Assembly: GCF_014467015.1 (NCBI RefSeq)
Contig: NZ_CP058559.1
Location: 372,001 to 436,000 of the forward strand
Source of the DNA: Alkalicella caledoniensis
GTDB taxonomy: Bacteria > Bacillota > Proteinivoracia > Proteinivoracales > Proteinivoracaceae
Length of the DNA stretch: 64,000 nucleotides
Direction: 5' to 3'
A program made the position numbers and the translations under genes. Positions within the stretch are counted from its first letter, which is position 1. The number at the start of each line of letters is the position of its first letter. Positions 1 to 64,000 of this stretch are shown piece after piece. The notes beneath the pieces are model-generated. The model ran no database searches, was not told the DNA's origin, and saw nothing but the letters and a program-made list of their open reading frames with translations.

Positions 1-815
1 TCCAGGGTTATTTTAATGGCTTCAATTATGGCATTTATGGGCTCTTTCATAGCATTATTAATTTCTTTAGCTGAAACCTCTTGAACCTTTGGAAGTCCTG
101 TTACTAAGTCACGACCTTTAATTTCAAACACATTGTCTTCGTCCTCTGGAAAGGCTGATCCAATTGCCATCTTTATATCTTCTGCAGTTCTATCACCAAT
201 CATCAGATTATAATTTCTTTTTATATAATGGACTATTGATTCATCCATTTCGTCTCCACCTATTCTGATGGATCTACGGGTTACAATACCACCTAATGAA
301 ATTATTGCCACATCTGTAGTACCACCACCGATATCGACTACCATACTACCTGTAGGCTCTTCAACTGGAAGACCTGCTCCAATAGCTGCAGCCATTGGCT
401 CCTCCATTATGTGTGCTTCCCTAGCACCAGCTTGAATGGTAGCTTCCCTTACAGCTCTTTCTTCTACAGCTGTAACACCTGAAGGCACACATACTACTAC
501 CCTTGGTTTTCTTTTAAAAATGTTCCTTTTATATGCTTGACCAATGAAATGTCTTAACATTTCTTGGGTAACGTCAAAGTCAGCTATAACTCCGTCTTTC
601 ATAGGTCTAATGGCTACTATATTTCCTGGTGTTCTACCAATCATTTTTTTTGCAGCAGAACCTACAGCAAGTACCCTTTCTTTGTCTCTACCTTTTTGAA
701 TAGCCACAACAGACGGTTCTCTCACCACTATACCTTTGTTTTTAACATATACGTTTGTATTTGCAGTTCCTAAATCAATTCCTATGTCCCTTGAAAAATA
801 ATCAGCAATCCTCAT
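1..815 (-). CDS. mreB: Rod shape-determining protein MreB (3' end outside window)
   Basis: Actin-like ATPase that forms membrane-associated filaments guiding lateral cell-wall synthesis. About 271 codons are visible and the C-terminus lies beyond the window's left edge; the family is about 340 residues. The start is at 815, preceded by GAAAGGAG. The phosphate-1 loop DLGTANT is near residues 12-18, followed by the conserved run of REPSVVAI, and the second phosphate loop DIGGGTTD is near residue 155. It is the last visible gene of the minus-strand run maf-radC-mreB, an order common in Firmicutes, where mreC and mreD usually follow. Confidence 0.97.
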
Positions 816-923
816 TTTTGTATCTCCTTTCAAATCTTAGATCATCTATATATTGTACTACTTTTTTTATGTTTTTAAAAAGGAATTATTAGTTAAATTT
901 TTTTATTTATAGCGTCACCTTCT

Positions 924-1610
924 TTAGTCATTTATTAAACCCTGCTCCTTTAAACTTATATATTCCCCTTCTCCAACAATAATGTGGTCTAACACTCTAA
1001 TACCAATTAACTTACCTGCTTCCATAAGACGATTTGTTAGATTTATATCTTCAGAGCTTGGGGTTGGGTCACCACTTGGATGATTATGTACCAAAATCAT
1101 TTTGGCAGCACTTTGTCTAATAGCTTTATTAAAAACTTCCCTTGGGAAGATACTTGCGATGTTTAGACCACCACGGGATATCTCTTCAAAGGAAATGATT
1201 GTATTCTTAGTTGTGAGAAGAACTGTATAAAACAACTCTTGTTTTGTAAATTGTAGTTTTTCAATCATTATTTCAACAATATCTTCGGGCCCAGTTATGG
1301 TCTCTTTTATCTTTTTACTAACTGTTTTATTTTCTAAGCGTGATGCAATCTCGAAAACTGCTCTGATTTCAGATGCTTTAGCATCACCTATGCCCTTAAT
1401 ACTTTTTAGATCATATACTTGCATCTGAGCCAAACCAGTTAATCCATAAGTACTTATCAACTCTTGAGCCAGTTGCAATACTGTTTTATCTTTGCTTCCT
1501 GTTCTTAATAGTATTGCCAAAAGTTCTGAATCTGATAAAGGTTCACTACCGAATTGAAGCATTTTTTCCCTAGGTTTTTCACTGCTAGGTAAATCCTTAA
1601 ACCTATACAT
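924..1610 (-). CDS. radC: RadC family protein (JAB/MPN domain)
   Basis: A 228-residue member of the RadC/UPF0758 family, the usual full length. The N-terminal half carries a helix-hairpin-helix-like segment (LKSIKGIGDAKA). The C-terminal JAMM metalloprotease-like domain contains the complete HNHPSGDPTPSSED motif, with a conserved Glu before it, so metal binding looks intact. The historical DNA-repair role is poorly supported in the family and the biochemical function is uncertain. It lies 18 bp after maf and about 110 bp before mreB, in the same direction. The start follows a GGGAGGGGA-type ribosome site. Confidence 0.95.
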   Translation of the reverse strand: MYRFKDLPSSEKPREKMLQFGSEPLSDSELLAILLRTGSKDKTVLQLAQELISTYGLTGLAQMQVYDLKSIKGIGDAKASEIRAVFEIASRLENKTVSKKIKETITGPEDIVEIMIEKLQFTKQELFYTVLLTTKNTIISFEEISRGGLNIASIFPREVFNKAIRQSAAKMILVHNHPSGDPTPSSEDINLTNRLMEAGKLIGIRVLDHIIVGEGEYISLKEQGLIND

Positions 1611-1628
1611 TTTGATCCCCTCCCTTAT

Positions 1629-2204
1629 TTAAACCCCTAACTTGAACAGATCATGATGTCTTAACAAGTTAGCAGTTCTAGAAAGAGGTAATCCCACAAC
1701 ATTAAAGTAACAACCTTCAATTTTCTCAACAAAAATTCCCCCTGGGCCTTGTATTCCATATCCTCCTGCCTTGTCAAAGGGATCTTTAGTATTTATATAC
1801 CAGTTAATTTCAGTTTCAGTTAAATTTTTAAAGTATACTTTTGTCATTTCTGAAAAGCTGTCTAGTAGAAGGCCATCCTTTGTAAGTGAAACACCTGTGA
1901 TAACACTATGTGCTTTCCCTGATAGAAGTTTAAGCATTTCTTTGCTCTCCCCAAAGTCCTTAGGCTTACCTAACGATATACCATCTACTTCAACAACTGT
2001 ATCTGCAGATAGTACATAAGCACCATAGTTGTTATTCGAAACAGCTCTGCCTTTTAAGGTGGCCAGTATTTCAGCCAGTGCAATAGGAGAAGGGGAATCT
2101 AATACCCCTTCCTCATCAAAATCACTGGGGATAACACTGTAGTTAATTCCTAATATATCAAGTATCTCCTGTCTTCTTGGAGATTTAGAGGCAAGAATTA
2201 ACAT
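1629..2204 (-). CDS. maf: Maf nucleoside-triphosphate pyrophosphatase
   Basis: Septum-formation-inhibitor family enzyme that hydrolyses non-canonical or pyrimidine nucleoside triphosphates (dTTP/UTP type) to monophosphates. The N-terminal signature ILASKSPRR is complete, the catalytic Asp region LSADTVV is present, and the KAGGYGIQGPGG motif is near residue 150. I place the start at the ATG at 2204, eight bases after GGAG; an in-frame GTG nine bases further upstream overlaps that ribosome site and would add three residues. About 191 residues, normal for the family. Followed closely by radC. Confidence 0.95.
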   Translation of the reverse strand: MLILASKSPRRQEILDILGINYSVIPSDFDEEGVLDSPSPIALAEILATLKGRAVSNNNYGAYVLSADTVVEVDGISLGKPKDFGESKEMLKLLSGKAHSVITGVSLTKDGLLLDSFSEMTKVYFKNLTETEINWYINTKDPFDKAGGYGIQGPGGIFVEKIEGCYFNVVGLPLSRTANLLRHHDLFKLGV

Positions 2205-2222
2205 ATATATCACTCCATAGCT

Positions 2223-2474
2223 TTAGATAAATTTTTTATAAAATATAATAGATAAAAATATTCCTATAACACTTGCTAGGTTTAACGATATTTGAAATCC
2301 TAAGTTTAAGATTAGTACTGACAAATCCAGTGTAGTAGGTGACAAACCTACTGTTTTTGTAGTTTGTAGTATATCTAGGTTTATTAGACTACCTATAACA
2401 TTACCTAGTAGTGCTCCAATTACTATAAATATTATCAAAATCCAAGGACTTATACTATTCCTCATCTCTCCCAC
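2223..2474 (-). CDS. DUF4321 small membrane protein
   Basis: An 83-residue protein with two hydrophobic segments (about residues 9-30 and 55-80). A glycine-rich turn (GALLGNVIGSLI) follows the first helix, characteristic of the DUF4321 family found next to maf-radC-mreB in Clostridia. Function is unknown. The start is ambiguous: a GTG at 2474, or an ATG three codons later that sits only two bases after GGGAG. It follows the Gx transporter gene by 34 bp and precedes maf by about 20 bp, so it is probably co-transcribed. Confidence 0.8.
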   Translation of the reverse strand: MGEMRNSISPWILIIFIVIGALLGNVIGSLINLDILQTTKTVGLSPTTLDLSVLILNLGFQISLNLASVIGIFLSIIFYKKFI

Positions 2475-2508
2475 ACACCTTTTCCACTTTTATTATTCCA
2501 CATATTTC

Positions 2509-3033
2509 TTATATTTCCTGCACTTTTAATATTTTTGATAATTTTTTTATCAAATAATTAGTTGTCACACCTACAAAAATACCTGTGGGTATGGCAAAAA
2601 ACAGCATATAGGGTAGGTAACTGTAAAAATAAAAGCTATTTAGAAAGATACTTGTCACAAAAAGTTGAGTAGCATTGTGCACTATTGCCCCAACTATACT
2701 AATCCCTATATTAGATGTTTTGCCTTTCAGAAAACGAACCATAAGACCCATAACCAACGTACTAGTTATTGCCCCGGAAAAGCTTAGAAAAAACACAGCT
2801 GTACCAAATGTCCCTGTTATCAAGCTAGCCAATATGGCCCTAGTAATTGCAATGGTAAATCCATCAACAAAGCCGAATAAATTTAATCCAACAAGGCTAA
2901 AAATATTAGCCAATCCTAGCTTTGCCCCGGCCACTGGAAGGACAGGGAAAATTTTCTCAAATATATTAATTATTGTTGCCATGGCTATTAGTAATGCTAT
3001 ATGCACTAGTTTAAATGTTTTTTGTCTCCTCAT
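2509..3033 (-). CDS. Gx transporter family membrane protein
   Basis: About 174 residues with four to six hydrophobic helices, including the conserved Gx family pattern of glycine-rich helices (PVAGAKLGLANIFSLVGL). It was formerly called heptaprenyl diphosphate synthase component I. The fold resembles ECF S-components, and a substrate-specific transport role is likely but unproven. The neighbouring NusG-domain-II and ApbE genes form a set often linked to Rnf loci. The ATG at 3033 has AGGG eight bases upstream and is preferred to the in-frame GTG at 3042. Confidence 0.85.
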   Translation of the reverse strand: MRRQKTFKLVHIALLIAMATIINIFEKIFPVLPVAGAKLGLANIFSLVGLNLFGFVDGFTIAITRAILASLITGTFGTAVFFLSFSGAITSTLVMGLMVRFLKGKTSNIGISIVGAIVHNATQLFVTSIFLNSFYFYSYLPYMLFFAIPTGIFVGVTTNYLIKKLSKILKVQEI

Positions 3034-3043
3034 ATTCCCCACC

Positions 3044-3427
3044 CTAACGTGTATTTATGTCTAAATCTTCATTTCCTCCAACAATTCTAAATACCACTCT
3101 GTTTGGCAAACAAGCATTGTTTAGGGCAGGCCTGTCCATCATCCCAAAGTTTATACAGATTTTATCAGGACAATCGGATTCTAACACCCTGGCTCCCCTT
3201 TGGAAGAATTGAACCATGGTTTCCCCCGCTGGTCCTTGATATACTTCAATTAGATCTCTGTCAGCTTCAACTAAAGGTTTTCTATCTATTTCAACACCGT
3301 TTACTTCAACTACAATCATAGCACCATCTTCCGGTCCACCTGAATTGAAGTAATAAATTGAGCCTCCAACCAATGCTAGTATTAGTACTACAACTACTAT
3401 AACAATATCACCTTTTTTCAATTTCAT
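3044..3427 (-). CDS. NusG domain II-containing membrane-anchored protein
   Basis: A 127-residue protein with one N-terminal hydrophobic helix (residues 8-28) followed by an extracytoplasmic NusG-domain-II fold. Two cysteines in SDCPDKICINFG (near residues 90 and 95) are typical of this stand-alone family. It has no transcription-factor NGN or KOW domain, so it is not NusG. Such proteins often lie beside Gx transporter and ApbE genes in Clostridia. A role in Rnf assembly or flavin delivery is only a guess from that neighbourhood. The stop overlaps the next gene's region with almost no spacing. Confidence 0.85.
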   Translation of the reverse strand: MKLKKGDIVIVVVVLILALVGGSIYYFNSGGPEDGAMIVVEVNGVEIDRKPLVEADRDLIEVYQGPAGETMVQFFQRGARVLESDCPDKICINFGMMDRPALNNACLPNRVVFRIVGGNEDLDINTR

Positions 3428-3443
3428 CTACTCCTTTTGCAAC

Positions 3444-4478
3444 CTACTGAGTAAGGGTAACTATATTCTCCATTCCCTCTGTCATAGCAATTTCTCCGTC
3501 AATTGCTATGATAAATACTTCTACACCAAAGAGTTTAGCAAGGTTTATACTCTCCTCAGCAGGGAACATGAAAAGTGATGTGGAAAGTATATCTGCAATT
3601 GTAGCGTTTTGAGCTAGCACTGTAACTGATTGAGCATATTTTGCTGATGTTCCCGTATGTGGATCTATTATATGGTGAATCCTTTCACCTTCTTCTGTAA
3701 GAAAAAAACGTTCATAATCACCTGACGTTACGATAGATTTCCCTTCCACCGGAACTATAGCAATATTCCCTTGTCCCCTTGGGTTGTCAACTCCAATTCT
3801 CCATGGAGATCCATCGGCTTTAGGCCCAAGGAATCTAATGTCGCCTCCACCATTTACATACCCATATTCTAGTTGAAAGTCTTTTAAAATGTCTACAGCT
3901 TTATCTATAATATAGCCTTTAGCTATACCACCTAAGTCAATTTCCATTCCTACGTGCTTCAAAAAAACTGTTGAATTCTCTTTATCTAAAAGGACATTTT
4001 TATAGTTCACCAATTTCTTTGCTTCTTCAATGTCTTCTTGTGGTGGTTTTTCTTTTGTTTTATCTCCTTCACGCCAATTGTAAACTTTAAGTAAAGGAGC
4101 AATTGTTATATCAAATTTCCCTTTTGTTACTTCTGAATAATACAAGCTTTTTTCTATCACTTCAAATGTTTCAAGGCTTACTTTTACAGGTTCTATTCCT
4201 GCATTATTGTTTATCAAGGTTACTTCACTAGCTTCTATGGTAGCACTTAGCATGTTTTCCAGTCTATCCATTTCTTTTGTTGCTGCATTTATTGCTTCAT
4301 TTGCTTTTTGTTCATCCTTTGTTTGAATTACAAAATTTAAAATGGTATCCATAGGGAAAATTGTCCGTCTAATTTGTGTGTACTCATCTTCCACAGGATT
4401 TTTATCATTTAAAAATTTGCAGGCCGTAAGTGTAGTAGTCAGTATTAGCAACAAACATAACAAAGTATATTTTCTCAT
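3444..4478 (-). CDS. apbE: FAD:protein FMN transferase ApbE (lipoprotein)
   Basis: Transfers FMN from FAD onto a threonine of target flavoproteins, outside the membrane. The ATG at 4478 follows GAGG by nine bases; an upstream in-frame TTG is rejected. The N-terminus is a lipoprotein signal ending LTAC, so the mature enzyme should be membrane-tethered. ApbE hallmarks are present: DLGGIAKGYIIDKA, the GGGDIRFLG loop, and the GDYERFF...HHIIDPHTG metal/FAD site. The likely substrates are encoded about 11 kb upstream in the same direction: RnfG, with several SGAT-type motifs, and RnfD. Confidence 0.95.
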   Translation of the reverse strand: MRKYTLLCLLLILTTTLTACKFLNDKNPVEDEYTQIRRTIFPMDTILNFVIQTKDEQKANEAINAATKEMDRLENMLSATIEASEVTLINNNAGIEPVKVSLETFEVIEKSLYYSEVTKGKFDITIAPLLKVYNWREGDKTKEKPPQEDIEEAKKLVNYKNVLLDKENSTVFLKHVGMEIDLGGIAKGYIIDKAVDILKDFQLEYGYVNGGGDIRFLGPKADGSPWRIGVDNPRGQGNIAIVPVEGKSIVTSGDYERFFLTEEGERIHHIIDPHTGTSAKYAQSVTVLAQNATIADILSTSLFMFPAEESINLAKLFGVEVFIIAIDGEIAMTEGMENIVTLTQ

Positions 4479-4499
4479 GATAATAATCCTCAACTTTCT

Positions 4500-5417
4500 T
4501 TATTTTCTACCACAGTCCTTTGCTTTACCCTTTAGGGTATCTAGACCATGTACTAAAAATTTTGAAATCACTTCAAGTGATTCTTCTACTGCCTTTTCGC
4601 TTCCAGGTAGGTTTATTATTAGTGAGTCTTTAGCAACTCCTGCCATACCTCTAGTTAAATATGCTCTATCAGTTATTTTGCCAGTATGATATCTCACTGC
4701 CTCCATGATTCCAGGAACTTGTTTTTCAATTAATGGCAGAGTTGCTTCTGGTGTAACATCTCTTTTTGAAAGACCAGTACCTCCAGTTGTTACAATTAAA
4801 TCATGGCCTGAATTGATCCAATCCTTTAAAACATTTTGAATATCTTCTATATCGTCTGGCACAGTAGTTGTTTCCACAGTGCAGATTCCCAGTTCAGCTA
4901 AAAGAACTTGTATTTTTGGTCCTGCAGTGTCAATCCTTTCACCTTTTGAACCTTTATCACTAACAGTCATCACCGCAGCAGTCAGGCCATCTAGTATTTC
5001 AATAGAATCCCCTGACTTTATTGTACCACCTCTAAGTACATAAGCAAATATACCTTCTTTGGGCATCACACAGTCCCCCGCTTGATGGTAGATAGCACAA
5101 CGGGTATGACATTCTTTACCTATTTGACTTACGGATAATAGAACATCTTCCCCTAATTTTAAAAGGGTTCCTATGGGTAATTTATTAAGCTCTAATCCTT
5201 CTGTTGAGATATTTTCGGCAAAACTACCAAAGCTAACATCTAGGCCCATAGCTTTCATTTTATTTATACTTTCTTCTGCTAGCAAACTAACTTGGCGGTG
5301 CCATTTGCCACCGTGGGCATCACCTTCTATTCCAAAACCTTCTACTAAGACAGCTTCTTGAACTGGAGTTTTTTTCATACCTTTTTTTTCGCTTATAGCC
5401 ACCGATACAACTCTCAC
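4500..5417 (-). CDS. MOSC domain / MogA-type molybdopterin adenylyltransferase fusion
   Basis: A 305-residue fusion. Residues 1-143 form a MOSC domain (VEGFGIEGDAHGGKWHRQVSLL, with cysteines in KECHTRC). Residues 146-300 form a MogA/MoaB domain with TTGGTGLSKRD (210-220) and LPGSEKAVEE (270-279), the molybdopterin-binding loops. MogA-type domains adenylate molybdopterin before metal insertion; the MOSC domain may bind cofactor or sulfur. The probable client is the molybdenum or tungsten formate dehydrogenase at 22-24.7 kb. It precedes apbE by 21 bp and follows the Mrp operon by about 60 bp. Confidence 0.92.
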   Translation of the reverse strand: MRVVSVAISEKKGMKKTPVQEAVLVEGFGIEGDAHGGKWHRQVSLLAEESINKMKAMGLDVSFGSFAENISTEGLELNKLPIGTLLKLGEDVLLSVSQIGKECHTRCAIYHQAGDCVMPKEGIFAYVLRGGTIKSGDSIEILDGLTAAVMTVSDKGSKGERIDTAGPKIQVLLAELGICTVETTTVPDDIEDIQNVLKDWINSGHDLIVTTGGTGLSKRDVTPEATLPLIEKQVPGIMEAVRYHTGKITDRAYLTRGMAGVAKDSLIINLPGSEKAVEESLEVISKFLVHGLDTLKGKAKDCGRK

Positions 5418-5479
5418 TATGTAGCCCCCTTTAATATAAGTTTGAGATGGCCATGGGCCATCTCAATTATTATATCATA

Positions 5480-7780
5480 TTATAGAATACCTTTGCTAAA
5501 AAATACTAGAATTAGTAACACAATAGTGAAAAGGGTAGCAACTATAAGTGCATCAAAGTTAATATTTCTAAGATTCCACTCTGGACTTACAGCCATTTTT
5601 TCCCAGAAACTTTTTTCTTTTGAAATCTTCACACACCTTTTATCTGGGGCAAAGGGGCAGTGACCTTTTTTACAATCAATTTTTGCATCAGTTAAGTTTG
5701 CTGTGTTCCCCTCATGTTTTACCATAAGGTCGAACATCCTAACGGCCTTAAGTTCACCTTTTTCCTTTAATTGAGCTACTTTATCGTGTACCGAGGCCAA
5801 ACTATCTAGAGAATCATTATAAGTGCTTTCAGCTTTATCAATGCCTTGGCAGAGCTTATCATTAGCTGTGCCTGCAGACTCATAGATCTTATTTACTGTT
5901 TCTTCAAAGTGCTCAAGGCCCTGGCACATAGATGTAGTTATACTTCCTGCATTGGTATATGCCTTATCAATGGATTTTTCAACATCACCAATGTGTTTAA
6001 ACACATCCATGGAAACTTGACCAGTACCATGATACATCTTATTGACAGTGCGGTCTAAGACCACAGAAGGCCCTAAGCACAAGAACATAAAGCCTTTTGC
6101 TAAAGGATTAAAGATCAAGTATTCAACACTCATCCACTTAGGAAATTGGATTCTGTATAAATTGAACTTCTCAACTATTGTGAAAATAACTGCTGCCAAT
6201 GCAAAAGTTATAACAATAGCCATAAGATCTACTCTATTCCATGCAGTAAACTTTTCAACATAGCCCACTGAGTAATCGTTATAACCAAGGGTTGAAATGG
6301 CCGGAATAACTACCCCTTTTAATGGTGCATCTGGGAAAAACCCTATAAATATCATTATTGCCCCAAATACTGTCAAAACCATTTTCATTAGTAGAGGTGT
6401 GTCAGGAAGGTCTTTATATTTCTCAGGCAATTCACCTAGGAAAAGACCCTTAAATAACTTGGCGAAATAACATACTGTTAAGGCACTAGTTAGTGTAAAA
6501 ACCCTTTCAGCCCATATTAAGCTTACTAGATGATTGTATTTATAGGCATCAGTAACTGCATGATGCAAAAGGGATTTACTTGGGTATGCATTAAATCCTG
6601 GTACCCCAGTTATACCAAGTGCAGATATAATGAAAATCAACATCAAAAACTTGTATTTTTTACTTAAACCTCTAATTTTGTTAATGTCTAACTCATGTGT
6701 ATGAATATATATGGCACCTACAACTAAGAATAATGCACCTTTAAATAAAGCGTGATTAATAATGTGGTATATGGCCCCTGACATTGCCATGGCACCGTAT
6801 GAACCAAGGTAAGTGGCAGAACCAATTCCCATTATAATATACCCTATTTGACTTACACTGGAATAGGCTAGTATTTTTTTGGAACTTGTCTGAAACAGAG
6901 CAAGAAATGCTCCAATAAACATGGTAATCAGTCCAGCCCAAATTATCCAGTATCCGAAGGAGCTTATGAATTTGCTGTATAACTCAGTATTATCCGATAC
7001 ATAACCAAAGGCAGATGCAAAAACTCGAATAAGCCCATAGGCACCAGTCTTAATCATAATCCCTGAAAGCAGTGCACTTGCAGGGGAGGGAGCTATGGGG
7101 TGTGCTTTAGGAAGCCAGATGTGAAGGGGTGCCATACCTGCTTTTAATCCAAATCCAATTGTGAAAAGAACAAGTATGGAAAGTAGCAGTACAGGTTTTC
7201 CTTCAAATGCTAATAACACGGATTCAAAGCCCATGGTTCCAGTTTGGTTGTAATACAAAATTATAGCAAGCAATAAAGCTAATCCACCAATTACACCTAA
7301 AAACAGGTATAGATTACCAGCCCTCATTGCATCTGGGTCTTCTTCATGGATTACTAGAACATAAGAACAAAAAGTCATTAGCTCGAAAAACAAAAACAGT
7401 GTAAAAAAGTCACCTGCTGCCACAACACCTAGTACACCTGTATATGTTATTAATAAAAATATAAAAAACCTAGTTTGAGCGTGCTCAAAAGACATATATA
7501 CTGTTCCATATATAGTGGCAAGCATCCATACTGTGGTAAATAGAACTAGAAACAATATACTTAGATAGTCAATACGAAAACTAAGTCCAATTACTAAGAA
7601 ATTTTCAAGTCTAAGTTCAATAGCACCATCTCTAAGACCCGGTATTAACATAAGAGCTAAAATCCAAGTTGCTACCGTCGTAACAATGGCAACCATATTT
7701 CTTCTGTTAACATGATGTCTATTGGTAAATGTCAACAATGCGCCTACTAGTGGTAGTAATACTATTAGAATAGGTAGCAT
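5480..7780 (-). CDS. Extended MrpD/NuoL-like antiporter subunit with repeat tail
   Basis: A 766-residue proton/cation-translocating subunit of the NuoL/M/N-MrpA/D family. Residues 1-540 hold the antiporter core: the FFELMTFCSYVLV glutamate helix, HIWLPKAHPIAPSPASALLSG, and the lysine/histidine helix HIINHALFKGAL. The remainder is unusual. Residues 576-650 contain three tandem repeats of about 25 residues resembling D-x-x-V-N-K-x-Y-x-x-x-G with CQG in copies two and three. A cysteine cluster C703-x4-C708-x7-C716 with an adjacent His follows, then a final helix (742-763). It is the last gene of the Mrp-like operon, two bases after the preceding subunit. Confidence 0.9.
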   Translation of the reverse strand: MLPILIVLLPLVGALLTFTNRHHVNRRNMVAIVTTVATWILALMLIPGLRDGAIELRLENFLVIGLSFRIDYLSILFLVLFTTVWMLATIYGTVYMSFEHAQTRFFIFLLITYTGVLGVVAAGDFFTLFLFFELMTFCSYVLVIHEEDPDAMRAGNLYLFLGVIGGLALLLAIILYYNQTGTMGFESVLLAFEGKPVLLLSILVLFTIGFGLKAGMAPLHIWLPKAHPIAPSPASALLSGIMIKTGAYGLIRVFASAFGYVSDNTELYSKFISSFGYWIIWAGLITMFIGAFLALFQTSSKKILAYSSVSQIGYIIMGIGSATYLGSYGAMAMSGAIYHIINHALFKGALFLVVGAIYIHTHELDINKIRGLSKKYKFLMLIFIISALGITGVPGFNAYPSKSLLHHAVTDAYKYNHLVSLIWAERVFTLTSALTVCYFAKLFKGLFLGELPEKYKDLPDTPLLMKMVLTVFGAIMIFIGFFPDAPLKGVVIPAISTLGYNDYSVGYVEKFTAWNRVDLMAIVITFALAAVIFTIVEKFNLYRIQFPKWMSVEYLIFNPLAKGFMFLCLGPSVVLDRTVNKMYHGTGQVSMDVFKHIGDVEKSIDKAYTNAGSITTSMCQGLEHFEETVNKIYESAGTANDKLCQGIDKAESTYNDSLDSLASVHDKVAQLKEKGELKAVRMFDLMVKHEGNTANLTDAKIDCKKGHCPFAPDKRCVKISKEKSFWEKMAVSPEWNLRNINFDALIVATLFTIVLLILVFFSKGIL

Positions 7781-7782
7781 AT

Positions 7783-9291
7783 TTATCCCCTTCCTAATAA
7801 CATTTTAGCTGCCATTTCAGATAGCTCTAATGCGAAATTTGAAGGCAGTAATCCAAATACTATGGTAAAAAATGCTAAAACTAACATAGGAATCAACATA
7901 TAAAGTGAAGCTTCTTTAAAAAGTGGGCTGTACTTTACTTCACTGTGCTCATGCTCACCTTCTTCTTTGCCAAAGAAAGCAGCTACAATTATTGGCAGAT
8001 AATATACACCATTCATCAAGCTACTTATAATCAAAAGTAGCACGTAAACGGATTGCCCCGCATCTAAGGCCCCTATGGATAGGAATATCTTACTTACATA
8101 TCCATTTAAGGGTGGTATCCCTATCATTGCTAGTGCAGCAAGGGTAAAGCAAAACATGGTTATGGGCATCTCCTTACCGATACCTTTTAATTCACTAATC
8201 TTTCTTTTCCCTGTTTTTAGTATTATTATTCCAGCTGCCATAAACAGTGTTGATTTCATGATTGCATGGGAAAATATGTGAAATATATCTCCTATTAGTG
8301 CATTTTCATTTAAAAGTGCGATTCCTAAAAGTATATACCCCATCTGACCAATGCTTGAATACGCAAGCCTACGTTTTAAGTCAGTTTGTGCTATGGCTAC
8401 AGCTGACCCAAGGAAAATAGTTATTCCTGCAAGTACAAGTAATATGTGATGCCACCCTACCTTTGTGAGTAATTCAATTCCAAAGAATTGATATACCACC
8501 CTTAAAAGTCCGTAAGCACCTGTTTTAAGCATTATACCTGATAATAAGGCACTTGCTGGTGAAGGCGCTACTGGGTGAGCATCTGGTAACCACACGTGTA
8601 AAGGGAAAATACCCATTTTCATGCCAAAACCAATTAGATATGCGATAAATGCTGTAAATACAAGTCCACTTGCTCCTTCAAAAAAGGCGCTATTATGAAA
8701 ACTTACTGTTCCTAATAGCTCGTAGGTTATTACAATTCCAAAAAAAAGTGCAAGCCCACCTACCAGTGTTAGCATAAGGTATTTATAACCTGCTTGCATT
8801 GCAGCAGGTGTTTCTTCATGTACCACTAGAACATAAGATGCTAAAGACATAAGCTCAAAAAATAAGAATAGACTGAATAAGTCTCCTGTTAGAACTACCC
8901 CTATACAACCACCTAATGATAGTAGTAAAAATGGGTAATATCTATTGCAGGCATGTTCATGGCACATGTATTCTTTAGAGTATATTACACATAAAAGCCA
9001 TATAAATGATGAAATTAATGCTAATGTAAATCCTAGGACATCGACCCTAAATGACATACCAAAGGGCGGAAAAATCCTTGGAAATTCAATAAAAATAACT
9101 TCTCCAGCTTTAATGGTTGGGTACATTGCTGCAACAAGGCCAAAAGTTAATGCGGCCACAACTATAGCAAACCAATCGCGAATTTTAGCAGATTTTTGTT
9201 CTATGAAATACAAAGGTATTGTTGCCATAAGTGGCAGTAATACTGCCCATACAGGCAAGTAATTAATTATCTGCTCTTTCATATCATTCAC
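7783..9291 (-). CDS. MrpD/NuoN-like antiporter subunit (second copy)
   Basis: A 502-residue polytopic membrane protein with about 14 helices, of the proton-conducting NuoN/MrpD type. It carries the conserved LFLFFELMSLASYVLV helix with its essential-type Glu, HVWLPDAHPVAPSPASALLSG, and HIFSHAIMKSTLF. It is one of three paralogous antiporter subunits encoded in tandem here and is about the usual MrpD length. It begins 10 bp after the 9302-10780 gene and runs almost directly into the extended subunit. It should sit in the cytoplasmic membrane as part of the Mrp-like complex. Confidence 0.9.
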   Translation of the reverse strand: MNDMKEQIINYLPVWAVLLPLMATIPLYFIEQKSAKIRDWFAIVVAALTFGLVAAMYPTIKAGEVIFIEFPRIFPPFGMSFRVDVLGFTLALISSFIWLLCVIYSKEYMCHEHACNRYYPFLLLSLGGCIGVVLTGDLFSLFLFFELMSLASYVLVVHEETPAAMQAGYKYLMLTLVGGLALFFGIVITYELLGTVSFHNSAFFEGASGLVFTAFIAYLIGFGMKMGIFPLHVWLPDAHPVAPSPASALLSGIMLKTGAYGLLRVVYQFFGIELLTKVGWHHILLVLAGITIFLGSAVAIAQTDLKRRLAYSSIGQMGYILLGIALLNENALIGDIFHIFSHAIMKSTLFMAAGIIILKTGKRKISELKGIGKEMPITMFCFTLAALAMIGIPPLNGYVSKIFLSIGALDAGQSVYVLLLIISSLMNGVYYLPIIVAAFFGKEEGEHEHSEVKYSPLFKEASLYMLIPMLVLAFFTIVFGLLPSNFALELSEMAAKMLLGRG

Positions 9292-9301
9292 CTCTTTATA
9301 A

Positions 9302-10780
9302 TCAATTAGCTGCTAATAAGATCTCTGCAGCTTTTTGCACCAAACTAAATAGATTCCCAGGTATGATTCCAAAAACTACAGTTCCTAGTCCTAGTATGAT
9401 CATTGGAACAAGCATAGCTCTGGGAATATCGTCTTTTGTAAAGGTTCCGTAGTTTTGACCAAAAAAGGCCTTGATAACTATGGGCAGATAATAAACAGCG
9501 TTAAGTAAACTACTGATTATAATTACTAGTGCATAAAAAGGTTTTTGTGCATCAATGGCCCCCAACACTAAATAATACTTACTTATAAACCCACTAAACC
9601 CTGGTAGCCCAACCATAGACAATGCCCCTATACTGAAGAGAATCATTGTTATTGGCATTTTTAGACCAATACCTTCTAAGTCTGATATTTTTCTTATACC
9701 TGTTTTATAGATAATTGCTCCTGCTGTTAAGAACAGAAGTGATTTCATAAGTGCATGATTTACAATGTGTAAAATTCCACCTGCCACTGCAAAGTGGTTA
9801 ACTAAAGCAATTCCTAAAAATATATATCCTATTTGCGCAACAGAGGAAAATGCTAGCATCCTTTTTATGTCCTCTTGAGCTATTGCAAACAAAGATCCAG
9901 CAAATATTGCCAAGGTTGATAACGCCAAAATAATTTCTGCTATTGGTATCATTGTAAATATCTCAATACCGTATACATTGTATATAATGCGAAGTAAAAC
10001 TATGGCATAAACCTTTACTACAACACCCGATAAAATTGCACTTGAGGGTGTTGGTGCAGATGAGTGAGCATCTGGTAGCCATACGTGTAGTGGAAATAGC
10101 GCAGATTTAACTCCAAAACCCACTATTAGTAAGGCTAAAGAAACAACAATATTTAAAGGAAAGTTACTAACTGCATTGGGTAGCTCAGCTGCAATAAAGT
10201 TAAGGTTAAAGTGACCAGTGACCATGTAGACTAGGGCGATTGCTAATAAAACAAGCCCAGAACCCAATGTACTTAAAAGAAGGTATTTCAAACTGGCTTC
10301 CACACATACTTTGTTAGACTTAACGGCAATGATTCCACATGCAGTAATTGTAGTTATTTCAGTAAAAACAAATATATTAAAAAAGTCATTTGACAAACTT
10401 AAGCCACTCATGGCACCTATTAGTAATATAAAAAGGGTATAGTACCAAGGCTCAAGCTCTTTTTCGATTTCATGGGCTAAATCTTTTTGTGCATATATTA
10501 ACACAAGTAAAGAAATCAAGTTTATCACCATTAGCATGAATATGGATAAATAATCAACTGAAAGTTCGATGCCCCATGGCGGTTCCCAACCCCCTAAATG
10601 GTAGTAGTACATACCATTTTTATTCACATACCATAAAGTGATAAATGTTAGTAAGGAATTTATTAGCACAACAAATCTTACTAGGGGACCGATTATTTGT
10701 GGCTTTATTTTACCTAGTAAAGGTATTACAAAGGCGGTTAGTAGACATAGTACAATCATAAGGACAGGTAAATGTATCAT
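9302..10780 (-). CDS. mnhD: Monovalent cation/H+ antiporter subunit D (MrpD/MnhD/MbhH)
   Basis: A 492-residue antiporter subunit of the NuoN/MrpD family, the copy directly following the MrpC-like gene and so the best candidate for the true MrpD. Signature helices: FNIFVFTEITTITACGIIAVK (the Glu-bearing helix), HVWLPDAHSSAPTPSSAILSG, and HIVNHALMKSLLF. It overlaps the upstream MnhC gene by four bases (ATGA), so translation is probably coupled. It works with the MrpC-like and MrpB-like subunits to exchange sodium for protons across the membrane. Confidence 0.92.
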   Translation of the reverse strand: MIHLPVLMIVLCLLTAFVIPLLGKIKPQIIGPLVRFVVLINSLLTFITLWYVNKNGMYYYHLGGWEPPWGIELSVDYLSIFMLMVINLISLLVLIYAQKDLAHEIEKELEPWYYTLFILLIGAMSGLSLSNDFFNIFVFTEITTITACGIIAVKSNKVCVEASLKYLLLSTLGSGLVLLAIALVYMVTGHFNLNFIAAELPNAVSNFPLNIVVSLALLIVGFGVKSALFPLHVWLPDAHSSAPTPSSAILSGVVVKVYAIVLLRIIYNVYGIEIFTMIPIAEIILALSTLAIFAGSLFAIAQEDIKRMLAFSSVAQIGYIFLGIALVNHFAVAGGILHIVNHALMKSLLFLTAGAIIYKTGIRKISDLEGIGLKMPITMILFSIGALSMVGLPGFSGFISKYYLVLGAIDAQKPFYALVIIISSLLNAVYYLPIVIKAFFGQNYGTFTKDDIPRAMLVPMIILGLGTVVFGIIPGNLFSLVQKAAEILLAAN

Positions 10781-11148
10781 TCTTCTTGGCTCCTTATTCT
10801 CATAATCTCATCAGCGTCTAATGTGCCGTAGTATTTGTACAGTTTCATTATTAAACTTAAAGAAAATGCAGTTAAGCTTACACCTACTACAAGTCCTGTA
10901 AGGATCAAGGCTGATGGCAATGGATTTATAAAGGTTTTTGGTGTCCCGTCTACTATGGGGGCACTTCTATCATTTATATATCCTATGGCTACGAAAAAAA
11001 GGAATATGGCTGTCTCCATTATGTTCATTCCAATAACTTTTTTGATTAGGTTTGAATGTGTAAGCATTGTATGAAACCCTATCAAAAAGAGTACAATGGC
11101 TGCAAAGTAATAGTAGTTTTTACCAAGAGCATTTATTAGATCAATCAT
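10777..11148 (-). CDS. mnhC: Cation:proton antiporter subunit C (MrpC/NuoK-like)
   Basis: A 123-residue protein with three transmembrane helices, homologous to NuoK and MrpC. The NuoK-type second helix GMNIMETAIFLFFVAIGY is present, followed by DPLPSALILTGLVVG-like residues (NPLPSALILTGLVVG) near the third helix. It overlaps the preceding MnhB-like gene by four bases and the following MnhD gene by four bases. It forms part of the membrane arm of the Mrp-like complex. Slightly longer than NuoK because of a polar C-terminal tail. Confidence 0.93.
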   Translation of the reverse strand: MIDLINALGKNYYYFAAIVLFLIGFHTMLTHSNLIKKVIGMNIMETAIFLFFVAIGYINDRSAPIVDGTPKTFINPLPSALILTGLVVGVSLTAFSLSLIMKLYKYYGTLDADEIMRIRSQEE

Positions 11149-11579
11149 ATCTTTTTCTCCTCTAGCAAGTGATAAAATAACGTAACGATGGTACTTGCTA
11201 CTTTTATACCTATGGCTAAGGTAATGGGAAATATTATGCCCCCACTTAGTAGTTTTCCTGTTTCACCGAGACCTGGAAAGAGATTGTTGCTTAGAAAGTT
11301 GCCACCCCTCAACATTGTCAAGAGACCTATGGAAATAAAAACTATCCCTCCTGCACTTTCTAAAACCTTAGCGTGATTTCTTGGAAATCGTTCAATACCT
11401 TTTTTAACTCCATATGCCAAAGAATATAGTATTAGACTGCTACCTAGTATTGTTCCGCCAGCAAATCCGCCACCTGGGGATAAGTGACCATTCATTATGA
11501 TGAATATACCGTATACTTGGATAAAAGGAATCATTATTTTAACAACTGTTTGTAGGACAACATTGTTAGTGTTTTTCAT
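11145..11579 (-). CDS. mnhB: MnhB-domain antiporter subunit (MrpB/MbhF-like)
   Basis: A 144-residue protein with four predicted helices and the MnhB signature GHLSPGGGFAGGTILGSSLILY (residues about 29-50). It also has the conserved IFPITLAIGIKV segment near the end. It corresponds to MrpB of Mrp antiporters and MbhF of membrane-bound hydrogenases. It overlaps both neighbours (14 bp with the MbhE-like gene, 4 bp with mnhC), as expected for a translationally coupled operon. Confidence 0.92.
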   Translation of the reverse strand: MKNTNNVVLQTVVKIMIPFIQVYGIFIIMNGHLSPGGGFAGGTILGSSLILYSLAYGVKKGIERFPRNHAKVLESAGGIVFISIGLLTMLRGGNFLSNNLFPGLGETGKLLSGGIIFPITLAIGIKVASTIVTLFYHLLEEKKI

Positions 11580-11883
11580 CTTTTTTGATCACATCCTTTT
11601 TCTCACCGGCTTTTACATGGGCTCCTAGTACAGTTAGCACACTGGCAATTCCAGTGAAAAGTACAGTGGTTTCTCCAATGGTATCAAATGCTCTATAGTC
11701 AGTTATTATGGCCGCAATAATATTTTGTACATTTGTATCTTCTATAACATTTTCAGTAAATCTTTCACTTACCATATTATTAGATGGGTTGTCTGCTGCT
11801 CCGAATTCAGGCATTTCACTGACCATCATTACTAAAACTGTTCCTATGACCAGTAGGATTATTGTTGATAATATATATCTCAA
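11566..11883 (-). CDS. MbhE-like subunit (MrpA C-terminal segment)
   Basis: A 105-residue protein with an N-terminal helix, a polar middle and a second helix. ITDYRAFDTIGETTVLFTGIA matches the C-terminal portion of MrpA (DYRxFDTxGE), which in Mbh-type complexes is a separate subunit called MbhE. The gene lies between the DUF4040 (MbhD-like) gene and mnhB, exactly the MbhD-E-F order. It supports a split-MrpA architecture. Overlaps: four bases upstream, 14 downstream. Confidence 0.88.
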   Translation of the reverse strand: MRYILSTIILLVIGTVLVMMVSEMPEFGAADNPSNNMVSERFTENVIEDTNVQNIIAAIITDYRAFDTIGETTVLFTGIASVLTVLGAHVKAGEKKDVIKKDEKH

Positions 11884-12122
11884 TCCTCTCGCCTCCTTGT
11901 CTTACTAATTACTACCATCATAAGTAAAGTAGTAACACCAGCACCCATGGCAGCTTCAGTTAAAGCAATATCTGGTGCATCTAGTTGTTGCCAAACGATG
12001 GCCATAAGCAAACTATATGCAGCAAAAACTATAACTGCACTTAAAAGGTCTTTAATTCGTGAAACTGCAATGGCACAGACTATTAAAAATGTTAATAATA
12101 AAAAATGAAGTACAGGTAACAT
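11880..12122 (-). CDS. DUF4040 / MbhD-like subunit
   Basis: An 80-residue protein with two to three hydrophobic helices. It has the MbhD/DUF4040 pattern AVSRIKDLLSAVIVFAAYSLLMA followed by QQLDAPDIALTEAAMGAGV, which in conventional Mrp antiporters is part of MrpA. Here it is a free-standing subunit between mnhG and the MbhE-like gene. The ALTEAAMGAG segment carries the conserved Glu of this family. Confidence 0.9.
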   Translation of the reverse strand: MLPVLHFLLLTFLIVCAIAVSRIKDLLSAVIVFAAYSLLMAIVWQQLDAPDIALTEAAMGAGVTTLLMMVVISKTRRRED

Positions 12123-12126
12123 ACCC

Positions 12127-12438
12127 TTATTCCCCCTGCCCTCTGTTAGTTTTTTCGATGAAATCCTTCTTATACTGGGCCTTAGCTATAACGTGGGCCG
12201 CAGTAGGGTTTGTAATCCATATAAACACTATAATTATCATAAGTTTTGCCGCCACAAATGGTTTGTCAATGTTATACAAAGCTAAAGCCAGTAAACCTAG
12301 ACCTGCTCCAAGAGTGTCACCTTTAGTTGTTGCATGCATCCTTGTATAAGTATCAGGTAGTCTAATAAGACCGATGGTGCCAACTGCAAAAAAGAAAACA
12401 CTAAAAAACAGTAATATTGTAACTATGATATTTAACAT
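12127..12438 (-). CDS. mnhG: Antiporter subunit G (MrpG/MnhG)
   Basis: A 103-residue protein with three helices, the MnhG_PhaG family. Signature: GTIGLIRLPDTYTRMHATTKGDTLGAGL at residues 21-48. It is placed after mnhF and before the DUF4040 gene, the standard E-F-G order. It is required for assembly of Mrp complexes; its individual transport role is not settled in the family. Confidence 0.94.
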   Translation of the reverse strand: MLNIIVTILLFFSVFFFAVGTIGLIRLPDTYTRMHATTKGDTLGAGLGLLALALYNIDKPFVAAKLMIIIVFIWITNPTAAHVIAKAQYKKDFIEKTNRGQGE

Positions 12439-12451
12439 AGATTGGCACCTC

Positions 12452-12715
12452 CTAGTCTATATTTTCAGTGTCTATATATTTAGATACACCGATTGTCATG
12501 ATAAAACTAATAAGAGCGTAAACTACAGCTACATCAATGAAAAAAGTTTCGTTAAATACAAGGGATATAAGTGAGATTATAACCAGTGCTTTTGTACCAA
12601 TTATATTTATTGAAATAACCCTATCGATGGCTCTAGGCCCTATTATTGCTCTATATAAACAAACAAAAACCAGTAACATAAGTGCTATGGATGTACCAAT
12701 AAAAATATTGTCCAT
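12452..12715 (-). CDS. mnhF: Antiporter subunit F (MrpF/MnhF)
   Basis: An 87-residue, three-helix membrane protein with the MrpF signature RAIIGPRAIDRVISINIIGTKALV near residues 23-46. The DVAVVYALISFI segment near the C-terminus is also typical. It starts at the base where mnhE stops (shared position 12715), so translation is likely coupled. Second gene of the Mrp-like operon. Confidence 0.93.
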   Translation of the reverse strand: MDNIFIGTSIALMLLVFVCLYRAIIGPRAIDRVISINIIGTKALVIISLISLVFNETFFIDVAVVYALISFIMTIGVSKYIDTENID

Positions 12716-13206
12716 TACTGTCCACCATCCAATACCCTAATTTTTTCCTTAGCGTTCCAGTTTTGTACATCTTGGGAATTTTCTTCCGTTAGATAATGAA
12801 CCACGAAAATATCCTCGTCCACATCAATTGTCAAGGTACCTGGAGTTAATGTTATGGAGTTTGCTAACAAAGTTCTAGCTAATGGTGATTTTAGGTTAGT
12901 TTTAAATGTTACAATACCTGGGCTAATAGGCATTTTAGGTGATAATACAATCATTGCAACTTGGATATTGGCTATGATCATATCCTTTATCAGTATAAAT
13001 AAAACTGAAGTAAGGACTGTTATCTTTTCCACAAATGACTGCCTACCGAAAAAATGAAAATCGTTGAGAAAATCCCTGTTAAATAGTTCTATCAAATACG
13101 CTACGATAACACCTGCTACTACATGCTGAACATCTATGGTCTCTGACGCTATAATCCAAAAACCAAATAAAAACAAAAATAAGACCAGTGGTGTTTTGCC
13201 TTTCAA
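12715..13206 (-). CDS. mnhE: Antiporter subunit E (MrpE/MnhE)
   Basis: First gene of the Mrp-like operon, MnhE/MrpE family, with two N-terminal hydrophobic helices and a soluble C-terminal domain. The late motif LARTLLANSITLTPGTLTIDVDED is diagnostic of MrpE. I prefer the TTG at 13206, five bases after GAGGTG; an in-frame ATG at 13230 with a poor ribosome site would add eight polar residues. About 163 residues. The Rnf terminator lies directly upstream, so the operon probably has its own promoter in 13207-13290. Confidence 0.9.
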   Translation of the reverse strand: MKGKTPLVLFLFLFGFWIIASETIDVQHVVAGVIVAYLIELFNRDFLNDFHFFGRQSFVEKITVLTSVLFILIKDMIIANIQVAMIVLSPKMPISPGIVTFKTNLKSPLARTLLANSITLTPGTLTIDVDEDIFVVHYLTEENSQDVQNWNAKEKIRVLDGGQ

Positions 13207-13290
13207 AGTATCACCTCTTTTAGTTACCATTGGATTTTATTCCATTATAACATCATTTCATTTTTTTTGTTAGTTATATTATTAAATGCC

Positions 13291-13331
13291 ATTTTAAAGC
13301 GCCTAGCTTTTACAAGCAGGCGCTTTAAAAT
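13291..13331 (-). terminator. Terminator after rnfB
   Basis: A 14-bp perfect stem (13291-13304 pairing with 13318-13331) around AGCTTTTACAAGC. AT-rich flanks give an A-run on one side and a T-run on the other, so it could work in either direction. It lies between the rnfB stop and mnhE and separates the Rnf and Mrp transcripts. Confidence 0.8.
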
Positions 13332-13343
13332 GTTAAAGTTTAT

Positions 13344-14144
13344 CTATTGAACTTTCTCTATGGCATTTGTTGGACACTCAGCCACACATTTCTCACAACT
13401 AATACATTTTGTATTGTCAATGACCGCTAAATTGTTCTCAATTGTTATACAATCAACTGGGCAAACTTTAGCACACTTTCTACAACCTATACATCCTACT
13501 TTACATACCTTCATGACAACTGCACCTTTGTCTTGTGAGTTACAAAGTACATGAACATCACTACCTTGCGGTACCATGCCAATAACATCCTTTGGACACT
13601 CTATAACGCATTTTTGACAGCTAGTACACAACTCTTCGTCAATAGAAGGTAAGCCTTTTTCGTTCATTGTAATGGCGTCAAAGGGACATTCCCTAACACA
13701 TGTGCCTAAGCCTAGACACCCGTATTTACATGCCTTTTGTCCACCGTCTATCAGCATTGCAGATTTACAGTCTTTTACTCCATCGTACTTAAACTTATCT
13801 TTAGCTAGTTCATGGGTTCCATTGCATTTGACTCTAGCTACCATTTTAACACTGGAGTCACTTTCCTCTTTTTCTTCACCCATAATTTCAGAAATTTTAT
13901 CTGCTATTTTTTGTCTACCTACAGGACAACCATTTATAGGTGCCTTGCCAGAAACAACTGCCTCTGCAAAACCACCACAGCCTGGGTAACCACAGGCTCC
14001 ACAGTTGGCACCGGGTAGCACTTCATTTATTTGATCTATACGCGGATCATTTTCTACAGCGAATGCTTGAGAGGCGAACGCCAGGACGCCTCCAAAAACT
14101 GCTCCGATCCCACCTATTGCTAATATAGGATATAGCATTTCCAT
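13344..14144 (-). CDS. rnfB: Rnf electron transport complex subunit B
   Basis: Ferredoxin-type subunit that receives electrons from reduced ferredoxin for the Rnf pump. An N-terminal membrane helix (residues 5-28) is followed by the RnfB four-Cys cluster GANCGACGYPGCGGFAEA. Then come four ferredoxin-type CxxCxxC motifs: CLGLGTCVREC, CTSCQKCVIEC, CIGCRKCAKVC and CISCEKCVAEC. The ATG at 14144 follows AAGGGGG by eight bases; a GTG three codons upstream overlaps that site. About 266 residues, as in clostridial RnfB. Last gene of the rnfCDGEAB operon. Confidence 0.97.
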   Translation of the reverse strand: MEMLYPILAIGGIGAVFGGVLAFASQAFAVENDPRIDQINEVLPGANCGACGYPGCGGFAEAVVSGKAPINGCPVGRQKIADKISEIMGEEKEESDSSVKMVARVKCNGTHELAKDKFKYDGVKDCKSAMLIDGGQKACKYGCLGLGTCVRECPFDAITMNEKGLPSIDEELCTSCQKCVIECPKDVIGMVPQGSDVHVLCNSQDKGAVVMKVCKVGCIGCRKCAKVCPVDCITIENNLAVIDNTKCISCEKCVAECPTNAIEKVQ

Positions 14145-14171
14145 TTGATACACCCCCTTATAGTTTGACTA

Positions 14172-14747
14172 CTAGAATACGAATCCTGTAAAAACTAGTG
14201 CTAGAATTGCAGCTGAAATAAGTGCTGCTGGTACCCCTTGGAAGTATTTGTTTCCTCCGGATAATTCAAGTCTTTCTCTAATTCCAGCTAATAACAATAG
14301 TGCCAATGTAAACCCTAGGGCAGCTCCTACTGCATGAACTATAGTCTCAATTAAGTTAAATCCGTTTGTGATATTTAGTATAGCAAGTCCTAGTACCGCA
14401 CAGTTAGTGGTGATTAGTGGCAAGAAAATACCTAGTGCTTGGTATAATGTCGGACTAGTTTTCTTAATAGCCATTTCAACAAATTGTACTAATGAAGCTA
14501 TTACTAAAATAAACGCCAATGTTTGAAGATACTCAATCTCCATTGGTTTAAGAATAAATTTTTGGATAAACCATGTGATTATAGACGCAACAGTCATTAC
14601 AAATGTTACTGCCATACCCATACCTATAGACGTCTCAATTTTCTTTGAAACTCCTAAGAAAGGGCATATACCCAAAAATTGTCTTAGCACGAAGTTGTTA
14701 ACAAAAATCGCTGTAAACAAAATGGTAAATAAACTTGATAAATTCAT
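14172..14747 (-). CDS. rnfA: Rnf complex subunit A
   Basis: A 191-residue integral membrane subunit with six helices, RnfA/NqrE family. The diagnostic FVNNFVLRQFLGICPFLGVSKK near residue 16 contains the conserved Cys that, with RnfE, binds a membrane-embedded Fe-S cluster in Rnf and Nqr structures. The second hallmark TTNCAVLGLAI is near residue 113. It lies 18 bp before rnfB and 15 bp after rnfE, with AAAGGGGG upstream of its ATG. Confidence 0.97.
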   Translation of the reverse strand: MNLSSLFTILFTAIFVNNFVLRQFLGICPFLGVSKKIETSIGMGMAVTFVMTVASIITWFIQKFILKPMEIEYLQTLAFILVIASLVQFVEMAIKKTSPTLYQALGIFLPLITTNCAVLGLAILNITNGFNLIETIVHAVGAALGFTLALLLLAGIRERLELSGGNKYFQGVPAALISAAILALVFTGFVF

Positions 14748-14762
14748 TTTTATCCCCCTTTC

Positions 14763-15317
14763 CTAGCCTCTTTTTAAATACTTTATAGTTACAAAGTTAA
14801 TCAGCGCTAAAAGTAAACCTAGGGTTAAAAATGCTCCTGGTGGCATACCGAAAATCATCAGTGAACCACTAAGTGATTGTCTTACAGCACCTAAAACCGT
14901 TAAGCTCAATGTAAAACCTAAACCCATTCCCAGGGCATCAAATATAGATGGAAGCACTGCCTCTTTTGAAGCAAAAGCTTCAGCTCTACCAAGTATTACA
15001 CAGTTAACCACAATTAGAGGAATGAATATACCTAAGTTTTCAAACAAACTGTAGGCAAATGCTTGCATAAGCATCTCAACTATGGTAACAAAAGTTGCAA
15101 TGATAATTATATAACTTGGGATACGTACTTCACTAGGAATTAGTTTCTTAACTAATGAAACCAATATGTTAGAACAAAGAAGTACGAAAGTTGTTGCCAT
15201 ACCCATACCAAAACCGTTAAAAGCACTGGTTGTAACAGCAAGAGTAGGACATAGACCTAAAAGCAAACGAAATACAGGGTTCTCTTTAAATAAACCTTTA
15301 GTGAATTCTTGTATCAT
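14763..15317 (-). CDS. rnfE: Rnf complex subunit E
   Basis: A 184-residue membrane subunit paralogous to RnfA. It has [23 protein letters not shown] near residue 14 and [16 protein letters not shown] near residue 108, both with the conserved Cys that completes the intramembrane Fe-S site with RnfA. A strong ribosome site (GGAGGTG) precedes the ATG. It lies 13 bp after rnfG. Confidence 0.97.
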
Positions 15318-15330
15318 GTTGCACCTCCTA

Positions 15331-16737
15331 CTATTGCCCAGCTAAGGCATTTTTAATGGCATCTACTATACCTTTACTTGTAAATGTAGCACCTGTAGAT
15401 GTATCTACATCTAGGGACTCACTACCAACTAATTTTTCTGTCATAGCTTTTTTTGCTGTTGAAGCATATTCTGGGGTCTCATCTGCCATTGATACATAGT
15501 TGATGTCAGTTATTACACCATCTTGTACAGTTACTTCTACAGTTATTGGTCCCATAAATCCTTCAGCAGTACCAGTATAAGAACCATTTGGTATGGCACT
15601 TAGATCGATAATGGGCTCTCCTCTTAGAGCATTTTCCACAGCTGCTAATACACCTTTACTTGTAAATGTTGCAGTGGTAGTTGTATCAACATCTAATGTG
15701 TTACTATCCACAAGTCTTTCTTTTATACGGTTAATACCAATTGAAGCATAGTCTGCAGAGTCGTCATGGGAAATAACTTCTAGTTCAGTAATCACACCAT
15801 CAATTACAACAACTTCCACAACTATTTGACTCTTGAATCCTTCTCCTTCACCACGATACCTACCATTTGCCACTTCACTTAGTACAACTGGCTCTAGTGG
15901 TTCTTCTTGGTCTCCACCGAAGAATTCTGAAACAGCGTTACGTACAGCATCCATGATACCCATTGATGTTGCAGTTGCACCGGATACAGCGTCTACTTCA
16001 ATAGATTGCTCTTCGATAATTCTGTCAGGAAGGTTTGCGAATGCTGGATCTGAATATCCTGGAGATTCACTGTGGTTTAAAACTTCAATCTCAGTTAGCT
16101 CTCCGCCAGCAATTGTAATTCTAACGTCTATGTTTCCACCAAAGCCTCTACCTGTTCCTTCATAAGTTCCATCTGGAACTAATGCAAAGTCGATGGTAGT
16201 GATAAGACCTAACTCTCTAGCTATTACGTTAAGGGCACCATTAACACCTGAGATAACACCCATAGTAGATGATGTTGCTCCTGAGATAATGTCCACATCT
16301 TCTCCCGCAGCAATTGGGTCATCAAAACCTAAACCTAGGAATTGTTCTAAATAGCTGTTAGTGAAAGCTTGGTCACCTAGGCCAGGGGTTTCACTGTGAC
16401 CTAGTACTTTAACTCCAGTAATTTGAAGTTCTTCGTTCATACCCACTAGCATTTTAATAGGTTGAGTGCCGTAACCTTTAGCGTTGACCTCAACTGCATA
16501 GCCTGCTAATTCTTCACCTTTATATGCCTCATAGTATAAAACTAATTCTTCATCTTCTTCATGGTAAATGGGATCAAATCTATCGGCATCTACAACATCA
16601 CTAAGGGCCTCTTGTAGCCTTTGGGCATTACCTTCTTCGATTATAGGAAGAGTTATATTGTTAACAACAGATAAAAGACCAGTTGCCAAGGCTGCCACTA
16701 AAGCAAGGGTTATAATTAAACGTATAGTTTTATTCAT
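15331..16737 (-). CDS. rnfG: Rnf complex subunit G with four FMN-binding domains
   Basis: RnfG normally has about 180-210 residues and one covalent FMN. This protein has 468. An N-terminal helix (6-28) is followed by a canonical RnfG region ending in DIISGATSS (149-157), then three more FMN_bind-type repeats. Their ApbE-target motifs are DAVSGATAT (249-257), a degenerate [10 protein letters not shown] (351-360) and [10 protein letters not shown] (445-454). Three motifs therefore keep the D-x-x-[ST]-G-A-T pattern modified by ApbE. The domains face outside the membrane. The start overlaps the rnfD stop. Extra electron-storage or transfer flavins are the likely result. Confidence 0.93.
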
Positions 16738-17711
16738 TATTTCTTCACCTCCCCAAATGTGCGAGGAACAGTAAATCTATCAAAAATTGGTGTTAAAGCA
16801 TTCATGAATAAAATTGCATATGTTGCTCCTTCAGGTAGTTGTGCATAGTATCTAATAAGAATCAGCACTAAACCACAACCTATACCGTAGTACAATCTAC
16901 CTTTTTTAGTTGTAGGAGATGTAACATAGCATGTTGCCATATATACTGCAGCTAAAAGTGCAGTACCTGAAAACCATTGGAATAATACTTCATGTCCGGC
17001 AGCTTGTAAAAAGTCTGCGTTGATACCTTGTGTAATACCTACATGGAATACACTCATAACAGCCATAGCACCTAAGAACCCACCTGGAATTCTCCAGTCG
17101 ATATGACCTTTAGCTAGTAAATAGATACCACCTATAATAATTGCCAAAGCTGAAGTTTCACCCAAACTTCCTGGAACGTTACCTACAAATAGTTGTCTTA
17201 GTGTAAAGTCCACTTGACCTGGAGCAAGGGCTGTAGCGCTAGTTACTGCATCTACTCCCGTGGTAATCCATCTGCCAGTCATCATTACTGGGAAGGAAGC
17301 AACTAGGAAAGCACGACCTACTAAAGCAGGGTTAAAGGGGTTTTTACCTAACCCTCCAAAAACGTGCTTAGCTATTAAAATAGCCACACCACTACCTAGA
17401 ACAGCTAACCAAAGATAGCCATCTTGTACTAATGCAGGAGGTAAACTTAAACCTAATAAAACACCTGTAACAGCAGCTGAGCCATCACCTAAAAAGTCTC
17501 TTACTTTAAATGTTCTATGAAGAACAACCCACTCAAAGAATAAAGCGGCAAAAGTACTTGCAAATAAAATATAAAATGCTGCCATGCCATAAAATATTGT
17601 AGCAGCTATCATAGCTGGAATTAATGCAACAACCACATCCCACATGATATAATCAATGGTTCTTGGACTTTTAATGTGGGGGGATGGGCCTACAACAAAA
17701 TTATTATTCAT
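16737..17711 (-). CDS. rnfD: Rnf complex subunit D
   Basis: A 324-residue membrane subunit, NqrB/RnfD family, with about nine helices. The covalent FMN site appears as GVDAVTSATALAP near residues 150-162, the D-x-x-T-S-A-T form usual in RnfD. Other hallmarks are GDGSAAVTGVLLGLSLPP and GLGKNPFNPALVGRAFL. A good GGAGGG site precedes its ATG. It stands between rnfC and rnfG in the standard order; its flavin would be attached by the ApbE encoded at 3.4-4.5 kb. Confidence 0.97.
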   Translation of the reverse strand: MNNNFVVGPSPHIKSPRTIDYIMWDVVVALIPAMIAATIFYGMAAFYILFASTFAALFFEWVVLHRTFKVRDFLGDGSAAVTGVLLGLSLPPALVQDGYLWLAVLGSGVAILIAKHVFGGLGKNPFNPALVGRAFLVASFPVMMTGRWITTGVDAVTSATALAPGQVDFTLRQLFVGNVPGSLGETSALAIIIGGIYLLAKGHIDWRIPGGFLGAMAVMSVFHVGITQGINADFLQAAGHEVLFQWFSGTALLAAVYMATCYVTSPTTKKGRLYYGIGCGLVLILIRYYAQLPEGATYAILFMNALTPIFDRFTVPRTFGEVKK

Positions 17712-17730
17712 TTATTGGTCCCTCCTTTAA

Positions 17731-19020
17731 CTATTTTTTTGCTCTTTTGGAGTTTATCTCCCATTTACCTTGTCTTATTAAGTGTACAAGGGGGATCCTT
17801 GATGGACATACAAAGGAACAACATCCACACTCAATACAATTAAACAAGTGATACTCTTGAGCATCATCGTGCATACTTTTTCTTGAATATGCAGCTAGGT
17901 AGTTAGGCATTAAGTACATTGGACATGCATCTACACAACGCGCACATTTTATACAAGTTTTTTCTTCTACTAATTCTACTTCATCCTCTGTAAGAACTAG
18001 GATTCCAGAAGTCCCTTTTGTAACGATTTCATCTAAGTTTGCAACAGCACGTCCCATCATCGGACCACCTGAAATAATCTTAGCAGCATTTTCTTTTAAA
18101 CCACCACATTGCTCAAGAACTTCTTTAAAAGTAGTTCCTACTTTAACTAACAGGTTCTTTGGCTCTACTACACCTTTACCAGTTATGGTAACTCCTCTTT
18201 CAAAAAGAGGCTTGTCTTCTTTGATGGCTTCATAAATTGCTGCTGCTGTGTAAACATTATTTACTAATGCGCCAACATCAACAGGTAGACCTCCAACAGG
18301 TACTTCTTTGTCTAAAATTGCCTTAATAAGTTGTTTTTCTCCACCTTGTGGATACTTAACTTCTAATGTAGCAACCTCAATGTTATCATAAGCTTCTGAT
18401 GCTTTACGTAGTGCTTCAATGGCGTCTGGTTTGTTTAATTCAATACCAATATAGCCTTTTTGGGCACCAGTAGCTTTAAGTAGAGCCCTTAAGCCATAAA
18501 CAATCTTTTCCGGCTGTTCAATCATTATTCTGTGATCAATTGTTAAATAAGGCTCACACTCTGCTCCGTTTAAAAGGATTGTATCAAATTTTTTCCCTTC
18601 GGGAGCAGAAAGTTTTACATGGGTTGGGAATGCTGCTCCACCCATACCAACAAGACCTGCTTCTTTTACTATACTTCTGATCTCTTCTGGTGTTAGGCTG
18701 TCAATATCCCTAACGTTTTTCACCTCAAACTTACTGTTTTGCTCACCTTCAATGACAATGTGCTTCTCAGTGACTTCTACTACTTTACCAGTGATGCTTG
18801 AATGGATAGGTGCTGAAACAAACTTGTCACTTTCAGCAATTTTTTGCCCAACTACAACATCTTGTCCTTTTTCAACTATTGGTTGACAAGGTGCTCCGAT
18901 GTGTTGTTGTAAAGGAAGCGTTACTTTTTTGGGTTCACCCATTACTTCAATTGCTTTCCCTTGAGAAAGTTCTTTGTTGTACAGTGGGTGTATACCGCCT
19001 TTAAAGCTTCTCTTTTCCAA
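17731..19020 (-). CDS. rnfC: Rnf complex subunit C
   Basis: Membrane-associated, NADH-binding subunit of ferredoxin:NAD oxidoreductase. Order of parts: an N-terminal lipoyl-like RnfC domain (residues 1-95), the NuoF-like nucleotide/FMN-binding GMGGAAFPTHVKL and LLNGAECEPYLT, an SLBB-type domain, and two 4Fe-4S motifs CIKCARCVDAC and CIECGCCSFVC. The TTG at 19020 lies eight bases after AAAGGGG and is the better start; the in-frame GTG at 19029 lies in that ribosome site. First gene of rnfCDGEAB. Confidence 0.96.
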   Translation of the reverse strand: MEKRSFKGGIHPLYNKELSQGKAIEVMGEPKKVTLPLQQHIGAPCQPIVEKGQDVVVGQKIAESDKFVSAPIHSSITGKVVEVTEKHIVIEGEQNSKFEVKNVRDIDSLTPEEIRSIVKEAGLVGMGGAAFPTHVKLSAPEGKKFDTILLNGAECEPYLTIDHRIMIEQPEKIVYGLRALLKATGAQKGYIGIELNKPDAIEALRKASEAYDNIEVATLEVKYPQGGEKQLIKAILDKEVPVGGLPVDVGALVNNVYTAAAIYEAIKEDKPLFERGVTITGKGVVEPKNLLVKVGTTFKEVLEQCGGLKENAAKIISGGPMMGRAVANLDEIVTKGTSGILVLTEDEVELVEEKTCIKCARCVDACPMYLMPNYLAAYSRKSMHDDAQEYHLFNCIECGCCSFVCPSRIPLVHLIRQGKWEINSKRAKK

Positions 19021-19131
19021 AAATATCACCCCTTTATTAAATATGGTTTTTATAAAAATTTGTATCTACCTGAATAAATACAAAATTCTGGCGGTGAAAG
19101 AATTAACTTACACATTTAAATTCAGTACAAA

Positions 19132-19154
19132 GAGGCGGTAATAGCAACCGCCTC
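19132..19154 (-). terminator. Hairpin downstream of aspA
   Basis: GAGGCGGT (19132-19139) pairs with ACCGCCTC (19147-19154) across a seven-base loop, six bases after the aspA stop. There is no long T-run on either side, so it is a likely but not textbook intrinsic terminator. It separates aspA from the rnf operon. Confidence 0.6.
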
Positions 19155-19159
19155 AGAAT

Positions 19160-20572
19160 TTATTCCAACAATTCCTTGCCAGCAATACCAGGTTTTGTCA
19201 TTTCATAAGGATTTAAAATAGTATTTAACTCCTCCTCTGACAATATGCCTCTTTCTATGACTATCTCTCTAACAGATCTTCCAGTTGCCAGTGCTTCTTT
19301 AGCTACCTGCGAGGCGGTCTCATAGCCCACATGGGGGTTTATCGCTGTAACAATTCCTATACTTTGCTGTACTAGCTCTTGACACCTTTCAACATTTGCT
19401 GTGATTCCTTTTACACATTTTTCTGCGAAAACTGTTACCACATTTCTTAGGATATCTAGTGATTGTAATAAATTAAAAGTAAGAACAGGTTCCATAACGT
19501 TTAGTTCTAGTTGTCCAGCCTCCGAGGCTAAACATATGGTATGGTCATTGCCTATGATTTGAAATGACACTTGATTTACTACCTCTGCCATAACTGGGTT
19601 AACTTTTCCAGGCATTATGGATGATCCTGGTTGCATACTGGGTAAGTTTATTTCGTTAAAACCACATTTAGGCCCAGATGCTAGTAATCGCAGGTCATTG
19701 GCTATTTTAGACAAATTAACTGCACAAATTTTTAAATTTGCAGAAATGGCCACGTATGTGTCTGTGTTTTGGGTTGCATCTACTAAGTTCTCAGCACCGT
19801 ATAAATCAAATCCTGTGTTTTCTTTGAGCTTTTGTACAACTGTTTCGATATACTCAGGGTCTGCATTTAAACCAGTACCCACTGCAGTGGCTCCCATATT
19901 TATTTCAAGTAAGCCATCAAGGGAATGTTTTATACGTTTTACATCTCTACCTATAAGGCGGGCATATGCGCCGAATTCTTGTCCAAGTCTTATGGGCACT
20001 GCATCTTGGAGATGAGTCCTCCCCATTTTTAGCACTCCATTGAACTCTTCTTCTTTCAAAGATAAGGCATCAACTAAATTGTTTAAAGCGCCTAGCACTC
20101 CATCTGCTAAAGAAAGTGATGCAAGTCTAATGGCAGTGGGAAATACATCGTTTGTTGATTGAGCCATGTTAACATGGGTGTTTGGCGAAACTAACAAATA
20201 GTCTCCTCTTTTGCCACCTAAAATCTCTATAGCTCTGTTTGCAATAACTTCGTTGGCGTTCATGTTAAATGATGTACCTGCACCACCTTGGATAGCGTCT
20301 ACAACAAAGAACTCATGAAACTGACCAGCTAGAATTTCATCGCATGCAGTAACTATAGCGTCGCATGTTTTTTGATTTAGCCTACCTACTTCAAAATTAG
20401 CTTGAGCTGCAGCCTTTTTGACATGTGCGAGAGCCAATATTAAAGATTTATGGGGCGGATAGCCAGTGATTTGGAAGTTTTCCATTGCTCGCATAGTCTG
20501 AATTCCATAATAAACTTCTTCGTTTAATTCCTTTTCTCCTAACAAATCCCTTTCACAACGATAGGATGCCAA
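19160..20572 (-). CDS. aspA: Aspartate ammonia-lyase
   Basis: Reversible deamination of L-aspartate to fumarate and ammonia in the cytosol. A 470-residue class II fumarase/aspartase. The signature loop SSIMPGKVNPV is near residue 315. The N-terminal YYGIQTMRAMENFQITG is the aspartase form, whereas fumarase C usually has RSxENF. The start is a TTG nine bases after GGAGG. It sits alone between rex and the rnf operon, with two inverted repeats upstream suggesting its own control. Confidence 0.93.
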   Translation of the reverse strand: MASYRCERDLLGEKELNEEVYYGIQTMRAMENFQITGYPPHKSLILALAHVKKAAAQANFEVGRLNQKTCDAIVTACDEILAGQFHEFFVVDAIQGGAGTSFNMNANEVIANRAIEILGGKRGDYLLVSPNTHVNMAQSTNDVFPTAIRLASLSLADGVLGALNNLVDALSLKEEEFNGVLKMGRTHLQDAVPIRLGQEFGAYARLIGRDVKRIKHSLDGLLEINMGATAVGTGLNADPEYIETVVQKLKENTGFDLYGAENLVDATQNTDTYVAISANLKICAVNLSKIANDLRLLASGPKCGFNEINLPSMQPGSSIMPGKVNPVMAEVVNQVSFQIIGNDHTICLASEAGQLELNVMEPVLTFNLLQSLDILRNVVTVFAEKCVKGITANVERCQELVQQSIGIVTAINPHVGYETASQVAKEALATGRSVREIVIERGILSEEELNTILNPYEMTKPGIAGKELLE

Positions 20573-20592
20573 TTTTTTTTGCCTCCTTAGAT

Positions 20593-20614
20593 AATAATCA
20601 TCATAATGATTATT
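20593..20614. promoter_or_regulatory. Inverted repeat upstream of aspA (proximal)
   Basis: AATAATCAT and ATGATTATT form a perfect 9-bp inverted repeat around a 4-bp spacer, 21 bp before the aspA start. Position and AT-rich palindromic form suit a repressor operator. It resembles Fur-family boxes in composition, but the regulator is not identified. Confidence 0.45.
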
Positions 20615-20616
20615 TT

Positions 20617-20648
20617 ATTACTGAAATCAAAATATTAATTTCAGTAAT
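20617..20648. promoter_or_regulatory. Inverted repeat upstream of aspA (distal)
   Basis: ATTACTGAAAT (20617-20627) and ATTTCAGTAAT (20638-20648) form a perfect 11-bp inverted repeat with a 10-bp spacer, two bases from the proximal repeat. No T-tract follows, so a terminator for rex is less likely than a DNA-binding site. It could also be an RNA hairpin in the aspA leader. Confidence 0.45.
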
Positions 20649-20696
20649 ATTATTCTATTTCCAACATCGAATTCCTGCTTTTTAACATAAATGTAA

Positions 20697-21317
20697 TTAT
20701 AAATAATATGCTAAGGCTTGAAGCTCTGTTGTAACATCGGAGTTTTGAACTTTTACATCCATAGGACCTTGTATAAGAGCAGGTGCAAAATTTAGTATAA
20801 CTTTTATTCCAGAATTAATCAACTGGTCTGCTACGTTTTGTGCAGCTTGTGCAGGTACGGTAATTATTCCCATTTTTATTTTTTTCTCTTTGACTACGGC
20901 GGGCAGTTCTTCCATTGACTTAACTTCTAGACTCCCGAATTTTTCACCAATTTTAGATGGGTGTCCATCAAAAAGGGCTACTATTCTCGTGTTTGCACTT
21001 TGGTAACGGTTATACTGACATAGTGCAACACCTAGATTACCCATACCCACTAAGGCGATGGGTATCTCTTTGTCAAGGCCTAGTATACCAGTAAGCTTTT
21101 CAGAAAGCTCAATAACCCTATAGCCCATACCTTTGACACCAAAATCACCAAAAATCGATAGATCTTTACGGATTTGAGCAGGGTTTAGGTTTAGGTCCTC
21201 ACCCATTTGCTGGGAAGAAATGGTTTCGATGTCCCTTTCTACCAATTGCTGTAAGTATCTTAAGTAAACTGGGAGTCGTTTTATAACTACGTCTGGAATC
21301 TTATGAAATTTAGTCAT
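20697..21317 (-). CDS. rex: Redox-sensing transcriptional repressor Rex
   Basis: Dimeric repressor that senses the NADH/NAD ratio. The first 75 residues form the winged-helix domain (IKRLPVYLRYLQQL, then NPAQIRKDLSIFGDFG, the recognition part). The rest is a Rossmann domain with VGMGNLGVAL and a swapped C-terminal helix. The ATG at 21317 has AGGAGG seven bases upstream; an in-frame extension of 22 residues to 21383 is rejected. About 206 residues, normal for Rex. It probably controls fermentation and redox genes such as those around it. Confidence 0.96.
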   Translation of the reverse strand: MTKFHKIPDVVIKRLPVYLRYLQQLVERDIETISSQQMGEDLNLNPAQIRKDLSIFGDFGVKGMGYRVIELSEKLTGILGLDKEIPIALVGMGNLGVALCQYNRYQSANTRIVALFDGHPSKIGEKFGSLEVKSMEELPAVVKEKKIKMGIITVPAQAAQNVADQLINSGIKVILNFAPALIQGPMDVKVQNSDVTTELQALAYYL

Positions 21318-21383
21318 ATTTTTTCCTCCTATATCTTTTTTAGAGTAAAATAATTTTAAGTAATCCTTTTGTAATAGTACCAC

Positions 21384-21950
21384 ATTTCACGTAATCTTGT
21401 AAATAATTTCTTATTTTTAGTACCTTTTGTATAATAAATTAGCGGTTAGAAATAGTTCTATAGACTAATGGCTAATGGCTTATTATGTGTGTTTTTTAAA
21501 TTGCTACAGAAACGTCGTTCTTCTGCTACATGCTGGGTCTAAAAGCAGAGCCTTCTTTAACTACATGCTGGGTCTATTTTTTTTATTAGTTTTAGGGTAG
21601 TTATACGATGCTTGCTATTTGATTTTCTTATTTAAGTGTACGGTAATAAGGAGTGTAACAGAAACCTGTTTCATAAGTAGCATGCTGGGTCAAAGGCTTA
21701 ACGGAAACGTCTATATCCTGTAATCATGCTGGGTCATTAGGGAAATTAGGAATTTCTATTCTGAAGCTGATAAGTAATACCTATAGGAATAGCTTTAATT
21801 ACAACACGGAGTTAAATCTGTTTTTTTAAGATCTATTAGTAGGATTGTTAATTTGTAAGAATTTTTATTTGTTAAAACATTGCTGGAGTCATTTTTCATT
21901 GAGACTTTCACGGTTAAGATCAAAAAGAAAATAGACATATCTTGCTACGT
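21384..21950. other. Non-coding region between rex and fdhA
   Basis: About 570 bp without a convincing gene on either strand. It is bounded by the fdhA terminator on the right and the rex promoter area on the left. Besides the four-copy motif, it contains several short AT-rich stretches and no recognisable riboswitch. It could hold a small RNA, an extended rex leader or a protein-binding array. Confidence 0.6.
21529..21735 (-). repeat. Four copies of GACCCAGCATG
   Basis: Read on the minus strand, the identical 11-mer GACCCAGCATG occurs at 21735-21725, 21691-21681, 21574-21564 and 21539-21529. The copies form two pairs with start-to-start distances of 44 and 35 bp, about 107 bp apart. A related degenerate copy lies near 21879-21890. 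Related sequence (acagaaac on the + strand) lies near both pairs, implying that a larger unit was duplicated. No known element was recognised. Confidence 0.8.
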
Positions 21951-21984
21951 AAAAAGCAGTAACGCTGTTGCGTTACTGCTTTTT
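21951..21984. terminator. Strong terminator after fdhA
   Basis: A perfect 10-bp stem GCAGTAACGC/GCGTTACTGC (21956-21965 with 21970-21979), loop TGTT, flanked by five A and five T. It sits four bases beyond the fdhA stop and can act in both directions. Confidence 0.92.
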
Positions 21985-21987
21985 ATA

Positions 21988-24675
21988 CTATAGCTTCTCC
22001 ACTTTTACTGCACAGGACTTTAGTTCTGGTGTTTTGGATACTGGGTCAGTGGCTGGGTTTGTTAAGAGGTTAACAGCTGCTTCCGAGAAGTGGAATGTCA
22101 TAAATACTACATTTGGTGCCACTTTTTCTGTAAGTTGAACCTTTGTAGTTAGCTCTCCCCTTCTTGATGTAACCTTCACCATTTCTCCGTTTTCTATCCC
22201 TAGTTTTTTAGCAGTTTTGGGGTTTATTTCTAGTAGTTCTTCATTCCTATGAGCCTTCAAACCTTTAGCTCTACGGGTCATTGATCCTGAATGGTAGTGG
22301 TACAGTGATCTACCAGTTGTAAGTATAAGTGGGTATTCACTGTCAGGGATCTCTTGTGAATCCCTATGTGTTACAGCTTTAAATTTCCCTTTACCTATTG
22401 GGAAAGCATCCTTATGAAGATAGGGTGTCCCTGGATGATCAGGTGTTGGACAAGGCCAATGTAAGCCATTTTCCTCTAGCCTATCATAGCTAATGCCACC
22501 ATATGATGGGGTTACAAGGGCTATTTCTTTCATTATATCTTCAGCACTTTGATACTCCCAGTTAGCCCCAAGACTATTTGCAATCTCAGTTAGTATCAAC
22601 CAATCGGGTTTTGCTTCACCCCTAGGGGAAATAGCCTTTCTTACCCTTTGAACCCTTCTTTCTGTATTTGTAAAAGTTCCATTTTTTTCTGCAAAGGTCA
22701 CAGCAGGCAAGACAACGTCAGCCATTTGAGCAGTCTCAGTTAAGAATATGTCTTGAACAACTAAGAAGTCTAATTTATTCAAAGCTTCAACAACATGTTT
22801 TGAGTCTGGGTCTGTAAGAACTGGGTTTTCACCCATTATATACATAGCCTTTATGGTACCTTCCATGGCTCCTTCGAGCATGCCTGAAATTGTAAGACCT
22901 GCTTTATCAGATAGTTTTACACCCCATGCCTTTTGGAATTTTTCCTTTACTTCTGGGTTTGTTACCTGTTGGTAGCCCGTATATACAACTGGAAGGGCAC
23001 CCATATCACATGCACCTTGAACATTATTTTGTCCTCTCAGTGGATTAACACCTGCGTGTTCCCTGCCTACATTTCCTGTGGCAAGGGCTAGATTGGCAAT
23101 GGCTAATACACTATCAACACCTGTTGTATGTTGGGTTATACCCATTGTATATAGTACTGCTGCACCGTCACATTCAGCGTATATTTTAGCAGCTATTTCT
23201 ATATCTTCTGCTCTCACTCCACAGATTACGGCAACCTTTTCTGGAGTATAATCTCTAACTGCTTCTTTTACAGCTTCGAAGTTTTCTGTTCTTTCTTCTA
23301 TATAACTCATATCAATTAAGTCATCTCGAACAATTACGTGCAACAGACCGTTTAAAATGGCTATATTAGTACCTGGGCGTATTTGTAAAAACACATCTGC
23401 ATACTTAGCAATTTCAATTCTTCTAGGGTCAATAACTACAAGTTTTGCACCTTTTTTTACTGCCTGTTTAACCCTTATCCCAATTACAGGGTGTGCTTCT
23501 GTTGTATTTGATCCAATTATTAAAATCCCTTTTGTATCGGCAATCTCTGCGATTGTGTTTGTCATTGCCCCGCTACCTAACGAAGTGGCTAGACCAGCCA
23601 CAGTTGCAGCGTGTCAGAGTCGTGCGCAGTGATCAATGTTATTTGTGCCTAGTACTGATCTAAAGAATTTTTGGAATAAGTAGTTGTCTTCATTTGTACA
23701 ACGGGCAGAGCTTAGGCCAGCAAAGCTATCAGAGCCATGTTTTTCTTTAATTAAAGATAACTTATTTGAAATAAGCTCCATAGCTTCTTCCCAAGATGCT
23801 TCCTTGAGTTCTCCATCTTTTCTTATAAGAGGTGTTTTTAGTCTATCAGGGCTGTGTACAAAATCCCAACCAAATCGCCCTTTTACACAAAGATGGCCAT
23901 GATTTACTGCACTGTCAAAGTTGCTAGTTACCCCAACAATTTCGTCACTTTTCACTTCAAGGTAGTAGTTGCATCCTACACCGCAATAAGAGCAGGTTGT
24001 TAGAACTTTTTCAGTTTCCCAAGCTCTAGCCTTTCCCTTTGAGATTTTTGATGTCAATGCACCTACTGGACAAACGGATACGCATTGTCCACAATAAACA
24101 CAGTTTCCTAGTTCTAGTTCCTTATTAAAGGGAGCTGAAATTGTTGTGTTAAATCCCCTGTTTGCAAAATCAATTACGTTATTTCCTTGGATCTCATCAC
24201 ATATTCCTACACATCTTCCGCATAGAATACATTTTTCATAATCCCTTGCTATAAATGGGTTAGGATCTTCAACATACCTTTCACTTACTTCCCCTTCAAA
24301 CCTGCTGTCTTCAACACCATAATCATAGCTATATTCCATGAGCTTACAAGTGCCCGCAGCTTCACATGTCATACAATCTTGAGGGTGGTTTGCAAGTAGC
24401 AGTTCTAGTATATGCTTTCTTGCTTTTGTTACTTTCTCACTTTTAGAATGGACTACCATACCATCATATACTGGAAATACACAAGAAGCTGGGAGATTTC
24501 TGTTTCCTTCAATTTCCACTACACAAATCCTACAAGATCCAGAACTTTTTATTTGTGGGTGGTGGCAAAAGGTAGGTATCTCAACACCTGCATGTTTTGC
24601 TGCTTGTATAACAGTGCTACCTTTGGGGACAGACACCTTTTTACCGTCTATGGTTATGGATATGTGTTCCATCAT
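21988..24675 (-). CDS. fdhA: Selenocysteine formate dehydrogenase, catalytic subunit
   Basis: One 895-residue protein interrupted by an in-frame TGA at 23616-23614, read as selenocysteine 354 (CARL-U-HAATVAGLA, where the family has CARLUHxxTVAGL). Two pieces appear if TGA is treated as stop. Parts in order: [2Fe-2S] (C36, C47, C50, C64), His-Cys3 cluster (H96, C100, C103, C109), two 4Fe-4S motifs (148-158, 191-201), the cofactor-domain 4Fe-4S cluster (C227, C230, C234), then the bis-molybdopterin Mo/W domains. This layout matches NAD/ferredoxin-linked FdhA. Oxidises formate to CO2, or the reverse. It follows the NuoF-like gene by about 20 bp. Confidence 0.96.
23581..23616 (-). promoter_or_regulatory. 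Bacterial SECIS element in fdhA
   Basis: Directly after the TGA, the minus strand holds GTGGCT-GGTCT-AGCCAC (hairpin 23601-23585): a perfect 6-bp stem with loop GGTCT, 18 bases from the TGA. This is the spacing and apical loop of the known fdhF element recognised by SelB, and it supports UGA decoding as selenocysteine. Confidence 0.9.
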
Positions 24676-24696
24676 CTCACTTCCTCTCCATGGGTT

Positions 24697-26490
24697 TTAT
24701 CCTTTATATATTGCATTAAACTTGCACTTTTCCACGCACGCCCCACATTTTATGCAAACTTCAGGGTCTATTTCATGTAATTTCTTCACTTCACCTGTTA
24801 TAGCGCTTACAGGACATACTTTCTTGCATAGAGTACATGCCTTACAAAGCTCAGGTTTAATTTTATATGTTGTAAGGGAAGAACATGCTCCAGCAGGACA
24901 ACGTTTGTCTTTGATGTGTGCTTCGTATTCATGACGGAAATATTGCAAGGTGCTTAGAATTGGGTTCGGAGCTGTTTGCCCTAGCCCACATAGTGAGGTT
25001 AGTTTTATGCTCTCTCCTACTTCTTCAAGGAGTTCTATATCACCTTCTTTTCCTTCACCTTCTGTAATTCGCTCTAGGATCTCAAGCATCCTTTTTGTTC
25101 CTTCTCGACATGGCGTACATTTGCCACAGGACTCACTTTGGGTGAAGTTTAAGAAAAATTTGGCTAAGTCTACCATGCATGTGGACTCATCCATAACAAC
25201 AAGGCCTCCAGAGCCCATCATTGCGCCGGCATCTATAAGGGAGTCATAATCTACGGGTAGGTCTAAAAGTTCCTCTGGAATACACCCTCCTGAAGGTCCT
25301 CCTATTTGGACCGCTTTAAATTTCTTGTTATCTGTTACTCCTCCACCAATGTCATAGATAATTTCCCGCAGTGAGATACCCATAGGTACTTCTGCTAATC
25401 CCGTATTATTTATTTTACCAGTTAAAGCAAAAACCTTTGTTCCTTTACTCTTTTCAGTGCCTATTGAAGCAAACCAATCTGCACCTTTTTCATATATAAC
25501 AGGAACATTTGCAAATGTTTCTACATTATTTATGTTTGAAGGTTTATCCCAAAGTCCCCTTACTGCAGGAAATGGTGGTCTTGGTCTAGGCATCCCTCTC
25601 TTACCCTCAATTGACGCCATAAGAGCTGTTTCTTCACCACAAACGAAAGCACCTGCTCCTTCTTTAATCTGTAGTTTAAAGCTAAAGCCCGATCCTAGGA
25701 GGTCATCCCCTAATAGTCCAAACTCTTCTGCCTGATTTATTGCTGTACGAAGTCGTCGTATGGCTAAAGGATATTCTGCCCTTACATAAACATAGCCTTC
25801 ATCTGCCCCTATGGCATAACCAGCTATTATCATACCTTCTATAAGGCTATGGGGGTCACCTTCAAGGATACTTCTATCCATAAATGCTCCTGGATCTCCT
25901 TCATCTGCATTACAAATTATATACTTTTTGTCGCTTTCAGACTTGCTTGCGAATTCCCATTTTAAACCAGTTGGGAAGCCACCACCGCCTCTACCCCTTA
26001 GTCCTGATTTTTTCATCTCTTCCACTGCTTGCTGTGGGGTCATATCATTTAATACTTTACCTAAGGCTTCATAGCCGCCTTTGCCTATATACTCATGTAT
26101 ATCTTCAGGGTTTATATATCCACAGTTTCTTAAGGCTATCCTTAACTGTTTTTTATAAAAATCTATTTCCTTATAAGAAGGGATTTTTGTCTCGCTTTGA
26201 GGAGGAGAATATAATAATTCCTTTACAATTCTACCTTTTAATAAGTGCTCATTAACTATTTTTTCTGTATCTTCTGGTGTTACCCTTGTATAGAAAGTAC
26301 CCTCAGGGTATACAATTGCTACGGGTCCCATCTCACAAAAACCATGACAACCTGTTTCCACAACTAAAAATTCATTTTCTAAATTATTGCTATCTAAGTT
26401 ACTCTTAAATCCATCTACTACTTTATTTGTTCCTGATGATACACAGCCAGTACCAGAACAAACCAAAATGTGTCCACGATAAATAGACAT
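24697..26490 (-). CDS. NuoF-like NADH/FMN subunit (HydB/HndC type)
   Basis: A 597-residue flavin subunit that exchanges electrons with NAD(H). An N-terminal thioredoxin-like [2Fe-2S] domain (CSGTGC and ETGCHGFC) is followed by the NADH site GRGGGGFPTGLKWEF and the FMN site CNADEGDPGAFMDR. Then come an SLBB domain, the cluster motif SCGKCTPCREG, and a C-terminal two-cluster ferredoxin domain (CKACTLCKKVC, CIKCGACVEKC). The extra ends distinguish it from respiratory NuoF and match electron-bifurcating hydrogenase or formate dehydrogenase complexes. It lies between the 2Fe-2S protein and fdhA. Confidence 0.93.
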   Translation of the reverse strand: MSIYRGHILVCSGTGCVSSGTNKVVDGFKSNLDSNNLENEFLVVETGCHGFCEMGPVAIVYPEGTFYTRVTPEDTEKIVNEHLLKGRIVKELLYSPPQSETKIPSYKEIDFYKKQLRIALRNCGYINPEDIHEYIGKGGYEALGKVLNDMTPQQAVEEMKKSGLRGRGGGGFPTGLKWEFASKSESDKKYIICNADEGDPGAFMDRSILEGDPHSLIEGMIIAGYAIGADEGYVYVRAEYPLAIRRLRTAINQAEEFGLLGDDLLGSGFSFKLQIKEGAGAFVCGEETALMASIEGKRGMPRPRPPFPAVRGLWDKPSNINNVETFANVPVIYEKGADWFASIGTEKSKGTKVFALTGKINNTGLAEVPMGISLREIIYDIGGGVTDNKKFKAVQIGGPSGGCIPEELLDLPVDYDSLIDAGAMMGSGGLVVMDESTCMVDLAKFFLNFTQSESCGKCTPCREGTKRMLEILERITEGEGKEGDIELLEEVGESIKLTSLCGLGQTAPNPILSTLQYFRHEYEAHIKDKRCPAGACSSLTTYKIKPELCKACTLCKKVCPVSAITGEVKKLHEIDPEVCIKCGACVEKCKFNAIYKG

Positions 26491-26503
26491 TTTGTTACCC
26501 CCT

Positions 26504-26878
26504 TTACTGTTTTTCTATTCTCCCAATTACTGCTTCCTTAACAATATTGTTATTAACTATATGCTCAGCTACTATTTTCCTCGCTATATCCTTTGTTACT
26601 AGTCCATAGGTTATTCTATCTTCCCCTGGGATAATCACATCAATTAATGGTTCATGTTGACACATACCAATACAGCCTGTTTGTGTTATGTTCACCTTTA
26701 AGTTTCTTTTGTTTATCTCTTCGAGAATAGTAAGCATCGCATCCCTTGCGCCTGCAGCGATTCCACAGGTTCCCATACCTACTATAACTTGAACACCTGT
26801 ATTTTGCCTGGTTATTTCGTTTCTTTCTTGCTCTACCCTTAGCCTTCTTAAATCTTCTAAGCTTTTAATTTTACTCAT
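26504..26878 (-). CDS. [2Fe-2S] ferredoxin-domain protein (HndB-like)
   Basis: A 124-residue thioredoxin-like [2Fe-2S] protein: an N-terminal coil with SLEDLRRLRVEQ, then MGTCGIAAGARDAM with one Cys, and TQTGCIGMCQHEP with two more. It matches the small HndB subunit of NADP-reducing hydrogenases. It starts by overlapping the HATPase gene by four bases. It likely shuttles electrons within the NuoE/NuoF/FdhA assembly. The fourth cluster ligand is not obvious: only three cysteines are visible. Confidence 0.88.
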   Translation of the reverse strand: MSKIKSLEDLRRLRVEQERNEITRQNTGVQVIVGMGTCGIAAGARDAMLTILEEINKRNLKVNITQTGCIGMCQHEPLIDVIIPGEDRITYGLVTKDIARKIVAEHIVNNNIVKEAVIGRIEKQ

Positions 26879-27432
26879 GATTTATCTTCCTCCTTTAAAA
26901 GGTGGTAAAAATTTTCTCTTAAATATTCCCTGAGCCATTCAATTACCCATGCCTCAGAAACATGGCTCTCCCCGATGTTTTCGTATACATCTTGTGATTT
27001 TAAAGTGAAGCTTTTTTCATCAGTTGATATACTAATGTTAAATTCCACATTAGGATTAAGTATCAATAATGAGATATAGGTATCTTCTAACTTACCAAAG
27101 GGAGGTCTGTCCCAGTGGTTTAGTAAAAATGAGAAGTTTAGCCTTGTGCCTTGGTTCTCTTGGGAATCTATGTTAAAAAACCCTCCACTTTGCTCAGAAA
27201 GCATCTTAGTAAATGCTAAGCCAAGGCCAACTGACCTTGTTGTCCTTGTGGTATAAAAAGGGTCAGTACACCCCTTTGTTATCTCTTGACTCATTCCCTT
27301 GCCGTTATCATTAATGGTAATTATTAATAAATTCCTCAGGATGTCTTTTTTTATTTCTATTTGAACTTTTGTAGAATCTGCAGCTATTGAATTTTGGACA
27401 AGGTCTAGAATAATTTGGGATATATCTTGCAT
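26875..27432 (-). CDS. Stand-alone HATPase-domain protein
   Basis: A 185-residue GHKL ATPase with histidine-kinase-type boxes: N box DLVQNSIAA, G1 box DNGKGM, F box DPFYTTR and G2 box GLGLAF. There is no dimerisation/phospho-acceptor helix and no sensor domain, so it cannot be a self-sufficient histidine kinase. It sits between the NuoE-like and 2Fe-2S genes, one base from the NuoE-like gene and overlapping the next. Such proteins recur in clostridial hydrogenase and formate dehydrogenase clusters; a regulatory role is inferred, not shown. Confidence 0.85.
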   Translation of the reverse strand: MQDISQIILDLVQNSIAADSTKVQIEIKKDILRNLLIITINDNGKGMSQEITKGCTDPFYTTRTTRSVGLGLAFTKMLSEQSGGFFNIDSQENQGTRLNFSFLLNHWDRPPFGKLEDTYISLLILNPNVEFNISISTDEKSFTLKSQDVYENIGESHVSEAWVIEWLREYLRENFYHLLKEEDKS

Positions 27433-27939
27433 TTAATTATTCTTATATTGCTCTAATATTTGAGGGATAGCCTCTGGGGTTAGCCTCCCGTGGGTATCAT
27501 CATTGATCATAATTACTGGTGCTAAACCGCAGGCTCCTATACAGGCTACAGGTTCTAGGGTAAATTGAAGGTCTTCAGTAGTGCCTCCCTTTTCCACATT
27601 AATTTCCTTTTGGATACTTTCAAGTATCTTTGCTGCACCTCTAACATGACATGCTGTTCCAAGGCAGACTCTAATGATGTTTTTCCCCCTTGGTTTTAGG
27701 TGAAATTGAGAGTAAAATGTTGCAACACCATAAACCTGACTTAATGGTAAGTCTAAACCATCGGCTATTCCAGCCATTACATTTTCAGGTAAATATCCAT
27801 ACAGGTCTTGAGCTTGTTGTAAAACAGGGATCAGTGCACCTTTCTTCCCTCTAAATTTCTCAAGTATTCCTTCTAGACTCACCCACTTTTCATCTTTAAT
27901 TTTACTATTCGATGCCCCACAACAACTATTTCCTTGCAT
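27433..27939 (-). CDS. NuoE-like [2Fe-2S] subunit (HndA type)
   Basis: A 168-residue thioredoxin-like subunit of the NADH-oxidoreductase module. It contains VYGVATFYSQFHLKPRG, then the four cluster cysteines in CLGTACHVRGA and CIGACGLAPV, the full NuoE pattern. The N-terminus has an extra short CCGAS stretch. It accepts or donates electrons to the NuoF-like protein. It starts the downstream block of the locus, with a candidate promoter 50-80 bp upstream. Confidence 0.94.
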   Translation of the reverse strand: MQGNSCCGASNSKIKDEKWVSLEGILEKFRGKKGALIPVLQQAQDLYGYLPENVMAGIADGLDLPLSQVYGVATFYSQFHLKPRGKNIIRVCLGTACHVRGAAKILESIQKEINVEKGGTTEDLQFTLEPVACIGACGLAPVIMINDDTHGRLTPEAIPQILEQYKNN

Positions 27940-27989
27940 ACTTCCACTCCTTTCTACTACATAATTGTTAATATTACATATCTATTAAA

Positions 27990-28018
27990 ATATTAATCTA
28001 GGATTTGACATGTGTTAA
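27990..28018 (-). promoter_or_regulatory. Candidate promoter for the nuoE-fdhA block
   Basis: On the minus strand TTAACA (28018-28013) and TAATAT (27995-27990) are separated by 17 bp. A 7-bp hairpin AGGATTT/AAATCCT (28000-28023) overlaps it at the end of the PHP gene. TTAACAA (27971-27965), one half of a Rex box, lies near the expected transcription start. Confidence 0.5.
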
Positions 28019-28021
28019 ATC

Positions 28022-28759
28022 CTAAAGTTGATACCAGTTCCTTTTTTCTTCTTTACAGAATGCTTTTTTAATTTCTAAGATACTAATTTCTGCTATTTCA
28101 AACACAACTGGATATACACCTATATCATCTATATAATGTGCATCACATCCTTTATAGACTATTTGATTTTCCAGACAATATTCTTTTTTTAGATTTCTTA
28201 TATTACATGTTTTGGATACTTCTAGTATGTTGTTTTGCTGCTCACTTTCTATAATACCTAAAGTAGGCAGTAGCCCGTTTTTTCTTCTATCCACATGGGC
28301 AGGTATAGCTAGTCCACTAAGGGCAGCAACTAAATTATTAACTTTATCTATGCTATAACTACTCCTTTGCAAAAGTAATTTTTCCTCAAACCCAGTTATA
28401 TTCTCCTGAAAGTCAACTATGACTTGTTCGCCGAAAATTTCAGGGTCGTTTGGTATATGTAAAAGGGAATTGTAAATCATCTCACCTAGGTTTTCAGCCC
28501 TATCTATATCATCAAAATAGCATAGAATATGAACCTCTTCATTGGTTTCCACTTCAATACCATAGATTAGCTTAATTCCAAACTCTTGTTCTAAGCTTTT
28601 AAAGGCCCTTAGGTTCTTCGTTGAATTATGGTCAGTTATGGCAATAAAATCCAGTCCCACGTCTTTAGCTTTTTTAAAAATGGACCTTGGCCCCATTTCT
28701 AAGCTTGCACAAGGGGACAGTACTGAGTGAATGTGTAATTGTCCTTTGAATCTATTCAT
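28022..28759 (-). CDS. PHP-domain phosphoesterase-like protein
   Basis: A 245-residue PHP-fold protein with the metal motifs HIHSVLSPC near residue 10, ITDHNS near residue 41 and IPAHVDR near residue 157. It is TrpH-like in size, and its metal ligands look intact. Known relatives hydrolyse phosphomonoesters or nucleotides, but the substrate here is unknown. It overlaps the DRTGG gene by eight bases. It belongs to the gene set that accompanies sensory FeFe hydrogenases in Clostridia, so a signalling role is plausible. Confidence 0.87.
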   Translation of the reverse strand: MNRFKGQLHIHSVLSPCASLEMGPRSIFKKAKDVGLDFIAITDHNSTKNLRAFKSLEQEFGIKLIYGIEVETNEEVHILCYFDDIDRAENLGEMIYNSLLHIPNDPEIFGEQVIVDFQENITGFEEKLLLQRSSYSIDKVNNLVAALSGLAIPAHVDRRKNGLLPTLGIIESEQQNNILEVSKTCNIRNLKKEYCLENQIVYKGCDAHYIDDIGVYPVVFEIAEISILEIKKAFCKEEKRNWYQL

Positions 28760-29087
28760 TTGGCCCTATACCTAAGGTATAGAGTTTCCCAACTAGATCA
28801 AAGGCCGTTGTGTCTGAGTAAAACAGGTTAACACTTTTATCTTTTGCTGCTTTTATGGTATTTTCATCTACTTCACCTAAAACTATTACTGCTGCTAGTT
28901 CAGCTAGCAGGGCAACAGCAATAGTATTGACATGCCCTTGATGTGTCACCCATACCCCACCTTTTTTACTATTACCTATAACTAAGCTTAAGAGGTCTGT
29001 ACAAAGGCCAGAGGTAATTTCCTCATTTGGATTATCAATATTTAAACCTTTGATAGGCAGTTTAGCGGCCAAATCTTTTACTATCAT
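28752..29087 (-). CDS. DRTGG-domain protein (second copy)
   Basis: A 111-residue single-domain protein resembling the DRTGG fold: LCTDLLSLVIGNSKKGGVWVTHQGHVNTIAVALLAELAAVIV. The domain is usually found beside CBS domains or phosphotransacetylase and may bind nucleotides. It overlaps the hydrogenase gene by four bases and the PHP gene by eight. A paralogue is encoded at 30762-31118, so the hydrogenase is flanked by a pair. Confidence 0.78.
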   Translation of the reverse strand: MIVKDLAAKLPIKGLNIDNPNEEITSGLCTDLLSLVIGNSKKGGVWVTHQGHVNTIAVALLAELAAVIVLGEVDENTIKAAKDKSVNLFYSDTTAFDLVGKLYTLGIGPNE

Positions 29088-30319
29088 TTTTTAGACTCCT
29101 TTTTTTGGAAAACACAGTTTATTTCTTGTGTGGTCCCTTGAATTTTATCTTCAGCATGTGCTCTACAAGTAGGAGCACCACATGCTCCACAATCAAATCC
29201 AGGCAAACAATCCAATATTTCTTGAACTTTATTTGCAATGGATATCGCATTTAAGATATCGCTATCATACTTAAGTATTTGTCTTGGTTTTAGAGCAGTC
29301 TGCCAGTCAAAATACTGTGGTGGAACTTCTAAGAGTTTTTGTTCATCTAAAGCGCCACCTATTGATTCTGCTAGTTTTCTTACTCTAACCCGTGCTATAA
29401 AAGGATTCTCTACAACAGCGGGTCCACCGACACATCCACCTACACATGCCCAACATTCTATATACTCAACATCAGTTAACTTCCCTATCTCTATTTCCCT
29501 AAGAATTTTATTCACCTGTTCAATACCATCAATCACTACGTTGTCTGAGCAACTGATGGCTAAACTCTCTCCACCAGCTCTAGCCCATCCATAACCTAAA
29601 CCCTTTGCCTTCAAATCTTTAGGTTTACACTTATCTGTTTGGGTAAACTTCAATATGTTTCCGTACAAGTCAACTATAGACAAAACCCCATTAACGGTGG
29701 ATATTTCCCTTGCCACTGGCTGCTTTACAGCAGTCATTTTTGCAGGACAAGGTGAAATATAAAATATACCTATCTCATGGCTTTCATATCCCTTCATTAA
29801 CCCCAGGTCTAGTGCCATCTGCCCAGCAACTTCTAGTGGTGATTCCACTGGAATTAGGTATTTGATTAAATCAGGGTACAAAGCCTGCACTAGCCTAATA
29901 ACCGCAGGACAGGATGCAGATATAAAGGGTACTCCTTTATGATTACGTAAAACTTGCTTTATAGCTAAAGAAACGTATTCACACGCTAAAGCAACGTCAA
30001 CAACTTCATCAAAACCCAGGGACATAAAAGACCCTAATATTTTATTAGGATTTACGGTTTTTCCAAATTGACCGAATATTGCTGGGTCTGGTAAAGCAAT
30101 CTTATACTTATAGTTTTCTAAGTCCGTTAAGCTATCCACTTTACCGGTTTTTGCATGGTTTGGGCATACCCTAATACACTCCCCACAGTCGATACACCTA
30201 GAGCCAATGATTTCTGCTTTTTCTTTGACCCTTATGGCTTCTGTGGGACATACTTTAACACAAAGGGTACAGCCATTACAAAACTTCTCCCTAAGTTGAA
30301 CAGAATGGAAATATTCCAA
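29084..30319 (-). CDS. Sensory-type FeFe-hydrogenase-like protein
   Basis: A 411-residue protein. Two ferredoxin clusters (C14-C24, C42-C52) are followed by an H-cluster domain and a C-terminal Fe-S domain (FDCGACGAPTCRAHAED). H-cluster ligand cysteines remain: C137 (SASCPAV), C191 (SPCPAK), C292 and C296 (ACVGGC). The catalytic surroundings differ from hydrogen-turnover enzymes: the proton-relay Cys of TSCCP is Ser136, and the Met residues of MPC and EVMAC-type loops are Ser189 and Trp290. This points to a hydrogen or redox sensor rather than a bulk hydrogenase. Co-transcribed with DRTGG, HATPase and PHP genes. Confidence 0.88.
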   Translation of the reverse strand: MEYFHSVQLREKFCNGCTLCVKVCPTEAIRVKEKAEIIGSRCIDCGECIRVCPNHAKTGKVDSLTDLENYKYKIALPDPAIFGQFGKTVNPNKILGSFMSLGFDEVVDVALACEYVSLAIKQVLRNHKGVPFISASCPAVIRLVQALYPDLIKYLIPVESPLEVAGQMALDLGLMKGYESHEIGIFYISPCPAKMTAVKQPVAREISTVNGVLSIVDLYGNILKFTQTDKCKPKDLKAKGLGYGWARAGGESLAISCSDNVVIDGIEQVNKILREIEIGKLTDVEYIECWACVGGCVGGPAVVENPFIARVRVRKLAESIGGALDEQKLLEVPPQYFDWQTALKPRQILKYDSDILNAISIANKVQEILDCLPGFDCGACGAPTCRAHAEDKIQGTTQEINCVFQKKESKK

Positions 30320-30331
30320 GTAATCTCCCCC

Positions 30332-30772
30332 CTATAAATAAACGGTGGCTACTAAGGTTGTTCCTATTCCTAACGTGGACTCTACTTCTAAATAATCAGC
30401 ACATCTTTTAATATTTGGCAGTCCTATGCCTGCTCCAAAACCCATTTCCCGAATATCATCAGTAGCAGTTGAAAAACCTTCTAACATTGCTTGCTCAACG
30501 TTAGCTATACCTGGACCGTGATCTTTTGCAATAATCTTAACCTGGTCTGGGTAAAACTCACAGGATATTTCCCCTCCAAGGCTATGAATTACCAAATTCA
30601 TTTCCGCTTCGTAGCTTATTATAGCTATTCTCCTCAATAATTCTGGGCCTATTCCTATTAATTGCAGTGATTTTTTTATTTTACTAGATCCTTCTCCAGC
30701 CCTTTCAAAGTGCATGGCTAAAACTTCTGTTTTTACTATATGGGTGTGTGTTGCTGTCTCGCTACTCATCAT
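30332..30772 (-). CDS. Anti-sigma-factor-like HATPase protein
   Basis: A 146-residue GHKL ATPase of the RsbW/RsbT type: N box EAEMNLVIHS, G1 box DHGPGI and G2 box GFGAGIGLPNI. No other domain is present. Members either phosphorylate an antagonist or bind a sigma factor, but no such partner is encoded nearby. It overlaps the DRTGG gene upstream by 11 bp and precedes the hydrogenase-like gene by 12 bp, so it probably relays the sensor's state. Confidence 0.85.
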   Translation of the reverse strand: MMSSETATHTHIVKTEVLAMHFERAGEGSSKIKKSLQLIGIGPELLRRIAIISYEAEMNLVIHSLGGEISCEFYPDQVKIIAKDHGPGIANVEQAMLEGFSTATDDIREMGFGAGIGLPNIKRCADYLEVESTLGIGTTLVATVYL

Positions 30773-31118
30773 TGGGACCGCAAGCCTTTAAACCCATTTG
30801 ATAAAGTAGTCCACAGCACTCAAACATTGTTTTTTTACTTGTAATTATAGGTATATTGCAATCTTTAGCTAGGTCAATTATTGAATTTTCAACCTTTTTT
30901 CCCCTTACTACTATTATTGCGCCTAGATCTGCTATTTCAGCTGTTCTTACAACTTGAATATTTGCTAGTCCAGTAAGCAGTAAGGTTTGACTTTGGGCAA
31001 ATGCAAGTACATCACTGAGTAAATCAGCCCCGTAAGCCTTATATATTTCCCTATCAAGTAATTCGTCACCGAACAATATTTCTCCTTCAATAAGTTCACA
31101 AATTTTCAATAATTTCAT
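30762..31118 (-). CDS. DRTGG-domain protein (first copy)
   Basis: First gene of the sensory block, 118 residues. LSDVLAFAQSQTLLLTGLANIQVVRTAEIADLGAIIVVRGKK matches the DRTGG fold. Its C-terminus CGPNDE follows two cysteines (ECCG). It has AAAGGGG upstream of its ATG and a promoter with a palindromic operator-like site 70-110 bp upstream. Its job is unknown; ligand sensing is the usual proposal for this domain. Confidence 0.8.
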   Translation of the reverse strand: MKLLKICELIEGEILFGDELLDREIYKAYGADLLSDVLAFAQSQTLLLTGLANIQVVRTAEIADLGAIIVVRGKKVENSIIDLAKDCNIPIITSKKTMFECCGLLYQMGLKACGPNDE

Positions 31119-31167
31119 TATAATTCCCCTTTCATGCGAAATTATTCACTAATGGGCCGATTTTTTT

Positions 31168-31186
31168 CTCCCCAAATTTTGGGGAG
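31168..31186. promoter_or_regulatory. Palindromic operator-like site
   Basis: CTCCCCAAATTTTGGGGAG: perfect 9-bp arms around one central base. It lies about 6-24 bases after the expected transcription start of the sensory operon, a usual position for a repressor operator. As RNA it could also form a hairpin, but on the minus strand it is followed by A residues, so it is not a terminator. Confidence 0.6.
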
Positions 31187-31198
31187 AGTAACAATTCG

Positions 31199-31227
31199 AG
31201 TATAACATTGGTAATAGATTTTATCAA
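31199..31227 (-). promoter_or_regulatory. Promoter of the hydrogenase-sensor operon
   Basis: Minus strand TTGATA (31227-31222), 17-bp spacer, TATACT (31204-31199): a near-consensus housekeeping promoter 81 bp upstream of the first DRTGG start. Confidence 0.7.
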
Positions 31228-31245
31228 TACCTTTTGTGCTTTTTT

Positions 31246-31977
31246 TTACTTACTTTTTATAAAACTAAAAAGTACAGTAAAGTACTCATCTCTATCCTGG
31301 TTGCTAGATGTTTGAGTCCATGTGTCATATTTACTTATGACTTGCAAAATATCATTTAATATCTTTTGTTCACTTATACTATGTATTTCATTTAATCCAC
31401 TGTGGTTGCTAAGTGTCTTAACTTCACCTGTTAAAAAATATTCATGTGTTTTCTCTAGTACTTCCTCAAATACTAAAAGTGTGTGTTCAACTACTGCTTT
31501 TTTATCCTCATCATTGTCTTTAATAGTGATAAAAGTTTCAGGAATTATGTATTCTGCAAGAAAGTTATCAAAACCTAGCTCCCGCTGCTTATTCAAGCTG
31601 TTTTGAGGACTATCTTTGTCTAAATACAATCCAGTAATTACTCTAATTACATCGTCTTTTATCAATATGGCCTCAAACTCGCTTTCTTGAAGATTCTGTC
31701 CGTGGGTCTGGGCCCCTCCAAGTGTTGAAAACACACCATTTTGAATCAAAATAATTTCTCTAGCTTTTAGTACCACTTCAGTTCCTTCCTCCACCACATT
31801 AACATCTTCATCGCCTTTGGGATTTGTAATAGTTGGTTGAGTTTCTCCACCAAACCTTATTAGTAATGTCTCAAAATACTTACCCATGGGATATGCCACC
31901 ACTAGGGCAAGTAAGGAGATTGCTATTATATGACCTATGTACTTTTTATTTCCCCTACTACTATACCTTCGTCTCAT
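31246..31977 (-). CDS. Membrane-anchored SPOR-like protein
   Basis: A 243-residue protein with a basic N-terminus and one hydrophobic helix (16-34), the rest outside. Residues about 72-145 read like a SPOR domain (IILIQNGVFSTLGGAQTHGQ, then IRVITGLYLDKD), which binds denuded peptidoglycan. The similarity is by eye and modest. The C-terminal 90 residues are unrecognised. It is three bases after the deacetylase-like gene, so the two probably act together in the cell envelope. Confidence 0.7.
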   Translation of the reverse strand: MRRRYSSRGNKKYIGHIIAISLLALVVAYPMGKYFETLLIRFGGETQPTITNPKGDEDVNVVEEGTEVVLKAREIILIQNGVFSTLGGAQTHGQNLQESEFEAILIKDDVIRVITGLYLDKDSPQNSLNKQRELGFDNFLAEYIIPETFITIKDNDEDKKAVVEHTLLVFEEVLEKTHEYFLTGEVKTLSNHSGLNEIHSISEQKILNDILQVISKYDTWTQTSSNQDRDEYFTVLFSFIKSK

Positions 31978-31979
31978 TA

Positions 31980-32711
31980 TTAATTCCTCCTTTGCTGTTC
32001 ACCATTTATATTTACTGTGTAATTTTCTATGTATATCATATTTTCAACTGAGCATATAATATAACTTTCTTCTTGTAAGTATCTAATAATTATATTAATT
32101 GCGTCTGGTGTATATATACCAGTGTTAAAAAGAATTATTGACCCCTCAGTTGCACCACTTCTAACCCTTTCAACTATATCTGATACTCCTATTGCCTTCA
32201 TGTCATTTGAATCTAAATCCCATAGAACAGTGAATATTCCCATCTCCTCAGCCACATATATAATCTCCTGGTTTACTGTGCCTTCAGGCCTTATTGTTTT
32301 TAGTTTTTTCCCCGTTGTTTGTTCTAATTTTTGTGAAACAGAGTATAACTCTTCTTTTATCATTTTCCTTGTAAGATTTTTAATTTTTATTTGGTTAAAT
32401 GCTAACAGACCAACCTCAGATCCAATTTCATTTATTTTAGATATTGTTTCTGGGTTATCCTCAATAAGAGTTTTGGTTATGTAAAATGTTGCAGTTACGT
32501 TATTTTTATCTAAGGTATCTAAAATAGCAAAGAGTTCATCATCTATTTTATATATATTAAAAGTTAATGAGATTTTCTCATTTATTTTAACCCTAGAAAT
32601 GGGAATAAACTTGCTTTCACCAGCTAAAGTCATAACTACTCTCTCCCCTGCAGAATAAGTAAGGCCTAATATCATGACCATAACCATGAAAAGCAGAAAA
32701 TATTTTTTCAT
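31980..32711 (-). CDS. Degenerate polysaccharide-deacetylase-like protein
   Basis: A 243-residue protein with an N-terminal signal/anchor helix and a NodB-like fold (ILDTLDKNNVTATFYITKTLIEDNPETI, then IRPEGTVNQE). The usual metal motifs are missing: TFDDG is TFNIY, and the NHxxxH region reads VGLLAFNQ. Catalysis is therefore unlikely, and a binding or scaffold role would fit. It is the first gene of a two-gene unit with the SPOR-like protein and diverges from the ferritin-like gene at 32849. Confidence 0.75.
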   Translation of the reverse strand: MKKYFLLFMVMVMILGLTYSAGERVVMTLAGESKFIPISRVKINEKISLTFNIYKIDDELFAILDTLDKNNVTATFYITKTLIEDNPETISKINEIGSEVGLLAFNQIKIKNLTRKMIKEELYSVSQKLEQTTGKKLKTIRPEGTVNQEIIYVAEEMGIFTVLWDLDSNDMKAIGVSDIVERVRSGATEGSIILFNTGIYTPDAINIIIRYLQEESYIICSVENMIYIENYTVNINGEQQRRN

Positions 32712-32848
32712 TATCTCACCCCCAAGTACTAATATGTATTATAATTTATTGAAATTTATAACTTTCTATCTGTAATTATACTAATTTATGCCAATTATAA
32801 TTATCTTGAAAAAGTCACATGCTATATAATAGAAAGGAGTGAAATACT

Positions 32849-33277
32849 GTGAAAAGTTCTCTGAAAAAATTAAATAATTTATTGGCGGAAGAATATTCTA
32901 TGATAAATAGTTTTGACAGCTATTTAAACAGCATACCAGACGGTGAAGACAAGGAAGAATTAACAACTATTATGATGAATCATGAACATAATGCTTCACA
33001 GCTAAGAAGTCAAATCGAAGCCCTAGGTGGTAGACCTAAGGATAGTGTTGCTTCTAGTAATGAAAGCATGAATATTCAAAGTGGCTCAGACAGAACAGTT
33101 ATAGAAAAAGTTCTAAAACAAGCACACCAACAAGAAAGATCCACTGTAGAGCTAGCCCAAGAAATCACTAGAACTAAAATAGATGAAGATACAAAATATG
33201 TAATCCAAGAAATAGTTGACGTAAACAGAACCCATCTAGCAACAATCGACAGGTTACTAAAAAGGCATAACGCATAA
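32849..33277 (+). CDS. DUF2383-like four-helix ferritin-like protein
   Basis: A 142-residue all-helical protein that starts with GTG after AAGGAGTG. Its layout, two helix pairs with NHEHNASQLRSQIEALGGRPKDS in the first and DVNRTHLATIDRLLKRH in the last, resembles DUF2383/PA2169-family proteins. Metal binding is possible through Glu and His but not established. A -10-like TATAAT lies 20 bp upstream. It is one of the few plus-strand genes and stands alone. Confidence 0.75.
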   Translation: MKSSLKKLNNLLAEEYSMINSFDSYLNSIPDGEDKEELTTIMMNHEHNASQLRSQIEALGGRPKDSVASSNESMNIQSGSDRTVIEKVLKQAHQQERSTVELAQEITRTKIDEDTKYVIQEIVDVNRTHLATIDRLLKRHNA

Positions 33278-33320
33278 AACTAGACTTTGCGCTAAAAGAT
33301 AAACGTCCTTCGTTAGATCA

Positions 33321-33368
33321 AAAGCCCAGATACCCCAACGTATTAGATACGCTGCGGTTCTGGGCTTT
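33321..33368. terminator. Long hairpin between convergent genes
   Basis: AAAGCCCAGA (33321-33330) pairs with TCTGGGCTTT (33359-33368). An inner CGTAT-TAG-ATACG hairpin lies between. It sits between the ends of the convergent DUF2383-like and ccdA genes and probably terminates one or both. No long T-run is present. Confidence 0.55.
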
Positions 33369-33407
33369 GCTACGTCTCAAAGCTTAAATACCTGGGTTAT
33401 ACCCTTA

Positions 33408-34079
33408 CTATGTCTTAATCCAAAACTGATACAATATATAAAGTCCCACAAATATTAGTTTTGTGCCTAGGACAAAATTAACTTTTTTTGTGGCAAATTT
33501 TGAATTAAAGATACTTTGCATTGAGCTTCCTATGAGTGCTACTGCCAATACAGGTATGGCCCTGCCAATTCCGTAAGCAAGTAAAACTGAAATTCCAGTA
33601 ATTATGTTTGCTTCTACCATAACATAACTAATTATTGTTAGAAGAACAGGCAAGGTGCATGGAGCTCCTAAAATGGCAAAAGGAATCCCGAGGATAATTC
33701 CTGTAGTTATACCTTGTCCCTGTCTTTGCTTTTTCTTCGGCACCAATACGTATGTAAGATTTAACCTTACTTTTAAAATGCCCATCATTTTTAAGCCCAT
33801 GATAATTGAAATTGCACTAATGATGTAATAAGCTATCTCTAAATTAAAAAATGCTTTGCCTAGTCCCGAAAATACTACTCCCACAACCATTAGGGTTAAA
33901 ATCATACTTACTAAAAAACTTGTTACTACTTTTAGTTTTGAAAATAAGTTCTTTTTATCCTGCAGAGTATATGAAGCAAGTAGCATAATAGTAGGCAAGC
34001 TACAGGGTGTTACACCACTTAATAAACCTAGCGAGAAAATAAAGCCATACGTACCAAGTATTCCATCATTTGTTCCCAT
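33408..34079 (-). CDS. ccdA: CcdA/DsbD-type membrane thiol transporter
   Basis: A 223-residue protein with six helices. The two redox cysteines of the CcdA family sit in GVTPCSLPTIMLL (first helix) and GAPCTLPVLLTI (fourth helix). It passes reducing equivalents from cytosolic thioredoxin to extracytoplasmic thiols. No partner thioredoxin or cytochrome gene is adjacent; the thioredoxin-like selenoprotein at 37.3 kb is the nearest thiol-redox gene. It stands alone, about 120 bp downstream of the cbi operon end. Confidence 0.85.
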   Translation of the reverse strand: MGTNDGILGTYGFIFSLGLLSGVTPCSLPTIMLLASYTLQDKKNLFSKLKVVTSFLVSMILTLMVVGVVFSGLGKAFFNLEIAYYIISAISIIMGLKMMGILKVRLNLTYVLVPKKKQRQGQGITTGIILGIPFAILGAPCTLPVLLTIISYVMVEANIITGISVLLAYGIGRAIPVLAVALIGSSMQSIFNSKFATKKVNFVLGTKLIFVGLYILYQFWIKT

Positions 34080-34183
34080 AATTTATCCCCCAAGCCAGTT
34101 TTAATATGTATAAGAAATATATTGTTAATTTATGTGTTATAGAACATTTTTTAGAAAATGAGTTTATAGGTGTTAAAAATAAA

Positions 34184-34204
34184 AAAAGCGCTGATAGCGC
34201 TTTT
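34184..34204 (-). terminator. Terminator of the cbi operon
   Basis: AAAAGCGCT/AGCGCTTTT with loop GAT (34184-34204), overlapping the cbiO stop and followed on the minus strand by a T-rich run. Confidence 0.85.
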
Positions 34205-35054
34205 AGTTAACTTTTTTATAGTTCAGTATATTATTATGTGCCTCTAGTATCTTGTTTGCCCCGTCTAAGGGACTTTCTGGATATTCTATTGGGAAACCCA
34301 TGTTGATAAGTTCTTTAAACATCTGGTATAACTGTGGTTGAATTAGGCTTGCATCGGTAAGTAATTTTTGGTTTTTGAAAATTTCTGCTCCCCTAGCTTT
34401 ACCTGCAACCTCGCCTTTATTAAAAACATAAGTTATGTCACTTATGGACGATACTAATTCCATGGCGTGAGTTGTTATAATTAAGGATGTTCCATGATGA
34501 CTATTAAAGTGGTTGATCAAATCTATTATGGACTTTGTAGACTTTGGATCTAAACCGTTGAAGGGCTCATCTAACAGTAGAATTTCGGGGTTTGTAACTA
34601 AGGCACCAGCAATTGCTACTTTTTTCTTTTCACCACCACTCAAATAGTGGGGAACCTTGTTTGCCAACCCCTCTAGATTTAGCTCAGATAGAATCCACTG
34701 AACCCTTTCCTTGATTTCTTTTTCAGGCAATTTATTATTGCGCAGTGTTAAAGCTATGTCATCAAATACAGTTGGAGCAATAATTTGTTCGTCTGAGTTT
34801 TGGAAAACCACACCTACCTTTTCTCGGAAGGTGTGGAATTTTTTATATGGATTTATATCAAAAACACTTAATTCTCCTTCTATCGACTTCATAAGCCCAA
34901 TAATACCTTTAAAAAGCGTTGTTTTACCTGAACCGTTACATCCTAAGACAACAGTTCTTTTGCCTTTTTCTGCAACAAATTCTCCCATAAGCTGCACCTT
35001 TGTTTTATCTGGGTATATGAATGTGACATCCTTTGCTTTAACTATATGTTCCAT
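34203..35054 (-). CDS. cbiO: ECF cobalt/nickel transporter ATPase CbiO
   Basis: ABC ATPase of the energy-coupling-factor importer for cobalt or nickel, 283 residues. Walker A GCNGSGKTT, Q-loop FQNSDEQI, signature LSGGEKKKV and Walker B ILLLDEPF are all present. A C-terminal extension of about 50 residues is typical of the CbiO/EcfA type. AGGAGGGG precedes its ATG. It is the last gene of cbiM-cbiQ-cbiO. Confidence 0.93.
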   Translation of the reverse strand: MEHIVKAKDVTFIYPDKTKVQLMGEFVAEKGKRTVVLGCNGSGKTTLFKGIIGLMKSIEGELSVFDINPYKKFHTFREKVGVVFQNSDEQIIAPTVFDDIALTLRNNKLPEKEIKERVQWILSELNLEGLANKVPHYLSGGEKKKVAIAGALVTNPEILLLDEPFNGLDPKSTKSIIDLINHFNSHHGTSLIITTHAMELVSSISDITYVFNKGEVAGKARGAEIFKNQKLLTDASLIQPQLYQMFKELINMGFPIEYPESPLDGANKILEAHNNILNYKKVN

Positions 35055-35066
35055 TTGCTCCCCTCC

Positions 35067-35765
35067 TTATACCCAAAAATAAATTAGAACTATAAAAACA
35101 CTTAAAAATATTGGGTATGCATTCCATATTGTCATTTTTTCTTTTTGTATTTTAATATTCCCAATTTCATAGCCTCGGATGTGGAAAACTTCTTTCATCC
35201 TTTCTGCTCCATCTAGGGCTCTGATAAAGGTTATAGCCACAGCTCCACCAATATTTTTCAGGTTCCTCAGTATAGATAATCTACCATACCCACCTTTAAT
35301 TTTAATGGCTAAAATCAAATTTGATATCAGGTCATGGAAAATGAAAAAAGACCTATAGGTAAAAAATAATCCATCAACCAAAAATCCAGGCAAAAAACCT
35401 TGTAGCACAGAAAATAAATTGTAAATGGGTGTAGTTACAAATATCAAAATCATAGTTGTAGCTATGGCAACAGCTTTTGTTATCAGCCAAAAACCACTAA
35501 CCTTATCATATCCAAGACCCAAAACTAACAGGCCAGAAAAGAAAATTGGATAAAAAAGCAACGGCAATATTTTAAAAATAGGAATCCTATTTACTATCAT
35601 GACTATAAATAGCAACGCCAGTGTAGCATAGGGAAAATAAACAGATTTAGTAGTAAGTATTAAGATAGTATTAGTTATAGCGAAGAGTAGTTTAAAAGAC
35701 GTATTACTAGAATGTATCGGGCTTTTTTCCTGTGTGGCAATATAATCAATGACCTCTAGTCCCAC
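35067..35765 (-). CDS. cbiQ: ECF transporter transmembrane protein CbiQ
   Basis: A 232-residue T-component with five or six helices. The coupling motif ALDGAERMKEVFHIRG near residue 190 carries the Ala-Arg-Gly type signature that contacts the ATPases. The start is a GTG overlapping the end of cbiM, with GGTGGAAA upstream. It lies 12 bp before cbiO. Confidence 0.9.
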   Translation of the reverse strand: MGLEVIDYIATQEKSPIHSSNTSFKLLFAITNTILILTTKSVYFPYATLALLFIVMIVNRIPIFKILPLLFYPIFFSGLLVLGLGYDKVSGFWLITKAVAIATTMILIFVTTPIYNLFSVLQGFLPGFLVDGLFFTYRSFFIFHDLISNLILAIKIKGGYGRLSILRNLKNIGGAVAITFIRALDGAERMKEVFHIRGYEIGNIKIQKEKMTIWNAYPIFLSVFIVLIYFWV

Positions 35766-36452
35766 TTAATTTCCACCCTTTAGTAAGTAATCTGGCCTTA
35801 TCTTTCTAAAATAATTCACCACTATGGAGCCTATAACAACCTCAATAATGGCTCCTATTGATACAATACCTAAAACAAAAACAGCAAAGTCTGTATTATT
35901 AAAGTTACTATATCTTGCAATAGCTTCTTGATCATGTGTGTGTATAGCTATTTCAGGGGGAATCCCTCCTAGGGTTACCACTGTAACCATAAGGGCAGAG
36001 GAAGCAAGTATCATTATAGCAATTGCTATAGCTAAGCTCACGTTCCAGTTTACTCTTTTATTTAATAGTAGTGAAAAAACACCATAACCTATGATAATTT
36101 CTGTACCCATTATCAGGGTATTAACTCCTACAACTGTAACCCCTCCATGGCCAAAAACCCCAAGAATAAGGTTTACTAAGAAAACAGAAATAAACCCCAA
36201 TTTAGGTCCTAATATTAGTGCTGTTAAAATTGACAAGTTTATGTGAAATGGCAATGGCCCTAAAGGTATTGACATAACAATAAGTGTTAAGGCAGACATA
36301 ACACCTAGTTTAGCAACATTGTTAAACAGTTCTTCTTTTTTTGTGCTCAAAACTACATACCCGATAATAGCGAAGGTAAGTAAAAAACCAAGTAGTATTA
36401 AACCCCAATGTAGTACTCCATCAGTAATATGCAAATGACTCAAAGTGAACAC
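35766..36452 (-). CDS. cbiM: ECF cobalt/nickel substrate-binding protein CbiM
   Basis: Substrate-specific membrane component, 222-228 residues. It has HLHITDGVLHW at the N-terminus and GAVHNA-like metal helices, here IVMSIPLGPLPFHINLSILTALILGPKLGF. In this family the mature Met1-His2 binds the metal. The open frame starts with GTG at 36452, which overlaps the GGAGGT ribosome site. A TTG at 36443 is better spaced. A TTG at 36434 would give the classical MHITDG terminus but is 15 bases from that site. Cobalt or nickel cannot be decided from sequence. Confidence 0.88.
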   Translation of the reverse strand: MFTLSHLHITDGVLHWGLILLGFLLTFAIIGYVVLSTKKEELFNNVAKLGVMSALTLIVMSIPLGPLPFHINLSILTALILGPKLGFISVFLVNLILGVFGHGGVTVVGVNTLIMGTEIIIGYGVFSLLLNKRVNWNVSLAIAIAIMILASSALMVTVVTLGGIPPEIAIHTHDQEAIARYSNFNNTDFAVFVLGIVSIGAIIEVVIGSIVVNYFRKIRPDYLLKGGN

Positions 36453-36476
36453 CTCCGATTAATTTTATTTATTATA

Positions 36477-37178
36477 TTAGTACTTTAACTTTTGCTCTTT
36501 AATTCTTGTTTTTTTCGGTGAGACACTAATTTTACCTTTTTCATAAGTGGCAACAAAAACTTCATCAACTCTTTCAAAACCCATTTCTTTTAACCTTGCT
36601 AGTATTTGAACTTTTTCTAGGTTACACCTATATAAGTTCTCTTGTTGAAGTTTACCATCAACTATAAGCAATACAGGTAAACTCTCCTCTTCTTCAATGA
36701 CTGTCCCCTTCTCAATAGGTTGGTATTGTTGTTTTTTGAGTATACTCATTTCTCCTGTAGGTTCTAAAATGGCAAATGCCACTTCATCTATGTTAAATAT
36801 CCCTTTAGCCCTAAGCATTGGAAACAAGTCATTTACAGTAAACCTTATGGTCTTCATGTTTTCCCCTATAACTACACCGTTTTGAATTATCACAGTTGGT
36901 ACATTTGTGATGAGATTACTAAACTTCCTACTTCTAATTTTACCATAAGTGATAATGATTTGTAATAAGCCAAGGACAAAAATAGCAAAAATTGTGGGCC
37001 CATGCTCTATGGATGGATCGGCTAAATCTGCACCAGCCACTGACCCAATGGTTATAACTATAACAAAATCCAGCACTGGAAGTTCACCTATACTCCTTTT
37101 ACCCATAAATAATGTGACTAACATAAGTATAGGTATTACAGTTATACTTCTCAGCATTGTAACCAGGTACTCGTTCAT
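36477..37178 (-). CDS. DUF421/YetF-family membrane protein
   Basis: A protein of about 233 residues with three N-terminal helices followed by a DUF421 soluble domain (FVNDLFPMLRAKGIFNIDEVAFAILEPTGEMS-like region). Function is unknown; some relatives relate to spore or envelope properties. The ATG at 37178 with GAGGTG six bases upstream is preferred to a GTG at 37187. It lies 24 bp upstream of cbiM and could share its transcript. Confidence 0.85.
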   Translation of the reverse strand: MNEYLVTMLRSITVIPILMLVTLFMGKRSIGELPVLDFVIVITIGSVAGADLADPSIEHGPTIFAIFVLGLLQIIITYGKIRSRKFSNLITNVPTVIIQNGVVIGENMKTIRFTVNDLFPMLRAKGIFNIDEVAFAILEPTGEMSILKKQQYQPIEKGTVIEEEESLPVLLIVDGKLQQENLYRCNLEKVQILARLKEMGFERVDEVFVATYEKGKISVSPKKTRIKEQKLKY

Positions 37179-37274
37179 CATATACACCTCAAAGATATTA
37201 TAGCCATTTTTTACCCATATACTACAATGGATTGTTATTTAATAGCCACCTGATCATAGTAGATGCAAAAAAAA

Positions 37275-37300
37275 GAAAGTAGACGTTACTGTCTACTTTC
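37275..37300 (-). terminator. Terminator of the small selenoprotein gene
   Basis: GAAAGTAGAC/GTCTACTTTC with a six-base loop, followed on the minus strand by eight T residues. It overlaps the last codons of the gene. Confidence 0.9.
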
Positions 37301-37615
37301 AAGAAGTTCTTTTATGTCGTCATAATTTAGTCCACCATGAAATCTTGGCAGGTTATTAACTAGTGTAATAGGAAGTGTAACAAGACCACTGTCAACCATT
37401 TTTAAGATTTCCGAGTATTCTTGTACATCATCAGAAAAGATATCCACGAATTCTATATTTGCTTTACCAGCAAAGTCTTTTGTAAGTTTTTCTTTGATTG
37501 AATTCACTTCTGAGACAACGTCAAAATTATCGCCACAACCTGTGGCTCCAGATTTAGGGCCTCAACCACAGCTAGAAGTGTTATAAGTAGTTCCTAGTAC
37601 AACGATTTTGTCCAC
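37286..37615 (-). CDS. Thioredoxin-like selenoprotein (in-frame TGA)
   Basis: An open frame from GTG 37615 to stop 37286 holds one TGA (37564-37562), read as selenocysteine 18, giving 109 residues. The N-terminus MDKIVVLGTTYNTSSCGUGP is a beta strand plus redox loop with C16-G-U18, and another cysteine lies at C27. The rest has thioredoxin-fold features (IEFVDIFSDD, then a cis-Pro-like LVTLPITLVNN), recalling YuzD/DUF1462 proteins. A SECIS-like hairpin follows the TGA. An upstream in-frame TAG at 37627 bounds the start. It has its own promoter and terminator. A Cys-to-TGA nonsense mutation is the alternative. Confidence 0.82.
37532..37564 (-). promoter_or_regulatory. Candidate SECIS element of the small selenoprotein
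   Basis: After the TGA, the minus strand forms GCCACA-GGT-TGTGGC (37546-37532). The GGT lies 21 bases from the TGA, inside the normal bacterial range and close to the 18 seen in fdhA. The loop is short and would open to AGGTT if the last pair breaks. Confidence 0.75.
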
Positions 37616-37656
37616 AATGTATACCTACTTTCTATAGTATAAGTTTTATTTATTAT

Positions 37657-37685
37657 ATTATAAATTAGATTATAGTATTTTTCAA
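37657..37685 (-). promoter_or_regulatory. Promoter of the small selenoprotein gene
   Basis: TTGAAA (37685-37680), 17-bp spacer, TATAAT (37662-37657) on the minus strand: an almost perfect housekeeping promoter 40 bp before the GTG start. Confidence 0.75.
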
Positions 37686-37701
37686 CCTTCAATAATTAGT
37701 T

Positions 37702-38175
37702 CTACTGATTATAGACAATAACTGCATCTTTGCCTATTGCCCGTATTTTGTCTAGATCAACCATTCCCTTTTCTCCTCCAAATAACGAATTCTTGGCATC
37801 GTTTATTGATATGGAAACCATGGCACCCTCTGGGAAACTAAAATTAATTTCTCCCACTTTACCTATTGTAGATCCATTTTCCTGCAAGATATTCCTTCCA
37901 ATCAAAGTACTGGCTTTAAAATCTGTCAGATCAGTGGGTGTATCATTATTCTGTTCTAAGTCTTCAATGGTTACTGCATCCTTTCCAATACTGTGCACTT
38001 GTTCCATTTTCAAAAAACTTTCCGACTTTTTAAAAAGCCCAGCTTTCTCTGCCATTTCTAAGGCAACAGCCTTGCGACTAATGTTGTCAAATAGTATATC
38101 TTTTACCTTACCTATCTGTTTTCCATCGTTTAAGTTTATAACGGGCAATCCAATGACATCTTTCGTTTTTAGCAT
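37702..38175 (-). CDS. PRC-barrel domain protein
   Basis: A 157-residue protein with two PRC-barrel-like halves: KDVIGLPVINLNDGKQIGKVKDILFD at the start and STLIGRNILQENGSTIGKVGEINFSF near residue 90. Relatives include the YlmC/YmxH sporulation proteins and RimM-type beta-barrels. The exact role is unknown. AAGGGAGG precedes its ATG. It stands alone between the MFS and selenoprotein genes. Confidence 0.82.
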   Translation of the reverse strand: MLKTKDVIGLPVINLNDGKQIGKVKDILFDNISRKAVALEMAEKAGLFKKSESFLKMEQVHSIGKDAVTIEDLEQNNDTPTDLTDFKASTLIGRNILQENGSTIGKVGEINFSFPEGAMVSISINDAKNSLFGGEKGMVDLDKIRAIGKDAVIVYNQ

Positions 38176-38256
38176 AGTATCAACCTCCCTTATCTATATT
38201 ATATTATATATTTCAATAATTTAGTTACATATCCTTTTTTTGATAAGGGTAGATTG

Positions 38257-39573
38257 TTAAAGATTGCTAGCTTTCAACTGTGGCGAATTATTTGTTCTAG
38301 CAAGATATTTAAATCTCATTAAAAATGAAAATGAGCCAAATAATCTAAATGATCCGGCTATACAAAGAGCTACATAAATATTAAAGACCTTATAAATATG
38401 TGCTCCCAACATAGGTGCAAGCATGGCGGATATACTTATCAGTGTGCTGTATATTGCAATATATAGAGTTCTATCTTCGTCTGGAACAACCTCTAACAAA
38501 GAATTAAATAATACCAAGTTAATTCCTGCAACTGCTGTACCCATAAAAAAGTTAACCATAAGTAAAACATACAGATTCCAAGAGATAGCATATAGAAATG
38601 GTGACATTGCAATGGCAAAAGTTGCTATAACCACAGTATAATTATTTCCTTTCTTAGTAGCCACTTTACTCCAAATGGGGTAAGTAATAAATGCAGCAAG
38701 ACCGTTTACTACAGAAATATAGCTTACCCAGGTCCCATCTGCACCAAGGTAGTCAATTTGGTATATTGTAAAAAGAGGCCAACCCATTTGCCAGCCAAAA
38801 TGAAATAACAATGAGCATATACCAAATAAAAGGAATGGTTTATATTTAAAGATAGTTTTTATGTTAGAAAGTAATTTCTTCTTTATAGCTAGTTCCCTTT
38901 GTGTCTTTAAAACCACAGGTTCTTTCATTTTCATATGATAGTAAACTTCATAAACAGCAAAACCACAAGCAAGTACGAAAAAAATCTGATATATCATGAT
39001 TTCTGAAGAAATATCTACTCCCGTTATTCTCTTAAGTATGGGAAATCCTTTATTGATGTTGTAAATTCTGAGAATCTGCCCAGCAATAAGGGTGACAATT
39101 ATGCCACATATTGATGTTATTTTGTTTCTGTAAGCAAAAGCCTGTGCCCGTTGTTTCGCAGGTATGGCAGAGGCAATAAAGGACTGCCAGGCTACATTTG
39201 ATATCCCCCCTGGAAAGTTCATAAGTCCATATGTTAATACTAATGCAAAGACCCTCCACGATGCAGGCAGGTTTGGAGTGATGGCTAGGAGTAAAAAGAA
39301 AAATCTAGTTAATGCAATAACATAGCCCGTCACTTTTTTCTTCTCTTGGAATCTATCCACCATGATCCCGCCAGGTATCATAGAAATCACAGACATTAGG
39401 GCAGGCAGTGAGCTAAGTAATGCTATCTCATATGCATCTGCACCTAAGGTCTTAGCTAATATTCCAATAAATGGTGTTACAAGATTCATTCCTATGACAG
39501 CAAAAATTCCGTTACGTGTATTACATTTAATATTATGATTTATATCACTTTCCGACAGATCTATTTTACTCAT
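38257..39573 (-). CDS. MFS transporter
   Basis: A 438-residue major-facilitator protein with about 12 helices. The loop-2/3 motif GGIMVDRFQEKKK is visible near residue 68. The second half begins near residue 235 after a lysine-rich central loop. The substrate is unknown. It stands alone, between the foldback element and the PRC-barrel gene, with a weak GGGGTG ribosome site. Confidence 0.85.
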   Translation of the reverse strand: MSKIDLSESDINHNIKCNTRNGIFAVIGMNLVTPFIGILAKTLGADAYEIALLSSLPALMSVISMIPGGIMVDRFQEKKKVTGYVIALTRFFFLLLAITPNLPASWRVFALVLTYGLMNFPGGISNVAWQSFIASAIPAKQRAQAFAYRNKITSICGIIVTLIAGQILRIYNINKGFPILKRITGVDISSEIMIYQIFFVLACGFAVYEVYYHMKMKEPVVLKTQRELAIKKKLLSNIKTIFKYKPFLLFGICSLLFHFGWQMGWPLFTIYQIDYLGADGTWVSYISVVNGLAAFITYPIWSKVATKKGNNYTVVIATFAIAMSPFLYAISWNLYVLLMVNFFMGTAVAGINLVLFNSLLEVVPDEDRTLYIAIYSTLISISAMLAPMLGAHIYKVFNIYVALCIAGSFRLFGSFSFLMRFKYLARTNNSPQLKASNL

Positions 39574-39693
39574 TTACACACCCCACATAATAATTAATAG
39601 ATAATTCAGCACTATCTATTATAGCATAAATTTCGCATAACGGAATATATGCTAAGAAAATATTTTTCCCTTGAGTTCTTTAAATTAATAAAA

Positions 39694-39713
39694 GGCATAG
39701 CCTTTGCTATGCC
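39694..39713 (-). repeat. Left terminal hairpin of the foldback element
   Basis: GGCATAGC/GCTATGCC with a CTTT loop. Together with its near-copy at 41652-41671 it marks the outer ends of the imperfect palindrome split by the insertion sequence. TTTTAT follows on the minus strand, so it can also act as a terminator. Confidence 0.7.
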
Positions 39714-39845
39714 TCAGAATGAAGACAAACCTAAGAAAAAGTCATTGACCCTAGATGTGCATATTAAAAAGCTGTACAATTAATTCGAGGAGAAAGAGTT
39801 AAGTGCTGAATAGCTAAACGGAAGAAGGGGCGAGGAACAGGACGT

Positions 39846-41502
39846 CAGACTGTGTGGCTAATCTCTAAAAACTCAAAGATTAGCCGTAAATTTCCTGTCT
39901 TTTGGTGCAATATGACTTAAACATATAAAAATACAATGATAAAGTGGGTCTAAGAGCTACTAATATCCTTAGTAGTTCTTTCACTCCTATAATATTTATT
40001 ACTCTTTTAAAATTATAGGCTAGCAAAACTAGGGCTGTCTCTGTAGTTACAGAATCCATCCCTCTTGTTAAAAAATACCCAGCATTCATTGTCCTTTTGA
40101 TGGTTCCATAAGGATGCTCAACAATCATCTGCCTTTGTAGGTATTTGTCCATATTTGCTTCTGTTCTAGCATCTATAGTATCCAAAAAATCTTGGTTAGG
40201 TGACCGATTTATTATCCTGCCTTTGGCTGCAGTGGTGCATTTGCTTTTTGATTCACAGTTTTTACAGGCATCGTAGTTTCTATATTTTATTCTTTTTGGT
40301 TCTTTTGATTTGTGGTTTATTCTGCGTAATTCATGGCCCAAAGGACAAATATATAAGTCTTTTTCAGGCACATAAGTAAATTTATCTCCGTAGAAATCTT
40401 TGTCTCCTGTGGCGTTAGAATACGACTGTTTTGGCAAATAGACTGTTGTTTCGTTTCTCTCACATTTCATAAGGTCGTCTGCTTGGTAATAGCCTTTATC
40501 TGCTGCTACTTCAAGTTTCCTTTTTCCAAATATATCTTTAGCCTTTTCTGCAAGTGAATTTAGATTACCTTGATCTGCGGGATTGTTTGTAACATCATAT
40601 GCCACTATAATACTATGCTTAGAGTCTACAGCTGTTTGTATGTTATATGCTACAGTAACACCATTGTTTTTGTTGTCCATAAGCCTAGCATCTTCGTCAA
40701 CTGTAGATATTTCATTACTTTCGCTATCCTGTAGTTTTTTTTCCAACTCTTCAAATTTAATTTTACGCTCCTTGAGTTTTTCAATTTTTTGCTGAATTTC
40801 TTCAGGTGTATACTTAAGTTTAGGTGAATCGTCTTTGTCACTGCTTTCTAACAAATCTAGATAGGAATTAACCTTATCTTCGATATATTGTTTGTGTCTT
40901 TGTATTTTTTTCTTTGAGAAATTATTCTTCTTTGAATTATTAGCTTGAATTTTAGTCCCATCTATTGCTATGAATTCCTCGCCTAATAGTTTGAGATCCT
41001 TACACAACTTAGTAAAATCCTTGAAAACTTGTTTTAGCTGAGTTTTATTTTCTTTCCTGAAATCAGCTATTGTTTTAAAATCAGGTTTTAGTTTTTGTAA
41101 TAGCCAAACCACTTCTATATTCCTGTGAGATTCTGTTTCTAGCTTTCTAGATGATCTTATGCCATTTACATACCCATATAGATATAACTTCAATAAAACA
41201 GAGGGATGATATCCTGGTGCACCTCTGCGGTGTTCCTTTGATTTAGTGAATGCACTCATATTGACCAGTTTTACGTATTCATCAATTACCCTAACGGGAT
41301 TATCCTCACCTATGTAATCTTCTATGCAGTCAGGAAACATTGTTTTTTGCTTTCTATCTGTACCTTGTATAAATGACATTTAAAATCCCCTCTCCGATAT
41401 TCTATAACTTAATTATACTACAGAAAAAGGGAAAAGTACTGTATTTACAGTACTTTGTAGGCATTTTAGACATATATTATTGTTTAATTCTCACACAGTC
41501 TG
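39846..41502 (-). mobile_element. IS1182-family insertion sequence
   Basis: 1,657 bp bounded by inverted repeats CAGACTGTGTG (39846-39856) and CACACAGTCTG (41492-41502). ACGT flanks both ends (39842-39845 and 41503-41506), so this is a 4-bp target duplication. Because ACGT is its own complement, it looks like part of the repeats. It carries one intact transposase gene, so the element may be active or recently inserted. Confidence 0.9.
39880..41379 (-). CDS. IS1182-family transposase
   Basis: A 499-residue DDE transposase, full length. N-terminal DUF772-like region (GAPGYHPSVLLKLYLYGYVNGIRSSRKL); catalytic Asp candidates in FIAIDGTKIQANNSKK and VAADKGYYQADD; a cysteine cluster CKNCESKSKC; and the C-terminal HPYGTIKRTMNAGYFLTRG motif with its Glu just before (MIVEHPYG). 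No frameshift or stop interrupts it. The coiled-coil middle is Lys/Glu-rich. Confidence 0.95.
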   Translation of the reverse strand: MSFIQGTDRKQKTMFPDCIEDYIGEDNPVRVIDEYVKLVNMSAFTKSKEHRRGAPGYHPSVLLKLYLYGYVNGIRSSRKLETESHRNIEVVWLLQKLKPDFKTIADFRKENKTQLKQVFKDFTKLCKDLKLLGEEFIAIDGTKIQANNSKKNNFSKKKIQRHKQYIEDKVNSYLDLLESSDKDDSPKLKYTPEEIQQKIEKLKERKIKFEELEKKLQDSESNEISTVDEDARLMDNKNNGVTVAYNIQTAVDSKHSIIVAYDVTNNPADQGNLNSLAEKAKDIFGKRKLEVAADKGYYQADDLMKCERNETTVYLPKQSYSNATGDKDFYGDKFTYVPEKDLYICPLGHELRRINHKSKEPKRIKYRNYDACKNCESKSKCTTAAKGRIINRSPNQDFLDTIDARTEANMDKYLQRQMIVEHPYGTIKRTMNAGYFLTRGMDSVTTETALVLLAYNFKRVINIIGVKELLRILVALRPTLSLYFYMFKSYCTKRQEIYG

Positions 41503-41651
41503 ACGTTTCGAGAGCTCCATTGAACCATGGACGGTGAATTGGAGCGGTCCCCTTCTGGAGTTTAGATAGAAGCCTTAAGTCTCGACGCAGAATTCTGTAC
41601 AGTGTTTAATATGCGACATTCATCAAAAATGACTTTGTCATCAGTATAAAA

Positions 41652-41671
41652 GGCATAGCCGTTGCTATGCC
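41652..41671 (-). terminator. Right terminal hairpin / terminator after the TPR gene
   Basis: GGCATAGC/GCTATGCC with loop CGTT, 10 bp beyond the TPR stop, followed by TTTTAT on the minus strand. Nearly the same as the hairpin at 39694-39713. Confidence 0.75.
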
Positions 41672-41680
41672 TTTCATACT

Positions 41681-43330
41681 TTAAAAGTTATATATAACTT
41701 TACTTATTTTATTGATTTTCTCTTTCACACCCTTTGTTGACATATTAAATCCTGCTTCTATGTCAGCGTCAGATACTGTTTCCCTAAGAACGAAGCCTAC
41801 AAGGGCATCTGACCATGTGTCCACACTTTTGATAATTGGGCTTTCTTTTTTCACGTAGTCATTCCATAGAATTTGAGCCGAATAAACTTGTGTCAGTTCA
41901 TATTGACCTTCAATTTTTTCTATGGCCTTTGTAAGCACAAGTCTTTGGTTTTGGGTCCAATCTTGTTGATTTATAAAAATTTCGCCCTTCCAAAACTCTT
42001 CCACAGAAAAAGAATAATTTCCCTCAACTAGTTTTTTATATGCATAATTTCTGCTACTATATGCCTGCCTTAGATCATAACAAAAATCCACAACAGCACC
42101 TATATATTTACCATTGTTTAAGCTTATCATTAAATCTACCAAGGGCTCCTTAAGTGAAGTATCTCCTTTGTGTAGGGCCCACACCATAGAGGAAAATAGT
42201 CCTTTATCGTCTTTATATTTCTCTATCTCTTCATTAGACAGGTCAGAATCAGAGATTGATTTAATTATATCAAGCAATGAATTATATGGAACTTTTATTT
42301 GATATGGTAGCCTTTCGAATTCTTTTTCCTTAGTTACTATTTTCTCTATTAGAGAAATATAGTACTGTGAAAAAGGATTGCCAGGTTCTATTTCCTCTAG
42401 CCTTGCCCACTTGTTTTTAGATTCTAATAATTTCTTTTTATTGAAAAGTGAGATTGCCAAAAAATACGTGGCCTTAAAATTTCTATTATCAAGCTGAGTG
42501 GTTTGAAGCAATATATTATACGCCAATGAGTCCTTACCTAAGTTTCCGTATGTTATGGCAAGTTTGATATCATCATCTTCGTTTAATGTCTCAAAATTAA
42601 TGCTCTCAAGTTTTCTTGTAGTATGTCTAAGACTTATTTCATCCTGAATCTCCTGATAAAACCCAACTAAATTACATAGGGCATGAATATTAGAATCATC
42701 TATACTTAGGACTTCTTTTGATTTTTTTATGGCCTCTTGTATTTCCCCTTGATAATAGTACGTGAGGGCTAGATTGTTAATTGGTGCCGTTACCTTAGTG
42801 TTTATATTCATAGCCTCTAAAAAAACTTCTTCTGCTAGTGCATACTCACCTTTTTCAACTAATTCAATACCTTTTGTACATAAATCTTGTATTTTTTGTA
42901 CTTCTTTAGCATCTCTAGCTTCCCAGTCATACTCCGAATTTTTTAGCGCAGTTATAATATCTGTGGCTTGCTCGTAGTGTTCACCTTCAGGGCAAAGCTC
43001 TAAGTACTTTTGTAAGCATTTCTTAACCATCTTAAAATTATTAAGCTGTCCATAATTAAGACCCATAAAAAACCAGCAATCAAACATGTCAGGGTCAGTT
43101 TTTACTATTTTTCTATAGATTGTATTGGACTCAGCGTATTTACCCATCTCAGCTAAAAGAGAAGCTACGTTAAAGTGATTTACACTATTATCTGGCTCTA
43201 TGTTTACAGCCCTTTTGTAGTATTCTAATGCTTTATGAATGTCATTCTTAAGGTATGACTTGTTTGCCATAGCAAAGTAAAAATCTACACCTTTAGAAAT
43301 GGGAATTATATGTCCATTTTTTTTAGCCAT
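41681..43330 (-). CDS. Tetratricopeptide-repeat protein
   Basis: A 549-residue soluble protein. At least four TPR units lie in the first 250 residues (for example HKALEYYKRAVNIEPDNSVNHFNVASLLAEMGKYAESNTIYRK-like). A helical C-terminal half without recognised motifs follows. It is likely a protein-interaction scaffold; partners are unknown. GGCGGTG precedes the ATG. It is downstream of the folC terminator and so probably its own transcript, ending near the foldback element. Confidence 0.85.
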   Translation of the reverse strand: MAKKNGHIIPISKGVDFYFAMANKSYLKNDIHKALEYYKRAVNIEPDNSVNHFNVASLLAEMGKYAESNTIYRKIVKTDPDMFDCWFFMGLNYGQLNNFKMVKKCLQKYLELCPEGEHYEQATDIITALKNSEYDWEARDAKEVQKIQDLCTKGIELVEKGEYALAEEVFLEAMNINTKVTAPINNLALTYYYQGEIQEAIKKSKEVLSIDDSNIHALCNLVGFYQEIQDEISLRHTTRKLESINFETLNEDDDIKLAITYGNLGKDSLAYNILLQTTQLDNRNFKATYFLAISLFNKKKLLESKNKWARLEEIEPGNPFSQYYISLIEKIVTKEKEFERLPYQIKVPYNSLLDIIKSISDSDLSNEEIEKYKDDKGLFSSMVWALHKGDTSLKEPLVDLMISLNNGKYIGAVVDFCYDLRQAYSSRNYAYKKLVEGNYSFSVEEFWKGEIFINQQDWTQNQRLVLTKAIEKIEGQYELTQVYSAQILWNDYVKKESPIIKSVDTWSDALVGFVLRETVSDADIEAGFNMSTKGVKEKINKISKVIYNF

Positions 43331-43474
43331 TTATACACCGCCTTTAAAAACATCTCAATTAAATATATTGTACAAAATATAAGCAATTATAACAAGAAAC
43401 AATTATATCATTTATTGGTTTTTATTTGCAATAGGTAATTAGTCAAAAGAATCTTTCCCATATTTAAAAAACAA

Positions 43475-43510
43475 GATCTAAAAAAACTGATTACCCAGTT
43501 TTTTTAGATC
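43475..43510 (-). terminator. Terminator after folC
   Basis: A 15-bp perfect stem (43475-43489 with 43496-43510, GATCTAAAAAAACTG and its complement) with a six-base loop and an internal T-run on the minus strand, 25 bp after the folC stop. Confidence 0.85.
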
Positions 43511-43535
43511 TTATAGCATGCTTACTATTAAAAAA

Positions 43536-44822
43536 TTATGTTTTGCAGTCCGAACCCATCTCACCCTTTAGATAGTTCCTTGCAGGTCCTACTACGTTAA
43601 AGGATCCACAGATACATATTAGATCAGTGCCTAAACTTAGGGCATGTTCTACGGCTCTTTCTATACTGTCGTCTGCATATAGAACGTTTAAACCCATCTG
43701 CATGGATTTTGAACTGAGGCTGCTACTATCCATTCCCCTTTCACCTGCTGGTTTGGTTATTATAAAGAGGTTCTGTTCAGATTTTAACAAGTTCAACATT
43801 TCGTCAGTATCTTTGTCCTTAAATATACCTATGACAAAGGTTGTTATTTCATTTTTAAGGTATGCCTTTAGATTTTTCTGTAGTATCAGCATACTTTTAG
43901 GGTTATGTGCAACATCTAAAATAACCGTCTTGTCTTTTAACGTGATAATTTCAAATCTTCCTGGCCAGTTAGCATTTTTTAATCCTGCTTTTATTGCACT
44001 ATTACTTATATTTTTTTTCTGCTTTAGTATATCCAATATGGTTATTACAAGGCGTACGTTCTCAAACTGATGTTCACCCAAAAGCCCAAGCTCATATTTT
44101 TCTCCATTATATATAAAACCCTGCCCCATAAGCTCAGTTTCACAGGTTTTTATATTTACATTTGCTGCTTTGTAAACAGGTGCATTTTTTTTACTGGCTT
44201 GAGAAGTGATAACCCGTTCTGCCTCTTCTTCCATAACACCTACAACAATAGGTACATTATCTTTGATAATACCAGCTTTTTCAAAGGCTATTTCCGAAAC
44301 TGTATTACCTAGTATGTCCGTGTGGTCTAAGTCTATGTTTGTTATTGCCGCAACTTCTGGAATAACAATGTTAGTGGCATCAAATCTACCACCTAGTCCC
44401 ACTTCTAACACTACGTAATCTACTTTCATATCTGCAAAAAATTTAAATGCAAGGGCCGTAACAACTTCAAATTCAGTGGGTTCTCCCAGGGGATGGTTTT
44501 TAAATTGGTTTATTATTTTTAAAAAGTTCGGAAAGTAGTTTTCAAGCTGCAAATCAGTTATTTGCTCATTGTTTATGGTTATCCTCTCATTGAACTTATA
44601 CAAGGCAGGGGATATATATACCCCCACCTTATATCCTTGTTCAATCAGTACAGAGGAGACCATATGACATGTTGACCCCTTTCCGTTTGTTCCCCCAACG
44701 TGTATAAAGCAGAGCTTATCTTGTGGGTTTCCTAACCTTTCACAAAGATCTTTCATTCTCTGGCAACCATCACTATTCATTCCAAATCTAGGGAGGGATT
44801 GAATTAGGTTAAGCATCTTCAT
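43536..44822 (-). CDS. folC: Folylpolyglutamate / dihydrofolate synthase
   Basis: Adds glutamates to folates (and may join dihydropteroate to Glu), cytosolic ATP-dependent ligase of the Mur family. 428 residues, full length. Signatures: P-loop VGGTNGKGSTCHMVSSVL (near residue 41), YVVLEVGLGGRFDATNI and ITNIDLDHTDILGNT; the C-terminal domain has VILDVAHNPKSM. Its ATG lies one base beyond the valS stop, so the two are coupled, an arrangement common in Firmicutes. Confidence 0.96.
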   Translation of the reverse strand: MKMLNLIQSLPRFGMNSDGCQRMKDLCERLGNPQDKLCFIHVGGTNGKGSTCHMVSSVLIEQGYKVGVYISPALYKFNERITINNEQITDLQLENYFPNFLKIINQFKNHPLGEPTEFEVVTALAFKFFADMKVDYVVLEVGLGGRFDATNIVIPEVAAITNIDLDHTDILGNTVSEIAFEKAGIIKDNVPIVVGVMEEEAERVITSQASKKNAPVYKAANVNIKTCETELMGQGFIYNGEKYELGLLGEHQFENVRLVITILDILKQKKNISNSAIKAGLKNANWPGRFEIITLKDKTVILDVAHNPKSMLILQKNLKAYLKNEITTFVIGIFKDKDTDEMLNLLKSEQNLFIITKPAGERGMDSSSLSSKSMQMGLNVLYADDSIERAVEHALSLGTDLICICGSFNVVGPARNYLKGEMGSDCKT

Positions 44823-44823
44823 A

Positions 44824-47457
44824 CTAAGCTTTTAACTCCTCTATTCTTTCAATTACAGTTTGACGTTTGCTACGATACTCATCTAACTTTGATTGTTCTT
44901 GATGGATTACTGCTTTAGGAGCTTTGTTAACAAACCCAGGGTTAGATAACTTTTTCTCTATCCTTTCCACCTCAAAGTCTAGATTCTTCACTTCCTTATT
45001 AAGTCTTTCAATCTCTTGATCAAGGTTTATCAACCCTGATAATGGTAGGAATATCTCCCCTACTCTAACAACCTGTGTCACAGCCTTGCCAATGGATGAA
45101 TCTAAGGTTTGCTTAACTACAAGGCTTTTCAAACCTGCTAAAGGTTTAATGTATAGTTCTCCATCTATTATATCTTGATAGCTTTCTGTTGTTTTGGCAA
45201 CAATTACTGCTTCTACATCCTTTTTAGATGCAACGTTCATCTCACTCTTTACATTTCTAATTGCTTTAATTATTTCCATGATATCATTAAATTGTCTTTC
45301 CATACCTTTGTCCATGAGTTTTTCATTAACTTCTGGCCACTGTTCTGTAATAAGATACTCTTTCTTATTTGGTAGATGACTATATATCTCTTCTGAGATA
45401 AATGGCATAAATGGATGAAGAATTTTCATTGTCTCAAGTAGTACATGACTTAGTACAGACTGTGCCGTTGCTTTATGTTCAATGTTTTCTCCATAAAGCC
45501 TTGGTTTGCTTAGCTCGATATACCAGTCACAGAATTCATTCCACAAAAACTCATATACTTCCCTAGCTCCGTTACCTAGCTCATATCTATTTAGTTCCTT
45601 ATTAACATTTTCTATAGTAGAGTTTAGTCTACTTAGTATCCACTTGTCTGCTAAGGTTAAATTTTTAGTTATATCCATTTGGCTTAGATCAAACTCTTCT
45701 AAGTTCATTAAAACAAATCTAGCTGCATTCCATATTTTATTGGCAAAGTTCCTACTAGCTTCTATTTTGTCTTCGCTAAATCTAGTATCATTTCCAGGAG
45801 CAATGCCAGTTATTAAAGTAAACCTCAATGTGTCAGTTCCATACTTATCTATCACTTCTAATGGATCAATCCCGTTACCCAGTGACTTACTCATCTTTCT
45901 ACCTTGACTATCCCTTACCAATCCATGAATATAAACATCTTTAAATGGTGGCATATCTGTAAATTCAAGTGAGGTGAATATCATCCTGGCTACCCAGAAA
46001 TAGATAATGTCATATCCTGTTACAAGAACAGATGTAGGAAAGTATCTTTTAAAATCTTCGGTATTCTCTGGCCACCCTAAGGTAGAAAAAGGCCAAAGTG
46101 CTGAGCTGAACCATGTATCCAACACGTCTTCATCTTGTCTGAATTGTGTTCTTTCGCATGTTGGGCATTTTTGAGGGGTTTGCTTATCAACCATTATTTC
46201 ACCACAGTCACAGTACCAAGCTGGTATCCTATGCCCCCACCAGATTTGACGGGATATGCACCAATCCCTTACGTTTTCAACCCAATTTAAGTATGTTTTA
46301 GAAAATCTCTCTGGCACAAAGTTAATTTCTCCATCTTTTACCTTAGCTATGGCAGGTTCTGCTAATGGCTTCATTTTTACAAACCATTGATCTGAGTAGT
46401 ATGGTTCTACAACAGTACTACAGCGCTCACAATGTCCCACACTATGGGTATGATCTTCGGTGTGAGTTAAGTACTCTTTATCAGCCAGTTCCTTTATCAA
46501 TGCTTTTCTACACTCAAACCTGTCCATACCTTGGTAGTGCATGGCTTCTTCGGTCATTACACCACTTTCATCTATTACTACTATAGATGGAAGGTCATGT
46601 CTTCTACCTATTTCAAAATCGTTTGGATCATGGGCAGGTGTCACCTTTACAGCACCTGAACCAAATTCCTTTTCAACAAAATCGTCTGCTACTATTGGAA
46701 TTATCCTACCTGTTATGGGTAGCTTTATGTTCTTTCCAATAAAGTTTTTGTACCTTTCATCCTTGGGGTTAACTGCAACGGCAGTGTCACCTAACATGGT
46801 TTCTGGCCTTGTTGTAGCAACAACTAAGAATCCCGAACCATCTTCTAAAGGGTACTTTATATGCCAAAGGTTACCTTGTTTTTCAATATGCTCTACTTCG
46901 ATATCTGAAAGAGCTGTTTGACATCTAGGACACCAGTTAATTATATATTTGCCTCTATATATTAAACCCCTTTTATATAGTTCAACGAAAACAGTTTGAA
47001 CAGCTTCTGAGCACCCTTCATCTAAAGTAAACCTCTCCCTGGACCAATCACAGGAAACTCCAAGTTTTTTCAACTGGGATGTTATTCTTTCATGGTATTC
47101 ATCTTTCCATTTCCATACTAGGTCTAAGAAATCTTCCCTACCTAAATCATGCCTGGTTTTATTTTCTTCTTTTTTTAGGTGTTCTTCTACTTTAATCTGT
47201 GTTGCAATACCTGCATGGTCTGATCCTGGAACCCAAAGGGTGTCAAAGCCTTGCATCCTCTTCCATCGAATTAAGATGTCTTGTAAAGTATTGTCTAGGG
47301 CATGGCCCATATGCAATACACCTGTTACGTTTGGCGGTGGTATTACTATTGTAAAGGGTTCTGCATCTTTATCTCCTGATGGCTTAAAGAGTTCTTTTTC
47401 GACCCATGTCTTATACCATTTGTCTTCAAACTCTGATGGATTGTATACTTTTTCCAT
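44824..47457 (-). CDS. valS: Valyl-tRNA synthetase
   Basis: Charges tRNA-Val with valine. 877 residues, a normal bacterial length. The class I motifs are PPPNVTGVLHMGHAL (HIGH-type, near residue 44) and GRKMSKSLGNG (KMSKS loop). The CP1 editing domain lies between them (TTRPETMLGDTAVAVNP), and a zinc-finger-like CDCGEIMVDKQTPQKCPTC is present. The C-terminal arm is a coiled coil (ERLNKEVKNLDFEVERIEKKL). A T-box leader upstream should control it by uncharged tRNA-Val. Coupled to folC. Confidence 0.98.
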   Translation of the reverse strand: MEKVYNPSEFEDKWYKTWVEKELFKPSGDKDAEPFTIVIPPPNVTGVLHMGHALDNTLQDILIRWKRMQGFDTLWVPGSDHAGIATQIKVEEHLKKEENKTRHDLGREDFLDLVWKWKDEYHERITSQLKKLGVSCDWSRERFTLDEGCSEAVQTVFVELYKRGLIYRGKYIINWCPRCQTALSDIEVEHIEKQGNLWHIKYPLEDGSGFLVVATTRPETMLGDTAVAVNPKDERYKNFIGKNIKLPITGRIIPIVADDFVEKEFGSGAVKVTPAHDPNDFEIGRRHDLPSIVVIDESGVMTEEAMHYQGMDRFECRKALIKELADKEYLTHTEDHTHSVGHCERCSTVVEPYYSDQWFVKMKPLAEPAIAKVKDGEINFVPERFSKTYLNWVENVRDWCISRQIWWGHRIPAWYCDCGEIMVDKQTPQKCPTCERTQFRQDEDVLDTWFSSALWPFSTLGWPENTEDFKRYFPTSVLVTGYDIIYFWVARMIFTSLEFTDMPPFKDVYIHGLVRDSQGRKMSKSLGNGIDPLEVIDKYGTDTLRFTLITGIAPGNDTRFSEDKIEASRNFANKIWNAARFVLMNLEEFDLSQMDITKNLTLADKWILSRLNSTIENVNKELNRYELGNGAREVYEFLWNEFCDWYIELSKPRLYGENIEHKATAQSVLSHVLLETMKILHPFMPFISEEIYSHLPNKKEYLITEQWPEVNEKLMDKGMERQFNDIMEIIKAIRNVKSEMNVASKKDVEAVIVAKTTESYQDIIDGELYIKPLAGLKSLVVKQTLDSSIGKAVTQVVRVGEIFLPLSGLINLDQEIERLNKEVKNLDFEVERIEKKLSNPGFVNKAPKAVIHQEQSKLDEYRSKRQTVIERIEELKA

Positions 47458-47505
47458 AATATTACCTCCTATTTAAAATTAATAAGGGATTACACTTTTA
47501 TATAA

Positions 47506-47750
47506 ATAAAAAACCCTATCATCCATATAGGACGAAAGGGTTTCATTTCCGCGGTACCACCTAATTTCCGAATTATTAATTCGGCTCTCATACTAATAAC
47601 GGAAGTTTCCGGCTTATCCTACTGTTGTTCAGATAAGCAGCTTGTAGGCGACTTTCAGTACACATCTGGAGGAAACTCGCAGCTAAATGCTTCCTTCTCT
47701 GAACCAGAGTAATTACCTACTCCTCCTACTCATAGCTTTTGAGTATTTGT
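47506..47750 (-). promoter_or_regulatory. T-box riboswitch upstream of valS
   Basis: The minus strand carries the T-box signature AGGTGGTACCGCGG (47563-47550). It is followed by an intrinsic terminator (stem AACCCTTTCGTCC-type, about 47543-47509, ending in a T-run) 50 bp before valS. Upstream, about 47600-47745 forms the long Stem I with AGAGAAGG. Its specifier region contains GTAC, consistent with a valine GTA or GTN codon. Uncharged tRNA-Val should stabilise the antiterminator. Confidence 0.93.
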
Positions 47751-47804
47751 AAGTTTGAAAATTATTATATCTAAATTTTCCCTGAAAGTCAAATTATTAT
47801 TCAG

Positions 47805-48962
47805 TTAGACCACAGAAGGCTCCTTAATTAGTTTGTCCTCTGCAAATCTTTTCAAGTTAAGTACATTAACGTCAATATCTAATGGCTTATCAGTTAACAT
47901 CTGTGCAGTTAGTTTAGCAACTGACGGTGCTAACATAAAGCCATGGCCACTGAAACCACAGGCAAAGTAAAGGTTGTTTACTTCTTCACTATTTCCTAAG
48001 ATAGGTTGAGCGTCTGGTGTCATATTATATGAACCTGACCATTGGCGTACAACTTTGAAGTCCTTCAAAACAGGAAGTACTGGTAGTACCCTTTCCGCCA
48101 TTTCCTCCATGAAGTTCCAACTTGAAGAAAGCTCGGTGGTTTTTAATTCATTAGGGTCACCGAAACCCATTATAAAACTACCATGGGGTACTTGTTGACA
48201 GTAAAATCCATGTTTAAGGGAAATAACCATAGGATCTTGAATCAATTTCACTGGTTGAGTAACTAGTATTTGATGTCTTTCTGAATAAACTGGAATTTTA
48301 ACCCCTGCCATCTCAGCTATATGCTGGGAGTATGGACCAGCTGCATTGATTAAGTAGTTTGTTTCTACACGCCCTTTTGTAGTTAATACTGATTTTACTT
48401 TCCCATTTTTTACTTCTACATCAATTACTTCAGTATACTTCTGTACCTTAACTCCAAGTCTTTCGGCACCAATTATATAAACTAGGTTTGCAATAAAGGG
48501 ATTTATATGCCCATCTTTTGGACAGAAAGTTGCTGCTAGGAGATCCTCTGTATTAAGATGTGGTACAATTTCTTTTGCTTCTCTTGGTGTAAGTAAATTC
48601 ACATCTATACCCAAGGATTTTTGTAGTTTGATATTCTTTTTGTATTGTTCCACTTGCTTATCAGTGTAGGCTAACATCAAGTATCCCTTTTGTTTGAAGT
48701 CAATATCAAAATCTGTAGGGATTTCTTCGTGCAGTCTTTCAAATTCCATTATACTGTCCTTTGCCAGAAGACAATTCATTTCTAATCCCCACTGATGTCT
48801 AACTCCTGCACCACACCTTCCTGTTGAGCCAGAAGAAGGGTATTCTTTATCAATAATTATTATATCTTCAACACCAGCTTTAGCTAAGTAATAGGCAATG
48901 GAAGCACCGATTATCCCTCCACCAACTATAACAACATTTGCTTTACTCTTCAATGTGCTCAC
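47805..48962 (-). CDS. FAD-dependent amine/imino-acid dehydrogenase, beta-type subunit
   Basis: A 385-residue DAO-family flavoprotein. Its Rossmann motif VVIVGGGIIGASIAYYLAKAG is at residues 10-30. It has GRCGAGVRHQWG near residue 48 and a C-terminal CGFSGHGFMLAPSVAKL. It resembles HcnC, the beta subunit of sarcosine oxidase, and D-hydroxyproline or opine dehydrogenase subunits. The substrate cannot be assigned. It overlaps the [2Fe-2S] gene by 20 bp and is the last of five co-directional genes. Confidence 0.88.
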   Translation of the reverse strand: MSTLKSKANVVIVGGGIIGASIAYYLAKAGVEDIIIIDKEYPSSGSTGRCGAGVRHQWGLEMNCLLAKDSIMEFERLHEEIPTDFDIDFKQKGYLMLAYTDKQVEQYKKNIKLQKSLGIDVNLLTPREAKEIVPHLNTEDLLAATFCPKDGHINPFIANLVYIIGAERLGVKVQKYTEVIDVEVKNGKVKSVLTTKGRVETNYLINAAGPYSQHIAEMAGVKIPVYSERHQILVTQPVKLIQDPMVISLKHGFYCQQVPHGSFIMGFGDPNELKTTELSSSWNFMEEMAERVLPVLPVLKDFKVVRQWSGSYNMTPDAQPILGNSEEVNNLYFACGFSGHGFMLAPSVAKLTAQMLTDKPLDIDVNVLNLKRFAEDKLIKEPSVV

Positions 48963-49218
48963 CTCCGAATATTCCTAATGGAACAGGTTTAGACGGCGGT
49001 CTGAATTTATGTGGTTTGATTTCCGATACTGGCTTACCTGTAATATCTCTCAATGTACTTTGTAGTAACCCTTGGCAAGTTCTACCTTGACATGACCCCA
49101 TGCCACATCTAGTTACACGTTTTAATTCTTCAATAGTATCCAAACCCATAGAAACAAGCTTTTTTATCTCACCCACTGTGATATCTTCACATCGACAAAT
49201 TATTATTTTATCATCCAT
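48943..49218 (-). CDS. BFD-like [2Fe-2S] protein
   Basis: A 91-residue protein with IIICRCEDITVGEI and the second cysteine pair in TRCGMGSCQGRTC, a BFD-type Fer2 domain. In many HcnB-type alpha subunits this domain is fused to the C-terminus of the flavoprotein; here it is a separate gene. It probably passes electrons between the two flavoproteins. Sits between the 4Fe-4S gene and the beta subunit. Confidence 0.9.
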   Translation of the reverse strand: MDDKIIICRCEDITVGEIKKLVSMGLDTIEELKRVTRCGMGSCQGRTCQGLLQSTLRDITGKPVSEIKPHKFRPPSKPVPLGIFGGEHIEE

Positions 49219-49222
49219 GGTC

Positions 49223-49708
49223 TCACCCCTTAACCTTTATAAACCTAACTAAGTTAACATTTTCTTTACTTAGTTCTAAGGTTATCAATGCTGTTCTATC
49301 TAGCCTATCATTGTTTCTTACCTTTAGCACTCTAGTCTCTGTTATTGGTGTGCCAGATCGGTCAAGTCCTAATACAATATCTCCTTCGTTAGGAAGTGGA
49401 GAGAATTCATATGGTATTGTAAGCTTTGCCATTTCTTCACCACTTGTGTCAACTACAAATATAGCAAGGCCAGGGCATGCACTAACACAGTTTGTACAAC
49501 CATTACAGATGTCGTGATCAACTTGAGGTATGGTGTTTATATCCTCACCCACACTTACAGCACCTCGGAAACACGAGCTTTCACATGGGTTGCAAGGTAT
49601 TTCTTGAAAGCACTCAAATACCGCTACGGGCCCCTTGGACATCCTTTCTAGTGAAGGAACCACATTTGTAAGATCTTCTTGTGTAGCTATTCCATTTTTA
49701 ATAAGCAT
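49223..49708 (-). CDS. 4Fe-4S dicluster protein of the amine dehydrogenase cluster
   Basis: A 161-residue ferredoxin-like subunit with one clear ferredoxin motif CNGCTNCVSACPG, preceded by ECFQEIPCNPCESSCFRGAV with further cysteines that could bind a second cluster. The C-terminal 60 residues are beta-rich. Its place between the alpha flavoprotein and the BFD-like gene suggests it carries electrons out of the complex, which is an addition compared with the aerobic three-gene versions. Confidence 0.85.
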   Translation of the reverse strand: MLIKNGIATQEDLTNVVPSLERMSKGPVAVFECFQEIPCNPCESSCFRGAVSVGEDINTIPQVDHDICNGCTNCVSACPGLAIFVVDTSGEEMAKLTIPYEFSPLPNEGDIVLGLDRSGTPITETRVLKVRNNDRLDRTALITLELSKENVNLVRFIKVKG

Positions 49709-49709
49709 A

Positions 49710-50786
49710 TTATTCCACCCCCAACTTTAAAAGACCTGAACGTATTTTATCACCAACTTCTCCACTTCGAAGGGTAGCAAGACTTTTTAGAGTTTTTTCC
49801 AATTCAAAATCCATATCAATATTTTTTGAACAGTGGTTTCCAAGATTTTTAGCCAAGGCTAATCCTGCTAGTTTCCCTTCTACCATAGCACTACTAGCTT
49901 CTTCCACACCGCATACGTCTCCAGCAACAAATAAATTAGGTATGGATGTTTCAAGATATTTATTCCTTGCCGGTACTAATCCACCAAACTCAGGAACGAA
50001 AGTCATGTCACACTCTCTTTGCCATAAAAGGTCATTCACTGGAGTTAGTCCCACTGCTAAACATATGGTATCCACATCTAAAATTCGTTCACTTCCAGGT
50101 ATCACTTTCCAGTTTTCATCTAGTTTTGCTATTTGGGCTCCTGTCACTTCTTCTTCACCAATGGCCCTAAGTATTGTATGACCAGTTAGTATTGGCACAC
50201 CTGCTCTAGCAATCTTAGAAGCATGTACAAGGTAGCCACCAATCTTAGGAGCCCCTTCTAAAACAGCAACAACATCAACACCTGCTTGTAATAGCTGATA
50301 ACTCACTATGATACCTATGTTTCCAGCTCCAACCATTAGTACTTTTTTGCCCGGTAGTACTCCTTCTTTATTCATAAGTGTTTGAACTGCACCAGCACCA
50401 TAAACCCCAGGAAGGTCGTTTCCTTCAAATGGGATGAATTTTTCTTGTGCCCCAGTGGCAACAATTATTCCCTTAGCTTGTACCTTGCTGTATTTTCCTT
50501 CATGGTCAACTATTGTTGCCATACCATCTTTATATAACCCTAAGACAGTAGTGTTTAACATTATATCTACATTGCTTAAATTGAACTTATCGGGAATATC
50601 TATTCCTCTGGCTCCTGCATAATGCTCTTTAGAACCGAAGAATTTATGTGTTTGCTTTAGTAATTGTCCTCCTAATGCATCTCCTTCATCAACTAACAGA
50701 ACAGTATAACCTAAAGATCCAAGAACTTGTGCCGCATTTATCCCTGCTGGCCCTCCTCCTATAATTAGTGTATCTACATGTTTCAT
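49710..50786 (-). CDS. FAD/NAD-linked oxidoreductase, alpha-type subunit
   Basis: A 358-residue two-dinucleotide-domain flavoprotein, HcnB/sarcosine-oxidase-alpha-like. FAD motif LIIGGGPAGINAAQVLGSLG (residue 7 on), NAD-type motif VLMVGAGNIGIIVSYQLLQAG near residue 150, and LFVAGDVCGVEEASSA near residue 285. It lacks the C-terminal Fer2_BFD domain, which is supplied by a separate gene. Its ATG overlaps the stop of the upstream [2Fe-2S] gene. Confidence 0.9.
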   Translation of the reverse strand: MKHVDTLIIGGGPAGINAAQVLGSLGYTVLLVDEGDALGGQLLKQTHKFFGSKEHYAGARGIDIPDKFNLSNVDIMLNTTVLGLYKDGMATIVDHEGKYSKVQAKGIIVATGAQEKFIPFEGNDLPGVYGAGAVQTLMNKEGVLPGKKVLMVGAGNIGIIVSYQLLQAGVDVVAVLEGAPKIGGYLVHASKIARAGVPILTGHTILRAIGEEEVTGAQIAKLDENWKVIPGSERILDVDTICLAVGLTPVNDLLWQRECDMTFVPEFGGLVPARNKYLETSIPNLFVAGDVCGVEEASSAMVEGKLAGLALAKNLGNHCSKNIDMDFELEKTLKSLATLRSGEVGDKIRSGLLKLGVE

Positions 50787-51091
50787 TAGTTTTCACCTCC
50801 AACTGCTAATGTGCTTTCTACTTCCATGTCCTGTTCTGCGTTAGTTACACATATGGCTACGTTTTGTATGCCATCTACTGTCATAAGGCAAGATGAACAC
50901 TTACCAATGGCACAAAATAGCCCCCTAAACTTTCCGTGTCTTTTGCTTTTGTTTAAAGCCTTATAGCCTGCAGCATGTAAAGCTGCCATTATTGTTTCAC
51001 CTTCATATGCTTTTACACTTACACCATTGTAGGTAAAACCAATTTCTTTTCCCCTCTCAAATTTTTTAATTGGATGATCCTCAATCCTCAT
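50786..51091 (-). CDS. [2Fe-2S] ferredoxin-like subunit (HcnA-like)
   Basis: First gene of the five-gene dehydrogenase operon, 101 residues. Its plant-ferredoxin-like cluster motif is FCAIGKCSSCLMTVDG with a final Cys in VAICVT, the Fer2_4 arrangement of HcnA and the N-terminal part of sarcosine oxidase alpha. AAGGGGG precedes the ATG. Together with the alpha and beta flavoproteins it would oxidise an amine or imino acid; identity unknown. Confidence 0.9.
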   Translation of the reverse strand: MRIEDHPIKKFERGKEIGFTYNGVSVKAYEGETIMAALHAAGYKALNKSKRHGKFRGLFCAIGKCSSCLMTVDGIQNVAICVTNAEQDMEVESTLAVGGEN

Positions 51092-51402
51092 TTCCTAACC
51101 CCCTTTTAGCTTTTTGTTTTATATTTGCAATTTATATTGGTCTTTGTTCACTTTTATGCAATAAAGTTCAAAAGAAATTACCGCAATATATATACTTTTC
51201 TAATTAAGATATTAAATAATCTATATTTTAAATTCTATGTATTGATGAAAAAATCCTGCAATAATTTATAAAAGTTTTAAAATTTATTTGGTTTTGATTT
51301 TTCATTTTATAGTAATAAAGTGTTAATATAACGTAGGAAACCCGCCCTGAGTGACAAATTTACGAATAATAATCCTTTTTTTATTGGTTCATATAACAAA
51401 AA
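51092..51402. other. AT-rich intergenic region
   Basis: About 310 bp with no open frame of note and no recognised riboswitch. It should contain the promoter of the five-gene dehydrogenase operon, transcribed on the minus strand. I see nothing else distinctive. Confidence 0.5.
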
Positions 51403-51423
51403 AAACAGCACATTGTGCTGTTT
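51403..51423 (-). terminator. Terminator after hprK
   Basis: AAACAGCAC/GTGCTGTTT with a three-base loop, followed on the minus strand by a run of eight T. Confidence 0.9.
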
Positions 51424-51481
51424 CAAATATTTTTTGGAGCAAACTATTACTCACAACCCATTACCTAGGAGCTTTAAATAT

Positions 51482-52408
51482 CTATTTCTCGCTCATTTGA
51501 GTTAGTAACCTTGTGTTGAATTCTTCTGGAGTATTTATTCCCATCTTTAAGGATCTGTGGTTCATCGCCGCAACTTCCATAATTATGGCTAGGTTTCGCC
51601 CTGGTGCTACTGGTATCTCAAGCATTGGTATCTCTACACCAAATATGTCATAGTATCGTTTATCTAGGCCCAGCCTCTCATAGCTCTTCCCTTGTTGCCA
51701 TGCTTCTAACTTTATAACAACATCTACCTCTTTATGACCACGTACAGAACCCATACCAAAAAGTTTTACTATATCTACTAGACCAACTCCCCTTATCTCA
51801 AGAAGATGTTTTAGTATATCAGGAGCTCCTCCTATGATAGAATTCTCTCCCACCTTCCTTACTTCTACGGCATCATCTGACACAAGCCTGTGACCCCTTT
51901 TAATGAGTTCTAAGGCAGTTTCGCTTTTGCCTATCCCACTTTGCCCTATAATAAGCACTCCTACTCCATAAATGTCTACTAGCACTCCATGCATTGTTTT
52001 TCTTGGAGCTAGCAAGTTGTCCAGATAATCTGTTACTGATCCGATAAAAGCTGTAGTTTCTCTACTTGCTCCTAAAAGAGGAATATTACCTTTTCGGGCT
52101 GCTTCCAGTAAAGCTTCTGGTGGTTCAAATGATCTAGTTAGTATTATACAAGGTAAAGGATCGATAAATAGTTTCTCTGCTCTTTCACTTTGGGTTTTCT
52201 TATCTAAGGCTTTGTAAAAGCTTAATTCTGTTTTACCTAATACTTGTACCCTCTCCGTTGGATAATAATCAAAGTATCCCGCCATCTCTAACCCTGGTCT
52301 ACTTATATCTGCTACCTTTATTGTTCTACTTAAATATTGCTCTCCATGAAATATGGTTAAGTTAAATTTTTGGACGATATCCCTAACAGTTACATTCACC
52401 ATTGTCAA
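51482..52408 (-). CDS. hprK: HPr kinase/phosphorylase
   Basis: Phosphorylates and dephosphorylates HPr on Ser46, the switch for carbon catabolite control in Firmicutes. 308 residues. Walker A GQSGIGKSE is at residues 157-165, followed by HRLVSDDAVEV, and the family signature is EIRGVGLVDIVKLFGMGSV. The TTG start at 52408 has AAGGAGG six bases upstream; an ATG two codons later is 12 bases away and less likely. Terminated by the hairpin 60 bp downstream. Confidence 0.96.
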   Translation of the reverse strand: MTMVNVTVRDIVQKFNLTIFHGEQYLSRTIKVADISRPGLEMAGYFDYYPTERVQVLGKTELSFYKALDKKTQSERAEKLFIDPLPCIILTRSFEPPEALLEAARKGNIPLLGASRETTAFIGSVTDYLDNLLAPRKTMHGVLVDIYGVGVLIIGQSGIGKSETALELIKRGHRLVSDDAVEVRKVGENSIIGGAPDILKHLLEIRGVGLVDIVKLFGMGSVRGHKEVDVVIKLEAWQQGKSYERLGLDKRYYDIFGVEIPMLEIPVAPGRNLAIIMEVAAMNHRSLKMGINTPEEFNTRLLTQMSEK

Positions 52409-52498
52409 TTAATTCCTCCTTTTGAATTGATTATATATTGTTAAAGAAAATTAGTCAAAAAACCCTTAGGGTAATTAATATTTTTGTACCTGATAAAA

Positions 52499-52524
52499 AA
52501 ATAAGCGCCCTTTGGCGCTTATTT
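52499..52524 (-). terminator. Terminator at the lipoprotein gene end
   Basis: AAATAAGCGCC/GGCGCTTATTT with a four-base loop and a T-run after it on the minus strand. The stop codon of the lipoprotein lies within the stem. Confidence 0.88.
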
Positions 52525-53214
52525 TGGTGCAACTATCTGTGTGTCTATATCAAATTCAACTAGGGTAATCTCTGAAACTAAAGAAAAATTACCACTAAGT
52601 TCATTTATAAAGATATCAATCTTTGAGATTTTTTCTGTTCCGTAGTCAATATAGATAGATAATTCAACAAAAACTTCATCTATAATATCAACTAGCTCAG
52701 GTACATGTGATGATATGTAGTTTTTTACCCCATCTTCATTTAATTCTCCTGAAAATACAATATGGCGCCTTCTATTTAGCCTCAAGGAATCATCTATTAT
52801 TGCCAAGTCTGCAAATTTTGCAAAATCCAGTAACCTTGAGGGTAAGCTTATAAACGTCTTAAGTTCAGAGGCACCGCCTTCCTCCACTGAAACCCATGTA
52901 TTGGTCTGGCTTTTAAGATATGTAATTTTGTCTGTTTTGTATATCTCTAATCTAAGTTCATTGGCAGTACCTAAATAATAGGCTTGGTTTGTTTCAATAA
53001 ATTCCACTCCTGTTAGATCTACAGTAGCCATTTGTTCATCACGGTGTATCACTGTTTTCATTTGGAATTTGATGTTTTCTCTTTGGTAAAATTCATTGGT
53101 AAGCCTTTCTAGTGTCACTGAAACTTCTTTGGTTGTAATATCTGCTCCACACCCGGTAATAAGTATTAAACTTAAGATGACTATAATTGCTAAGACTCCT
53201 ACTTTATTATACAT
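52519..53214 (-). CDS. LolA/LppX-like lipoprotein
   Basis: A 231-residue lipoprotein with a signal peptide ending LITGC (residues 16-20). The mature part is beta-rich with the pattern of an unclosed beta-barrel (KFQMKTVIHRDEQMATVDLTGVEF, then AYYLGTANELRLEIYK), recalling DUF6612/LppX-type proteins. Function is not known. The ATG at 53214 follows GGGAGGAG by six bases; the 31-residue upstream in-frame extension is rejected. Confidence 0.78.
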   Translation of the reverse strand: MYNKVGVLAIIVILSLILITGCGADITTKEVSVTLERLTNEFYQRENIKFQMKTVIHRDEQMATVDLTGVEFIETNQAYYLGTANELRLEIYKTDKITYLKSQTNTWVSVEEGGASELKTFISLPSRLLDFAKFADLAIIDDSLRLNRRRHIVFSGELNEDGVKNYISSHVPELVDIIDEVFVELSIYIDYGTEKISKIDIFINELSGNFSLVSEITLVEFDIDTQIVAPK

Positions 53215-53474
53215 ACCAAACTCCTCCCAAATTGTACATCTATTTTTGCTAAACCTATTATTAATTAAATATATAACATTGTAGACTTTGATGCAATATA
53301 TAAACAATTAACCCATAACACTGATTATAGTTTTTTTGCTTTTTATAATAGGGATGCTTACATTTAGTTATTCGAAGGTACAGTTTTTTTTTAAAGGGTA
53401 GAAAATAGATAAATGTCACACAAAGAAACCTTTTAAATATAATGAATTATATCTTATATATAGGAGGTAAACCT

Positions 53475-54488
53475 ATGAAAAAATATATATTTATACCTTT
53501 ACTAATCGTCTTAGTTGTTTCCCTTGCACTTGTTGGATGTGTAGGAAATAAAGGGGACAATGGAGCTTTGCCTAAGGTAAGAGTTTCAGAAGTTATTCAC
53601 TCTGTCTTTTATGCACCTCAGTACGTTGCATTGCATTTAGGTTTTTTTGAAGAAGAAGGTTTGGATGTTGAACTCGCTATTTCGTGGGGAGCTGACCGCG
53701 GGGCTGCAGCCCTTTTGTCAAATAGTGCTGACATAGCACTATTTGGGCCTGAAGCAGCGGTCTATATTGCCCGTGAGCAGTCAGAGACTAAGTTGATAGC
53801 ATTTGCTCAACTAACTAAACGTGATGGTTCTTTTTTAGTAGCAAGGGAGGAAATGCCAAACTTTAGTTGGGATGATGTTAGGGGAAAAACAGTTATTGGT
53901 GGCAGAGCAGGTGGAGTACCGCAGATGGTTCATGAATATGTGTTAAATGAACATGCTATTAATCCAAGGGTTGATCTAGAAATGATTCAAAATATTGATT
54001 TAGCGGCTACGGCGGCTGCCTTTTCCAATGGTGTAGGAGATTTTGTTCAACTGTTCGAACCAGGAGCGTCTAGTATCGAAAAATCTGGTGCTGGCCATGT
54101 AGTTGCTTCTTTCGGTGAAGCAGGTGGTGAAATACCGTATACTGTTTACCACGCAACTGAACAATATCTAAAAAACAACCCTGAAATAATCCAAAAATTC
54201 ACTAATGCCATTTACAAAGCTCAGCTTTGGGTACAAAATCATTCTGCACAAGAAGTTGCTGAAGTAATAAAACCGTCATTTGAGGAAGATGATTTCGATC
54301 TAATAGTAAAAGCTGTTGAAAGATATAAAGCTCAGGATACCTTTAGTCAAGATCCGATTTTAAGACCAGAAGCGTTAGATAGATTGCAAGATGTTATTAT
54401 CTTAGCCGGTGAGTTAGACCAAAAAGTACCATATGAATCTGTGGTTAATACTGATTTTGCAAAAAAAGCTATGGAAAACATCAATTAA
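53475..54488 (+). CDS. ABC transporter substrate-binding lipoprotein (NMT1/SsuA type)
   Basis: A 337-residue periplasmic-type binding protein with a lipobox LVGC (residues 19-22). It has the NMT1-like start of the mature domain (VFYAPQYVALHLGFFEEEGLDVEL), then ADIALFGPEAAVY. Relatives bind sulfonates, nitrate, bicarbonate or thiamine precursors; the ligand is undetermined. The start at 53475 follows AGGAGG. It belongs with the ATPase and permease downstream, though a hairpin separates them. Confidence 0.88.
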   Translation: MKKYIFIPLLIVLVVSLALVGCVGNKGDNGALPKVRVSEVIHSVFYAPQYVALHLGFFEEEGLDVELAISWGADRGAAALLSNSADIALFGPEAAVYIAREQSETKLIAFAQLTKRDGSFLVAREEMPNFSWDDVRGKTVIGGRAGGVPQMVHEYVLNEHAINPRVDLEMIQNIDLAATAAAFSNGVGDFVQLFEPGASSIEKSGAGHVVASFGEAGGEIPYTVYHATEQYLKNNPEIIQKFTNAIYKAQLWVQNHSAQEVAEVIKPSFEEDDFDLIVKAVERYKAQDTFSQDPILRPEALDRLQDVIILAGELDQKVPYESVVNTDFAKKAMENIN

Positions 54489-54502
54489 TCTATCCCCCTT
54501 TT

Positions 54503-54530
54503 ACACCAGTGGCTAAATAGCCACTGGTGT
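54503..54530 (+). terminator. Hairpin after the binding-protein gene
   Basis: ACACCAGTGGCTA pairs with TAGCCACTGGTGT across a two-base centre, followed by TTTTG. A partial terminator here would give more binding protein than ATPase and permease, a usual stoichiometry. Confidence 0.7.
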
Positions 54531-54544
54531 TTTGCCTAATTTAA

Positions 54545-54574
54545 GATAAATGTATCCTAATGGTTACATTTATC
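54545..54574. promoter_or_regulatory. Inverted repeat before the ATPase gene
   Basis: GATAAATGTA (54545-54554) and TACATTTATC (54565-54574) are perfect 10-bp arms around a 10-bp spacer. The same GATAAATGT occurs once upstream of the binding-protein gene (53408-53416). It may be an operator or a second hairpin. Confidence 0.4.
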
Positions 54575-54682
54575 GGGGTTACAGTACCTTGTTTCTTCTT
54601 TTTTCCTACCTAGATTGTTATATGCACCCCTTTAAACATTTGTCATAAACTGTTTATATGAAATAGTAAAGGAGGGTTACAA

Positions 54683-55438
54683 GTGACAGAGTTAAAGCGG
54701 ATTTTGGAATTAAAGGATTTATCTGTAACCTTTATGACAAAAACAGGTGGAACAGAGGCCATAAAAGACATTAATTTAAAAATTACAGAAGGAGAGTTTG
54801 TTTCAATAGTTGGACCCTCAGGCTGTGGTAAATCTACCCTCCTCTCTGTAATCGCAGGGCTGATTAAACCCAGCACAGGAACACTCATAAATGATTTTAA
54901 ATTTTCGGGATATATGTTCCAGCAAGACTTTCTTTTACCGTGGCGGACAATTAAAGATAATACTTTACTGGGGCTAGAGATTAAAGGTTTGAAAACTAAA
55001 GAGAGAGTAGACTCGGCTTTAGATTTTTTGAAAAGTTTAGGACTAGAGCATTTTACTAACTATTTTCCCAGTCAATTATCAGGTGGCATGAGACAAAGGG
55101 TAGCTTTAGCCAGGACTCTAGCTTTAAGGCCAGATATACTACTGTTAGACGAACCTTTTTCAGCTTTAGATTACCAAGCTAGGTTGAATATACAGCAAGA
55201 AGTCAGTGAAACCTTAAGGCATACAAAAAAAACAGTTATACTTGTTACTCATGACATTTCCGAGGCAATAGCAATGAGTGATAGAGTAATTATACTGTCC
55301 AGTAGACCTGGTACTATTATTAAAGATATACATTTAGATCTTGATTGCCCCACTAATGATCCCTTTACCTGCCGTAAAGCACCAAACTTTGGTGATTATT
55401 TTAATATCATATGGGAGGTGTTAAACAGTGATTCCTAA
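54683..55438 (+). CDS. ABC transporter ATP-binding protein (SsuB/TauB type)
   Basis: A 251-residue ATPase. Walker A GPSGCGKST, Q-loop FQQDFLLPW, signature LSGGMRQRV, Walker B ILLLDEPFSALD and the H-loop VTHDISEA are all present. The start is a GTG preceded by AAAGGAGGG. It overlaps the permease gene by 11 bp. It powers uptake of the ligand bound by the lipoprotein encoded at 53475-54488. Confidence 0.93.
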   Translation: MTELKRILELKDLSVTFMTKTGGTEAIKDINLKITEGEFVSIVGPSGCGKSTLLSVIAGLIKPSTGTLINDFKFSGYMFQQDFLLPWRTIKDNTLLGLEIKGLKTKERVDSALDFLKSLGLEHFTNYFPSQLSGGMRQRVALARTLALRPDILLLDEPFSALDYQARLNIQQEVSETLRHTKKTVILVTHDISEAIAMSDRVIILSSRPGTIIKDIHLDLDCPTNDPFTCRKAPNFGDYFNIIWEVLNSDS

Positions 55439-56270
55439 AGTGTTTAAGAACCTCAAAAAGGCAATTGTAAGAAAAGCTGAAAGTGAAGAGCACAGAGACT
55501 ATCTATTTAATAAGAAACTAGAGTCTTTCTGGGTAGTATTCACCCAGCTAACTATCCTGTTGGTTTTTATCATAATATGGGAGTGGGCTGCCAATAAAGG
55601 TTTAACCAACACATTTTTAACAAGTAAACCTTCAAAGGTGTGGTCAACTATTGTCCGGCTAAACACCTCAGGACAACTTTTCCATCATATTCGCATAACA
55701 GTTATGGAAACTGGTGTAAGCTTTATATTGGGTACAATAATCGGAACACTTATAGCCATTGTGCTTTGGTGGTGGAAGTTCTTAAGTCGTGTTTTAGATC
55801 CTTATTTATTAGTTCTAAATAGTTTACCTAAAGTAGCACTTGGCCCACTATTCATCATAATTTTTGGTCTTGGTTTTAAAAGTATAATTGCCATGGCCCT
55901 AGCAATAACTGTTATTACAACAACTATAGTTGTTTATTCAGGCTTTCGGAACGTTGATAACAACTATTTGAAGCTTGTAAAAACATTCGGTGCTTCTAAA
56001 TCCACTAGCTTTATCAAGGTTGTACTACCTGCAAGTATACCCACAATAGCATCAGCTCTTCGAGTAAATTTAGGTCTATCTTGGGTAGGTGTTATCGTAG
56101 GAGAGTTTTTAACAGGCAGGGCAGGGTTAGGCTATCTAGCTATTTATGGGGGGCAGACTTATCAGATGGATTTGGTAATAACAAGTGTAATACTACTAGC
56201 TATAGCCTCAGCAGTTTCATATCAAATACTTGTCCTATTTGAAAACCACATAAAACAAAAATACAGTTAA
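55428..56270 (+). CDS. ABC transporter permease (SsuC/TauC type)
   Basis: A 280-residue permease with six helices after a polar N-terminus of about 35 residues. The coupling loop FGASKSTSFIKVVLPASIPTIASALRV-type EAA motif is near residues 185-212, followed by GLSWVGVIVGEFLTG. It overlaps the ATPase gene, so the two are coupled. Together with the upstream lipoprotein it forms a complete importer. Confidence 0.93.
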   Translation: MIPKVFKNLKKAIVRKAESEEHRDYLFNKKLESFWVVFTQLTILLVFIIIWEWAANKGLTNTFLTSKPSKVWSTIVRLNTSGQLFHHIRITVMETGVSFILGTIIGTLIAIVLWWWKFLSRVLDPYLLVLNSLPKVALGPLFIIIFGLGFKSIIAMALAITVITTTIVVYSGFRNVDNNYLKLVKTFGASKSTSFIKVVLPASIPTIASALRVNLGLSWVGVIVGEFLTGRAGLGYLAIYGGQTYQMDLVITSVILLAIASAVSYQILVLFENHIKQKYS

Positions 56271-56295
56271 ATGGGTTCCCCTTTTAACTGTATTT
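56259..56295 (+). terminator. Terminator after the ABC transporter genes
   Basis: AAATACAGTTAAA pairs with TTTAACTGTATTT over an 11-base loop, followed by CGTTTT. It also covers the permease stop codon. Confidence 0.75.
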
Positions 56296-56350
56296 CGTTT
56301 TATGTAGCTAAGTCCAAAAGCATATTTTTGACTGGAGTATAAATGAAAAG

Positions 56351-56827
56351 TTAAGATAAATGGTTGTTTTTAAACTTAATGTACTTATCTGTAATTTCTG
56401 GGTGTTCTTCGAAAAATTGTGTTAAGATTTCTAAATTGGTTATTAGTTTTGGATTAAAGCTGTGTTCTATCAGTTCAACGTCTTTAAGTATATAGTCACC
56501 ATTTGATATAAACTTTAAAAAAATCTCCACTGTTTTATGTCTTTGTAAAAGAAATGCCCCTAACTCTTTACCGTCTTGTGTTAATGTTATTATGCCATAT
56601 TTTTTGTACTCTAATAGTCCTAAAGAGGCTATTTTTTGTACCATCTTAGTCACAGAAGAGTCCCTTACATTTAAAGTTTCAGCAAGTGTTTTTATTCTAA
56701 CATAACCTTGCACTTTGCAAAATCTATATATCATTTCTAAATAGTCTTCCATACTTGCTGTAAGTAATTTCTTATTCTTTTCTAGTATTTGATAACCCCT
56801 TGCAGTATGAAATTGATTTTTATCCAT
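56351..56827 (-). CDS. DtxR/MntR-family metal-dependent regulator
   Basis: A 158-residue regulator. The winged helix spans residues about 28-95 (SMEDYLEMIYRFCKVQGYVRIKTLAETLNV, then SVTKMVQKIASLGLLEYKKYG). A dimerisation domain with potential metal ligands follows (ELGAFLLQRHKTVEIFL, VELIEHSF). It lacks the SH3-like third domain, as in MntR. The long N-terminal lead of about 25 residues is unusual. The ATG at 56827 is chosen. A palindrome-like site lies in the divergent region upstream. Confidence 0.87.
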   Translation of the reverse strand: MDKNQFHTARGYQILEKNKKLLTASMEDYLEMIYRFCKVQGYVRIKTLAETLNVRDSSVTKMVQKIASLGLLEYKKYGIITLTQDGKELGAFLLQRHKTVEIFLKFISNGDYILKDVELIEHSFNPKLITNLEILTQFFEEHPEITDKYIKFKNNHLS

Positions 56828-56891
56828 CAAATCACCACTTAATTTTTATTGAGAAAAGCTTTTTTTCCCACTCACACTTTATGTTATCTGA

Positions 56892-56910
56892 TCATATACT
56901 AGTCATATGA
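56892..56910. promoter_or_regulatory. Near-palindrome upstream of the DtxR-family gene
   Basis: TCATAT-ACTAGTC-ATATGA, 6-bp arms around an ACTAGT centre, between the regulator start and the tiny plus-strand gene. A possible autoregulatory site. Confidence 0.35.
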
Positions 56911-56961
56911 AAAAGATTTTCCCTTAACTAAAATTTATTGTTTATTCTAGGAGGATATGAC

Positions 56962-57051
56962 ATGATTATTAATAATTTAGTTTTAAATAGCGAAGAAGGG
57001 GCTTCATGGAGAATAGGAGCTAAGCTGAAGATAAAGTACATACAATTTTAA
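56962..57051 (+). CDS. Possible 29-residue small protein
   Basis: An open frame of 29 codons (MIINNLVLNSEEGASW at the start) with an excellent ribosome site, AGGAGG six bases before the ATG. A strong terminator follows directly at the stop. It diverges from the DtxR-family gene. It could be a genuine small protein, a leader peptide or the remains of a longer gene. No homologue is recognised. Confidence 0.45.
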   Translation: MIINNLVLNSEEGASWRIGAKLKIKYIQF

Positions 57052-57084
57052 AAAGCAAGCAGATCAACACATCTGCTTGCTTTT
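57051..57084. terminator. Strong bidirectional terminator
   Basis: A perfect 14-bp stem AAAAGCAAGCAGAT/ATCTGCTTGCTTTT (57051-57064 with 57071-57084) with loop CAACAC. It lies between the small plus-strand frame and the minus-strand hypothetical gene. Confidence 0.9.
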
Positions 57085-57086
57085 AC

Positions 57087-57338
57087 TTAGTTTCCTTTAA
57101 ATAAATCCACGTATTTGGTCAAACTTATAATAAGATTCCTCTTCTCACTTTTTTTATAAACTGAATTTGATTCTATATCTTCTACTAGTCTTTTTACTTT
57201 CCCTTCAGACCTACATATATTATCGAGATTTATATTATAATCTTCCTCGATTTTACTACACCAATATATCCTATTAGTAATCCCCTTAGATCCTATCCCC
57301 TTAGCCTCTAATAAACTCCTAAGCTCATCTTTCCTCAA
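57087..57338 (-). CDS. Hypothetical 83-residue protein
   Basis: A small, charged, mostly helical protein (MRKDELRSLLEAKGIGSK at the start, basic middle VKRLVEDIES). TTG start six bases after AAGGGGG, ending just before the strong terminator. The sequence suggests a compact DNA- or protein-binding helical domain, but I do not recognise a family. Plausible as a real gene because of its ribosome site and terminator. Confidence 0.6.
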   Translation of the reverse strand: MRKDELRSLLEAKGIGSKGITNRIYWCSKIEEDYNINLDNICRSEGKVKRLVEDIESNSVYKKSEKRNLIISLTKYVDLFKGN

Positions 57339-57435
57339 ATAAATACCCCCTTAAGGCTTTTATTAATTTTATTCTTTGAGGAAGAAAAATATGTGAAATT
57401 TGGGAGTTAGACAGATAGGGTTAGCGTTAAAGTGG

Positions 57436-57696
57436 CTAAGATTTTGGCAATTGATTGTCTGGATCTTTAGTTTCATAATCCCTTAAGTAAGTTTCGTGTA
57501 TACAAATGCCAAATCCTAGGACAGTCATTAAACAGAAAAATATAAAGTACCATAGTGTTCCACTGCCAAGGAGAAAGCCAAAAAACCCATGAATGTCATT
57601 GTAACTCCATGGGTTTTTAATAGATAAAATAAAAAGCATATTTATACCAAGAAAACCAAATAGCCATAACAACGCCCCCAAAAACATCTTTTTCAT
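57436..57696 (-). CDS. Hypothetical two-helix membrane protein
   Basis: An 86-residue protein with two hydrophobic helices (residues 3-26 and 46-67) joined by a polar Asn/Trp/Gly-rich loop, and a charged C-terminus. AAAGGGGGAG lies upstream of the ATG. No family recognised; it stands alone between the 83-residue gene and the rrn operon. Confidence 0.6.
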   Translation of the reverse strand: MKKMFLGALLWLFGFLGINMLFILSIKNPWSYNDIHGFFGFLLGSGTLWYFIFFCLMTVLGFGICIHETYLRDYETKDPDNQLPKS

Positions 57697-57834
57697 ACCA
57701 AATCTCCCCCTTTTTTCTTTATAGCTAATTATAGAATATTGCTAGTGAATATACAATAAAAAAAATAGACAATCTAAACATCGACATTGATAACATAGAT
57801 TGCACAGTTCAAGGGAGGCCCACTACAATGCAAA

Positions 57835-57861
57835 AAACCGTTCAGTTAATCTGAACGGTTT
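57835..57861 (-). terminator. Terminator of the rrn operon
   Basis: AAACCGTTCAG/CTGAACGGTTT with a five-base loop, followed by six T on the minus strand, 13 bp beyond tRNA-Asn. Confidence 0.92.
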
Positions 57862-57873
57862 AGTTTATAAAAT

Positions 57874-57948
57874 TGGCTCCTCAGGTAGGATTTGAACCTA
57901 CGACCTACCGGTTAACAGCCGGTTGCTCCACCACTGAGCTACTGAGGA
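57874..57948 (-). tRNA. tRNA-Asn (GTT), CCA encoded
   Basis: On the minus strand TCCTCAG begins the acceptor stem and CTGAGGA closes it, followed by discriminator G and an encoded CCA. The anticodon loop CTGTTAA carries GTT, and the T-loop TTCAAAT is normal. It is the last element of the ribosomal RNA operon, directly after the 5S gene. Confidence 0.95.
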
Positions 57949-57953
57949 ATATT

Positions 57954-58068
57954 ACCTAGCGACGTCCTACTCTCCCAGGGGGTAACCCCAAGTACCATCG
58001 GCGCTGAAGAGCTTAACTGCGGTGTTCGGAATGGGAACCGGTGTATCCTCTTCGCCATCATCACTAGA
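57954..58068 (-). rRNA. rrf: 5S ribosomal RNA
   Basis: About 115 bases. On the minus strand it opens with CTAGTGATGATGGCGAAGAGG and has the conserved ACACCGGTTCCCATTCCGAAC. Its end, CGTCGCTAG, pairs with the start. The ends are estimated to within a few bases. Confidence 0.95.
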
Positions 58069-58168
58069 TGAAACTATCACACTAAATTCATAGCAAGGTT
58101 TTCAAAGGTTTTATTCTTAAAGTTTTTCCTGACTGCTGACTACTGTCAGCTGACAGCTTAAATATTTA

Positions 58169-63006
<4,838 letters not shown>

Positions 63007-63247
63007 ATTGAAAAGTTATATCATTCGCAGTTCGTTATTGGCAGTTAGCAGATAGCTAAATACTAATAACTTAATGCGTTGATTACTGACTTCAGACTTT
63101 CGTCTGGTTTTAATCACTTTAAACTCAAATTCGAATTAACTTGTTTACCAAGTTTTTTTCTTATGGTATAGTGCTGTTCAATTTTCAAAGAACTGTCAGT
63201 AGCTCGTGCTACTTTTTTTGTTACTTCGCCTCTTAGCGACAAAGACT

Positions 63248-63276
63248 ATCTTATCATTTTTAACCTGTTTTGTCAA
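63248..63276 (-). promoter_or_regulatory. rrn promoter P2
   Basis: TTGACA (63276-63271), 17-bp spacer, TAAGAT (63253-63248) on the minus strand, with A/T-rich sequence upstream. The more 16S-proximal of two tandem promoters. Confidence 0.85.
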
Positions 63277-63345
63277 CATTTTTTTGAATCTTTTTTTAGA
63301 TTTAAAAAATGATGACATTTAGTGATGTGTCTAAGCACATAACAT

Positions 63346-63374
63346 AATATAGCATAATATAGTCACCTTGTCAA
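63346..63374 (-). promoter_or_regulatory. rrn promoter P1
   Basis: TTGACA (63374-63369), 17-bp spacer, TATATT (63351-63346) on the minus strand, 98 bp upstream of P2. Same spacing and perfect -35, as usual for tandem rrn promoters. Confidence 0.85.
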
Positions 63375-63451
63375 CATATATCAATAGTCTTTTTTTGGTT
63401 TATTTCCACTTATATTATTACCTTAACATTATTTCTTAATCATAGTGTGAA

Positions 63452-64000
63452 CTATTTTTCTAACTTAAATCTATAACTACACATTTCATCCTTAATAGTA
63501 AAGCCTACTTTTTTATAGAGATTTATGGCTTGAGTGTTATTTGCGTTAACACTGAGTATTACTTCCCTTGATTTTTTAAGTTTAAACCAATCTAACGCAC
63601 CATTCATAAGTTTATAACCTATACCTTTTTTTTGATACCTAGGGTTAACTCCTATAAACTCAACATTGCCGTTTTTCAGTGAATCTTGAGTGACAAAAGC
63701 ATAGCCTACAAGGCTTGAGTCTATGGTTTCCACTAATACAGCATTGTTATCATCTAGTTTGTTTAGTATTTGCATGCCTGTATAGTACGTGTTGGGAAAT
63801 AGGTTATTATGAAGCACCACAAAGTCTTTGAAGTATTCATCTTTTAATAAATGGAAACCTGCGCTGTCTTTGTGTGATTGCGGATCTATTTGCAATACAG
63901 TATGTTTTCCACTTAGATCAAATTTTTTATCAACTAGCCACGTTATGCATTTGAAATTTTTTTCATTACAGTAACCAAGAATATATTTAACTTCTTTAGG
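63452..64000 (-). CDS. GNAT-family N-acetyltransferase (5' end outside window)
   Basis: The frame stays open to the right window edge, so at least 183 residues are present and the true start lies outside; a TTG at 63895 is internal and not needed as a start. The acetyl-CoA motif VNPRYQKKGIGYKLM and the C-terminal NANNTQAINLYKKVGF are clear GNAT features. The target is unknown; the layout suggests a two-part or N-terminally extended GNAT. It runs toward the rrn promoters in the same direction. Confidence 0.88.
   Translation of the reverse strand, partial: PKEVKYILGYCNEKNFKCITWLVDKKFDLSGKHTVLQIDPQSHKDSAGFHLLKDEYFKDFVVLHNNLFPNTYYTGMQILNKLDDNNAVLVETIDSSLVGYAFVTQDSLKNGNVEFIGVNPRYQKKGIGYKLMNGALDWFKLKKSREVILSVNANNTQAINLYKKVGFTIKDEMCSYRFKLEK

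Follow-up and report, generated by a model that had tools for sequence, protein, structure and literature searches.

A putative small thioredoxin-fold selenoprotein with likeness to ArsD and a possible role in metalloid handling

ArsD binds As(III) through three cysteines, and the presence of selenocysteine (Sec) in a protein is normally explained by redox catalysis. Small thioredoxin-fold selenoproteins that carry Sec in an N-terminal extension or loop, and for which Cys forms are known, have been described in Brachyspira as Sec.1 and Sec.2 (PMC5330540). A 2026 review comprises 119 prokaryotic selenoprotein families, among which we found no YuzD-, DUF1462- or ArsD-like family, although an earlier mention is not fully excluded (PMC13188914). 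The families added by deep-Sep stem from other bacteria (PMC12013277); three of these additions are domainless hypothetical proteins, which could be excluded only by missing NCBIfam matches. NCBIfam as of June 2026 holds no model naming the family that is addressed here. In this work, we analysed a 64-kb window, i.e. the whole stretch of DNA from the genome of Alkalicella caledoniensis that had been read beforehand, which carries a gene belonging to an apparently undescribed and widespread family of small thioredoxin-fold proteins, which are often encoded within arsenic-resistance operons.

A reading frame across an in-frame TGA and the Sec machinery of the genome

The minus-strand frame 37615-37286 contains a single internal stop, a TGA at codon 18, and ends with TAA as codon 110. 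An earlier note, made from the letters alone, had proposed that this frame starts at GTG 37615 and reads through the TGA at 37562-37564, which was placed within a redox loop, C16-G-U18. Both proposals hold, as the frame comprises 109 codons with just this one internal stop, and the Sec position is occupied by Sec or Cys across the family. The deduced protein reads VDKIVVLGTTYNTSSCGUGPKSGATGCGDNFDVV...ESRQ, with C16 encoded at 37570-37568 and C27 at 37537-37535 (Table 1), and has no visible signal peptide. That standard gene callers would deliver only the last 73 residues was likewise borne out: under table 11 the sole listing for the selenoprotein frame is the 73-residue ORF 37286-37507, which begins at an internal GTG. 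The proposal would have been refuted by homologues starting only at this downstream GTG, 37507, by the lack of any homologue with Cys/Sec at position 18, or by the absence of Sec genes from the genome; those detected are full length, begin upstream and do possess Cys or Sec at this position. The 64-kb window holds nine comparably shaped frames that read through a TGA, and in the 37615-37286 frame only is a Cys located within three codons of the TGA. Because this applies to just one of the nine frames, and because profile matches reveal that homologues keep the reading frame before as well as after the TGA, the frame is, judged from its sequence, more than a chance product.

Table 1. Positions of the elements of the proposed selenoprotein gene within the window
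Feature	Position	Strand	Basis
Proposed selenoprotein CDS, 109 residues, U18, GTG start, TAA stop	37286..37615	-	Frame and full-length homologues
In-frame TGA, codon 18, proposed selenocysteine codon (U18)	37562..37564	-	Main Sec column of family U or C only
Chalcogen loop C16-G-U18-G-P...C27-G, strand 1 to helix 1, unresolved	37535..37570	-	Sequence, alignment, model
SECIS-like hairpin GCCACA-GGT-TGTGGC, loop 21 nt after TGA	37532..37546	-	Borderline as single gene
Promoter-like site TTGAAA-17-TATAAT	37657..37685	-	11/12 matches; consensus match only
Intrinsic terminator, 10-bp stem then T8, overlapping stop codon	37275..37300	-	Sequence
73-aa ORF, C-terminal part of same protein, standard gene caller product	37286..37507	-	ORF list, table 11

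The near-consensus promoter and the T8 terminator that had been ascribed to the gene were both found, and the window copy may be expressed from these elements of its own. It is monocistronic, lies outside any ars operon and is neighboured by a PRC-barrel gene, YetF and CbiMQO-like transporter genes. The latter (CbiM/CbiQ/CbiO-like) occupy window positions 33408-36452 on the minus strand together with a subsequent gene for a CcdA/DsbD-type membrane protein. Two related genomes likewise encode CbiM downstream of their Cys orthologue. A role in cobalt/nickel transport, considered on account of this association, was set aside, as the association is absent from the wider family and confined to the same bacterial family as the window genome. 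Elsewhere, the window contains an rRNA operon with tRNA-Asn (57877-63006) and a T-box leader (47525-47742, minus strand).

The genome (3.70 Mb) was also inspected for the Sec genes named in the earlier note, and selA, selB, selD and tRNA-Sec (selC) are all present. They are found together with a LysR-type gene in one locus, C1:2181280-2186644, in which selB scores 385 bits (cut-off 242) and tRNA-Sec scores 73 bits. In addition, the known CC/Se family (NF041239) is represented by a gene elsewhere, at C1:715676-715948 (L147), which also has an in-frame TGA. Since the Sec locus is complete and the same genome holds this TGA-containing NF041239 gene, decoding of UGA as Sec in this organism is well supported, as far as genome data can tell. 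Of note, selD (G000:C1:2185455-2186381, L048), which is separated from selB by the LysR-type gene, has an in-frame TGA of its own, and SelD of this genome is probably a selenoprotein, too.

A second copy of the gene is located at the end of an arsR-arsD-arsA-arsA operon in the same genome. It is broken in two by an insertion sequence (IS) of ~1665 bp, its start reading LKVIDIEIFGVKTEP and its remainder ASCGUGPSVSCGP... The IS, 1665 bp in length and encoding a DDE transposase (PF13751/PF05598), is also present in the window (39843-41507); the two copies, the other one residing at L110:7964-9628 (G000:C1 ~2285963-2287627), are 99.94% identical and are flanked by 4-bp target repeats, ACGT at the window IS and CCGT at the IS in the second copy. 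As the second copy is split by the IS, the window copy is the only uninterrupted family member found in this genome.

Exchange of Sec and Cys in the family and the hairpin downstream of the TGA

Searching genome contigs with the single protein yielded no family match; members emerged only when profiles were used. The family search was confined to the source phylum, and members were detected in 60 of its 398 genomes. No family match was obtained in plasmid and phage collections. Profile-search matches and named loci (from Desulfoscipio, Sporotomaculum, Desulfotruncus, Pelotomaculum, Syntrophaceticus and others) were combined to a set of 73 non-redundant members covering the loop, which contains an in-frame TGA in 41 of them and Cys in the other 32. 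The main Sec column is occupied by U in 27 and by C in 46 cases, with no other residue occurring; in the remaining TGA members the TGA is found one to seven columns off this position (C-U, CMG-U, CS-U-U). Members with tandem TGA-TGA codons (GCSUUGPP), putatively decoded as Sec-Sec by appearance, were observed in two Desulfotomaculaceae assemblies (L077:3399-3734, minus strand, and L078:5998-6333, plus strand). The Cys form present in two genomes of the same family as the window genome (SCCSKGGSC) begins upstream of the redox loop, and its gene sits between the PRC-barrel region and cbiM, as does the window gene.

A single TGA interrupts 19 of the 51 matches with E<=1e-6, and neither TAA nor TAG occurs in any of them, an outcome with a probability of ~1e-9 were the three stops equally likely. 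This count rests on the phylum profile search, in which all stops were read through; the sequences of the 73-member set ended at TAA/TAG. A tree calculated without the loop columns requires at least 14 changes between Sec and Cys, of which supported branches enforce 10. It is built on few columns and its deep branches are unsure. Moreover, selB was detected above cut-off in 58/60 genomes carrying the family versus 205/338 non-carriers (p 9e-10), a value that is indicative only, as the genomes are related to one another.

The hairpin GCCACA-GGT-TGTGGC with its GGT 21 nt after the TGA, as noted earlier, exists in the sequence (37546-37532). Its proposed role as a SECIS element is clear at the level of the family and only borderline for the window gene alone. 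In 37/41 Sec genes, a hairpin with a G in the first two loop positions is located 14-26 nt after the TGA (median -5.0 kcal/mol), whereas most of the 32 Cys genes have no equivalent hairpin or only a weak one when distances are counted from a loop Cys codon (median 0; Mann-Whitney p 3e-9). As in the window gene, a triloop stem follows the TGA at a distance of exactly 21 nt in 15 members, and these exhibit paired changes in the stem, e.g. G-C to A-T and A-T to C-G. When the window hairpin was compared by itself with synonymous recoding, p was ~0.06; in folding, a competing structure was preferred with 36-48 nt of sequence, and the hairpin was part of the minimum free energy structure with 54 nt. 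Folds of the L057 and L076 stretches were left out, as these stretches lay too far upstream to include the complete hairpins. We are confident that the window gene encodes a genuine selenoprotein, a conclusion reached without any measurement of protein or selenium.

Predicted fold, arsenic gene neighbourhoods and possible function

AlphaFold modelling with the family alignment (pLDDT 82, pTM 0.72) predicted a thioredoxin fold of beta-alpha-beta-alpha-beta-beta-alpha topology with residues 14-28, i.e. the loop, unresolved. The YuzD-like fold suggested in the earlier note is supported, as 1xg8 (YuzD/DUF1462) is the best structural match of the model (Z 11.2), ranking before ArsD (3mwh, Z 9.5) and many thioredoxins (Z ~8-9). 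At the sequence level, weak matches to MJ0307-type thioredoxins were obtained, and comparison of the window protein with Pfam and NCBIfam gave no usable name.

When the neighbours of family genes were clustered, ArsR, an ArsP_1-type permease, ACR3, ArsA, ArsD, Thioredoxin_3 and ArsM-like genes turned out to recur. A gene for ArsA, ACR3, ArsD or ArsP is present within 6 kb at 32 of 70 non-redundant loci and in none of 20 control stretches taken from these genomes (p 4e-5), and 38/70 loci are without an ars gene in this range. The linkage is nearly equal for Sec (17/38) and Cys forms (15/32). Several genomes (L087, L088, L094) share the gene order arsR-(acr3)-arsD-arsA-arsA-family gene, and a Thioredoxin_3 protein is encoded next to the family gene at 19/70 loci. 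The two relatives of the window gene in its own bacterial family have ArsR, ArsP and Thioredoxin_3 genes a few genes downstream.

Based on these neighbourhoods and the relationship to ArsD, the role of the protein, which had been left open at the outset, can be narrowed by inference to arsenic or metalloid handling rather than peroxide or general disulfide reduction. We regard it as somewhat probable that the product is a partner of ars systems that binds or reduces As(III) or another metalloid. A Sec-decoded gene with an ArsD-like metalloid role is the best explanation overall, and we consider it reasonably probable. For the more far-reaching proposal of an undescribed selenoprotein family whose members act within ars operons as metalloid chaperones or reductases resembling ArsD, with Sec serving as metalloid ligand, the balance is even.

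According to the proposed mechanism, UGA would be decoded as Sec through selB, tRNA-Sec and the SECIS hairpin just downstream, decoding in the cell being inferred. The product would be a small thioredoxin-fold protein related to YuzD/DUF1462 and ArsD, whose mobile N-terminal loop may display two thiols and one selenol (C16, U18, C27). This loop is envisaged to capture a soft metalloid, likeliest As(III) or an organoarsenical, by three-coordinate S/Se ligation as in ArsD, and to hand it over to ArsA, ACR3, ArsP or ArsM as efflux or modifying partner; binding as well as partnership are inferences. Alternatively, the metalloid could be reduced with electrons from small thioredoxins. We prefer the chaperone role owing to the likeness to ArsD, i.e. 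three chalcogen ligands preceding helix 1 in a thioredoxin-like fold. Selenium might confer tighter binding or faster exchange.

The metalloid role has to be weighed against a possible, if rather unlikely, function as a general thiol-selenol oxidoreductase of the thioredoxin/glutaredoxin type, which does not bind metalloids but perhaps reduces peroxides or arsenate/methylarsenate, so that the link to ars genes would reflect the redox need of these operons. The thioredoxin fold, the weak MJ0307-type matches and the frequent Thioredoxin_3 neighbour are all compatible with such a function, and known selenoproteins are mostly redox proteins (PMC13188914). However, a conserved CxxC is missing, the structure is nearer to YuzD and ArsD than to thioredoxins, and Sec shifts by several columns, which fits a set of ligands better than a fixed catalytic nucleophile.

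Handling of selenium itself, e.g. delivery of reduced selenium to SelD, would agree with the near-exclusive occurrence of the family, Cys forms included, in genomes bearing selB; yet its neighbours are ars rather than sel genes, and 205 of the 263 Sec-decoding genomes lack the family, which leaves this function very unlikely. Hardly credible at all is a pseudogene or sequencing error, in which case the TGA would be an ordinary stop and only the 73-residue part translated. The missing individual significance of the window hairpin and the disrupted second copy could be cited in its favour, but TGA is the only stop found at loop positions that are Cys in other members, this holds for dozens of members belonging to many families, Sec and Cys have been exchanged repeatedly, and frame, promoter and terminator are intact.

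Should the metalloid role hold, a selenoprotein family built like ArsD and tied to arsenic operons would suggest that selenium is used to ligate metalloids, and the arsenic tolerance of anaerobes would be linked to their supply of selenium. What selenium contributes can be tested directly, since many Sec/Cys pairs occur naturally. Because its genes are truncated or missed by standard gene calling, the family easily escapes notice.

Comparison with described families

Brachyspira Sec.1 and Sec.2 are the nearest described case and resemble the family in small size, thioredoxin fold, N-terminal Sec and the existence of Cys forms (PMC5330540), but they represent Thioredoxin_3 proteins (PF13192), mostly with CxxC, and thereby a different Pfam family. 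PF13192 does not match the window protein, other members of the family reach only E 0.03, and the genuine PF13192 protein is encoded by a neighbouring gene of its own. The CC/Se family of the Moorella type (NF041239) likewise consists of small clostridial selenoproteins; in this genome its model finds only C1:715676 and not the window gene. VcpD, an ArsD-related vicinal cysteine protein (NF047871), shows a weak N-terminal match with the Pelotomaculum members (E 1.2e-5), which is in line with the ArsD relationship. The best relative scores 25 bits against a cut-off of 90, the window protein is not matched, and NF047871 is not named as a selenoprotein family.

With YuzD/DUF1462 (PF07315; 1xg8, S. 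aureus), fold and length are shared (rmsd 2.7 over 96 residues). At the sequence level, a weak DUF1462 match was obtained for 16/30 family members, one relative passing the gathering score (26.9 vs 25 bits); the window protein itself gives no Pfam match to DUF1462 at all, and a Sec-containing DUF1462 member was not found in the library searched.

The profile match with ArsD (PF06953) spans almost the full length and brings the Cys loops into register (92% probability, E 5e-7); it became clear with a small ArsD alignment, a single ArsD being uninformative. PF06953 itself does not match the window protein, and one relative is detected at E 0.069. ArsD and the family share operons, in which they are often adjacent, while true ArsD genes remain separate neighbours. 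The vicinal CC of the ArsD site, CCxxxxCGP (Cys-Cys-x4-Cys-Gly-Pro), is missing from most family members, and the window loop, C-G-U-G-P...C-G, is comparable to, albeit not identical with, the CC...CGP metalloid site of ArsD.
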